Origin: Clavelina lepadiformis
Taxonomy: Eukaryota > Chordata > Ascidiacea > Aplousobranchia > Clavelinidae
Direction of reading: 5' to 3'
NCBI RefSeq assembly: GCF_947623445.1
Contig: NC_135240.1
Coordinates: 22,072,001-22,136,000 of the forward strand
DNA length: 64,000 nt
Within the stretch, counting starts at the first letter, position 1. Every line of letters starts with the position of its first letter. A program made the position numbers and the translations under genes. Of this stretch, positions 1-64,000 are shown piece by piece. Under the pieces are notes generated by a model. The model was not told the origin of the DNA and searched no databases. It saw only the letters and a list, made by a program, of their open reading frames with translations.

Positions 1-696
1 TGCAAAATACTCGAAAAACTACACGTCGTAGAACAACCGGGTTTTCACCAGTTAAAAGAAAAAATCTTTGGCTTTTGGTTCGTTGCGTGATACTAATGTC
101 CTGAAACGCACACATTGTGCAAAATGATAAACTTTACACCTATCCCAGTTGTTAAATTTTTTTGACTTGCCCCGCTCCCGCTGTTTTGCATAACGTGCAT
201 ATTACGCGCGTCATAAAATCTGGGACAGAAAAACGAGAAAAGAGACAATCGCGAGGGGGCGGCATACTATTGCCAACCATGAGAGAAAAAACTGCCTAAG
301 CCCTAAAGTATAAACTGCGATGAATAGAAAAATTCCACCTCTTCTCTCGCGAAATCTCTCGTCAATTATACATTTTGACAGCCTGACCGAAATATCAATA
401 AGCGAATAAATAAAACTAGGTCAACATAGAAGGTAAGCGGTAAGCGGCATTTTGATATAGATATGTAAATATCTCACAATATACATAACCGAATTTTATC
501 AAAGTTGCAAAGTAGGATGACCCGTAAAGTTTTAAATGAATTAAAAAATCGTCAGCTTTTTTGATGAAGAAATCCCCCTTTTAAATCAACGAATTTTAAT
601 CATGGTGCAACGTTGTGACACACTTGGTCCAAGTAGGAACTTTGGTTTTATATAGCCCCGAACAATCATACCACATTATTTGTTTACACTTTACAG
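1..696. other. Upstream region or intron of the first gene
   Basis: AT-rich sequence without a convincing exon. It ends in a polypyrimidine/TTTACAG acceptor at about 687-696, directly before the open frame that starts at 697, so at least its right part is an intron. The 5' exons of that gene are either in this stretch and too short to recognise, or left of the window. Confidence 0.5.
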
Positions 697-1814
697 CGAC
701 CTACTCGAAAGAATCAAAGACGCCAAATTCAGAGAGCTAAAAGTACACTTCGTAAGGTTGAAGAAAAGAGAGTATTAGCAAAAAAGTCCAAAAAATCGGC
801 AACGACTACTAACGAAGATTACGAAACATCGTCATGGGACGAGACAAGTCTCCACGAATATAATTCGCTTGAATCTCCAACCATACAGCTTTTCTCAACT
901 TCATTATTGCAAGACAGTGAGAAAAACGTGAATGTTGATATCAGTAGAGCAGCGACGCTGTGTAATGACCACTCGCAGTCTGCTACAATAGACGATCGTG
1001 TGACCGTCAGTCGCGAGGATTGCGTCACCACTCCAAACCGAACCAACAAGGTGGAGCGACAACGCGTGTCAGACAGAGATGGAAAGTCCCCCGCTTTTCC
1101 CAAATTTAGCAGACGCAGGAAAGCAAGGTGCTTGCAGCAAAGCCCGCCCAAAACCGCTCCACTACACGTCGTAAATATCGATTTGGCTGACTCCTCACAG
1201 ATTAATACAAAAGAAACGTCCTCTCCATTTAATGCAGGTGTACTTATGGTCAAATCTTAATTTTTTTCTTATAAAATCTGTTTACATTGTTCGTAAGTGT
1301 AAGTCATTATTTGCCCAACTAAACTCCCTAGTCTAGTGTAATTGTGGCCAATTAATATGGTGTGTACTGCTTAATACCCCCTATTAATTTATGGAAATTT
1401 TATCCATGTCGCCCCTACTGTGGTCGTGTCAGCTCATGGGTTAATTCGTTTAAGTCACAGTTTTCTCAAAGACAATGCTGGGTGTTCAAGTGACAAGAGT
1501 TGACTTGACAGGGGTTGAAGTGACCGGAAATGGTTACACCAGTGATGAATTAACTATACTCGCCATATTTTTAGTGCCTGTAAAATCTGCTGAGGCGTGT
1601 GATTTCATTCAAAATTTACTGGACATCAGTTTTGGCAAAGAGGCAACCTCTGACCAAGAAACGGTAAAAACGCATCTTTTTGATTTAACGTTGAAATACT
1701 TTTTATTTTGAAGTTCTCTACGCTTTTTATTTTCAGGATACCGCTACGGACACACCATGCACCAGTTTGGTAGATCAGAAACCAGACTTGCTTTGCGATT
1801 TATTTGAACCTTAA
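697..1814 (+). CDS. 3' part of an unrecognised, charged nuclear-type protein
   Basis: Three exons join in phase: 697-1237, 1461-1663 and 1737-1814 (TAA at 1812-1814), with GTGTAC and GTAAAA donors and CACAG and TTCAG acceptors. The frame is open from the acceptor at 696 with no start codon, so the N-terminus is missing. About 274 residues are visible. The first part is basic (RPTRKNQRRQIQRAK, then Lys/Arg- and Ser/Thr-rich low complexity). A more ordered stretch follows in exon 2 (LTGVEVTGNGYTSDELTIL) with a hydrophobic/acidic C-terminus ending LLCDLFEP. No family was recognised. The basic, disordered composition suggests a nuclear or chromatin/cytoskeletal role, but that is only inference. 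Candidate polyadenylation signals (AATAAA) cluster at 2353-2409. The neighbouring CYLD gene is convergent. Confidence 0.6.
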
Positions 1815-2624
1815 TATGCAGTACGCATTTGTAAATCAATGTTAGAGGAACACATCATTATCAAACAAGGAATATTATCTGACGAAATACCTCGGCGGTA
1901 TTAAGCTCTTGCTTACATGCTCGTCATCAATATACTCGTGTTCTAATATTTACATTACGCCTATAACTAAAGCTGTGTTTTTTTTTCTTTCGGTAGAAAT
2001 TAGACGACACTTAAATTAACACCACACTTAGACGGGAGGTGCTTAGCAAATATTTAACTTGTGCGTAACAAAATGTGTGATTTTGTCATTGTTTTGGATG
2101 GCAGGTTCTGTTTGATTTCGGCACAATTTGTGTTAGGAAATGTTTGGTTTTAGTTTGCATTGTAATTCGTAACACGAACCAACTAATGTTGTAAGCGGGG
2201 AAATACCAGTTTCTGTTCCCCTTTGTGGCTCGGGAATTTTCAACCATTTCATGTGCTACAAGCTTCATCAAAAGCATCATGAAACCAAGCGTTGGAAAAA
2301 ACGCTTTTCATTTTGGAACAATGGTATATTGCAACATTTGGACGATGTACAAAATAAAAGAAAAACTAAGTAAGAACTACGAGGGGCAAACAATAAAATA
2401 AAGAATAAACATGCATTCATAAAATACATGATCAACAAAAGAATTGACGTTAAGTCTCGGAAAAGTAACCCTTTATCAAAAATTTCATGCATGCCAAATT
2501 CTAGTGGTAATAATAATGCCATACCACAGAATCTTAGCGATTTGCAATTAAGTTAAAAAATGTTTTAGACACCGTTAAGTGCATTTCAAGGAACAACAAA
2601 AAACCTATAAAAACGGGAAAAAGT
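1815..2624. other. Intergenic tail-to-tail region with AATAAA cluster
   Basis: Lies between the stop codons of two convergent genes. It contains AATAAA at 2353-2358, 2392-2397 and 2404-2409 on the + strand, which are candidate 3' ends for the first gene. No open frame here has supporting motifs. Confidence 0.5.
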
Positions 2625-5600
2625 CTACGAGAAACGCATCATCTCTCTGCTTTGGTACAAGCACATGTAAGCGTCACATAGCAACCGTCTCATATGATCC
2701 GGCATCTCGCGCTGATCCATTTCCAGCAGCTTGCTCTGGTCCATCAGCAACCATTCTTCAAATTTCTCACAGTATGTGACCTCGGGTATGTTGTAACCGG
2801 TCTGCTCGCCGACCCTGTCCGCCATACTGTCGAAGAAACACCATTTGGCGTCCCGACCATAACCACACCTGCAGGGTAAATGTGTTAACTGGTGTTAGGA
2901 ATGGGTTTTAGACAGCTCCTTTTTTATGAGTGTGCCACTATACGTACAAGTGCAATTCTCATCATAGATAGTGCACACGCATAAAAAGGTTTTAGGAGGC
3001 GTGATGCAGATTTCATTAATCATTGCGCTACGGCTAATTGGCTACACTATACTTACTTTGCAAAGGAAACGTAATGACTTGTCTGTATGCAGACCACGGC
3101 GTAGAGTTCTAAAATGTTTCGCTCCACGGGCATTTCTCCTTCCTGTGCTACGTACGATCTAACCAATGCATAGAACGGTAAGTCTCAATCTAAGTTTTGT
3201 GGGATATTGCACGCGATAGACTTCTATCTGATATCTGTAAACCTGTATTCATCGCAAACTTCAATCTTTTTGTAACCATGCTGCCGTCTCATTGGATGTT
3301 GATGACAAATCTTTGCACACTGGTCACAGTAAGAACTTATGTGCTCCTAAATAACGCAACAAATGAAAGCTCTAACCAAGTTTTATAGCAAAATAAAAAA
3401 ATTACTTTTTAGCAAACGTCTCTGCTTCAATGTCCGTTATGCACAAAATGAAAGATACCAACCTGCATAGAGCGTTCAATCGAACATTGCTTGCATTCAT
3501 ACTCGGCAAGGCCACCACAAACTGTACAGCTTCTTGGCAACTTTTCCACCATGTCAGTCACATCTAAAGTCAAGCTCGGACGGACCCGATTATACATCTT
3601 GTAATCTTTGCCAAACCTGTAACAAATTTTAAAGAAAAATACTGGTAACGGTAAGGAAAACTAAAACTTTTATGCTACCTCCATTTTATACTTAAAATAA
3701 TCAACTTTATGAGTGCTGTTGGTCGACAAACAATCAAGTGATTAATTACTGACGAACACTTGTAATAAGGGTAGCTCATAGTTTCAAAAACACTTACCTA
3801 GTAGTTGTGTGGCACCTGTAAAAAGCAGGCACCAACTTCTCTCTTACCTTGGCATTTGAAGAATTAGGCAAGTTGGGACGTCTCTGAATTTTAAATCAGA
3901 CGCAAGAAAGGATTGCTCAATGAGAAGCTGAGTGCTGGGAAGAACCATTTTCTCATCTTTGTCAAGAAAGATTTGATAAAAATAACACTCTTGTATGTGA
4001 TCAGAATCTCCTTGTCTTAACTCAAACAGCGGTTCAGCTTTGAAAACCTAAAATTAACAAAAACATTTATGTACCTAGTTACTACACAATTGTTGATAGC
4101 TTACACTGTTGAGAATCTGGTAAAATCTCATTACTAGTAAGGTTTCCCTAACAACCTTTAAGGTACACATAATTTTATTAAGCCAAATGCAAGAAAAAAG
4201 TTTTGTTCTTATAAACATCTGAAGGTAAAACAAGGAGTTACAACAGTACACTGTTTTTATGCAAACCATTTCTGCAAACATTGCTAATCAAACCTACAGC
4301 TCCTTAACTACAATAGCAGAAAGCACAGTGTATAACTATTATTAATCATATTAAATCATCATTAAACTAATCGTACATGATTTAAGAGAGTTTGCAAAAA
4401 TTCTTCTGGGTCCTTTTCCTCATTAGTGAGTCCGGTAACTGATCCCAGCTCATCGAGCAACTCGCGCAACAACATAATCCTGTCGGCTCTCACAAAATTC
4501 CTCTTCCGAAGAGGATTTACAATATCTTCCTTTAGAACCTATGACATAACAAAAGATGCATGACGACAATGCCCTTGCTCCACTAGTGTATAAATAACAT
4601 TAGTCTAATATGTTTATTGCTTATTACTTGCTGCACATGTTGGTATTGCTCTAGGTCGAAGGAATTTTTCTTACGAAACAAAATTGTGTCGAGGCAGTAG
4701 GAATAAGCAAACATGCTGTAAAAAATAGAAGCTTAGAACAATTTTGTGACAAATTTAGGCACAGGTCTAAAAACATTTCCAAAGAAAACAAGTAAATGTT
4801 CTTAGCTTTCTTGAAATTCTGGAACTGATTTCATCACTGATACATAACAAAGCAGCTTAAGAAAACAAGTAATTTGGAATATGACTCAAAAACAAAACAC
4901 AGAATTAATGAATCTCCAGCGATTTTAAACTGCTTTATCACCAAATATTTCAATACCTGAAAAGTGTGCTGTCCAGGTAGCATGAATTATGATGTCCTTG
5001 AATGCCCTTTTCTTTACCAATCATATCATTAGTCAGTTTAGATGGCGGAGGAATTCTTCCTGGCAATGAGGTGGCATTATAATCTCCAAAATTGTGTAGT
5101 GGCAGCTTGGCCACAGGCATGGGAGCTCTTGAAACTTCTACAAATGTACAGGTAGACTAAATTACGCGCATTTTCTCATAATTTTCTACAGAGTGAAAGC
5201 ATAATGACTTGAAGCTAAAGAAATCTGTTAAAATAACGTAATAAAACATTAAAAATGAAAATTTTTCAAAGTTAGTAAAGCAACGTATGGAGGGTTTTGT
5301 CGAAAACGAGAACAATCTCTGAGTTTAAAAGCATTCACCGTACACGTTTGTTGATGTTATTACTTTTGGTTCAAATTCCTAACAAAAACCAAAAAAGGTA
5401 TCTTTATGCGGTTACCTGTGGCGGCAAGGAAGCGAGGATCTTTTTGGCAGTTTTTCATCTTCACAAACACTCCTCTGTCTGGTATACAATCAAAATAATT
5501 TTGGCCATTCAAAACACCATTAGAAAAACCAGCAATAGGTGATTCAAGTTCAACACCGGCTATGAGGTCCTGTTAAGAAATAACATACAGTGAAATAAGT

Positions 5601-8600
5601 GCTCATAAAGGCTTATAATCCAATGGTCTATTTTTAGTCATTCTCTAATAGAAAATGGTTATCAAGCAACCAGTACATAATTCACAGATGCATTTTGTAT
5701 TGGCTTACATTGCCCATTTCCCTTATGTAGCCAATCCACTTGATCACGCCATAAACCGGGCCTATATACTCATATTCCCCCAACACTTTTAATTCTTCCA
5801 TAACCTGAACCATAGATCCAATTTCTAAGCTAGACATATTTTCTACTTGATGTCCTGTAAAACATAGCATGATTCAACAAAAAGTATGATATGAGTAATG
5901 AACATTCATGTAAGACACGTAATGAGGATGTTATACCTGTAAATTGTGGGGTCTGTATCTTTAGGCCATTCTGTCTTGGAGCCATACCCGGCTAGGTAAA
6001 TATTATAAACATTAATATTTTAAACCAATAAGCAATGTAAAATCAAAGAATAAACTACATTAACCAGAAAATGTTAATAAAACTGCAAAAATAAAACATT
6101 AAGCCACAAATGACCTGTGCAAAAATGCTTTTAAACGCAATAATGAATTTAACTCAAAAAAGTAAGAATCTCTTTAAAGTGTCAAAGAGCACATCATAAG
6201 ATGAACAAAAAATTTTAGTCACAAGAACTGATATAGAAACAAGATGACTTACTGGATAGAGAGGTTGGTGCGAAGGTCTCCTGTCCTGATCACTGGAAAG
6301 ATATCTAGAACTGACACCTCCGTAAATATCAACTTGTGATGAAAGTTCATCGTCTATATCTGTTATAGCTCCCCCAACTGGCTGTGGACGTTCAAACGCT
6401 CTCGCGTTCATTGCAGGTCGAATCGGTTCAAGATAGTCGTTGCCATTGATACCATATGCTTCTTCTCTGCCCATGTTGTTTTGTCTTTGGTTTCTAAAAC
6501 CTTTGTACTGAGAAGACTGAGCCAGGCCTGCTGAATGACTGGCACCATTGATTAATTCTTGCCTTAAAGAACGATCACTTTCAGGTTGTGCTGCAGCAGA
6601 TGTCTACATAAAACATATATTTATAAGAAAAATCAACTAGAAATGCATCAACTTGCTTAATTTTTTTCTACTAACAATAACTCTATGTAGATACATAAAA
6701 TACAGTGAGACACACTTCTTGCATCTAGTGAATTATGACAAGGTATTTGTTAATATTTTGGTAACTTTTCATTATAACCCAACGTAGAGTAAGTACTGTA
6801 ATGTAACATTATACCTGCATCCCATTTGCGACAAGTGCCGGTGTAATATCAAAAGTTGAAGCAGGCAAAACTCCACTTAAGGGAACCAAAGCAGCATGAT
6901 TGGCTTTAGTTTTAAAAAGGTGACGTTTGTTGAAAACACCACGTCCATTACCAACCGGATTAACTAAATCAATTCCGACATAAATTTCTGAAGTGGGTAA
7001 CTCATTTGGGAGCCGACCTAAAATAACACTTTTTTCATTTGCATCGGAAAATTACACATTGAAAGCAAAATTTTAGCTGTTATTCACAACCTATTTTTCA
7101 TTACTAACCTATGAATTTAACAGTTCCACATTCCTGGCTTTCACTACCGTTCACTTCAGTAAAGATGCAAACTTTCATCCCAATGTGAATTTCAAGTTGG
7201 CCGAGTTCTTCGTCAGTGACACCAACCACAGGCTCACATTCGATGGGTCGAGATGATACTGTACAACAATCAGTAAAAACAATACCAATGTTTCTGCGTT
7301 AAATGCTCAAATGTCAAAACAAAGATTTACTCCAATTCTGGCAACAAATTAAACAAATACCATGTTAAATAATTTGTCTAGCAATCATACAATAGGCTAC
7401 CTGAATTACTTGATCCACTACTTCTCAAACTTGATTGGTTTGATGATGACATAATAGGTGGCTTGGGTGGCGGTCTCTGTGCTTTGTAGGTGCTGCGCCT
7501 TGGTGCAGGAATTGGAGTTCTTTGTTGGTTGTACTCCCTTGACATAACTTTGTTAAGTGGCAGAAAGATTCCACAATCATCAGCACAAGAAAAATATCTA
7601 TAAAAAATGAAAAATTTTGTTTCTTGCTCTTGTGTTCAGAGATTTAATTAATACAACGGAATTAAAACCACTACCTAAGCTCTCAAACCCTACAAGACTC
7701 AGTATTGGAATTCAAACACAGGTCAGTGTGTAGGGTTGCGGCAACATTAAAATGTGAGAGTAATCCATGGTAAAGGTAATTGCACTGAATGTAATTGCAA
7801 ATAGAGATCATATATACTAATAGGTGTTTTCAATCATAGCAAAGTAACACAGTTCAATAACAATAATCAATATCCAAGGAAATGAAACAACTACTCTCTT
7901 GCAATTTGAATTTGATGTAAATTGCAATTGTGCTCAAACAGTGACATGTGGTGGTGAACAATGCATAGCCACATAAATAACCGATGACAAACCAACAAAA
8001 GAGTGAAATTTTGTAAAATATTTGTGCACCTTGCTTTGTTAATGGCACCGTTTGTATTTCCTTTGCCTTTGGCATTAATCAGTTCAATTCCAAAGTAAGT
8101 TCCAAGCTTGTTGTGCAGTCCACCTTTATATCTTAGCTTACCTGCAAAAAGTCTTACTATCAAACTGCAGTACTATGTCAGTAAGTGTAGGTTTGGTATT
8201 TCAAGAAAACTACAGTGTGCGTAATGTTTAACATAACACTTATTGCTAACATATATATGCCAGTGATTGCTACTATACAGTGTTTGTCGAGTAGAATCAA
8301 TATACGTAAAACGTTTGAAATTTGCAGATATATATATATATATGTTCTATTCTAAACTGTTTACTAACAAGACTGCTATTCTCATAAAAAAACAATGATT
8401 ACCAATAGCTTCCCCAGCATTAGCAGGTAATTTGACCAACACATCACATCCTTCCTGCATTTCAAGTCCATCTACTAACCTGTCTTTATTTTTATAAATT
8501 TCAAACCTTTCTCGGCAGTTTGAAATGGCTATAAGCAACTCCATTGTCTCCTAAAAGCAAGCATAAGTATAAAACTATCATGCAAACTATACTTTTATTA

Positions 8601-9452
8601 TAAGTAATTACATTCATACGGTTTTACACCTACGAACTTGCCTAATATCCAAATTTAAGTAAAATTACAGTTTTTTACCAGATAGCAGTCAGTGCGATTA
8701 CTTTTGTAAGTAAATAAATGCTATGGTAACAGAAGTAACACATTCAAAGTTAACATCATTTCATGTAGTCTAAAAAACACAAAAAAAATGATAGCACACC
8801 ATCTGCAATATTAGATGTACAATAAGTTACATACATTGAGGCAGCTTTAACTGCACAGTAGTTAGTACCTCTGAAATGACTTCAACATCACTTTCATCAC
8901 ATTCTATCAGTTCTCCTGAATCAAGTTCGCTGCACACCAGTCTGTTGCTTTGATATGATGCCGTCAGAACTTCTTGCATAATAGTACCTTTGAACATTAA
9001 ACATGGTAAGTAGCATTTCATGGCAGGTGTTAAATAAACTGTTTTGGCTAGAAACATAATAACGTGGTACCGAATTGGAAAGTGTGCACGTCTAAGACTG
9101 ATCAACATGTGTACCAATTTTTACCAAAAATACCTTGATTTCCAATTAACAAAAAGATGTTTGTTTGCTTTACTATCAATTTATAGTAAGTAAAGAATTG
9201 AGGCCGCATTACATGCCGTGACCTTTAGCCTTAGCACACAGGATTTTTCGTTGCAAACTGCCATAAATTCCAGTCTGGATGTGGAGTTTCTACAATAATA
9301 AATAGAACAACCAAACAACCTTTTAAGCAGTCACTTATTCCAGCAAATGCATCATATTTTCTGCTTCTTGGATCATATACTGGCCGACTTAAACATAGAT
9401 CTCGAATCAGTATCAAATTACGAGTGTACTCAAGGTCCTGTCTCCTTGCCAT
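2625..9452 (-). CDS. CYLD: CYLD ubiquitin carboxyl-terminal hydrolase (complete, 19 coding exons)
   Basis: Deubiquitinase that trims K63- and M1-linked chains and restrains NF-kB/JNK signalling in vertebrates. Coding exons, 5' to 3' on the minus strand: 9452-9320, 8987-8869, 8550-8403, 8141-8030, 7597-7401, 7258-7109, 7017-6815, 6603-6253, 5991-5937, 5854-5709, 5569-5416, 5137-4957, 4715-4628, 4538-4377, 4047-3848, 3616-3463, 3346-3243, 3158-3057, 2868-2625. All phases agree and sum to 3003 nt, 1000 aa (human 956). Domains: CAP-Gly 1 about 134-195, a proline-rich linker (RPPPKPP), CAP-Gly 2 about 265-335, CAP-Gly 3 about 498-580, USP domain about 625-1000. The catalytic Cys is about 642 in [13 protein letters not shown], and His about 914 in [11 protein letters not shown]-box-like zinc insertion ([24 protein letters not shown]) and the C-terminal [12 protein letters not shown] are present. 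ATG at 9452 is chosen because it is the first Met after an acceptor AG 10 nt upstream. Some donors are weak (GTTGTT at 9319, GTGCAC at 8029). Confidence 0.97.
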
Positions 9453-9462
9453 TGCAAGCCCA

Positions 9463-9464
9463 CT
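9463..9464 (-). promoter_or_regulatory. Acceptor AG 10 nt before the CYLD start (possible trans-splice site)
   Basis: On the minus strand a T-rich tract (TTTTATTTATCAG) ends 10 nt before the CYLD ATG. It is either the acceptor of a 5'UTR intron or a spliced-leader acceptor. No local 5' exon could be identified. Confidence 0.5.
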
Positions 9465-10758
9465 GATAAATAAAAGCAAAAATTAATCATAAAACATGAG
9501 CCAGAATGCAAATAAAACTGCGAAATATTTTTTGCAAAAGTACTAATAAATAAAGTCATTTGTTGTAATAAAAGCCCTTTACTCTTTTCTCTTATATAGT
9601 ATCTGAATATGCAGTGTGCCAGTGTGTAACATCGAGACTAGTTCATTCCAACAGTCTTGACCGAATTTTTTAAAGCTGCAATAAGTTCCACTGAAGTACA
9701 AACATAGTTAACAATTTCAATTCTGCATTTTACGATTTGCCAGGGTGCAATCCAAGTAATTTATGCCGAACATCTTTGGCGTGACCTACAGTCAAGCAGT
9801 GTAAACTCGATTTCACTTCGACCTGGCAAAGAGCAAATTATGTCTTGGCGCAACCATATTGAAACCATGGCAACTGCAAAATCACTTTTCTCTTCGGTTT
9901 TTCTGTTGTTTAGACAAAAAATAGCACAGTGTCCCCTTTTTTGAAACTGCAATTGGCATAAAAATCTTTCTCTATTGTAACTAACCATCGACGTACGCAT
10001 TGCATGCAAGGAATCTGGTCGTTTTGTATATAAAGGATAATAAAAATGCATTTCATTGCCTTTGTAAGTCTTTTTTATTTGTAGCCGTGCAAATAAAACC
10101 TTTCCGAGTTACCACCGCCATTAATTTTGGGTCGCAAGATGTTTTTGATCACACATATTGAACAACGGAAATTGTCAACCCAATTTGATTCTATTTTAAA
10201 TTACAAGCATTCTAGGCATCGGATCGCAAAGAGTTCAGGTGTGTAGCATATGAATTCCTTTAGACGATAAAAGTATGTTGCCTAGTTCTTACTTTACAGT
10301 GGTTTGAATCTTACACACTAGACTTTCCTTAGACATGTCGTCAGTGAAGCATGTGACATAAAATGTGTAAAAGTTTGTGTGTAATCTGTGGCGTTTTACC
10401 TAGACTGGACTAATTTTGTTTTGCATGTCAAGCAAAGTTTAAAATATTCAACTAGAAGTAAATACAAACCGAATTATTACATTCAAATGCCCCGCAGATA
10501 CCACACAAAGTTTTATGCATTTTACATCGCATGCTACGCTGACCACATAACGTGACTTTGTATCGAACAAATCCAGTGTATAGGATTCAAACCACAGTTA
10601 AGAACTAGTCAACATATTTTCAAAACTTTTTTATTGCGTTTACGGAATTCATATGCCACTCACCTGAGCAAAATGTTCACAATCCAATGCCTAGAACGCT
10701 TGTAATTTAAAGAAAGAATCAAAGTGGGTCAAAAATTCCCATGTTTAAGTATAGGAAA

Positions 10759-10926
10759 CATAGGCGTAGCCAGGGGGGCAAAAGGGGCCATGCCCCCCCC
10801 CCCCAACTTTTTGTGTCTATAGGCTTCTACATCAGGTGGCGGTGTCTTAAAACAAACACTTTGTAGTCCCTTGAACTCATGAAGTATTTGCCCCCCCCCC
10901 AAATTTTTTTCCAGGCTACGCCACTG
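10759..10926. mobile_element. Short non-autonomous hAT-like element (GGCGTAGCC ends)
   Basis: A 168 bp element with inverted ends: left CATAGGCGTAGCCAGG, right CCAGGCTACGCCACTG. Long C-runs follow both ends internally. It is flanked by an imperfect 8 bp duplication (ATAGGAAA at 10751-10758, ATAGGGGA at 10927-10934). The CAGTGGCGTAGCCAGG-type terminus is widespread in animal MITEs. There is no coding capacity. Confidence 0.7.
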
Positions 10927-11526
10927 ATAGGGGATCGATAAAATATGGCCACCCAGAGCCATACAGTACTGCAGTAACTTGGAAAGGGTCTATTAAGCTG
11001 ACGTTAAACTAGCCATAGCTACATTTACTAACTCAACAACAAACAACGTAATACTGGTAGTGTTAATACTACTATCAACTGCACTAAACACTCAGGCCTG
11101 TCAACCTGCAGCAGACTCACTTTTCAGCTCTTTGGCTTTTTCCTTCAGCCTTTGACTTGACATAAGACATATTATACGGTAGCCTATACTGTTAGGCCTA
11201 TATGTTTAATAAAATATTTCAAAGGCTACAGTAATTATTACGCATTAGTCGTACAAACTAGGCTAGGAAATAACCTAAATACAACAGTACAACACCTACA
11301 TGTTAAGATATTCATCAAAAGAAAACGACTGGTTGGATTTTCCCACTTTTGTGTACTTTTGTTATTAGTATTCTAGCCTATGGTACAATGCAAAATAAAA
11401 AAATGATAAAGGAATTAATTATCGCTAGGAACAAAGAAGGGGATTACCCAGGGGCTAAAACTAGTAGCTGATTTCTATGATACTAATTGCCACAACACCA
11501 AAATGCAAATTCGCCTTAGTAATTAC

Positions 11527-12087
11527 TAGGGCAACCAAAAGTCAATATGGTCAATTTTTTTTAACCTGCCCAGAATGTTATCAAACAAGCACAAAACAAA
11601 TTTCAGCTTTGTACGACGTGTGGTATAGAAGTTATTAGGTCAAATAAAGTCAAAATGTTACGTTAAGTCAAAATACGGTCAAATTGTTTCTTTAGGTCTT
11701 TTTTTTAGGTCAAAATCTATTAAACTTGTAATTTTGTAACCATTTTGTAATATTATTCTTCCGTTTTTCTCTTTTCTTGTACCACAAACAATTCCAGTGC
11801 CGCAAATTTTACTTAGAACCAAAGCCACAAAGAGAGGGAAGGCTTTTCAGCGCGTTTGTTGACGTCACGATGTGACGGCATTGCATTTGAAACTGCAAGT
11901 TGTCAATCTTAATACGCAGAAACGAAAAAAAGTCAACACTAGAAAAGCATTTTGTCATTTTTAAATGCAGCTTTAGATTAGAAAGTTGCTGTAGACAGTG
12001 TAGAGACTATCAGTATAGCGTTTTTCAAAATAAGGTCAAAATTTAAACTTTTTAGGTCAAAATGAGGTCAAAAAACTGGTTGCCCTA
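11527..12087. mobile_element. Non-autonomous hAT element with AGGTCAAA-rich interior
   Basis: A 561 bp element. The perfect 11 bp terminal inverted repeats are TAGGGCAACCA and TGGTTGCCCTA. A perfect 8 bp target duplication GTAATTAC lies at 11519-11526 and 12088-12095, diagnostic of hAT-superfamily insertion. Subterminal AGGTCAAA/AAGTCAAA motifs recur at both ends, the kind of repeat that binds transposase. No transposase frame is present, so it depends on an autonomous copy elsewhere. Confidence 0.9.
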
Positions 12088-15000
12088 GTAATTACCTACA
12101 AAACCGCAAAACGTCTCATTTGAAAAGACTCTCGAGACCAACATCTTTGACATACAGTAATAAAGGATACAATTTGTCGACCGTATTTCTTTGAACATAA
12201 ACTTAATGGACTTATACTTTGAACTTAATGGTTCACCTCCTAGCCAACAAGCTTGCCGTTCCAGGACTCAGAGTGGTAACCAGGTTAATTTTCCTGACTC
12301 GGGTCAAATATTTTATGTCGGTAACTCAAACCAAGTCATTTGAAAATGAGATTCAAGTCAACTTGATGAAAAGAATTACTATCGTGACTGACCGACGTGA
12401 CAACACTGACCCATACCACCGTACAGTAAACGTTTCCAGAAGGATTTAGGGTTGTGCTGACTAGCTTGTCGAAACACTTGCTTACCAGGTGCTATTACTG
12501 CTCATCATGCTATGTACAAAGTCAGCAAACTTAGGAATGATGGCTTGTAAATTGTTTTGGGCTTGTAGCCTAATTGAAGATCTAACATAAACTTGACGTA
12601 GGTCTAAGCTACTGGTTGTCTTCTAGTAACTTAAGCACTTACAGGGCCTCTAACGGGATAAAGATTAATCAATTTCTGATCAATCTCAAGATTTTTGGTT
12701 TTTTCCCAGAAACAATTGAGTAACTTTAATTTTTCTGGGTTATTCGTATGTATCTCTGCACCGGAGGACTTCAATGTCGTGTCCTAGAGAACAGGAAGCA
12801 CAATTAAATTAAGAAATCAGTAAATCTAAGGAAGCTAGAGAACCCCAGAGGATTTAAAGAAATCGGGAACAATTTATTGCCATAGATCACAAAAGTTTAG
12901 GTCAGTAGCTCCCCAACATGTTTTGGATGTCCATCTAGCAAAGGTAAAAGTGTTTTGGCAGACAAGAAGTAAAACCTAGGCTACAGTTGTGAAAAGATTT
13001 GTTACCAACGTCAATTAAATATTTCGATGTTATCTGTTTATAGTTCAAGAATCAATGCAAACGTTCAAAGTTTATCAAAATAAGGCAGTTGTAACAAGAT
13101 CAATGCAATCCACCACTTTTTTTCGTTATTGGCGCAGTGTGAACGAAAATTCAGTAGCCTACTGATTTAGACTTACAGTAGTTGTTAATAGCATCCGCTA
13201 ATGCACGGGAAAAGGCGATAAAACCAATAAAACGGCTTAAAACAAGCTTTAAAATAACGATGATGTTAAATTGTTGAAATAACTAGCACAGCCACTAAAC
13301 TCATGAAAACAGAAAAACGTTCCAAGGTAATATATCTAGTATGATGTAGGTCTAATTGAAATTAAAGCTGTCTGAATGATGAATGTGTCGAAAAGTGATT
13401 TGCTTTATGACACTACACAGTTAGACCCACCATAATCCATACATGGCGGTTTCGATAAGCATGGCATAGAGTAGGCTATAGACTACGGTTTCTAATTTGT
13501 CCCTATTAAGCTTTAACTTGCCATTGTTTCAATTTCAAAGCGCTAACTTTGTAAATTACAGTACAGAGTTAATTAAGTGTAATTTAGAAATAAATATTCA
13601 ATAACCTTCAAAACTTTTGGGTTCTGCCTGCTCGAAGAGTACGAAGCCATTAGATATTGCATCAAATAACCGACTATACTCAACACCTATGTATTGTAAC
13701 TTATATGTTAATATTCCACCGTGTCGAATCACGCATCTCCAGTAAAGTTTTTCACGACATGAATAGATACAACGTCATAAAATGCAACTCATATTTTTAA
13801 TTCTGCCGCATTCCCATCGTGGTTAATGCCATATTAGTCTGCGGTGAGTTAGCCAACGTTTTATTTGATATAAATTTGATATGATGACCCGCTGCAAAAC
13901 ACTATTGGACGTTTAAATGCTTTTTTACTTTACAAGATATATTTCAGGCCTTATATTGACATATTGTTTGCAGCACACAGTTCGGGAACCAATGTTCAAG
14001 GTAGGACCGTTCCTTTGTTTAAATCTTTTGACCAATTTCTGAAACATGTTTTATGATATAGGCCTAGATGATTCGTGATGTAGAGAAACTTTTACAGCGT
14101 AAGCCAAGTGTAAAACGAAACCGCTTTTGACCATATTTTGGTGTAAACTCAATGGTTGTTTCAAATGAGGTAAGAGCGTTTACGTAGTTATCCGAGATAT
14201 GGATCTGGTACCTTTACCTTCATTGATTTTACCCAAATACGTATTTTTCCAAAGCTTTTTCATCTTTGCCGACGTGCAAATGCTTGTGTAATTTTGCATA
14301 AGACACTGCAAGAACATTTAACAAAGCGAAATGTACTAAAGGCTATATCTTAAATCCGCTGGAAGGAGTGCGAGTAACAAAATAGCTTTATCATGCTCTT
14401 AGTATCCATGCTACCTCATATTTTTGGTAAACATACAATTGTGCTTTTGTAAAGATCCTTAAGAAGCCTTTTAAAACTAAGAAGCATAGTTTGGTTTGGA
14501 TATGAAAATTTGATTCTATACAAATGACACGCTATTTAAACATGTACTTTAATAAAGTCAGCTAAAATAGTCCAGAAACTTGTCGAACAAGATAATCATA
14601 TAGTATTATAGGAAACTGTCATGTTGTGTGTATACCGCATGCGACGCATTTGCTTGAGATTCCATACTATGTGTTTAATAATATGTTTAATCCTGTCTAC
14701 GTTGGCAAATGCTTACGTAACCGCCGTACACATAATCCATTTGGTTTAAGTCTAATTACCATTTTTAAACTGTTGAAAAATAAAAATGTTGTTGTCAGTT
14801 GTAGTTATTTATGACGTAAAGTCAGCAGAGCTAGCCACATGAGCCAATTGGCGGAAAATTTCCTTAAAGTTATGTACTCAGTGTTTACTGTACGGTAGCT
14901 ACAATAAGCGTAATACTTATATACTCTAAGTTTTCTTATGGTAGAAATATATCGTAAATTTTTATACTAAGACTCATAAAACTTGCGTAACAGATTGTAA

Positions 15001-15185
15001 CCAATTTATAATTGGCAACATCCACGAGGTGGGAGCAGAGAGTAGACTAAACAAAAGTCGCTTGCATTTTTTTTATTTTGAAGGGACCACTCTGATTCAT
15101 TTTTTCACAATTGCTGAAGTAGCGGTAGATGTGTCTGGAAGCTCAGTCGTGCGCAGGTAATCAGTGCAGCGCGTATGAGAGGAAA

Positions 15186-18100
15186 ATGACAAGAACAAAG
15201 CAAACGAAGCCAAGACATATTGTGGAAAATGACAAGACAACTGAAGGTAAGAGCGATTCAAATTTTTATTATTTCTTTATAATAATTGGTAATTTTATAA
15301 CTAGTTTAATAATGTTACTAAATCTGCGTTAGCGTATATTTAGTATTTGACATGAGCTGAGTGACGTTGATGAGCGTTGATTTTTAAATCGTGGAAGATA
15401 TCTTTATTTGCATTTGATCATTTGAAGTGTTTGACAAGTATATTGCTATCCTATTTATTGCGCATGCTTCAAGGCATGATTTGTCTCCGTCTGTCGAGTA
15501 TATTTAGGATCGAGTTGATCTACGCGCATGATGGAAAGGGTTGGGGAAATTCTTCCTAATATGTACCGGATGGTAAATATTTGAAAAATGATTATTTTGA
15601 TCTTTTGCATACGTTGAAGGAGAAATGTATGCTCAGTCTTTTTCTGCTAACTATCCACTTAAAAGTTTACTCAAAATTTTCTCGTCATTTCGTTCACAAA
15701 GAACGACCAGTCTTGTTTACGCTCGTCAGATGTTAACAATCCTCCTTTTCCACGAAACAACCTCCTACTCAGTTATTCTATAGAACAGGATGTTTCACCT
15801 CTGTAATTAGGGACGTTGGTCAGTGACTGGTGCGTAATCATTGTTTTTTTGTAAATAATATTGTTGGTCCAGTGATCTAATATATGAAATAAATGGCTCA
15901 TGGCAGCTCATTTTAAAATCATGTTTTTTCATTGTCGTATTTTTTAACAAACTATAATGTGGCCTATACTGTGATGCAGATGTAACATTTTCGAAAATTC
16001 CCAACCATGAGGTATTCTTTGTACTGCACAGTACAACGCTGCAATTGTTGTATTAGAAACAGTTGTTACTTAACTATCTTTGCAACAAAACAAGGTTTAG
16101 CTCGATGGGCGACCGAACATCAGTACATTAATTGCATCCTAATCATTGTTTTCCACTTTTAACTCCACTTGACTAGCCTATGTTTGTGGTCCAATCGTCG
16201 CCGGACTTCTGTGAATCTTCCATGACGTCATGGTTTTGCGTGAAAATTACAAGTTTTAGATTCACTGAAGCGGTCTTGAATTGCATGTGGTAACTTTATC
16301 ATGGCAAAACAACGAAAAACAAAGTATTCTGTCTGGTAGATTTGCACACATTTTCCAATGATGTAAACTGTTTTAGCATTAGCCCTAAATTGTTCTTTAG
16401 TCTTTTTATGGCTATTCAATTATACCTTGGGTATCGGGCGTGGGCAGACGATTAGGGTAGGGTATTTCAACTTTTTCGATTATTTTTCCCAGGGCTTATA
16501 AGGTAATAGACTGGATCATACGAGACGATGCCAATTAAGCTGTATTTAATTGTGGCCTTTACGATATTCGAAGAACCAAGTTTGTCGGACTTGCGCTGTA
16601 GCCATTTTTGCACGTTTCATAACGCGCACGGACAAGTTGGTTTATCGTTTTTAACCACATGTGCTGTTGAATTTGTGGGATTCCAGATTTTTTTGTTTCA
16701 CACATAAAATTTTTTTATTACGTCCCAATAGCTTGACTCCATGCCATCATCGTCGATGTATCTTTCTCATAAACGCTACGTTTTAAATAACACCCAACAC
16801 GAGAAAATATTTCTATGTTTACACACTGGGGTTACTTCCCTAACGCTAGCTAAGCAATAAAACTCTTGTGGCTGTGGTTGTACCTTTGTAAATAAATCCG
16901 ACTAGTTACGTGTGCTTAGCTGTACATATGCGTGTTTCCTAACTCTGCGAGCCGGACGCATATTGCTTTGATTGATATAATGTGAGCCGTTTTGGTTAAA
17001 TAGCGCGAATACCCCTACGATCTACGACGTGTTGCCAGTTTATAAAACATACAAATATTTACTGAACTCAATAGACAAGCCGTGTGTTGCGAAGTATTTT
17101 TTCCCGTCGTTTATTCCATAGAAACGTTGTTTTTGCACAAAATACTACGTCGCCGCTGAATATCATTGCTTTGCTAGTTCAAAAGAGATTAAGCAACGGG
17201 TACAGACTTTTGGTGTAAGTACTCCTGTTAACACTGTTGTTGGTGTTTACTTGTAAACTCATCGCTGAGGTCATGGGTTGAACTCGGCACAGTACATGAC
17301 ACGGTAGCGCTTAGCACAACTGTTTGACAACAGAATTTGTCGCCGGGCGGCACTTTGCAATTAACATGTAAAGGACACATTATACATAGAGGGGCCTAAG
17401 GTAGTTTTTTGCTCATTGCGTTACCTTAATGTAAATTTGTTTGCACTTTCAACTCTATTTGGTGTGGAATATTGGGTAGAAAATTTTTAGGCAAATTAAC
17501 AACTCGTTCAAAACTGCAATAAAGAATTGGCAAAAATCTGTTTGACAAACTTTTAAAAACATGGACCCGTGACTTTGCGGATGCCTATAAATCAGCAATT
17601 TAACTTTAATGATTCACGGCTTTACAATAGTCATCCGAAACAAAACGACCGGGATTTCGGTTTATTATTGCTATAACCGTACTTTGAACAGACTTGCGTT
17701 AATTTGTGCTGCTCGATACGCTAACGGCGGAATTCACAGTTATAGAGATTGCCCAGTGCACAAGTTACGTTAATATGCGGCACACCTTTGGATGCCGAGG
17801 TCGCTTGGCTTGATAGTGCAAAAGACTATTTTTATCTGATTCACCGGGTTGCAATCAGTCATGAATGCTGTCCTTGCTGCTGATAATTAATGCAACGGCA
17901 CTGATTCATAGCTTTTATAGCTGCTACACGTATCATGAACATATTTGGCTTTTTGGTTTGTAGTATACATTAGCCTACAAGCACACTGACATATCTATTC
18001 GTAATTACATTGCTCAATTACTCAATATATACTGTCAATAGCTACAAGTTATCCTAAAAGTTGTTTAAAGGTTTCACCGACCTGAAAAATAATGACATTT

Positions 18101-21100
18101 TTGTTTACAAAATTGTTATAATTAAATGTCAAATTCGTCGCTGGATTCTCCGACTTTACAACATATAATTAACTATAATCAGAACCAGATTTTAACCCGT
18201 GAGTTTTGAGACCTTTTGAGCAAACAAGTATTACATAAAAAATAATAAATAACGTCAATCACTGATACAAGTCTTGTCTGGATAGAGATTTATCACTACA
18301 TGGTTTTAAGGTGATATTTAGTGTTCCCGGCTAAGGCCAAAGTAATGTTTTTACTGAGAACTTTGCTTTATGCTGTAAAGAGCCCAGTTTACGGTGTATG
18401 ATTCGGGGGTTAGGGATCGAAATGATGATTGTCTGACGCCAATTTCTTTACTTTACCTAAAGCTTTCTCAAGGTCGCCTGGTGCCCTGCATAATCGTCGT
18501 AACGCTTTTAGGGCCTTTTTAGAGCTGTCATGTGATATCTGGTCGTTCAATTTACCTCCGCACGTAGCAGGAAACTCAACTAATTTAAACAATCTGGACC
18601 TTTCTGCGGTTGGAACGTTGTTTGTGCTATCCCTACCCTAGACTGCTTCCACATCGGTCGACTTAGCAATATTTTCGCCTTTTCTTTTATTTTCCTTTCG
18701 CGCGTTCGTTTACCGCAAGCCACAAACGTCGCCCCTCGCTGTTTATTGCCATAACAACGCACGTGGCCTTCAACATCACTTAGGCTGTCGCCGTTGACCT
18801 AAGTGAATTAAGGATATCTGCTTGGTTGAAGACAAAAACACTTTTACTTCTTGTCTTGTGCTTTTCTGTGGGATGCGACTTGTAATGTAACGCGGCATGT
18901 TCATGTGTCTCTTATGTATTATGTTCTCAGCTTGTAATGTAAGCCGTTCATATAAGTTTTTAAAAGTAATTTGGCCAGTTTTGGCGGCCGGTTGTTGAAT
19001 TAGTTTATTTCACCACTTCTTCTTTTCTTCTGCCGATGACTATACATGTGGATCGAGAAATTCTGGGATTCTATTTATAATTAGGAACAGTAACAATTTA
19101 TGATTCACTGCGATGTAATCACTCCCACACCTTACGTATAATGACGTGCAATGACAATGATTCGGAAAACGAAAACTTTCAAGGGAGTGTTCCTGCCGTA
19201 GTTTAATGAAAAACTCGAGGATTTTTTATTTCAAAATTTGTCCAATTACAGTATTAAATCACCCTGAGCAGAATTAATCTGTGTTATGTTTAGTCACACT
19301 CAGCGTAGGTGTTAAACTGAATATAATGTGTTATATTAGTTACTTATCAAAATGTTTGATTAATGATAGGGAAGTAACGCTAGGTGGAAGTAATGTTGTT
19401 AAAACGAGGGGGCGAACTCTGTCCTAAAACTCTCCTTAGGATGGTTGCCTGTATCATTCCATCTATCCCACGTTTTACGTCACAGGTTTAAGGAAGCTAA
19501 ACACAAGCGCACTTCGAAGCCCTAATACATCACATGAGCAGTCTAATTGCGACATTAATTTTGCTGTTTCATTAAAGCACTGAGTAATGATATTCGTTGC
19601 ATATAACCTATCTGGTACTCCACTTTCATTTCATATTACAGCTAGTGCAAGCGTCTTTGGGGTTTGCGTTTATGAGACGAATTGTTTTGTGATAAATGCA
19701 GGCATTTCATCGAAAAAGTGATTACTCATTACGTGAGCAATTGATGTTTCTCTCTCCCTAAACCACTTTCCACGTCTTGGCAATATATCGTTGATCGTTT
19801 CGAAGCTTGAGCCGTGTTTTAGCAGGAAACGTTTCTTGTCCTTGATATTGAAACTTCCTTAGGCCTGCTTAAAATTAATTAATTAAACTTTTCCCCTCAA
19901 ATCACACACGCGTGCATTTACTGAAAAAATCTTCAATTTATAAATTAAAGTCGTCATATACAGTCGTAAACTGCACGCAGGACCTTTTTCATAAAGTTTG
20001 TAATTGGAAACGCATCTTGGGAATTTTGGAAAGAAGTAATTTTTTCCACTAACTCTTCACTAAAACGTTGAGTGCAATATACATAGCTTGTCAAGCGACA
20101 ACAGCCTATTTTTCGCAGAACCCTTTTGTCAGCAGGCGCCGGTGCACTCCCTATACGTCGGAAGTACCAGTAGGAGCGAACGAGATTGCGTTATCGTAAT
20201 ATTAAATAAAGCTGTCTTCAACAACACCCAATTTGATGTTATTTGAAATCCCTTGGAAAAACCCGCTTCGTGCCTACCCTTTACAAGGTGGTCTGGTCGT
20301 CCAATGTTTGGCAGCATAGAGTGCTCTTTTAGGGCCCGCAAGTTAACCAAAAGACATATAATTATCCGGATATTATACATCGCTCGTTGCTAGTTATTGT
20401 GTGACTGGATACCCAGTTATTAGTTTAAACGAGAAATGAGCATTTGTACATCAATTAACGCTTTTGTTGTTTTTAATTTGTTACATGCGTTCATATCATG
20501 TCGAGTTTATCATCTGCTTTGAGGTTAAAATATACTTTGTACCTTAGTTGTGTTAGCCTGCGATAAAACAGTTTATTATTTAAACAATTTACTTTATTTG
20601 TTCTTACCTTAGATCAGACGTGGGCAAACTGCGGCTCGCGAGCCGCATGCGGCTCTCCGGCATGTTTTTTATGGCTCTTCTAGTCGAATCGTAAAATTCC
20701 AAAATATTGTAAAGGCTACCAAGAGTACCGTTTATGAAAGTTTCTCTGTAGTTTTTCTTTATTTAGGCCAGGATTTCGTTTATGACGTAACACTAGACAT
20801 CGATTCCGACATTGTTTTCAGGTATAGATTCTATACTCTATGGCAAAGGTTGTCAAAATGCACCTCACCAACATGTTTTTATGGGTCTTTTAGTTAAAAA
20901 GTAATATCCCAAAATGACTACTAATAGTATAATAACCAAATTGACAATCATTACTGATTTTGCGGCTCGCTGGTGTTTATATTTTTCCGCAAGTGACTCT
21001 TTCATTGAACAAATTTTCCCACCCCTGCCTTAGATCATTGTAATGTCTTTGAAGTCAATGGGAACTTAAAAAAGTCACAAGCAATTCTGCTTGCTTTAGT

Positions 21101-24100
21101 TTATATATGCGTGTTAATGGAATGCAACCGTAATGAAAGAAGCCGACCAAAAACAATTTACACTTTACAGTTACTCGTATTAAGTTGCAATGTATCGATA
21201 ATCGAGACCGTTTACTCATCATTTTAATTGCTACCGGTTGCTAAGCTTGTATTTGGAAGTGCTATGCCCATATCGAAGAGAATTTTGGCAAACAGCATTT
21301 TACATGATGTAACAACTTATAAATGCTAAAGGTGTGGTGTGGTGATTGCTAACGCTTGAAATTACTGCGACTGATTCCAGACTGACAGTAATTAATTAGA
21401 TGGTAATTGCTCTTATTATACATAGTTCTCTGTCATTTGGGCCGGGCAGCCAAATGTATCAAGCGCTACGTAATTCTACAAAAATAGTTTTCTCCAGAAA
21501 CACTTAAACGGTCAGTAAGCCCGCCAATTTTCATCCTAAATGCACAGCAAACTAAAACCAGTTCGGCGACCAACCTAAGAGAAAGGTATAGGCTTTACTA
21601 AATGCTTTTTTCTTTCAGGAGGACTTTCACCCACAAGTACTTCTTCGTACGATGATGAGTGCAATTTAAGCGACGATGAAATGCAAGAAATCCCTAATTT
21701 CCCAGAAGCAGTAAGTACAAGAAGTATTGTTCAGTCTCTGGCTGCTGAAACCAACTGTAATTGACCAATGTTGCAGCTTAATCACTACACGTTAAGGTTA
21801 AATCTATTATAATTAGGCTATTATTTTTCATCAATATTAACCTATAACTTATGTGTTAACATGCTTTAATCGAAAAAGCTTAAAAAAGTTTTGCCTTTTT
21901 GTACGATTGAAAATGATATACCGATCTAATTGTCCAGGTATCTACCTCCAGCAAATGCTGTCAATCAAATGGGGAAGAATTTCCAAAAAATTTGGAAGAG
22001 AATCCCAAAGAGGCGTTCATAACCGAAAGGCCCGAGCAAGGTAGGTCGATTGATTATGGTGGAGTGACCAGCTAATATTGATTTAGTCATGTTTTATACT
22101 CGTCCTTAGACTATGAAAGTCTTTGAGCGCGTAATCTTAAAAATGGGTGGACCCCGCCTTTCTGATGTATAAGCACGAATCGTTTGTTCAACCGCTTTAG
22201 TGGTCACTAGTTATTTGTTTACCTCATGATTGCCTTTCTGCCTCCTTTGTCTTGTTTGTTAGCCATCCAGGCAACGGCTGTAATAATTTACTTTCGTGGC
22301 TTTATTTAGGCGAACATTTTATGTCAGAAAAACTAATTCAGCCGCGGAAAAGTTCAACAGCAGAAGAAACGACCTTCAGGCCGCTATCTGCGTCCCCATC
22401 GTGTACTAACACACAGCGCTTTAGTTTTAGTCCAGAAACGGTACACGAACAGACAACATCAACTTTATATGAAAAAAGCCATGGCAATGCCCGACATCAG
22501 TTTTGTTCAAAGTTCAACAGAACAGCGGAAGATACCCTAAACAAGAACTCTGAAAATGACGAAATCTCTTTCGAACAATTCGGCAAAGCGTCACTTAGCC
22601 CCGACGACGTTTTACTGCATAGTGGCAATCTTCACAAACACCCTGAAAACAAAATCGCTCCAAATGCTGGAGTTAATTATCGTGAAGAAGATGTTGCCTT
22701 GCCGAAAAATGGTTATTTCAACAATACCCAATCACTTGAAAGACCATTGAAGCAGAATCCTGAACGTTTTCAGAGCGATCCCAAACAGTATCAAATGTTT
22801 TCCTCGGCCTCCTATTACCTTAATACATTAAAAGAAATGATGCAGAATAACCAAGCTAATAAGAATGGGACAAACCAGGTCGATATTTGGAGTTTGTGGG
22901 CAAATGCCGCTCGCAATGTCCCGCACAAAATACCAGAAAATTACGAAAAATCTCATCTCTTTCAAAGATATTTCGCACAATTAGCCGAGAGGTGGAACTC
23001 TTTCATGGCAAGACAGTTTGCTAAACCCGAATATATGAGATACCATCCATACTTACAGGCCGACAGACATACCCAAGCTAGTTCCAAGCAGTCCCCCATT
23101 CCAGAAAACTCGCTAAGATCCGACCCCAAAGAAACAAACTACGGTGATAATCACAACACGGTCAATTGTTTGAGTCCCGAAGCTGGTTCAGTATCATCTC
23201 CGTTGTCTGATGTTGCTATTTCTCAAGAATTACTCAAATCAAGTGAAGTCTTATCACCAAAGGAAGTTAACCAAAGTACGGAAACTGACAAACGCGATGA
23301 GGAAAAGTGTGAAAATGCAGATCTCTCACCGCTTACTGAAAATGGTGTGCCAATAGTTTCAAAGACAAGCAACAGTTTTTCATTTTCAAATAGTCTTTCT
23401 TCTCCCAATGTAGTTGCACAAACAGACAGTCCTCGGCCAAACGAACCACCAACTCTATTTTTATCGACTTCTCCTCAAGGTGATAGTCACCCCAATCTTG
23501 CAGATCAAATTAATTCTCTTGTGCCATATCATCCATGGCAGTCTCCAAACTGGATGGGCTTCAGTGCTACCAAATCCGATAATTCTCCCAGCTATCGTTC
23601 ACTGCCTCATACACCAACCGAAAAAACAACTTCTTGCAACCAATTCCTGTTGGATACCAAAACAGCCCAGTTCGATCCTGACATTCTAAGAAGAAAATCT
23701 GTTCCCGCTGAAAATATCAAATCTCCTGCCATTTCCACATCCATTTCTACTCCCAGTATAAACAGTAACTCCCCCTCCCCCGTTAGCATCCCTCCACAAA
23801 GGAAATTCTCGGCTCCTGTTGGTCCAATGAAAAACTCTGACATCTTTAACCAGCGTGCCTTAGAAGACATGCGAAGGCACTACAGCGTCGTTCATCCACC
23901 TTTTGTACCTCAGTGGTTCGGAAGTGCGTTTCCAGCGAATCAAATCGCTTCTCCCACATTTGCTGGAATCCATTCCCCTCTTACTTCGAACGCAAGCAAG
24001 CCACAGATGTTTTTTCCATCACGGATGCCCATCATCCCTCCTAACGGGTTTCCATTGGGGGGCGCTTTATCCCCTCAATCCGCTCAGACTTACTCTACGG

Positions 24101-27100
24101 CTCAGCACCCTTACAAGTCTGATTTAACAAGCCAGCTCCAGTCCACCAGCGGTAAGCTTTCCCGACGGACAAGAACCCGCGGTCCTCCCATCGACAGCGT
24201 CCACGCCGCAATAGTTCGCGAAGCTAAAGAGCAATTCAAGGGACTGGATCCAGAAAACATGTACATCCAGTGCCCGATATGTCAGAAGAGGATCAAACGT
24301 CTTTATCACTTCCAGCGACACATGCGAATCCACACCGGCGAGAAAACTCACCAGTGCCCGTGCTGTCAGTACAAGTCGGTTCGCAAAGACAACTTGAAAA
24401 GTCACATGAAGACTCACGAGAAACACACTTTGGAAAACAGCAGAAAAGGCAGCAAGGCCAACTTTCAGCAAAGCAGGAAAGCTGAAAGCTTAAACGCAGG
24501 GAGCCCGAATAATGAAGTAAGAGAATCGAGCATAAACGTCCCAGTAAAACCAGCTGACCACCTCACTGATGTTCCTTTGGTGGCAGGTGAGTTAAATAAA
24601 ACAAGTAGGTCGTCCCCCGGCGCAATTTCAAACCAGCCTTCTAATTCGGCGCGCTGGAAAGAAATACCTGATTGGAGGTTTCGTTTCAATCAGCCGTTTT
24701 ACAATCCATACGGAATTCCACCGTTTTCGACCAATTTTAAAACCGATTTCACCCAAACAACCATTCTAAATGGAGACGTTGGTAACAAGCTAAAGCGCGG
24801 ACCAGATGCTGCAAACGTTACTGCTTCATCACCTAATTTTCTACGGTCACAACAAACCAGCGCGTTTGACCAGAAAGCAGAAAATGGTGGCCGGGTCACG
24901 GAACGCCGGACTCAGATTAATGCGTCGGCCGAAGACGGGTTAGCCACAAGCCGGCGAATTTCTGCAACTTCCCCGACCATCTTAACAAGCAAAGCTCAGA
25001 CTGATAACAAAGCGCTTGGCAACGACGGCAACCTTCGAGACTTGCTTTCCAATTCAAACCAAGAGAGAGCAGCAAAACGGCCAAAAATCATGTTGAACGG
25101 ACGAAGTCTTGACACGGAGGAGCCTCCCCTAACCAATACAAACCAAAACAACAACAACAACAACAACAGAAGGAAAAGTTCCATTTTCCCGGAAAGCGCT
25201 TTTAGGCCGATTTCTACTTTCCAGACTGAGCAACGGGATGTGCGATCGACAGTTTATCCTATCCCATTTCTCCCGATATATTCAAGCAATCAGTGTCTTC
25301 CGAAAGCTGATCAAACTGATCAGTACAAATTAACCGAAAAAGGAGCGATCCCTAGTAACCAGTCAATAGAAAATAGGTCAGTTCTTACTCATAATTTTAA
25401 CATTTAAAGTACGTCAGGAAATAATTCCATTGATAACAAACTGTAGAAAACTTATAAATCAGTGCTGCTATGTCGTGTACGCCCATATGTTTATCTTCGG
25501 CTAAACTAGTAATTAGCGTCCGTGGGGCCAAAATCATCAGTTGGACTTTTTTCGTTGACACAAGTGTTCTGTTTACAGAAAATTCGAATCCGGAGCTTCC
25601 GCCACCCTGGCAGGTCTGGCAGCCGCAGCGGCAGCGGCCACCATGAAGTCTCAAAATGGTTCCAAGTGCCCTGACGGTAAAGATAATTTTATACGGTCTT
25701 TGTAGTCCGTTTTAATCAAAACGTTCATATAATTTAGTCACGTTCTTATAGACCTTCAGGTTCAGGTACCTACTAATTTTCAGCATATTTTTGAGCCATT
25801 GGCAACCTAAAACCCTTCGTAATTGTTATTTTCGGACCGTACGCTTGGTCAAAATCCCACAAAAATATACTTATGTGCCCCGGGACAAGATTATCAATGT
25901 ACAAAAATCGCCGAAACGAAGCACATATGTCTTTACTTTATTTGGCTGACATTAATTTTCCTTTTGTCCAACCAGTTGGTAAAACTCATGTTGTTAAACG
26001 CTTTGAGTTTTACGCCTAATTTTAGGGTTTATGAGTTCTATAGATGACAAAATACTTTGGTGGTTATACTGGTTGACGTTGCGGCTTTGTATGATTTGTT
26101 TATTTCAAAACTTCCTGTTTTATTTGCATTGGCGCACATGACTCATAATAAGCTTTCCGTTACGAATCAGCCAGTGAACTCACCCAATCCTCTTATATAT
26201 CTCTCGGGTGTGTAACTCCTTTTTCCCGGTTTGATCCTTTTGTTGTTTTTAAAACAATTCTTGTTGTTTAATATGAACCCAGAATTGTTTACCGAAATTA
26301 GCCAATTTCCAGGAAACGATTTGGTTGTAAGTTGGCGTTCAGAATAACGATCAAACATTTCCACCTTATTTAACCTTTACATTTCAAAAATTTAAATCTT
26401 TAGGTGGTTGATTTAACGTTTCAATTGCTTAACTATTTTCTCGAGAAAAATGCTAGGTCCCTTGTCGTAGAACAAGATTTCTTAATCTGATCGCAACGTG
26501 TAATTTTGGGAAAACTGTTTCATGTATATCGCCACGCGTTTTCCTGTATTGCGCTTAGACCTTTGTGAAAAACAAATTTGATTACCGGCTACAGGCGACG
26601 GCACATGAAAACTCCCAATCAGCATTTGAATGGTGAAAAGGAGCATTTTATGTGATCTGCAGAAACAAAGGCACCACAGCATCACCCACTTGACTTTGCG
26701 ACCGCATCTACCAGTCTCCAGGTCGGACTCATAAGGCTGAGAATGCGCGTAGTTGGTAATTTACATCTCACAAACCTTGCGACTTTCAAACATTAAATAA
26801 TAGCTTCTAATTGACGAATACATTGAGAAACAGCGACACCCGATCATTGGCCAACACACCGGGTCCTAATTAATACCATAATGACAAGAGTTGTCAATTT
26901 ACGCAAGCGCAGCGCTTGTTCTTGGAGGTTTCAGTCGCTTGACCACCAATGCAATCCGCTTATATGCTCTTGAAGCCATCCATATACTTGTAAATAAACT
27001 TCAGCTTATTTCAAGAACAAAGCTTAATGAAAAAAATGTCCCTTTTAATCTTAGCTTCTTGCAGTGAAATCAAAGTCGCCATTATTTTGCTTCGGGGATG

Positions 27101-28760
27101 AATTAAACGTCAGCGTTTATTTAAGTAACCGAAATCTGCGTAGCTAAATGTTACCAAATGAGTTATCGTTAGAAGTACAGGAATTATTAAGATAATGATA
27201 TCGTTGGAGTGTCTATATACACATGATACCCATCAACGGTTTAATGTCAAATCTCTCAATTACAGATACTTTGAGTTCCAATCCGAGCGAAAAAAACAAC
27301 TCGTGTACAGTTGCAGTTCCTTTCGCATCTCATCATGGAACCAAACCATCCGCCCTTCACCGCTCAGCTAAGGCTCTTAACGCTGACGTCAACAACACCG
27401 CAAGACGTAGCTTGAGTTCAGTTCCTTCATTATCGAGGAGCGATCTCAACGAGATTCCGTGCCAGCTTGGCTCTGATGACGACGTTAAATCGCCTGATGA
27501 CATTCCAAAGGAGAAGATTAGCAATGAATACACTGTAAATGGCGACTGCGACGTGGCAATTAAAGCCGAATCACGGCCAACTGCAACGAACCCTCAGCTT
27601 GAAGCGGACAAACCTTCCCCGTTAAAGAATGACAATGAAACGTTTCCAAGTACCAGCGACGCAAACAAGCAGAAGAGCCAGCCTTGCAAGCGTAAGCCTC
27701 GTGTTTAGTGAATTAAATAAATATGCTGTAACCATCCAATTAGTCGAAATAGTATACTTTGCTAATAGTCTCCGTATTATGTTCAAAGTATATTTTGAAG
27801 TAACCACTTCGAAATTTACAGGGACGGAAAACCAGAATGAAAACAGTAGTGTTGAAGCGAAAGGTTCATCTTGCCGACTCTGCTCGTTCCAATCTACATC
27901 GACCATCGAACTTCACTCTCACGTGGCTGCCATGCATAAGCAGGATGGCTTTTACAAGTGCGTTATCTATCGCTACATTTTAGCGAATTAAATCGAATAA
28001 ATCATTATTTTATCAACACATCGCAACGTCTTGCACTTTCTGTTATTATACACATGTTAGTCATTGTAAAATGACACCCTTGGTGTGTTAAACTAATCGA
28101 TGTTATTTTTGAAAAACTAGGTGTGACGAGTGCAGTTATCTTGGCAAGAACTTGAGCAAGTTGGTCGAGCACATCAGGATACATACCGGTGAACGCCCGT
28201 TCAAGTGCGATCAGTGCAGTTACGCTGCTAAGAGAAAGGATAATTTAGCCCAACACAAAGCTGTCAGACACGACAAGAGAAAAACAAAGTCGAATAGTCT
28301 TTACACTGTGCTTGATCAGTTTACGTGTGAAACGGCCACAGTTGCAAGAAAAAGGAATTCGGTTGCTGGAACTCCTCATCACTTTCCTGACGAGAAGATG
28401 GAAGCATCCGAAACTAGCCTTCCTCCTCCGGCTTTCGAACGATTCTCCTTGTTCCCGAATTTACGGTATCTTCCGAGCATGGACGTGGGATCGGACTTGA
28501 ACTTCAATCGGGAGTTCGTGAAGGAAAAAAGTCCGACGTCCACCGCGTCCCCAACAATGCAGTTCTCCACATTTCATCCTGTTCAGACATTTCCGGCATC
28601 CGTGTTCCAGTACCCCTATTACCCTCCTCATCCAATCATTCCTCCCATGGAGCTGCATCCAGGGATCGGCGGAAGTGCAGTCAAGGCGGTCGGCGACCGG
28701 CTGGCAAATCCCGGGACATACTCCGCGGTCAAAGTCCGTGCCGCCCTTATTTCTCCTTAA
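15186..28760 (+). CDS. C2H2 zinc-finger transcription factor with N-terminal NuRD/H3-like motif
   Basis: Eight exons join in phase: 15186-15246, 21619-21710, 21938-22040, 22271-25376, 25579-25676, 27266-27691, 27822-27957, 28121-28760. The total is 4662 nt, 1553 aa. The N-terminus MTRTKQTKPRHI matches the RRKQxKP motif class with which SALL, FOG, BCL11 and ZNF827 recruit RBBP4/NuRD. As in SALL and BCL11 genes, it sits in a short first exon before a long intron. Exon 4 is long and disordered (Ser/Pro/Gln-rich). It ends with a tight C2H2 pair at about 753-805 (CPICQKRIKRLYHFQRHMRIH, HQCPCCQYKSVRKDNLKSH) and an Asn run at 25138-25167. Exon 5 has a seven-Ala run. Three more fingers lie at about 1313-1400, the last with KRKDNLAQH. 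Fingers 1-2 look most like ZNF827, from memory only. Start: ATG 15186 puts the motif at the N-terminus; an in-frame ATG at 15129 would add 19 residues. Exon 4 can also read through its donor to TAA at 25405, giving a two-finger isoform. Confidence 0.85.
15247..21618 (+). other. 6.4 kb first intron of the zinc-finger gene
   Basis: Bounded by AAG|GTAAGAGC and TCTTTCAG. No exon-like frame was found inside. It contains one hAT element (20615-21027). Long first introns in developmental regulators often hold enhancers; nothing in the sequence shown proves it here. Confidence 0.7.
20615..21027. mobile_element. Non-autonomous hAT element inside an intron
   Basis: A 413 bp element with ends CAGACGTGGGCAAAC and TTTTCCCACCCCTG. 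It has the subterminal GCGGCTCGCGAGCCGC palindrome seen in many animal hAT MITEs. A perfect 8 bp target duplication CCTTAGAT lies at 20607-20614 and 21028-21035. There is no coding frame. Confidence 0.93.
25677..27265 (+). other. Intron 5 of the zinc-finger gene
   Basis: A 1.6 kb intron between GACG|GTAAAG and CAATTACAG. No repeat or exon-like frame was recognised. Confidence 0.7.
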
Positions 28761-31700
28761 CCGATTAAACAATTTCAAGATCTCATAGACGTTGATAACA
28801 AACTGCAACACCGCAAATGACTATTTATCATTCCATTTTACTAATAAAGATGTTTTCATGCCAAGCCATCGCGTTGGTAACCTTAGATCATCTACCGCCA
28901 GCAGCACGAACAAGAAAACTACTTGAAAGCCACGCAAATTTTCCTGTCAACTTTGATGGCGGAAAACACAAAGGCTATCATCAAGGTAAGGTCTACTGAC
29001 GACCATAAGCACTTTAAGCATTACTGTAATGTAAGGAATTGGAATCTTTGCCTGATAAAGCGTTGCTTGCCTATATAGCCGTTCTCATTGTGGTTAAACG
29101 TAGAAAATAGCATTCGGGTTTTGTAATTTGAACAGGTTTGATTAATCACCGAATTTTAGTCGTAAGTTTGAAAAACGTGACCACTCTATCATTTGACGGA
29201 CAAGTAAACACTTAAACTTCTTCTTAATTGTTGCTTGAAAGCGCCTACGATTTTGGTGACAACATGCCATTTACCTTTATACGGGACGTACTGGTGTTGT
29301 TTTGCGCATTGCTTACGTAAAAAGAGGGGTTAGGAACCGCTAGTGTTCTATCAGAGTTCGGAATTTTGAACAAATAGTGCCCGTGGCTGTAATTAAAATC
29401 ATGTCAAACAGATCAAATGCGCACCTATACGTCAGGTTCAAGTGGATTTTCATAACCAGGTTCAGTTCTAAAATCAAAACTTGGAAAATGTTACAAAACA
29501 AGCAGGGAGCGTAAACAACTCTTCTCGTCAGTAGCCACTAACTTTTTCTTCGAATCTCGTCACCGTTTTAAAACAGAGTTTGGACTGAACCTTGAAATGT
29601 TTTTCTTAACAGCTTATCGTTCCATACCTAACAATCGAAAGATATTATTTACCGGTGAATAAATAAAAAAAAACGTGACGTGTTTTTCTACCACGTTACG
29701 CAGAACTGTCACAAATGCATATAATTAGTGTGGTATGATCAAGTTTGTTGGTTTTTGGTCTGTGAAACACCAGCTCGCACTAGTCCTTGGGACAATCTAG
29801 TTCTTGTGAAACGTGTCTTGTCAATGTAGTGTATCTACTTGAAAGTGTTCAATGCGCCCTAAAGCGCTAAGCGACAAGTTTTTCTTCCGCTTATCCTCAC
29901 TTCAAAGAACTTGTTCAGAAACCGCGATTCTGAGTCGAAGTTAATCCCTGTTTTCCAGAGCTGGATATGTGGCTTTTAATCGCAATATTAACAAGGGTTT
30001 TTAAGATTGCTTTAATTTATCAATTAAATTCGGCCTCTTTAAAGTTACTGGGATTTGTCACCGTTCGTATGCGGTTGCTACGATACAACCTATAATTAGA
30101 ATTCTTTCGAGCGCGTCTATGCTTGCCGGATCTTTCAAATTTTTGTTTAAAAGAAGGGAGATCTTTTAAAGCTGTAGGGGTGACGACCCTGTGTACTTTT
30201 GTCTTAAAAACGGAATGTTTAACTTTTGGACAGTGATCTGATAGCATGGCAAACAAGAATCATCAGAATCAACAGTGGACGTTCCTTTGTTGCGTCACAG
30301 ATGTACTCTGTTACAGCGTCCGTATGTTTAATATCTTCCTCGGCGCAGATAAGGAACTAACGGGCCGACCGAGCGCCACAAACCCTAAGCATACAATACG
30401 ATTTGTTTGTATTCGTACAATCTATATGTGACCTCAAATAGACCAACGCCCTAACGAAACTTTGTCGATGCATCTTAGTATCTCGGATGCGGGTTTGATT
30501 ATTTTATCTTAAGGCCCGTTCCAAGTCAGCAAGAAAACAACTCTTTCGCTCTACAGCGAGCTATTAAATCGTTACTTTCAGACAAGATGGATTGCTATAC
30601 AAGAGCCGCATGATTTATGTTCGTCCTGCCCTTACTAAAGCGCTTATGACGTGTTTGCAATTTTTACGACAAAAGAAAGAATAAAAGTCGCTATTCATTT
30701 CAGCCCGGGTTTTTAAGAAGTTCTTGTGGATGAGTGAAACGTCCTAACCCGAAAAGCTAACTGTCCGATAACTGTCGGCAGTGTTTGTCGTATTAAGTAA
30801 ACATTCAGCTTTAAATATCTATCCCCAGATTTAAATAGAAAAATACCTCTCTCTTCTGTCGGCAATATTTCCAAGCCCCATCAATTAGGCGGTTAATTTA
30901 CGACTGTGTCAGAAGCGACTGAAACCACTTTTACTTTAAACCTAAAACGACGTCGACCGTCTGATGTTGTCAGATTTCCCTAAAACTTATCTTAATGTAA
31001 ATTATGAGTCAAAAGCTAAACGTCTCTCCACCGGTAAGGGTTGACTACCCTACAGGTTAACAGCGTCTTGGAAATTAAAAATTCGAGACCAACAATAATT
31101 AATAGGCAAGATAAGAATCGGTAGCGCCCCGGACAAAAGGGTAAGGGTTCGTCTGAGTAGTGATTCATTCGCCTTCGTTGCGCACCCTATATACGTTTCA
31201 GTTTATATTTACACGACGCAGAAGATAACATTTTTATCGGGGTTTAAGCATGTTTTAGAAGAAAATATTGCTGTTTGATTGTGCAACTGGGAGCGTATCT
31301 ACCGACAAATGCCTAACCGACGCTAATGCGATTATAGCTGCATTTGTTTGTTTCGTTTTCGTGCCCCAGCCAAAGGGTGATGTGTATATCGATAATAACC
31401 TCGGTAGCATGGTTAAACTTAGTCATGTTCATTTGAAATCAAATTCTTAGGAATGCCGCTTCGTTTAAATGCAACACTTTACAATTGTGGAATGTGGGTA
31501 CAGTGTAATAATGTGCATACTTTAAAATTTTGAAAATATCATTAATTACAGTGTTATCAAGAGACATATAATTTTACTGCCACGTCTGAGGGTAATAAGC
31601 GAAAAAACACTGGTCACCTCTTGTTGTGAAACTTCCGTTGACGTTAAAATCATAATTATTGCTGAGAAGCTGTCACACTTGGTCGAAAAAATCCAGTCAC

Positions 31701-34700
31701 GTGCGTTGGGTGGGGAATTTACCAAGTCAAAAGTCCTACGACGGTTGTTTTGAAGGCTGCTGTGAGCTGAAGGTTATTTACAAGGTCATTAATTACCACC
31801 ATGCTTGTGTTATTCGCTGCGGACAAGTGGACCAAACAAGGGATCAATATTTTCTGAATAATGTTTTGCTTTCTTTCCCCAAACTGTTTGCTGTCACAGC
31901 ACAATTTACGATCATTCATCATACGCTTGTCAGAGACTACTAAGTAACGGTCGACCACATGGTTCTATCAGACCAGCAATGCCGCCGTGCAACAAAATGT
32001 AACTTTGTAGCCGTTGTTTTTTGTATATAGCGAGTGTAAACACTGTTACCGTCACTTTGTAAAAATTTAATATTACAGTAAAAACAAGATACTCGAAACG
32101 TAGTATTATTGAATAAATAATCTTTCAAAGCGCTAAAAACACCTGACTGTAAGGGATTTCAGGCGAAATTTAAATATCAACGCCGTTTAATTTGCTGGCT
32201 TGGCATTGACCTGATTGATTTGGTATTACAAGGGTTCAACAGCCCGAAAGAGACTGCGCAATCTTTGCGCGTTTGATAATCATTCGCGTCTGAACTACTT
32301 AAAAGTAATGATACGATCGTAACGAATTCAGCTTATTAAGACCAATCAAGTACCCTGGGATACACGAATTTGTAAAATTCCGGTACAAAAGTACACGCGT
32401 TCTCAGCAAAGCGTCGTTGGTTCATTTTTCCGTATCGGCACCGATCGTCTCGTTTTTGACAACTGCTGAACTTTTTAGGGTGCTGATGCGCGCAATATGC
32501 GGTCAACATACGACAAGTTGTCCCCGATTATATACGACGCCCCTTTTCAAATAAACTTGCAACCAAACATGTTTGTATTTGTCCCTTTGTCAATACTCAG
32601 CTGACTGCACGTCTGCAGTATTGATTGCTTTCATGGCCGTGGCAGGGGGATTTAATGAACTTGTACCTCGCCCATTCGCATAAACTAAATGTCACGTTAC
32701 CTTTGCCGTTACTAGTTATAACTGGTAGCGGAATTTGATTAAGATTGTCTCAAAACGATTAGTTGTAAACATCATCAACTTCGATTTCGTTTTATGTCGA
32801 CGTTGCTGATATTATCTTGCGCGAAACACTTTCAAATGTCGAAATTCTTATCCAAAGCTAGCATAAACAGCACATAACACAGTGGCATCATTCGTGAATA
32901 GACCAATATTGTTTATTATGGTTAACGTTATTGTTGATTTTTGACAAAACAAAAGATATTTGGGGTCTTGTTGGTTATTAGGCTACGGTTGTCTGCTGAT
33001 TCTATTCAGTGGGTTCTGCGTGATGCTGTGTCGGGCTCATGCCGTTGCTTTGGAGATGCTGTACCACCACCTAGCAGATCGTTGCTTTCAACTTAGAATT
33101 AACCTGCAGCCACTCAATCTAATAACTACGTCTTCAAGATTTATTAAAAGATTATCACATATTACTCAGTAGGCTACTCACGGACGATGGTTTAAGTTGA
33201 ATGTTTCATTATAGCTCAAGAAAGGTGAAAGTTTATGAAGCATCGCCGCCATGGCGCCATATACCCTGCATTAACAACTTACCCCAAGCGCCAGCGCATT
33301 CTTTCAACACTCTTATAACTTCGTCTTTCTTCGAAACTTATCTTTTTCGACGCCGCGTGGGGTATAAAACTGTTTTCAAATTGCCATTTACTATTTCTAA
33401 GAAAGCAAGTATAGACTCCTTTCGACAAATACACATCCAGCACCGCTCCGATATAATTGGCGCCTTCGTGGTTTCGATACCCTAAGAAATGCCTTTTCGT
33501 TAACAACCCGCAATTGTGGAGTTCCTTTACGAGGCTCCTGTGAACCTATCTGTGGCATTCTTTGGAAGTACTTTTTCTGTAATTAACTTTATTTTTGCCA
33601 TTCCATAAACTTTTTTAAATCTTTGCTTTTTGCTTATGCCAGTGGTCGTATTGAATTAACCTTCCTGTGTATATGTTATAGCAAACTTTAAAGAAGGAAA
33701 TTCACATGTGACTTTGTCGATGTAAAATGATATTCACAAAATTTCATAAAACTGTATATTGTCTAAAACCCATTTCGGAAATTTTTGTCACATTTTTTTG
33801 TGAAAAATTTTATGCACGTGAAGATTGCGAAGTAACAACTAATTGCAAATCCAACGCTTTAACTAGTTTAAGTTTTGTATAGTTGCCGATAAAGCTCTTT
33901 TATGATTGGCACAAACTGTAACAAATCTCACGTCTATACTGTTTTGAAAATTTTGAGTCATAACAAATAGACGAAAAAAATTAAATGTTTTACTTAGATG
34001 TCCCTTAAGCGTAAGCTTCTAAAACTAGCAGAGATTGGGAAAAGCAGTGTCTAGTCAATAGAAAGGAATTCGTTACATGAAAAACAAATGGTTTAATATG
34101 GCTAACCGCATCAAAGAAAAACAGTGTTAATTACGTTAAGAGCCGTGTCTATCTCGCGAGAAAACTTGTTTAATTTTCAGGCAATCTATACCGCGGTGAA
34201 AGACTGTTTAGGTTGAAATATTTCGACACAGGCGCACAGTTTACGTGTACATGTCTTGTAATCACCACCTTCATCTATGATCAAGCCATAAGCGTTTGAT
34301 TTATTTTTACTCGGCACTCGGGGAGAGAGAGCCATTTCGAAATGGCGAATTCCTTATTCGCAGTTTGCTTATGTTACAAACCGTATTTTCGACAAGCCAT
34401 CTTGTTTCGTACCTTTTATCCCGAAGCCTTAATCGGCTTGCTTTTTGAAATTTTTCTTGACGTTGCCGCCCGTACACCATAAGTTTTATTTTGCCAATAA
34501 CGCTCGACGCGGGGTTGATTTCGTTTACATTAGCGCGGTCAGGCATTGTGCGGTATGGGCGGATGAGTTGCAAAATGTGGCGGAAAAATGACAGTATTAG
34601 TTGTACGTGGTGGTTCGCCCAGGTTAGGGGATAATCCCACCGCAAGATCACGACTTAAATTCCCTTCCCGGCGTACAACTTTTCTTAGAAAACGATGCTT

Positions 34701-37700
34701 TGGGTTCGCTGTTTGTTGCAGCAGCCCGCTCAAATCAAGCAACCGTAATCCTATCAATCGCTTGGCCACTATCATTTTTTTTATTGACAAGCTTTAAGTG
34801 ACTGTACTCTACTGACGTTTGAACATTTTTGTCGACGTTTCTCCGATTTCGTCCGCCACAATGCAACCAACCTTGGCACCGCTGGCAATTAGTTTCATTA
34901 AGAGGACCGTCTCGTCTTTGAGCATAAATCTGTTGAGACGTTCTAAATTCTTTGCAAAACTCGTTTGTTTTTAATCTTTCTACGCAAATCCGTCCATGTA
35001 AGGTTTTATATTGAATTCAATTGCGGATGATTGCTACGTGCGGCTAGACACTCTCCTCGGAATTGGGCCAATGTCAGATTTTTCGCAATCAACATCAGAT
35101 GAAACCCCGGAAACATTGCATTGGAAAAGCAAACACAGATTATTGCGTCATTAATGGCCAATTGTTATGTCAGAAAGGATGGAGAAAACGGAAGCGATTC
35201 TTGAAAAAAACGCGCTTATGCTTCACTGCCAAGTTTTCGCAAAGATCAAGTCTAAAAACGACAACCAACTAAAAATATTTCCGAATGACGTTAGAACCTG
35301 TCAAGTATAGGCGTTTTAGGGTGAGTATGACGTCACACTCAACTGGCACAAACGAACTTTGATTGTCCGAAGCCGCCCAATATACATCTGCGTTAGCTTG
35401 TTCGCTGTACTCCTCAAAATGAAATCAAGATGTTCAAACGTTTCATGGCCAAGTTGACCGTTAAAACGCCATCTGACAGATTGGTTGTTATAAATACATC
35501 GCACGTGCCCTACTGCGGAGAAATCAATTGTTTGTATTGGAAATAAATGACAAGTTCGATATCGGCCCACACTCGGGCTAGGTTTTTCTCGCGCTGTTCT
35601 TGATACACGCCGGACTATTTTTAACATATGATGACGCACAAGATAGCTCTGCGTTTGTTATATGTGCAAACTCAAACCTATCTAGCTAGTTGCGATTGCA
35701 TGTAGCGACCTTTTGCCTGAAATATCTTTGGAATTTTACGAGTATAATCAAAAAAAAGACTTTTCGCTTCAAAAATTTTGTTGCAGACGCTGCACTTTTC
35801 AGCAGAAAATAATCCTTCGTGTTAACAAATGTATTTATCAGATTAGTCGTAGATGTTTCTAAACTTGCTGGTAAATATTATATGTTGCTATTAAGCTGGA
35901 CGTTATTAATTGAAAAACTATTCAATTATTTTTTATTTGCAGGTTTATGCTTTGTGCCGACTTCACAGCTTACATCTTTATTGTAAATGGTCTCAATTTT
36001 CTCTCTACGGCTGGTGGCGCTGTCGTTCTCCTGGAGTTGATCTTGCTATTTTCTTCGTGCCTTTGGTTGCCGTCTTTTTACCGTTTTTGTAAAGTTTTAT
36101 CGCATTAAATCTTCGTCTTAAAATTTTTATTGGGTACCGTGTTAACTCCACTATGCCGTATAGTTCCAGAGACGTTTCAAAATATTGTTGTAGATTTAAT
36201 CGCAACTAATTACATCGTATTTATAAACACTTACATAGCCTGCATGAAATATGTGAAAGTTCGCTTGTCATTTGTTTGTTTTGTTTGACGTTTTTCTCGA
36301 TATTTGCAGTAAATCTTACCGCCTTATTACTATTATTTTCTCATTAGCTAACGCTAATAACTGATTCTTCTTTATCTTATTCTTGCACGCTTTTACTATT
36401 AAATTTATCTGCGCAACAATGCTACCTTACAGCCACGCGTGGTTCATAAAAAGATATTTGATGGCAAAGGATATATATAAGCATACGTGAATACTAAATT
36501 AACCTATTATAACCCGTAGGCAGGATGCAGGACCATCCGACTAGACTGATCAAAGATTTTGGTTATTAATGAGCAATATTTTACAGTTCAGTTAGTTTTG
36601 TATTGCTTACGGTGGGTGGTTATATGCAACAACCAAATGTTATGGTGCAAAATTAACCTTTATTACTGCCGAAATTTTTCTAGTCAAAAAGCATGCTAAA
36701 TGTACACGATAACGTGCAATTCACGGAAATCCAGTGCTAGACCTACAGCTTTTAAGACGACTTTCATCAATTAATGGTCTCAAATTGTTTTTTAAACACC
36801 TTGAAGCAAAAGCAAACTAACGCAATTTTTGTAAAAAATTGCTGCGAATATTGTTTAAAAGAGTTTGAAATCTTAAAAATTAAAATGGCTGCCGAATTGA
36901 TGAATTGCATTTGTCGTTCCCAACCATATATTAATTTAGTGAAACCTTGAGGATGTACGATAAGTTGGTATTGCGTGACAAATGTTTTTAAAACTTGCTG
37001 GCTTTAAAATCTAAACTTTCTAAAGCAACAGACGCTTCTTTCATCTATGTCTTGAAAAATGTGCTGGCACTGAAGTGACAGACGCTTCTGTCAAACGTAG
37101 AAAGTGGCTGGATAAAGGTTATAACATTTGTATTAAAAAGTCAACCAAGCAAAGTTCAATGACATAATAGAGTGTTTTATATACGTACTTACGTATAATA
37201 CTTGCTTATACTTGACAAGCTGGCATAACGTTTCAAACTTGCGGTAAATCACTATAGTCTAGGATTTAATCTCACACCAGTGGTGTGCAAGCTTCAACAT
37301 GGTCGTATGCATAAAACATGTGGTCCGTGAAAATCAGCAAAAAAGATGGAAATCTCCACATAACAATGAACTAGAATCAAAAGCATGTTTAGCCAAGGTG
37401 AAAATAAGAAGGAAAGTCTTATTTGTTGTTACGCATTACGGTGACTTGAATTCCTTTCCAGACGCATCATTTATTTGTGAACAAAAACTGCTGATACAAA
37501 TTTAACCTACCAAAAACTTTTCTTCTTTGTGCAAACATAGCACATCACCGTTTAATCAATTTACCAAAAATGCTTTGCTTTCATAGGGCTACATTGGAGG
37601 AAGTCCTTCGATTTCCCAAATACGGTGTTTTATCGTAAACTAGCATGAATATGTTTGGCAAAACCTTTATGAACTATCTTGCGTAATGGCGCATTGACCA

Positions 37701-37776
37701 GGTAGTTTGTTTTGGCATGGGCATATACCAATTTCCAATGAGGTTTTCATTTTTGAAATCCATTAAACTGATAGAC
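28761..37776. other. 9 kb region without a recognisable gene
   Basis: It begins with the zinc-finger 3'UTR and its likely polyadenylation signal at 28843. The rest lies between the 3' ends of two convergent developmental regulators. Open frames (28817, 30020, 31659, 33201, 34307, 35316 and others) are short, overlap on both strands and show no family motif. No tRNA, tandem array or clear transposon end was found. Confidence 0.5.
28843..28848 (+). promoter_or_regulatory. AATAAA polyadenylation signal, zinc-finger gene
   Basis: A canonical AATAAA 83 nt downstream of the stop codon at 28758-28760. Confidence 0.6.
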
Positions 37777-40700
37777 TTATATCTTTGTATTGGCAGCAGA
37801 ATTTTCGAGAAAAAAATTATTGCCATGAACCCCTTTACCCTTCTGCGACATAGACAAAACATTTGTAAACGACTTCGGAAAGCCTAAGCTATTGTGTCCG
37901 GATGTTGCGTTGCTCGGATAGCTTTGAGTTGTGGATGAGGCAGAAGAAGACGAAGTCATTAGCACAGCTGCGGCGGCTACAGTGGAGCAGCCAGGAGTAT
38001 TTCGTGTCAGCACGGAGAGTACATCGGCAAAAGGTGTAGAATTCAGCGGGCTTGGAACTGTGCTATTCCCACTGGACAGCAGCCACGAAACCGGCGAAGT
38101 ACCTGCGTGCTGCTGCATCCGGCCGCTACCTACAAATAAAACAGACATATGTGGTTAACATTGTTTCTAACACAGCCTATAACCTAACTGATTGTTATAA
38201 GATACATTGTTGTTAATCTGAGGAAAGCCTGGGCAAGCAGAATGTAACTTCAGGTTATTATTTGGAACTCACAAAATGGCAACGTCAAAGTAAAATACCT
38301 TGCGCCAGTGTTTGCCCGTTAAGATATTGAGAACCGGTTTGACTTTGGTCATTCGTTATTGATTGCTTGACACGAAGAATTCCAGTCGAGGCAAGGTTGG
38401 ACGGAACGTGCTGTTGCGGTTGATGTGGGATATTGTCATCGCTACTGAGCATTGCTGCCTCGCTCACTGAGTTCACTGAGTTCACTTCGTTTCGATTCGG
38501 GTTTACTTGTTTCCTGCCTAAATTATTGCAGAGATTTACGTAAATCATATGACAGACACATGAAGAGTTACAACGCTTATAAGATTATTGTAAGCAATGA
38601 ATAACACTTTGTAAACTGCATTGTAAAGCAAGTTTATAAATAGTTGTCGTAACACATGAAATACACTTTGCATCATCTGCCGGCACCGGGCAATAATAAT
38701 AATGAATCTTGAAGTGCCTACCTACTAAGCTAACTAGCTCATTAGCGCCGCCAAGCATTGAGTTTCGCAGAGCGCTAACATCATTGCGAGAGGAGTTCTG
38801 GCCTGAACTGTCATTCACCACAGACGAGTTGGTATCTGTTGAATCCAGATATATTTTAATTTTTTATTTAGCCACCTGATAAAGTAACAAATGGTAGACT
38901 TTGTAGCTTAGTCTTAGACCCAACATCACGGATTTGTAAAAGCAAAATTACCCAATTCTTCTATAGGACTTGAGCCGCTATTCATAGAATCACTGCTTCT
39001 AATCGCACTCATTTGTCCCGGACTGGATGGTGAACTGTCCGGTGAATTTTGCATTGCATGAGGTTGCTGCTTTGCTCTTTCCATCTTTCTCCATTTTGCT
39101 CGTCTGTTTTGAAACCAAACCTGAGAAAAAGAATAATAAAAGCAAAACTGTTCCGATGTTACCCGCGACATTTTTAAGTACCTATTTCGTACAAAACGGA
39201 TGCTGCATATATAGGCTCAAAAATCCATTGTGTAAAATTTTTCAGTATCAATGGTTGTCAAAAGGGCGTGATATTATGATCTAAAGGTTTAGGACATAAT
39301 TCAAAGTTTGTTATCTTATACCTGAACCCGTGCTTCGGTTAGGTCGATTTTTAAAGCCAATTCTTCCCTTGTATAAATGTCTGGATAATGCGTTTCGGCA
39401 AAGACCTTCTCCAGTTCTTTTAATTGGGAGCTGGTGAAAGTAGTCCGGATGCGTCGTTGCTTTCTCCGTTCGTGTAATCCTCCGTAACCTGGATGATGTT
39501 GATGATTCGTCTCCGAAAAGAACTTACACGGCACTGAAAAGTGGCAAAACATGTAACCAAATGTTGACTGTCGGCAAAGCATGGCCTCATGCGTCACCCA
39601 AATGCGATTTTTTTTGTCATTAAAGGTATAGGACAAGTTGAAAAAAATACAATTCGTCGAAAATATTTGAAATCATATTTCCCGTAGCAGGTGAGTTGCG
39701 CAAAAGCATGTGTTTACCAGGTTGGAAAAGGAAAACTTTTGAGCAAAAGGAATCGCATTTTAATCCGTAGTCAAATAAACGTCATCGGAAGATTTTGTTC
39801 GGCCAGCGTCGGTAAGTTGTTCAACTTCCAATCAAGAATTTTATTTTCCATTAAAGCTCTTATAGTAATGTGTTCTCAAACAAAGAGCAACTGGTGTGTA
39901 AGGTATCAAACAGGCTGCATAAAACAGGTGTAGCTGTTCAATGATATTCAAAAAGCCTTTAAATGCGCTTTCAATAAAATCGGAAAAACATTGCTGTATA
40001 TATTTACACGTTTTTCTGGAAATTTAAAATCTTTTTATCGGATCATCAGCCACACGCCGCACTCGTTTCACTTTTTAACTTTATCGCTAGACTCATCTAA
40101 GTTATTTCATGACTGCGTGTGCGGCACAGCGAGATATGCCATATAAAGGCATATATCATCGTTACTTGAGGCTCTCCGACACTATTTGCGCTATTACATT
40201 AAATTACAACAATATGGTTCGGTGTAACACTGAACAGACAACATTACAAGAAATATCTTTCGTCATTAAGAGCACCACGGTATAGATTGATTTTTACAAG
40301 ATGATCTACGTAGATTATCTCAGTTTACTGAGTCATGTTACAGTTTTCTTACGCGAACATGCCAGCCGTAGTAAAAATTAAATTTAGATTTAAAAGATTT
40401 CTAACATGAAGAACATTCATGAAATTTTACACATTTTTCTTAAATGTATTCCACAATGATTATACCATGGCCAAGTTTTAAAAAGAGGGAAACTTAAAAC
40501 AACTTTAGTCATAGACGAGTGTCTAATTCCAAATTTCAGATAACTCAAAATAAGTGGTTTCGGCAAAAGGCTAATTAGTTATGTAATAATAATAACATCA
40601 ATCCGATTAACTATAACGATTTTGGTTAACGTATAAGTAATTTGTTATGTACTTCTGCTTCGATTAACACAAGATTACAAAATTTCAAATGATGTTACAA

Positions 40701-41366
40701 AATTATATAGTAACATTAATCATTTGTAATATTGGCGACTTTTACCGAAATATAGATAATATTTATTTATTTTTTTCGCATGAAACGAATCTCATGAAGT
40801 AAATTTCAATCAATTTGTACGTGTAGCAGCACCTAACACGGCACAACTTAATGTCAGGCTGTTATACTCTTTTCCTCACCTGTAGAATATGGCGATGGGT
40901 CACGGATCCCATTCAAGCCGTACGCGGCACTAGACGATATTGAAGGCTGGCCAGTGCCGAAAGTCGAGTTGCGGATAGGTACGGTTGAGCCGTATGGAGA
41001 CGCAAATGAACTCTGAGAGGACTGCTGTAAAAACGATCGTTACCATATTATAAGATAAACTATTTCTTAAAGATTACAAATCTATAAGTGAAATGAGTTT
41101 TGAAAATTGATATGTGAATGTTTTCGTTTTAAACGAAATGTTTGAAACACATATTTTATTTCGTAAAATTAATTTTTCTATTTTATTTTTATTATTGCTT
41201 TTGCAACTTAGAAAAATATCTATACCTGCGCATGCGCACATGAGCTAAAGTCGGCGTACGGAGCTGTTGGGTAAGCTTGGTGACTGTCATTATTTGAAAC
41301 TGCGGCAACCATGCATGCTGTCGTGTCGTAGTTAGAAGTAACTCCGAGATAAGATGGATAGTCCAT
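37777..41366 (-). CDS. PHOX2: PHOX2 paired-like homeodomain transcription factor
   Basis: Seven coding exons on the minus strand: 41366-41226, 41024-40880, 39533-39322, 39120-38952, 38835-38722, 38517-38299, 38129-37777. Phases agree; 1353 nt, 450 aa. PHOX2 proteins specify visceral/branchiomotor and autonomic neurons in vertebrates. The N-terminal YADFSSC matches the PHOX2 signature (ADFSSCSQA in vertebrates). The homeodomain at about 121-180 ([46 protein letters not shown]) is nearly identical to PHOX2A/B, with Gln50. An intron splits it after ARVQ, a frequent paired-class position. Vertebrate PHOX2 reads RAKFRK where this protein has RAKWRK. The C-terminal [13 protein letters not shown] resembles the PHOX2B PFASVLSSL tail. 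The long vertebrate poly-Ala tract is absent; four Ala lie at VAAAAV. Length exceeds human PHOX2B (314 aa) because of Ser/Asn-rich C-terminal exons. Confidence 0.96.
39534..40879 (-). other. Intron 2 of PHOX2
   Basis: A 1.3 kb intron between exons 2 and 3, AT-rich, without an exon-like frame or recognised repeat. Donor ACAG|GTGAGG, acceptor TTTTCAG. Confidence 0.7.
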
Positions 41367-44300
41367 GGTGTAAAATAGAAAGTATACGATGGCAGATTCA
41401 CCTGCTCGTTTTCACCGCTTTATTCGGTAAAATGTCAAGTATTTTGCGGGGCTTACAGGTATTTGTTGAAAAATTTCCTAAAGTTGTACACAAAATGGTG
41501 TGTTATTAATTAATTTTAATTTAAATAAGATTTTGATTGTTTTAGTTTTGTTCATTTAATAGATAAAAATTATATCGTAACCGCACTGCTGCATTGTATT
41601 TAATTTATTGTAAGTTACAGTTAAAACTATAGTTTATCTGTTTAATTAGTACGCAAATATTGTCTTCAAATATTGGATAAACTTGGTTGATTAATTTGAG
41701 CTAATTTTTGTTGGTAAAAGAATTTTTTTGCCCAGTAAATCTTTTATCAGATTAAACGAGCATTGTGTATATCTTTCTCTATTTGATTTTTTTCGCTCAC
41801 GTTATTATCGAGTTAAAATTAAACTTACATAGTTAGGTTAAACTTCCTAAGTCCTGCTCTTGCACAAAACTTAATAATACACACAGAGCGCAATAATCTA
41901 ATCTTGAGTTATTTTCTTGATTTCATTAGACGATCCATAAGAATAAGATAATCTGATATGAGATAGGATAACTTGCTGCGAAAACGCCGTTAAAAATAAA
42001 ATCTAACCCAACTTTCCGATCATAACTGCATAATCATGAAATCCAATTTCAAGGACCAACCATGTTACGCCACCTAAATAACTTGCCTTTTTGACACTGC
42101 TGAGGCAATATCGTTAACTAACCGATATAAAGTCAATTTTCCTGTTCCCCTTTTTCTTCGAGCGGCCGCATTGGGTCTCACTGCATTGTGTTTTTCTCCA
42201 GGCGCTTCTGGCACGCGCAAGGGATAAATTGGATTAATATTACTCCCCTTGCAAGAAAAATGGCGGACGAATCGAGCATGACAGTTTTCAACCCAAAAGC
42301 TTCCGATGTTAGTGTGCATTCAATCGATCGAATTTAGCATTAACGTTTTGACAGTTATGTTATATAAAGAAGGACGGAAAGTGAAAGTTTGAAAATATTA
42401 AGCACACGTTGTTTGCGGACATCAACATATTTCTTTCCTGTTTTACGAACAAATTTTAACGTGCATCGTTGTTTAATTCCAAGTATTACGTTGTTGACGT
42501 ATTACAATAAAACTATATATATGCGCGTATGTACATCGAATAGTATTACTGTAAATTTTGTAAAATTGTGATTTTCCGCTAAAATTCACGTGTTCATGTT
42601 TCGTGCAGTAAATAAATCTTGTTACTCGGAACGCGCAAATTACATTAGAATTGGTTCGGCTCGTTCCAGTCGGGAAAACCGGTCTAGGGTATATGTTGTA
42701 ATTTTTTTGTCCGATTTTAGGAAAAGGAAATAATTTCGAGGACGTTCGGCTTTTAGTCACATAAGAAAGAATGTGAAACAAGGCGAGGAAAATGTAATTA
42801 TTGTTTAAAACTGTTCCCTTCTGTTGAAGCCCGAGTTAATTTACACAACGCACGGCAACCGTGGACTGAGTACCAGGTGCTTTAGAATCGCATAATAGAC
42901 TTTCTTCGGATTGTAATGACATTTCTAACGACTGAGACACGTCAGCGCTTTCGGTCTAACTTGGTTAACATCGACTGATTGGTTAGCACTCTGGTTTTAC
43001 ATCTGTATTGACGATTTAGAGTTAGGCATTGCCGTAAGATTGAAATGGGTTTTTATTTAAATAAGCTTCTTTTAGTGATTTAAGCTTTATTTAAAACATC
43101 AACAAGGCATGGTTTTTAGGATGACATAAATGACTTTTTCAAAAAGCACAACACAATCATTATTGTTATACAGTAGCCTAAACGTTATCGATAGTTTTGA
43201 TCTTCTTTGTTCAATTTCCTCAAATGTTTTGTAGTTAAAATTAGGACAATTTTTCTTTGATACATTTAAAAAAAAATATTAGTTGTAACATGTGAAACTT
43301 TTTAATATTACAGGTTTAGTCGCAACGAATACAAAAATTTCACTTGTTTTTGGTGAAGCTTTTGCTTCATTGAAAGTCTATAGAAATTAACTGTTAAAAC
43401 GCTGAGATCCAAAATAAAACCTGTGATGCACAATATGCACGGATTAAGCAGAAAAGTAAAACCAAATTTGCCAACATTGCTGCCATGAAAAGAATTCACA
43501 CGTCAATAATACCACTTTATGTGATTAGCGTCCGCACAAAAGGAATGCCTTTGTGACCGGAAGCCTGTCCACGCCATGGTTCAATGGACACTGGTCATGG
43601 TTTGTCATGATTGCAGCACGGGTCAAACGGGTTTGTTTAGATTGATGCAGTGTGGGAAAACTAAAGGGCGTTCAAAACCAGACGGATAAAAGTCAAAATT
43701 GCTAATTGCCTTATATGATAAATTTCTCGGTTTTGCTAATAGCGAAAAAAGCGCATATAAACTATGCTCAAAAGGTTCAAAAAGTGTTATTATCTTTGAC
43801 GTAGAACCCATAAAAACAGTAAGCGATTATCTTATGAGAACTAGGTATTTCGTTCCTTGGCTAAGCTTTCCAAAGGCTCATACGATCACAGGCAAAAACG
43901 TTTGGGCCCCCCGCTGTCAGCCCTGGCTGTCATTTGTTAGCGGTGGCCAAATGCCATAAAACGAGCTCAATCTGTCACCCCTTCTTCAAAGTAAATCGCT
44001 CACTTTTAACAGGATCAGTTTATGCGGTGCCTTGGCTCTAAGTATCATCTGGCCTTAGTTTAAGCCATTATTGAGTATTTGTAATAAATTCGACACCTCA
44101 TGAAAGCCGCTTTGTAATAGCTGCTTGCGTATGGTGCCCATTGTATATAACGTTGATTTTCACATCGTTCAAGCGCCACCCAAATAGCCCGCTGTAAATA
44201 TTTTTTTGCCCATCCACTGCGTATTCAAGATCATGGTGTGATTGAAAATTATACAAGCACGCGCAGGCCGTCTCCTCGCCACAATAAAGTCATCGAGGCA

Positions 44301-46683
44301 ATACTAAGTCATTTTCATGGCCTGATTCGTACGAGACGGATGCATTTTTTGAATGCCGCAATCAACGGTCTGAAAATTTTGCTATGCTAGCAAATACATT
44401 TCGGTTAACAGGACGCGTTATAAGTTACAGGAAGTAGGACAGTTTAGCCAATTTCCCAGCTTTGGAAAGCTTTCCGAGGGAAAAATCATATAGTTTTGAA
44501 TTAAAATTTGCATTGCATTTTAATGTCAAAATCGTGTTTGAAGCCTGGTATTATCGAACGAAAAAGTTCGTATAATGTTTGATTGCTAGCAAACCTATAA
44601 ATCTGCAGAAGGCGATTGTGGTAGTATAGAAGTATGCTTTCAAATAAAAATAACTTTAAATTTTCTATCGTCATTGATTAAACGATCAATCGCCAATGAT
44701 CACAGCGATTTTCCGTCACGTTAATGAATGCGATTTAGCGCGTGAATACCCTTAATCAAAAAAAGATGGAAAACTTTTGTGGCTGAAAATGACCCAAGTT
44801 TTCCGTCTAATGTGGTCCTTTGACAAATATTTAGCTAAAGTTTAATAAATTATTGCAAAGTGCATGAGCATTGTGTTTGCATTGAACAAATATAGGCTAA
44901 CAATGTTATTTGATAAACGCGCGCAGCAAGTGGCGATTGTGGAGTATGCTGCCAAGTGCAAAAATAAGAAAACATCTGTGGCCTATCGCAGCCATTTGTT
45001 TTTTGTGCTATTTCTATAAGTGTTATAAGTTTTCTTTGTCTGCATCGGTTATGGTGAGGACTCCTTGTCACATTCCCGCTTTTTTTATCAATAATTGTAA
45101 AGCGATAATCAATACTGAAATGGATGAGCACACGAAATCGTTTCCTCACATGACGGCAACGGGAAAAATTTATTTGTACACTTATGGATGATTAATTAGC
45201 CAGCAATGAAATCACGGAAAGAACAGAAGAACACTAGATTGCCATAAGATATTACGTATGAAGCTGGCATGCAGGCAAACTAGTTCGGTGTGTGCATGCA
45301 TGGTCATAATATGATCACAGTCTATCCTTATTTCATATAACAATATACACTAATCACAAACGACGCAAAAACAATCTATAAGGAATATTACTGTAATTCT
45401 AAAAACATTTTAACTGGCTGTTACCACGAAATACCAGTTGGTGTATTTGATAAAACCTCTGAAACTTACTTTAAAGCCTACAGCATGGAAGCAATGTTCT
45501 TTTGACATAAAGTAAAACGTGACATACGGGCTAAGTACGTTAGAGCAAATCTTAAGGGGTTAGCATGGCCTTGGTGACGTAAACGCATTTGTTATTGTCG
45601 ATTTACATGCAATTAGTTTAATTACTTTTGCCAGGGCGTCAAGTCCAAGGTGGCAAGTGTACCATAATATATTGCTCTGAAGAGCGTTTTTCGGTCAAAA
45701 CAATTTTGAGTTATTTTTAGACTCAGCCACCTCGCAGTCCTATCGTTTTTCGTGTTGGACGTCCTGTGAGCCTTGCTAAGGTCGAGCGTAGAAAAACCAT
45801 TAGACAAATTAGTTTGGTTCGACTTATTGTCATAGCGTCCGTCAAGGATGAAGCGATCCCAAGGGAGCAAGATCTTATTGGATTAATGGGTGCTATGATT
45901 TCGCCCTTTTGAGCCATTAAACTGGGAATTGTAGATAAGGCCAATTAAAAAAATACGGGAATAAATAATGCACCCGCCAAAAGTGCCCGTGCTTGATCGA
46001 ACGATGTCTCGCATCGACAATTTGTCGGAAAATGACGGTAATTTATTCGATAAAGTCACGTGACATTACAAAAACAACCAATACCAGGGTCAGGACATTT
46101 CACCTGCTGCTGCGCAATTAGCCTTACATAGGAACCTACTCGTGCACTTTTCTTAGAAAAACGTTATTTAGTAAAACAACCAAAATATTTTTAAAACGGA
46201 TAACAAATTAAGTATAGATAAACAATAAACACTTTCCTGAAGATTAGTCACTTCAGTTATGGGTAATTTATATGTTAATTAGTAATTAATTTGACTAGTG
46301 TACACGCTGCTGGTGAGAGATTAATTGCCAATGTTTGAAACATTTTTATAGCTTTGTCAATACACAATAAATATGATGGCTTCATTCGTTGTTTTAATTG
46401 CAGCAGATTGGTACAGCAAAACTAAACCAACTTTATCCAAGTTATATTATTCCTTTCAAATTTTTAGATATGAGTTTTTTTTCAATAGCACCGCCAGCAC
46501 AAATATTATACATTGTCATAAAAGTTTGTGCTGGATATAAGTGGCGGAATAAATTTTCGCAGCAAGACAAAGACATGAATCAAGAAAATGCAAATAATAG
46601 AAATCTTTACTATACTGTATATAGAGTAGAATAGAATAAATAACAAAACATACAACACTTACAAAACATCTCGTTCATAGGTT
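41367..46683. other. 5.3 kb region upstream of PHOX2 without a recognisable gene
   Basis: It lies between the PHOX2 start and the 3' end of the NHR-domain gene, so it should contain the PHOX2 promoter and probably enhancers. Frames at 42074-42319, 43699-43959, 44850-45191 and 45622-45944 are short, antisense to one another and lack motifs. No repeat element with clear termini was found. Confidence 0.5.
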
Positions 46684-48099
46684 TTAGGCAATGGGATGTT
46701 GGGTAGCATACGAAATTAGCTTATACGAATTTTGAGGGTTCAGTAGTTCAGGACATTTTTTGCGTCCTCCTAACAATTGGATTTTTGTCACACCGAGTCC
46801 GAGACAAAGTGCAAAATGATGCGGATTTCCATCATAAAGTTGCAATAAGACTAGCGCGTCTTCCCCGTTTTTATGATACTTGAGTCGTCCCAAAGCGTCC
46901 AATGTAAATAAAAGTTCGTCGTTTTCCCGAATTCGTTTTATTTCGTTCGAAAATTCCCAATCTCCTACAGGAAGACCCATGACATGGCATGAAACTCTGG
47001 TACACGGTAATGCATTTGAAGTGTTAAGATCGCTCTTTTTGTCATCAAAGGAACTGACCGCCACGTAAAGAAGACTTCTTCTCCGATCAGCTTCAGCCAC
47101 CTTAACTCGAATGCAATCGCCAACTTCAATCGGTTGTTCCAGAACTGCCATACCGTCTTCAAGCGAACGACAAAGCTCGGTGTATTCAGCCATACTTTGG
47201 TATCCGTAAAAATCACAGCTCAGCTGCACCAACTTCCCTTTCTCCTTATCATGAAATGATAACGGAAACCACGAGGTACATGTCGTCATAACTGGTCTAT
47301 TCCGACTCATTGCCATGTGATCGGGACTGCTGCAATTTCGGACGTTACGTTTTGAATAGCCTGGGAGTTTCTTACACCGTTCGTTGCCGTTGTCGGTTGT
47401 GTTTATACTTCTCTTGTTAAGCAATTTTCTTGCATTAGATGTTGGGGCAGTTTTCGCTGGCTCTGGCAGATACAAGGTAACTTGAGTAGCCTTTTTACAT
47501 TGAGATTGTAAATATAAATCTTGTTCAACAGGTTTTAAGTGTACATTGTGACCATCATCTAGGTTTTCTTCTTGAAATTTGCGTGGTATGGAGAGCAGTC
47601 CTTCTTTTATATTTCTGTGGTGTTTGAGACTCTTAGGTGTTTGTCTTTGCGATGGTTTTACTTCATCCTCACTTTCGTTGGAACGCCAAATCACTTTTTT
47701 GAAAAGTTTTTCTTTATCGTACTTAGAGTTTGTTGTCTTGCTGCTAGGTTTTTGGCAATTGTATTTTTTCCTGTGCACATTTTTTTGACGAACTCCTTCT
47801 AGCTTTTTTTTATTTCTGTTTACCACCTCTGCCAGTGTGGACAATTGCCCCTGTTCAATTAAATTTTCATGTTTTTCGTTCAACGTCGTTGCAATTACGA
47901 CACTGCGCGGAACACATACCCACCCACTTATTGTGGTGAAACGATGTTTTAAGCCGGACGGGATAGGCTGCCAGATTCTATCGCTTCTACGGGAGCTCTC
48001 ACTGTCATCTGCAGAAAGAACTTCGAAGAAATTCATTCGACTTGTTGGCCGCGGCGTATTTCTCCATTGCTTTCGTTCGGTTGAATCAACTACCACCAT
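46684..48099 (-). CDS. Intronless protein with a Neuralized-type (NHR) domain, no RING
   Basis: A single open frame of 471 aa. An in-frame TAG lies four codons upstream of ATG 48099, so the start is probably real. Residues 1-280 are basic, low complexity and rich in Lys, Arg and Asn, with no recognised domain. Residues about 290-455 fit a Neuralized homology repeat: PLSFHDKEKGKLVQLS at its start, EDGMAVLEQPIEVGDCIRVK, then LLYVAVSSFD, ELLFTLDALGRLKYHKNG, and a closing HFALCLGLGVTKIQLLGG. NHR domains of Neuralized proteins bind Notch ligands and usually precede a C3HC4 RING that makes them E3 ligases. Here the protein stops 15-20 residues after the repeat and no RING-coding frame follows. It could be an adaptor, a decoy, or a retrogene that lost the RING. 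The assignment rests on pattern similarity and is moderately certain. Confidence 0.6.
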   Translation of the reverse strand: MVVVDSTERKQWRNTPRPTSRMNFFEVLSADDSESSRRSDRIWQPIPSGLKHRFTTISGWVCVPRSVVIATTLNEKHENLIEQGQLSTLAEVVNRNKKKLEGVRQKNVHRKKYNCQKPSSKTTNSKYDKEKLFKKVIWRSNESEDEVKPSQRQTPKSLKHHRNIKEGLLSIPRKFQEENLDDGHNVHLKPVEQDLYLQSQCKKATQVTLYLPEPAKTAPTSNARKLLNKRSINTTDNGNERCKKLPGYSKRNVRNCSSPDHMAMSRNRPVMTTCTSWFPLSFHDKEKGKLVQLSCDFYGYQSMAEYTELCRSLEDGMAVLEQPIEVGDCIRVKVAEADRRRSLLYVAVSSFDDKKSDLNTSNALPCTRVSCHVMGLPVGDWEFSNEIKRIRENDELLFTLDALGRLKYHKNGEDALVLLQLYDGNPHHFALCLGLGVTKIQLLGGRKKCPELLNPQNSYKLISYATQHPIA

Positions 48100-48736
48100 A
48101 TCTTTTATCTACTATATTATTGACCAGAAGCAAAGTCCTAAGACTAACTTTTTATGCTTTATGAGAATACTTAGTAAATCTACAATTGAAAATTATAGTG
48201 AATTATAAAATAAATGGCTACTAAAAAGATAAAAAGAATAACAAAAATAAACCGTAGCATTTACTAAAGGAAAACCTTAGCGGAACAAACAACTCAACTG
48301 CCTCTTGTAATTGATAACTCTGTTGTTTAGGATAGTAAAAGTGCAACAAAGCGCTGAATGACGCTCTTTGCTGTACTTTCATTTAATTAGCTGGGTATCG
48401 TACGCTTCAGTGAGGTTGCTATTGTTACTGGTGCTTTGTAAATGATAGAAGTCTCTACGCTTGGCTCCAACGCCATCGAGTGATTCGTGTTAAACAGCAT
48501 AGTTATATGAAAGTGGACATTAGGCCTGCACTTAATACTAAGTTCTGTTATAACTAAAACTTCTTAATAGTTTCGCTCACAACTCTGATGACATGACGAG
48601 TAAATTATAAACAACTAAAAAAATGTATTGTTGAGCACACAAACTTAGTAGCCTATTGACCTTGCGAACGAAGAGTTTTGTAGTCAAAACTTCCTTAGAG
48701 ATTAAACTCGTGAGTGAGCCCAAAACACAAAGTGTT
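48100..48736. other. Spacer between NHR-domain gene and collectin gene
   Basis: About 640 bp between a gene start (48099) and the 3' end of the next gene on the same strand. It must contain the promoter or trans-splice acceptor for the NHR gene. AG dinucleotides precede ATG 48099 closely (ATATAG), but the pyrimidine tract is poor. Confidence 0.4.
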
Positions 48737-48741
48737 TTATT
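48736..48741 (-). promoter_or_regulatory. AATAAA overlapping the collectin stop codon
   Basis: The last codons read GAA TAA AAC, so the TAA stop lies within an AATAAA hexamer. If used, the 3'UTR would be only about 15-30 nt. Confidence 0.4.
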
Positions 48742-49833
48742 CCAGGTTGAATTGACACATGGCAAATATATCGTAATCTACGTCTCTGTTTATGTTAAAC
48801 ATTCCTTCATATCCAGCTGGTTCGCCAGGCTTAATTTGAATATGAATGCCCATTTGAGTATGACTAGCAACAGGAGCTGGGTGTCCTGGAAACCAAAAGA
48901 CAAAGTTGGATTGTTGCCCATTTGCCAACATCACATTTCTGTTCTGTAATACAAAAATATCTTTACAAAATTGCACGAAAATGATGAAATAAGTTTTGAA
49001 AATTATCTTGCAAAATTTCCGTTTGCCATACTTGAAAATTGGAATTCAGCCAAATTCGCATGTAGCCTTTGTGTTTGTTTTCAATGTCGATCATGAACAT
49101 TTTCTTCGTATAACCAAGCAATGCCTCGTAAACCTTGCGAGAGGTAACTTCAGCTAATAGCCTACTGCTCCATGATATGCACACAATGCTGCTGCCTGAT
49201 CGTAAGTCACTTTGACTCCAGCTCGCTTCGGAAGCCAGTAACACACTTTGTCAACCACTACACCTTCGCGACATTTCAGTTCATCTAAATTGTAGTGTTT
49301 TATATGTCGAAAATATTCAGTAAATGTATATGGGTTATTATATAAATCTAGTTTAATCTTATCTAAACTACCCTATTAGTATGTATACTTTATAGGAAAG
49401 TTTTATTCCAAATGGATTGAGCTTACAAAAGGGTCTGGTAACAATTAGTGGCAGTATAGGCTTACCTTTAATATCTTGTAAATCCGCTTCAATCATCGAT
49501 TTAACCCTTTGGTAATCGGTAGCACCCGTTAAACCTGGCGGACCAGGTATTCCCTGTTGCAAAACAGAATTAGGCCTATACTGTATTAGTAAATTTTCGA
49601 TTAAGTTATAATCTCCATAGGCTACGTCATAGCTTATATGTTTCACTTACTGGGGCGCCTTGAGGTCCACGCTTTCCCTGTAAAGTCGCTCTCTCATCGC
49701 AGTTAGTTGTGCTTGATTCGGAAGTTGAGGATTCAAAAGCCTCGTTTACTGGTTTACAAATTAGGTACTGATCGGCTGGATCACTGATGCCGTAACCAAT
49801 CAATAGCAGTAAGATGTAAAACACAGATTTCAT
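48737..49833 (-). CDS. Collectin-like secreted lectin (short collagen + C-type lectin), one frame break
   Basis: Four exons on the minus strand: 49833-49651, 49553-49466, 49284-49032, 48943-48737; about 243 aa. A signal peptide (MKSVFYILLLLIGYGIS) comes first, then an acidic/Ser-Thr segment. About six Gly-X-Y triplets (GKRGPQGAPGIPGPPG) are split by intron 1. A neck-like helix follows (TDYQRVKSMIEADLQDIK), then a C-type lectin-like domain: VCYWLPKRAG, ALCAYHGA, LLAEVTSRKVYEALLGYTKK, NFVFWFPGHPAP, closing FAMCQF. Collectins (MBL type) bind microbial sugars through the lectin domain and trimerise through collagen. The carbohydrate-site EPN/QPD motif is not evident, so the ligand is unclear. Exon 3 is one base short of frame: around 49155-49165 the reading passes from HGAVG into a TAG, while the next frame continues LLAEVTS. 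This is either a sequencing/assembly deletion or an inactivating mutation. Acceptor AG lies 7 nt before the ATG. Confidence 0.75.
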
Positions 49834-49840
49834 GACTAAA

Positions 49841-49842
49841 CT
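49841..49842 (-). promoter_or_regulatory. Acceptor AG 7 nt before the collectin start (possible trans-splice site)
   Basis: The minus strand reads TTATTTGGTGCAG followed by a 7 nt leader and ATG. It is too close to the start for a normal 5'UTR unless spliced, and no 5' exon is visible. Confidence 0.5.
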
Positions 49843-52682
49843 GCACCAAATAATAAACATCTTGCGCCTATATTAAGACAAAAATCAGAAAATGTAAGTT
49901 CAATGTGCACACTGCACAGTTCGCAGACCAACGCATGACATCCGAGATTAGCTAAGCAACAATCGCTCTTCTTAAAAAGTGTTCATTTTTTCTCCTGGAT
50001 GAGGTGTTTTACTCTTAAAGGTTTTTCTTTTGGCAACTAAGTTTGTTTATTTTTCACCACCAAATCTCTAATATGCGGCGTTTCAAAGAGATGAAATGGC
50101 GAAATGCGAGTTTGAAAATAACTGCTTGATTCTGTAAGAGTTTTCCGAAAAACACTTCCCGTATGAGAAGGGTGCTCCAAAGAAGACAAGATTTTAATAA
50201 AATGGTGCTTTCATTAGGCTGTATTGTAAACTTGTGGTTCTAATGTACTTTAAACTTGCTTGAAAGCATAACACAATAGGCCTTAGCCTATACCTACTCT
50301 GCATTGATGCAAATGAGCAATAGCCTACTTGCCGCTGTAAATTTTATCGAACTCTGGCACTAAACTTTTTTAAGTGCTAAACTGCATCTAACACCATGCC
50401 TAATCGGGGACTAATTAACACATTTGCTTCCGTAAAAATTTAACCTTGGTTACAGCCTTGACACAGCTAAGTTGAACCTCATTGTATATTTGTTGTTTAT
50501 ATAGAGAAATCCTGCGAAGGGTGATACCAGTCAAAAATCATCCACTATTAAGGTTAGGAAAGCCCACCGGTTTCTTCCTAAAACTCAGTGTTCTTTTTGT
50601 ATAATTAGGTCACCGTTATAGGATACAGTTCATAGGCCAATACAACTGCATCCCATGTGGAGATAATACCGGTAAAATAATAACCTATACCTCAGTTACT
50701 AAATGAAGTGCCTTACAATTAAGTGCAGCTGAATAATATATATTTTTAGGTGATCAAGTTAGTCTTTCAAGACGCTTATATTTGTCAGTCTGTTCCATTG
50801 CATGTTGTCAATAGATCTAATGTGTCCATAGCGTACTGCGTTAGACTTGTTTTATTATTGCTATTGAATTATTTGTCATGCTTTATAACCTTACAATAAC
50901 AATTAGTTACATATTCTGATTAACTAGCACACCAAAAGAAAAAACTTAATTGGAATTTTTGTAACGTTTGCTTTTCAACAATCGACTCGAGATATAGTGG
51001 AGCGGTTAGGACGCTGGACTTGCAATAATTCGTAATCGTATTATCGCTTAGTGGCGCTCGTGGTTAATTCCATGCAGCGGTATGCACTGATGTTTTTTGA
51101 GAGTTTTCGTTCAGCCTTCATTTAAGGTAGGATGTTATAGCGATGACTTGGTATTCGGTATAACTTAGGTTAATATAACGAATAATAATGACCTGGCAGT
51201 TAATGCATTTTATCGTTTGTATGTACATTTCATTTAATTTGAATAAGAGATTTGTGAATTTTATCATTAGATGAAATAATTAAAGATAAAATGTCTTTTT
51301 TTCTCGGATGTATTATGTCGGTACCGGAGTGCATTGTGTTACCATTGTGTTACAACCCTAAAGCGAAACGTTTAGGATTGTAGTTTGATTATAATCTATA
51401 GACCTGGTCGAAAAGGCTTTTGGTAAGCGAGTGCGATTTCTGCTTGCATGATCTAAGTTATATTTGCTGTGGTCGTTACATTTCGTGTACTTTTTCTACC
51501 TTTTTATATAAATTAGTTATTTTAATTTATAAAAGAAAACCTACAATTTGTACCACTTTTTTTGTAGTGCCTGGTGCTATAGACAAGCGACACAAAGGTT
51601 TTGATACCTTACAACACACAATTAGTGAAAGATCAATCAACGCGAATCCCAGCAGACCTAACTCTGTACATTTGCAAATTTAAGAACAAACTTTTCTTCC
51701 ATTCTACGCAGCATGACATTTTGAGGTTTACTCCTCCTAGCCTACTCTGAACCTACATCAAAGATCCAGTTGAAGTGATTTCACAAAAAGTGAATAACAA
51801 TAGCCTATATAATATAATAATAATAATATTCTTGAATTTGGGGTCACAGTTCAGCCTTCTCTGTATGTGATATGACATGGCATGCAATGTATCTAATTGG
51901 ATTTCATCACATCCAGTCGCCTTGCCTGCAGGAATCTGCAAACTTGTTAGGATATTGTATGATATCGGAATATTTATTCTCAAGTTTTGCACGACTAATG
52001 ATTCTATAATACCAGCTGATAGTTTGAAGGTGTCCGAACTTCTCAGAGTTGTAAGATGCAGTCAAGTAACCAGGTGGTGATCTGCTGGTAGTTCTATACC
52101 CACTGCTGCTATAGTATCATATTGTTACACGCACTAGTTCATGCATGTGCAAAACAACACCGGACAAAGATAACTGATTAGCATTTCTTCATGTAATTCC
52201 ATATAATGTATACGTATAATATGATAATGACAATGCCTGCAACATTACACAAGTAACACGCATGCTTTTGTATAATTGAGTTTATGTTGTAGGTGGCCTA
52301 CATGTTTTTAGTTAGGTCGGTTTCTTACACCGTTTTTTTTAATTGTGTATAAAACCAATCAGAATCCATTATTTTTATATGTAGCACCCTACTGCATCTA
52401 TGCATTACATGACAGCGTGTTTATATGAATGACCTTAAAAAATATTAAATTTCCACATCAAAAAACAATTAATTGTATTTTATTTTAAAATTAAACTTTA
52501 CAGCATTTATATTTAGTAATTACACAATGTACAAATCAGCATACAAATCACAACATATCTAAGAATAGACAAATTTATATCTATAATAATAGCGTGGTAT
52601 TTAATTAGAATTATTTTACCAATAACTAAAATCCGATTACAAACATGAAATAAAATTCATATAGACTTGAAGTCGCAAAAAA
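49843..52682. other. Intergenic region without a recognisable gene
   Basis: 2.8 kb between the collectin start and the 3' end of the first dCMP deaminase copy. It contains the tRNA-like repeat at 50994-51080. Otherwise AT-rich; frames at 51420-51683 and 51753-51992 lack motifs. Confidence 0.5.
50994..51080 (+). repeat. tRNA-derived repeat head (SINE or tRNA pseudogene)
   Basis: It has a pol III A box-like TAGTGGAGCGGTTAGG and a B box-like GGTTAATTCC (51062-51071), spaced much as in tRNA genes. The anticodon arm region resembles CTGGACTTGCAA. The acceptor stem does not pair, so it is not a functional tRNA. No copy-specific tail or target duplication was recognised. Confidence 0.5.
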
Positions 52683-55600
52683 TTAGTTGTTCGCGCTTTC
52701 ATCTTGCTGGTCTTCGCTTTCAACAATTCTCTTCAAATCTTCGTTTGTCATGTCAAATATATTTTTGTCAAGCTTCTTGTGTTCAGTGTATTCCACCTTG
52801 ACGTAGTCTAGCATCCACTTTGATGCTTTTGTGGTGTCCCTGTCCTTGTGCTTATCAGAATAGTAAACAATTCTTGCTATGCCTGTAAATAGTTTTTTGT
52901 AAGCTGGAGAGGTACCTATCAATGTCCAGGCAAAAATAGCTATAATTTAACGTAAACGCCGATTCTTCAAATAATTTTATGATACAATAAACGGTTCTAA
53001 GATGCAATATACAGGAGCGTAAAAGTTGGCCACATGTGCATTTTCTTCATACATCTTTAAACAATGCGATGTATGAAGGGTATGAACCCCGGCAGCTTGC
53101 AAAGATGAATGAAAAAGGTTTCTATGTGCCTTATGATTTGATGTATAGACGATAATGTTACCTGATTGTATTAGAAGCTTTGTGCATTCGTTGCAAGGAA
53201 ACAATGTGACGTAGACAGTGCAGCCTCTCACAGAATTCCCATATAACTATTCACAATAGCGTTCAACTCGGCGTGGCAGACTGAAATATAAATGTATAAG
53301 TATGACATTTAAGTTATATGTAAATGGTGATTAATGATACGAAAGTGTATAACATATAACTTCTTTCAGAAAATAACGAAGCTCTGCCACTGCTCTCTAT
53401 AAAAATATAGCAAAGCGCTCGGCATCTAAACTTCAAGAAAATTTATATTTTCTAACTTATACTAATGGATATGTGATGTGCTTTACAGTATAATTTCACG
53501 TATACGAATGAAGGTGTTTAGTCTCAACCGAATGATTTTTTTCTGGAAAGTTTTTCGTTTCTTATTGAAACAAAGCACAACTCGAAAATATTATATAAAC
53601 TACTTTTAGTTTGTAATGACTTATTTAAAAGTGAAAAATGAATAAATCAAGAGTAGATTCATCATCGAACTTCCAACTAATCTAAGTAGTCTAAAGTTTT
53701 TATGCTACAATCCGTTGTAGACGAACCCAAGCGCCACTAAGCCTGTTTTATACAGGGGGATTTGAGCGTGTAACTAGAAGTCTTGCATTTATGTCAAAAA
53801 CTTCTGTTGCTACAGAAACAACGAGACATGTTTATGATTTTATCCTATATACTAGTAACTATAGCATTATGGAATGCAAACTGCTCAAGACAGAAAAAAT
53901 GGAAGAAAGTAATGGTTGTCCGATGGCTTGAAAGAACGAACTTCGCCTAAAGGTACAGTTAATATGCAATTAATAAGCTTATATCTAAACGTGTTTCGCC
54001 TTGAATCTTTTCGGGCATGAAAAAATATTATACAGCACGTATGAACTAATTTTTTCAAATAACCACGTTTTATAACTATATCGATACGACGTTAAAACCT
54101 ATAAAATGCAAAAATTTCTTGCAGGACTGCCCGAAGCCCTTTACAGTATACTTCAAGGCTTAATTTCTTTGCCAAGCTTTCATGGTAGCATTTTGTGTGT
54201 GTGTGCCTGTGTGTGGGTGGGTCTAAGACGATTTCCCTGACATGTCATAACGGCACAGCGTTTGCTAGTACATTGTCGGGGGGAAGCATGTGTGGATTAT
54301 ATTTACAGCCAGAGGTGAGCAGTTGATATTTTGAAAGTACCGTCGGTAACGGTACCGGTACTTGGGAAAAAAATTTACCCACAATTCTGGTATTCGGTAC
54401 TATTTTAAAAAAGTAGTTCGGTACGTTGTGGGTATTCGGTACCGGTACTTTTTGCGTAAAAGATGCTGTTGGAAATGCAATTATGCTTGTCGCTATTTTA
54501 CCCTCGGTAAAGGTTACTTCAGGTTAAAACATATGTGACGTTGCTCGCTTGGAATTTTACTTGACAGCATTTCTAGATCAAAAAAGATCAACAGATGTTA
54601 AAATTAGTATTAAGGATTAACTAACGTGTATTTTTGAAAAGATAGTTGTTAAAATTTCTAAATAATCACGTGAAAAGTACCGAGTACCGGGAAGGACTGA
54701 AATTTCTTAAAAAATGTAATTCGGTACAGAGATTCGGTACTTTTTTCAAAAGTACCGACGGTAACGGGAACGGTACAGAAAAAGTACAGTAATTCGGTGT
54801 TATAGCATCGGTACAGTAATTCGGTGCTATAGTATTGGTACAGTAATTCGGTGCTATAGTATTGGTGAAGTAATTCGGTGTTATAGTATCGGTACAGTAA
54901 TTCGGTGCTATAGTATAGGTACAGTAATTCGGTGCTATATAGTCTAGTACCGCGGTACTGCCCACCTATATTTACAGCATACTGTATTACAACTGAAGGG
55001 GAAGTTATTTTTTAAAAAAGTCATGGAATGATTTAACATATAGGAACAATGTTGTGTAATGGTTGTTACCATTGGACCAAACCAATAATGCCCAACGAAC
55101 GTCCGCTTGGATCAGAATCAGAATTGAATTGCTCGGATCAGAGCAATCAGAATCATAAAAATGGTAGACACAACTGAATCTGGTAACGATTTTTGCCGCT
55201 CGTAAATACCGTAAAAATTCTTATCTTTGAGCCATCTATATTCAACTTTTCGACGTTTGCTGCATTGGCACTCATCGCATCCACAACCGCATTCACAACA
55301 GCATTCATGGGCAGCTTTCCCCCAGGGAAAGCGATCGTCTTTACAACCATCCGGCAATCCGTTGTATCCCATACCTATAACTCTCTTGTCTTTATTTACG
55401 ATGCATGCACCTACCTGCAATAGTCAAGCTGGTATTTTGAGAGAAAATGATGTTATACACGCTATACTGGGCAGCATATTTGCTGTCAATATAGTATAGG
55501 TTAAATCGTGTTATTGCTCGCAAATTAACTTTTTTGGCATTTCGGTATAAATTTTACTTCATTTTAAATCTAGGATTTAAAGACGGAAAAGTCTATATAT

Positions 55601-55834
55601 AAATATGTGGAATAGGCCTACTTGAGTGCTTGGATCTTTGCTTCTCTGTGACGAAAGAATTGCCAGGGACATAAAATAATCATCCCAAGATATGACATTT
55701 TTTCGATGTTTGGTTGGTCTTCGACAATAAATTTGTTTTTAATCATTTGGGTCGAAAGTTGTTACTCATCACAAGGGAGAACTTTAACGTTTTAACTCTT
55801 ACCCTAGTAGTGATGCATCAGTGTTCGAACTCAT
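52683..55834 (-). CDS. DCTD: dCMP deaminase paralogue with Cys-rich insertion and one frame break
   Basis: Five exons on the minus strand: 55834-55803, 55718-55622, 55414-55210, 53280-53162, 52882-52683. Intron positions and phases match the intact copy at 58562-61725. The enzyme converts dCMP to dUMP for thymidylate synthesis. Zinc/catalytic motifs remain: CHAE in exon 4 (His ligand, Glu proton shuttle) and PCNEC (Cys ligands). VGACIVN and GYNGLPDGC precede them. Exon 3 is 69 bp longer than in the sister copy. It adds 23 residues including [14 protein letters not shown] and a basic SKRRK just before the CHAE motif. Exon 4 is 119 nt where 120 is expected: after LNAIVNS the frame runs into TGA, while [16 protein letters not shown] continues one frame over (about 53231-53260). 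Either a young pseudogene or a base lost in sequencing. Intron 3 holds a hAT element. Acceptor AG lies 10 nt before the ATG. Confidence 0.85.
54310..54970. mobile_element. Non-autonomous hAT element with internal tandem array
   Basis: A 661 bp element with ends CAGAGGTGAGCAG and CTGCCCACCTATA (10 of 13 positions inverted-complementary). A perfect 8 bp target duplication TTTACAGC lies at 54302-54309 and 54971-54978. The interior is packed with GGTACC/CGGTAC motifs near both ends and carries a tandem array at 54784-54946. No transposase frame. Confidence 0.88.
54784..54946. repeat. 27 bp tandem repeat, six units
   Basis: Six consecutive 27-28 bp units begin GTACAGTAATTCGGTG and differ at a few positions (unit starts 54784, 54811, 54838, 54865, 54892, 54919). 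They lie inside the hAT element near its right end. Confidence 0.93.
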
Positions 55835-55844
55835 AGGACCTCGA

Positions 55845-55846
55845 CT
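55845..55846 (-). promoter_or_regulatory. Strong acceptor 10 nt before the DCTD paralogue start
   Basis: The minus strand reads TTTTCTCTTTTTACACAG, an excellent pyrimidine tract and AG, followed by 10 nt and ATG. Fits a spliced-leader acceptor or a 5'UTR intron. Confidence 0.55.
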
Positions 55847-58561
55847 GTGTAAAAAGAGAAAATAATGTAAATTTGTTTGTTTTAATTACACTTCTCATCG
55901 CATTTTTGCCTATAGCAGTATATACACTAAAGATATAGCCCTAATTCTTTTAGACGAGCTGAACACTTTGAAAAAAATATCTTACGGAACAGCATCCTCT
56001 TGGTAGGTGTTAGGGTTACTGTATTCCGCCATTTGGTCGGTGTACGATACTTTGCTAGAATAGTTATAGCCTATATAAACATAAAATTAATCTTCAGCAA
56101 ATTTGACCTGCTGTAAAATAGATGTTATAGGTTACTATATCTGAGAAATGACAAACATTAAAACCAAATACGTTTATAGAGTACGTTTCTGATCGAAAAA
56201 TGGTTTACGTATAGGCCTATGTTTATCCATAATTCCATCACTTGGTATGGTATAATAATCTTTATCATCGGACTGAGGAAAGTCTTTGCACGACTTAAAG
56301 CCGACGATGATTCCTCAAGGCTCAAGCCCCGGTTACCAAGTTCCGATTGTCACGCATTTTTTGTTTTGATTTTTTTGATAGTATTGCTGGAATTTAGAAC
56401 TGTCCACGAGGTCCACTGGGCAGGAACAAGCGTCCTTAATGCCCTACCCAAGGACAGTGCGTCGAACGCTCTACTAGTTTATATCAATTTGCTATCCGTT
56501 TATCACACGGTGCACTGATTGACCCGTAATTAATTTTTGACTGCAGTCAATTTTCAGAAAAAATATGTAAAATAGTTGGGTAAAAGGAGTTTGGAAACTT
56601 AACGGAGATTGAAAAAAAAGTGTCATCCCATGTATGGGGTAGCCTAATTAGCTTCACCCGCAAGGAAGTAGGCCTATATAGGAGAAGCAAGTTAGTCGTA
56701 ATTTTATGTCGGTTAGACTGACTACTTACAAATTGAAAAAGAGTTGGCTATACTTTTCATAAATTTGGTTTTTTTTGCTGTGGAACAAATTCCAAATCTA
56801 ACCGCAGCCTTTCTGCTATTTCGAAGTAAATATGCTCTTTGTAGATTCTCAGTAAGACTGTCGAAAATTTGTAGGCCACAACGAATTGAATTATTTGAAG
56901 CAGCTGTATAACGCCAAAAACGGAAAATGACTGGCAAAAGGGCGTTATCGCAAAAGCGAAACCTTTTTTCACTGGTTACCTCAGCACAAATGAAACGAAA
57001 GTAATACCCAATAACGTATTGTCTCTAACGCTATAATTATACAATTCTTCAATTTAAAATTTCAACAACAGCAGCATAACGTATCCTTTTTTTATTTTAA
57101 ATGACGGTGCATGCACATACGGGGTATGTATTAATAATTAACTAATATATGACATTTGCTTAACTTTTGAAGGCTGTAATACGTAAAACAATGTTTCATT
57201 TATTGTAGGCCTAATACAGGTAATCTAAGGTATGATATACCCAAATAATAACAGTGAAAAAAGCTATACTTAATCGGTGCCATGTTAGTTATATCGACAA
57301 ATGGTTCAAGACACAAAAAACGCAAGCTATTGTTACATATTTTGGAAAAACAACGATGGCTTTTGACCGAAAAAATACATTTAACAAGTGTTTGAACATT
57401 TATTACTTATTTACTCCAGGTCACATTACCAGAGTTAAACGCATTGTTCGTCATGTCTACTAAAAACAGCGAGAAGCAACTACAATAGCAGCACAACGTT
57501 TAGAATTTGCGTTGCTAGGGTCCAGCTACACGTAATAATTAACCAATACCATATTGGCTTATAATATGATGATAACATTCAAGGTCATCAATAATGTGCT
57601 CATATTATATACAGTATTTTATAAGACAAAACTGTTGAAGAAATTTCGACAACTTTCTGGTATAGCCTACAGCAGGGGTCGGGAACCTTTTTGACGAAGG
57701 AGCCATGAAAGCCACATATTGTTAATTTTATTTCCGTTAGAGCCATATAATATTTTTCAACACTTAATGCAACTAACGTGTGCATTTTTAAGCAAAACCA
57801 ACTATTTTAGACAAAGGTAAATGTCTGAATTTACTCTTTAATAACATGCTAATTACTGTTAATGCGATTTCTGATGCTGCATGGTACAGAAATTACAAAA
57901 CTACAAATAACAGAAAAGTATTATTCGTAACAATTGTGCTAAAAAATGCCAGCTTAGATTTATCTGCGAGCCAGATGCCGTCATCAAAAGAGCCATATCT
58001 GGCTCGCGAGCCATAGGTTCCCGACCTCTGGCCTACAGTAAATGCTTTTAAAATACGGAAAGAACTGGGTATTTTTTCTTCTCTCTAAAACATTTATTAC
58101 TCTGGTCACGTAGTTATTTCTCGACTACAATCAAAAGTGTAAGCAGAATTGCAGTATTGACCGTAACGTTTTCATAATACAGTAAATATACTGTTTATAA
58201 TTACGTAAAAACTAAACTCTCCAATTTCTTTGCGTGAAACTGTTGAAAACAAATATCTAAAAACAAATACTAAAGCTTTTATTAGTGTCATCAAGGAGAT
58301 AAGGATACACACAGAACGATGGCAGTATGTTTATAAAAGGCGATTAAAACATGTCATTGATGGCGCTATGCATACGCGAGTCGATTGTAACCAGCATCCA
58401 TTGTGCCTGGTTACAAACCCTCATTTCTCTACAATACACCTTTATTAGTTCATAACAAAGGCTAGATTGTTTTAAGCAGCAAAATATGTACGGTACGATG
58501 TTCATCATGGCCATGCAATATCTTATTAAATGATTGTTAATCGATCACAAAAGTAAAGGTG
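55847..58561. other. Intergenic region between the two dCMP deaminase copies
   Basis: 2.7 kb containing the hAT element at 57673-58030 and a candidate polyadenylation signal for the upstream copy (minus-strand AATAAA at 58441-58446, about 116 nt after its stop). Frames at 56219-56518, 56722-56972, 57254-57463 and 58230-58448 show no motif. Confidence 0.5.
57673..58030. mobile_element. Non-autonomous hAT element between the DCTD copies
   Basis: A 358 bp element with ends CAGGGGTCGGGAACC and GGTTCCCGACCTCTG (near-perfect inverted repeats). Subterminal GAGCCAT/ATGGCTC motifs and a GGCTCGCGAGCC palindrome are present. A perfect 8 bp target duplication GCCTACAG lies at 57665-57672 and 58031-58038. 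Typical animal hAT MITE, no coding frame. Confidence 0.94.
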
Positions 58562-61500
58562 TCAGGATTTTTGTGAACTTCGGATGTTTATGCTGTCAAA
58601 GTCGATGACCACTTGAGAATTTTTTGGTATGTGCTGCTTGTACGTAACGTTCGCAAGGTCAAGTAGTCTGCGTGAGGCTTTCATTGTATCCTTGTCCTTG
58701 TGCTTGTCAGAGTAATAAATTACCTCCTTGATGCCTGAAACATGACACACATTAAATGAGGTCATATGCAGTATGCATTAGGGATGTGCCTAGACAACAA
58801 TTATTCGGATTTGCCAATTTGGTAAGCCATATAACTGCAAATTAATTACGTACCTGACTGCACAATAAGTTTTGCACATTCATTGCAAGGAAACAATGCA
58901 ACATATATTGAGCATCCTTTTACAGAAGAAGAATTTTTATTCATTATGGCATTCATTTCAGCATGACAAACTGTAAAAGATAACATATGGTGGTTTTCTA
59001 TGGAAAAACTTGTTCACTAATAATTTCCGAAAGTATTGAGTATAGCAAAGGAGTACGATCCTTCAGACCAAATATTCTATAATTAAAGCCTTCTATTATA
59101 ATTTAACTAATTAATGTTAAATTGTTCTTTTCAACTAATAGAAATAATACATTTGCCTTCCCTGTAATATACATGAACTGGGCAATGGTTTTCTTAATCT
59201 TCCTGATAACTCCTGATTGAGGTTGGGAATATTATTATTTTAAAACATTCTCATAAAGCCAAAAAATTAGTTTCTTTCCTATGAACTACAAATACATTAG
59301 AGGTGGGATTGCTTGGATGGTCATTGTTAGATAATTCAAAATTCAAATCTTGTTTCAACATACTCTGTGACCAGGTGACCCACAAAAACATCAACTAAAA
59401 CTATGGTTCAATGTTTGTATTTGACAACTGTCCTTGTACTATGGCACTGTTTTTGCTCATATTAAATTGGTAGATAAACAAAATGAAAATTATACAGGTC
59501 CATTGCAGTTTTCAAATACATAGTTATACATAAATCTATCTCTGCTAAAAAAATAGCAGTATACATGATGGTTATTTTAAAAACTAGAAATGACATTTAG
59601 GAACTAATTCCATTTTTACCGTAAGGATATTTAGTTTCAAGCCATTCATCAGCCTCTCGCTTCCATGGAAGCTCATCATCACTACAACGATTTGGCATAC
59701 CATTGTATCCAATTCCAACAATCTTCTTTTCATCATTAACAATGCAAGCACCAACCTGGCATACATAAAATATTAGCCTACTTTAAAATGTAGCATAGGG
59801 GACTGAAATTCTGCCACACATAGAAATGTACATTGTACTTTAATATAGATTAGGCTAATTAGCTAGCCAAGAATTAGTTTTCCTGAATCCAAAATTTTGA
59901 ACTCTTGTTTAAAAATTCAATATTAAAATCAAATAACTGAAGTTCAAAATAGAATTGTTCTAGCTCATCATTAAAGAGAAACCTTTCTCTAAAAACCGCT
60001 ATAGGGTTAAGAGGACTTTCACTTTGTGGGTCACCATTTCTAAATGAAAAATCAATTGAGGCTTATGCTTTGATTAATGACAAGATTAAATCGTACCAAA
60101 AATACAATGTCCATGTTACACTCGCTAAGTCCACTAGTAGTCTAGTCATATTCACGAGAATCCACCAAACAGCTTTGTGTTTGATTTGTTTTCAAAGTTA
60201 AAATTTAAAGACATTGATGGTTGAAGTACATTATAGAGCAAAAATGGCTTGGGTGTTGTTATACGAAACTGTACTGTATAAATAAAAGCATTATTTCTAA
60301 CTTAATCAAATTGGAACGGCTTATTTATAACACAATGCTGTTAAATTCAAAATGATTAAAAAATCATAACAATTGATTCTGCGATATGACTTAAAGAACT
60401 GGATATTTATCCATATTACATGATTTGTGCAGAAAACGATGGCGTTGACTGCTCCTGTTAATTAAAGCATAATTTGCTTATAAAAAGGAAACTGGTTAAA
60501 AAAATTAGGAAAACATTCAAAAACTGGATCTGAGTTTTATATGAATTCGTTTCCGAGTTTTGGTTTTACTATAATATATATCGGTAAACATATATACCTT
60601 ATATATGGGCTTATTCACTCTTTCACTACAGGATCTATGTTTTATTTGGACGGCTTGGTGGCAGAGCGATTAGAGCGTTGAGTTCGCAATGATGCAACCT
60701 TTGTTCGACATGCATTAGTGCCGCCATTGTAATGTCCTTGATAAAGGCATTAACGATGCTTGTTCCTGTTCAGTGGTCCAGGTAAACAGTTCCAAACAAT
60801 TAATATATTATAAAGAATAAAGACATGTGTGCTGGCTAATCGGAACCTACAAGCAGTGTGGAATCATCACCAATTTTTAGTCAGGCAAAGACTTTCCTCA
60901 GTTCGAGGACAACAATTCTGACATCATACCACTCCCATTTGAGCGGTATGTTCTCTATGAGTATTGCGCTCAAAGAGCAGATAGCAAACAAGCACAAATT
61001 CAGAGTCACTGCAAACCTTATGTCAGGGAAGCTTAAGTTCAATCAAAATGTCAATTTAAGCTATTTGGATTTAGTTGAAGGTAGAGTTAGATTAGACTGA
61101 AAATTTAGGTTACTAGCCTATAGTATAACATTTAAGTTAGGTTAGCAAGAAACTATGAAAAATTGCTTTGAACGTACGATTTTTTCCAATGAAATAGTGA
61201 CAACCAAGTTTAATGAAAAGATATGTAAATTGTCCGTAACTAGTCTAACACAAATGGTAACCTTGGTATAGTATTACACCAATCCGCCCATGGGCATAAT
61301 TTGTTGTGAGACTGCGGTACTCTTTTAGGCAGGTTTAATAGGAGTCCTAGATATAATCTTATGCAACTCAGTTATCAATTGTTAATAAAATTTAAGGTTT
61401 ATTAAGTGAGTATATGTATATAAATTTCATATGGGTGCAATTCTATAGGAACAAGCACAAACACTTTTAAAGAACACCTGTGTACTTGGATCCTTGCTTC

Positions 61501-61725
61501 TTTGTGCTGACAAAAATGCAACAGACATAAAATAGTCTTGCCAGTCTAGGTAATCTGTCCGTTTGGTGTTTAGATTCCTAAAATATGAATTAGTTTTTTA
61601 ATATTTTATAAAATTTTTGAAATAAGGTAATTATCTCTCCATCCAGTTTACCTTTTTTTGCAGGTGTTGGAAGATTTTTCATCAGTAAGTGTTTGTGTTA
61701 TATCTTCAACATTATTTTGCTCCAT
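58562..61725 (-). CDS. DCTD: Deoxycytidylate (dCMP) deaminase, intact
   Basis: Five exons on the minus strand: 61725-61652, 61577-61478, 59755-59620, 58970-58854, 58734-58562. Phases agree; 600 nt, 199 aa (human 178). It supplies dUMP for thymidylate synthase by deaminating dCMP and is allosterically activated by dCTP in the family. The fold is recognisable throughout: [37 protein letters not shown], the zinc motif [10 protein letters not shown] (His ligand, catalytic Glu), [10 protein letters not shown] (two Cys ligands), [11 protein letters not shown], and a C-terminal [16 protein letters not shown] close to the human end. ATG at 61725 lies 10 nt after an acceptor AG. Minus-strand AATAAA at 58441-58446 is a likely polyadenylation signal. 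It is the upstream member of a tandem pair and keeps the ancestral form. Confidence 0.97.
59756..61477 (-). other. Intron 2 of DCTD, containing a SINE
   Basis: A 1.7 kb intron, AT-rich. The tRNA-derived element at about 60649-60797 is the only feature recognised. The frame at 60858-61100 (+) has no motif. Confidence 0.7.
60649..60797 (+). repeat. tRNA-derived SINE
   Basis: A tRNA-like head with A box TGGCAGAGCGATTAGAG and a degenerate B box around TTGTTCGACATG. A body segment reads GTCCTTGATAAAGGCATTAA, then GTGGTCCAGGTAAACAG. It resembles the conserved central domain (TCCTTGGGCAAGGCACTTTA type) shared by many deuterostome and invertebrate SINEs. The 3' end merges into AT-rich sequence. Confidence 0.6.
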
Positions 61726-61735
61726 TTCGTGTACT

Positions 61736-61737
61736 CT
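61736..61737 (-). promoter_or_regulatory. Acceptor AG 10 nt before the DCTD start (possible trans-splice site)
   Basis: The minus strand reads CAGTATTGTGTTAG followed by 10 nt and ATG. A weaker pyrimidine tract than the sister copy, but the same 10 nt spacing. Confidence 0.4.
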
Positions 61738-61840
61738 AACACAATACTGAACTGGTAAGTTTAGTCAGAGGGTTTTCATAAAAATTAAAAAGTTTTACAC
61801 TAACTGTAAACAAAGAACATAATGGAAAAAATATTGCACT

Positions 61841-62115
61841 GTTTATTTTTTGCAATTAACTTTGTAGAACGAAAGTTATGATGCTAACTGTTGTAGTTAT
61901 AGCACAATAAAACACATGCTCATGGACAATTAAGGAGCAGGAAAAGTGGCAAAGTCCAAGGGCTTGAAACATACAAGATAGCAATAATAAAAATGTGATC
62001 TAAGATGGTAAGTAAGCATTGCCACCAAACCCACAAAATAGTTCCTAATTTTAGCAAATTTAAAACCAAAATGACACAAACAACTACACTATTGGAAGAT
62101 GTAGAGAACATGTTC
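61841..62115 (+). repeat. Left arm of a large inverted repeat
   Basis: About 275 bp that aligns with the reverse complement of 63543-63821 over its whole length, roughly 80% identical by eye. Shared blocks include GTAGTTATAGCACAATAAAA, ATAGCAATAATAAAA and ATTGGAAGATGTAGAG. Confidence 0.85.
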
Positions 62116-63542
62116 CCAATCCAATAATTTCATTTTATGGAAAGAAAATACTGAGCCTATTAACTCGTGCATTAAGTGAACTATAAGATGTGTTTTGTCA
62201 AAAGTGGTTGTAGTTTTAGGCATCATCACTCACAAAAATTCGGAGCCAAATAACCGTGGTTCAAACTGTTTAAAAAGTATGGAAAATAACGCTGGATAAG
62301 ACCACATGTATCATGGGTTTGTAATAGTGATATGCAGCAAGGAAGATTGTGAACCCGAATATCATGTAGGTTGACATGTATCATGTAGTCTTGCTTGTAA
62401 CATGGTGTAATAGTTAAACAAATTGCTTTGTTTCAAAAATTAATGTTTAAAAAGCGATTAAAAAAGAAAAATTGTTTGGAAAATGATCTTCTTTGTAAAT
62501 ACTGCTGAAATTATTTTAGCTTCGCTGAGAAACTAGATCATCATTTTTTATACAGTCAGTAAATTTGTAAGTGATATTGGGTCTAGTGCAGAACCAAATG
62601 ACGTCACGAGCTGGGGCCCAGTGTACAAATGTATCCTGTGGACCCAGATAGCAGAGTTTCGAAAGAGCACACGGAGATTATTTTTATAAAATGGCATTGT
62701 ACACGCTGGAATTTTACTTCTGAACACCTTAGATCTTAGCGAAAACCACCATATTGTGCAGACGGGCTGTGGACGTGGTTGTGCACTAGACGCGTAATAT
62801 TGTATTCGGGTTCGCCATTCTTAGTATTCGCCTGAATCTTCCACAAAAATGATATTTGGCGAATCTATTCGGCTTTCCGTTCGTATTGACCCATCCCTAC
62901 TTCGTAAGGGCTATAGTAAAACTAAATACTGAACTGTAATATTTTTCAATTTTTATGGCGCCAATGAGGAAGCCTCCAGGCACACAAGTTTGGAAACCGC
63001 TGGATTAAAAAATTAATACATATTATACAGCAGCAGGTAAGCTGTAAAATCCATAGTACATAGCGGTAGTGCTAATCAGCTAAATGTAAATTCTCTTAAC
63101 ACCCTGGTTTATGAGGTCACCGTCCATACGCGCCTTTCGTTTAAATTAAAACGTCACCATAGTCTAATATGTCTGTGGCGCGTCAAAGTGACAGCGTCTG
63201 AAAGTTCATGACCTAGGTTGGAAGTCAGTACATGTGACATGTGACCAATTTCCTATTGTCCTCTATTTGCGGTTGTAGTGGAAACTGCAAGGAGAAAAAA
63301 GCAGTTCCAATAATGTACTTTGATTGTTTACAAACGGTACAGGCTGCGCAAAATATGACAAACGAAACAATAAAAAACTGATACACCGGTAGCCGAAATC
63401 GAACGCGCGTGAAAACATTTGAGTGCGGTTTTCTTTAAACATCCATTTGTTGTGCGCTTAAGATATTCTCTGTCACTGTAATCAATCCTTGTCAATTCGT
63501 ATATTTATCTCGGCTGTTAATTTTCATGTTTTTAACGTTAGT

Positions 63543-63821
63543 GAATACGTCCTCTACATCTTCCAATAAGTGTAGCTGTTTGTGATATTATGGTTTTAAA
63601 TTCGTTAAACTTGGGACCTATTTTATGGGTTTGTTGGCCATGCTAACTTATAGCATTTTGTAGCACAATTTTATTATTGCTATTTTGCATGTTTTAAGCC
63701 CTTAGGCTTTGTCACTTTTTTCTGCCTGTTAATTGTCTGTGAGCATGTGTTTTATTGTGCTATAACTACAGCAGTTAACGTCATAACTTTCGCTCTGCAC
63801 AGTTAATGACAAAAAATAAAC
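63543..63821 (-). repeat. Right arm of a large inverted repeat
   Basis: Inverted copy of 61841-62115, with the spacer 62116-63542 between them. Similarity fades outside these limits on both sides. No clear target duplication was found beside the outer ends. Confidence 0.85.
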
Positions 63822-64000
63822 ATAACAATACAAATACACATAACCTTAAAAAAAGGAATGGAGAAAATGCGCTTTGTTGGTGTCCTTGATGTAAGATGAA
63901 GATGGTCGCAAAATTTACCTGTCTGTGATGTTTACCAAAATGCTGCAGTTAAGCAGCAAAATGGAATACAGTAGTCATACTTATTCTTCAGAATCTACAT

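Follow-up and report, generated by a model that had tools for sequence, protein, structure and literature searches.

On RBBP4, the second Arg of the NuRD-type motif is reported to contact E231 and the carbonyl of N277 and Lys5 to contact E126, N128 and E179, with the Gln and Pro of the motif in an uncharged groove (PMC11602157). In alanine scans of FOG-1 and ZNF512B, the Lys, the Pro and the second Arg are reported to be essential, while the first Arg could be dispensed with (PMC11602157). The second Arg occupies the RBBP4 channel in FOG-1 (PMC11602157) and in models of BCL11B (PMC6644156), and an R3S change in BCL11B is reported with a loss of about 8.7-fold (PMC6644156). The same groove takes the histone H3 tail, as a sequence-only reading of the present DNA had stated, H3 and FOG1 being described as binding in much the same way (PMC4139204). 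On fly Caf1, residues E235, D252 and E279 belong to the central pore where A1 and R2 of H3 lie, and E130 and E183 hold K4; the affinity is about 600 nM and falls beyond 70 uM when K4 is trimethylated (PMC10148413); Ala7 and Lys9 of H3 are reported to contribute as well (PMC6053351). For AEBP2, R380 occupies the channel and K382 the cleft, with a Kd of 7.6 uM (PMC6053351). The ordinary motif thus uses an adjacent R-K and AEBP2 an R-x-K; the residues named in these papers suggest an R-x-K for H3 too, and the residue lists of two of them would put H3 R2 in the same place as FOG-1 Arg4. The likeness of the BCL11B and FOG-1 motifs to the H3 tail has been published (PMC6644156), so that a common groove and a partial sequence resemblance between NuRD motifs and the H3 tail are both on record. 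Human ZNF827 has nine fingers, three central and six C-terminal, and is reported to recruit NuRD via an N-terminal RRK motif (PMC10933417).

The window analysed was the whole 64,000-nucleotide stretch of the Clavelina lepadiformis genome. Exon 1 (15186-15246, + strand) is an open, short first coding exon of 61 bases, of which 15186-15245 translate as MTRTKQTKPRHIVENDKTTE; base 15246 is G and is followed by the phase-1 donor GTAAGAG. Downstream exons were chosen by eye from splice signals and phase, and exons may be missing from the model; all lie on the same strand: exon 2 (21619-21710; phase 1 in, 0 out; GLSPTSTSSYDDECNLSDDEMQEIPNFPEA), exon 3 (21938-22040), exon 4 (22310-25376), exon 5 (25579-25676), exon 6 (27266-27691), exon 7 (27822-27957) and exon 8 (28121-28760), the last with the stop. 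These eight exons are stop-free, of compatible phases, and give 1,540 predicted residues with C2H2 fingers. Pfam, run on exon frames singly, matched two C2H2 stretches in exon 4 (the central fingers, about 24268-24420, zf-C2H2) and two in exon 8 (the C-terminal fingers, zf-C2H2 and zf-H2C2_5), which upholds the earlier assignment to a zinc-finger protein. A further finger in exon 7 was recognised from Cys/His spacing only, and that scan of the exon frames gave no zinc-finger model match to it. Elsewhere in the window, a 474-codon open frame runs from stop to stop at 46684-48108 (- strand), and a 207-codon open frame, Ser-rich and basic, lies at 637-1260 (+ strand).

The relationship of the gene was examined with an 88-residue query representing the human ZNF827 central fingers. 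Its best match in the genome was this locus (E 1.7e-16, 54% over 59 residues, query residues 4-62), by a narrow margin over a runner-up with E 1.2e-14 and 37% over query residues 2-85. The gene's own finger pair had no close second copy in the genome, the next match reaching E 5.5e-10 and 36%. The gene is probably this genome's ZNF827 relative, judging from its fingers. It is labelled only ‘ZNF827-like’ because of the narrow match margin and a finger number unlike the human three plus six. Outside the fingers, little is recognisable besides the motif residues R3, K5, Q6 and P9.

Those four residues are what exon 1 keeps of the N-terminal motif of SALL, FOG, BCL11 and ZNF827, and on this point the sequence-only reading was right. 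Residue 4 is Thr (codon ACA), so the motif of exon 1 is not a canonical member of the RRKQxxP class. The genome was searched with the pattern ATGNNNMGNMSNAARCARNNNNNNCCN (ATG-x-R-x4-K-Q-x-x-P, with x4 encoded by MSN), which gave 11 matches vs 5 in the control; a chance DNA match was rejected on this comparison as the origin of this NuRD-type start. By our arithmetic, the pattern is expected by chance about once per 84 Mb of strand, and with a chance of about 2 in 10,000 in the 15 kb of sense strand before the gene. Exon 1 was the only one of the 11 matches on its contig, C1, and a second motif-bearing first exon for the gene was rejected on this ground, within the starts that the pattern can detect.

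Four other loci have ordinary MSRRKQ..P starts: L016 (MSRRKQSNPQQV), L018 (MSRRKQAKPQHM), L023 (MSRRKQEKPQQF) and L024 (MSRRKQLVPCKV). L016 looks FOG-like and L018 SALL-like in sequence, and the family names of L016, L018 and L023 are all tentative. When 10 kb from each of the four loci was inspected, single-finger frames were found near L024 only. At L023 and L024 the motif exon ends, by eye, at a candidate phase-1 donor, as exon 1 does, and position 7 of the motif varies among the four (S, A, E, L). The remaining six matches were L015, L017, L019, L020, L021 and L022; three of them (L015, L020, L022) read RRKQxxP, and these strings were provisionally taken as chance. Exon 1 very probably belongs to the zinc-finger gene and derives from this motif.

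Its position at the mature N-terminus depends on the start codon. An in-frame ATG at 15129 would add 19 codons (15129-15185, + strand; MCLEAQSCAGNQCSAYERK), making the motif internal (residues 20-31) and the N-terminal registers inapplicable as described. In codon score this extension exceeds 94% of open intron windows, which speaks for coding, but only 20% of the gene's coding windows, whereas exon 1 exceeds 99% and 56%, respectively. Positions -3 and +4 of ATG 15129 are both T, whereas ATG 15186 has A at -3; the motifs of all four sibling loci begin at a Met whose -3 base is a purine. A short upstream ORF, MRGK-stop (15175-15189, + strand), with C at -3, overlaps ATG 15186 with its TGA.

The genome also has a spliced leader: ATTCTATTTGAATAAG, the exact Ciona spliced leader, occurs in 1,483 exact copies vs 0 in the reversed control. 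The leader supports the ascidian origin of the genome; of two other tunicate markers, COX1 and GH6, neither gave a match, and GH6, which matched in none of 14 controls either, was uninformative. In Ciona, at least 58% of expressed genes are reported to receive the leader (PMC7986045). Trans-splicing may therefore fix the 5' end of the mRNA, perhaps downstream of 15129, and this affects the choice of start codon. ATG context, and the usual position of the motif at Met1 in this family, favour a start at 15186, and translation from 15129 appears improbable. Among the matches listed, leader copies form a tandem array in 745-base steps on contig C6 (about 12,139,000-12,206,000, L051). In the piece of it examined, which has three copies, GTAAGT follows the leader in both copies with readable flanks; none of three scattered copies (L042-L044) has GT after the leader.

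Removal of Met is expected before Thr. The new end would then be T-RTKQT-KPR, to be set against A-RTKQT-ARK of L010, an intact H3 in the same genome, which begins MARTKQTARKSTGGK. The two share five in-register identities, with Thr for Ala first, and given the start at 15186 and Met removal, H3 residues 2-6 are matched at the mature N-terminus. The likeness claimed in the sequence-only reading is thus confirmed against the genome's own H3. Its further claim, that exon 1 merges a NuRD motif with an H3 match, stands as to the five identities and is reduced in that R3, K5 and Q6 are NuRD residues anyway, which leaves only T4 and T7 as extra. As bare DNA, the string ATG-x-RTKQT alone is not beyond chance, with 12 places genome-wide vs 4 in the reversed control; besides exon 1 and a single intact H3, the 12 include five 5' pieces of H3 and five places that are unrelated. 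Thr accounts for one of six missense neighbours of AGA, one of seven of AGG and none for the four CGN codons. Because Thr lies one base from AGA and AGG and position 7 is variable, the chance of matching both T4 and T7, given loss of R4, is estimated at the order of 1%, and for these two residues chance was not rejected. The H3-specific part of the likeness is weaker than the NuRD part.

An origin of exon 1 as a captured H3 gene start was rejected: counted by eye, the stretch from ATG to codon 7 matches L002 at 16 of 21 bases, the six codons following ATG include five that differ, and over residues 8-12 exon 1 goes with the NuRD motif and not with H3. The start of Chlorella CENH3, an H3 variant, is MARTKQTKPSPSKRGA, with K-P after the shared five residues (PMC11005252), so K-P after RTKQT occurs even in an H3-family tail. 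Within one open-licence library, TRTKQT, RTKQTKP and MTRTKQ were found in one paper only, as part of this CENH3 antigen (PMC11005252). Exon 1 had no match up to E 10 among PDB chains of at least 20 residues, a set that excludes peptide ligands.

Pieces of H3 occur elsewhere in the genome. Six places (L045-L050), five of them the same as L002, L009, L011, L012 and L013, have TATTGAAGAAAAATGGCACGA in common: an H3 leader plus the opening codons of H3, broken off after about 8-13 codons. Within the next 35 codons, four of the six have an ORF starting MAET(L/F)TYA(E/D)RVKRQW, which may be a retroelement ORF that has captured 5' ends of H3 mRNA, and at L049 an H4-start-like piece, MSGRGKEGKGL, was seen by eye just upstream. 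Only L010 combined an intact H3-type start with a full H3 in the genome-wide search with ATG-x-RTKQT; the assembly may have collapsed or skipped the replication-type H3 genes, or may lack them.

The RBBP4 of this genome was identified as L025 (PF12265), with exons in L033 and L034; a second PF12265 match is L026. The protein is identical to human RBBP4 at 374 of 411 residues, and it aligns from 1-411 to 1-411 with chain A of PDB 2xu7, so that RBBP4 residue numbering holds. All 14 pocket residues checked (41, 74, 75, 126, 128, 179, 181, 231, 248, 275, 277, 318, 319 and 321) are kept. Judged by these residues, the groove is unchanged and the change is on the ligand side.

The sequence-only reading had proposed binding to RBBP4 in either mode. 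This has to be narrowed: with Thr replacing the channel Arg that is reported essential in FOG-1 and ZNF512B, the FOG-1 register should be weakened or lost. TRTKQT has only an R-x-K, which leaves the H3 register available, while Q6 and P9 still suit the groove. The reading that we prefer, at a probability of roughly 45%, is therefore a variant NuRD motif that has moved away from R-R-K docking and into the R-x-K register of H3. Its parts are each somewhat firmer: the exon 1 tail probably binds RBBP4/7, and if it does, the H3 register would be the likely one. We infer the start at 15186, the binding, its register and the repression alike.

In this register shift, exon 1 would be the start of an ascidian ZNF827-like repressor with a variant NuRD-interaction motif. 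With Met off, its tail would cross the acidic top of RBBP4/7, with Lys5 placed in the E126/N128/E179 cleft. Arg3 would take the central channel in lieu of the missing Arg4, in the register of AEBP2 (R380/K382) and presumably of H3 (R2/K4), and Gln6 and Pro9 would fit into the uncharged groove like their counterparts in FOG-1 and ZNF512B. Through its fingers the protein would bring NuRD to its DNA targets, and its tail would be a competitor of the H3 tail at the RBBP4 site.

The shift is supported by the retention of R3, K5, Q6 and P9 together with the eight phase-compatible exons and the four sibling starts, by the ZNF827 fingers matching best here and the intact RBBP4 pocket, and by the binding at the site of AEBP2, an R-x-K ligand, and of H3, presumably another. 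Against it count the reported need for Arg4 in FOG-1 and ZNF512B, and the reported dispensability of the first Arg in the same two proteins (though BCL11B R3S costs about 8.7-fold). Lys8 and Arg10 stand here for the H3 contributors Ala7 and Lys9, and the narrow ZNF827 margin and the finger number unlike human also weigh against the shift. So does the indirect placing of H3 R2 at the site of FOG-1 Arg4, for which PMC4139204 offers no more than the close similarity of H3 and FOG1 binding.

The main rival to the register shift is decay by drift, in which R4T is drift, RBBP4 is bound weakly or no longer, and two Thr residues happen to produce the H3 likeness. The reportedly essential position 4 of FOG-1 and ZNF512B, the single base that separates Thr from AGA or AGG, and the placing of T7 at a variable position would all fit such a decaying motif. 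All of R3, K5, Q6 and P9 are nevertheless retained, and an R-x-K ligand, AEBP2, is known to bind the RBBP4 site; we regard decay as less likely than the shift.

A second alternative extends the likeness beyond RBBP4 to a true H3-tail mimic, whose free TRTKQT would be bound by PHD or WDR5 readers, or modified at Lys5 or Thr4 by H3 enzymes. That Lys5 is read or methylated like H3K4, as the sequence-only reading suggested, is a hypothesis. An acetylated N-terminal Thr, should it occur, would work against reading by PHD fingers and may block the mimic. The first residue is moreover Thr instead of Ala, and a NuRD motif with two Thr can explain the match, so that mimicry seems quite unlikely despite the in-register identity with H3 residues 2-6 and the reported precedent of UHRF1, whose PHD binds the N-terminal VRTK of PAF15 (PMC8034647).

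A similarly slim chance attaches to a bolder form of the register shift, a lineage-specific swap from the FOG-1 to the H3 register by one Arg-to-Thr change that would make the protein a histone-tail mimic, after which methylation of Lys5 would switch RBBP4 docking off. If true, active-chromatin enzymes could turn a repressor off, as H3K4 methylation ends H3 docking. A natural R-T-K in place of R-R-K probes the interconversion of registers, the replaceability of the channel Arg and H3K4-type methylation control of a repressor; one synthetic peptide, TRTKQTKPRHIV, with RBBP4 would be enough to probe the register question.

Compared with the RRKQxxP proteins (FOG-1, SALL1, SALL4, BCL11A/B, ZNF827 and ZNF296), the exon 1 gene would have the same motif position at Met1, and it has the same R3, K5, Q6 and P9 and the same arrangement of a zinc-finger gene with a short first exon; it differs in having Thr for the second Arg, an Arg reported as essential. 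With ZNF827 in particular it shares a NuRD-type motif, putatively N-terminal, and central fingers that pick out this locus best, but its fingers number two plus three in the exon model vs three plus six in human, and it reads RTKQ vs RRKQ. The AEBP2 RRK-rich motif on RBBP4 has the same R-x-K spacing, with the AEBP2 Arg in the channel and Lys in the cleft, whereas it is an internal motif of a PRC2 subunit, and no QxxP part is reported for the traced AEBP2 peptide. The H3 tail on RBBP4/Caf1 (PDB 2YBA) has the R-x-K spacing and the in-register RTKQT, but Thr stands here for Ala1 and Lys-Pro-Arg for Ala-Arg-Lys, and the exon 1 gene is not a histone. The N-terminus of PAF15 (VRTK, bound by the UHRF1 PHD) is likewise a non-histone N-terminus reading xRTK; it belongs to another protein with another reader, and the stretch shared with H3 is longer in the exon 1 gene.
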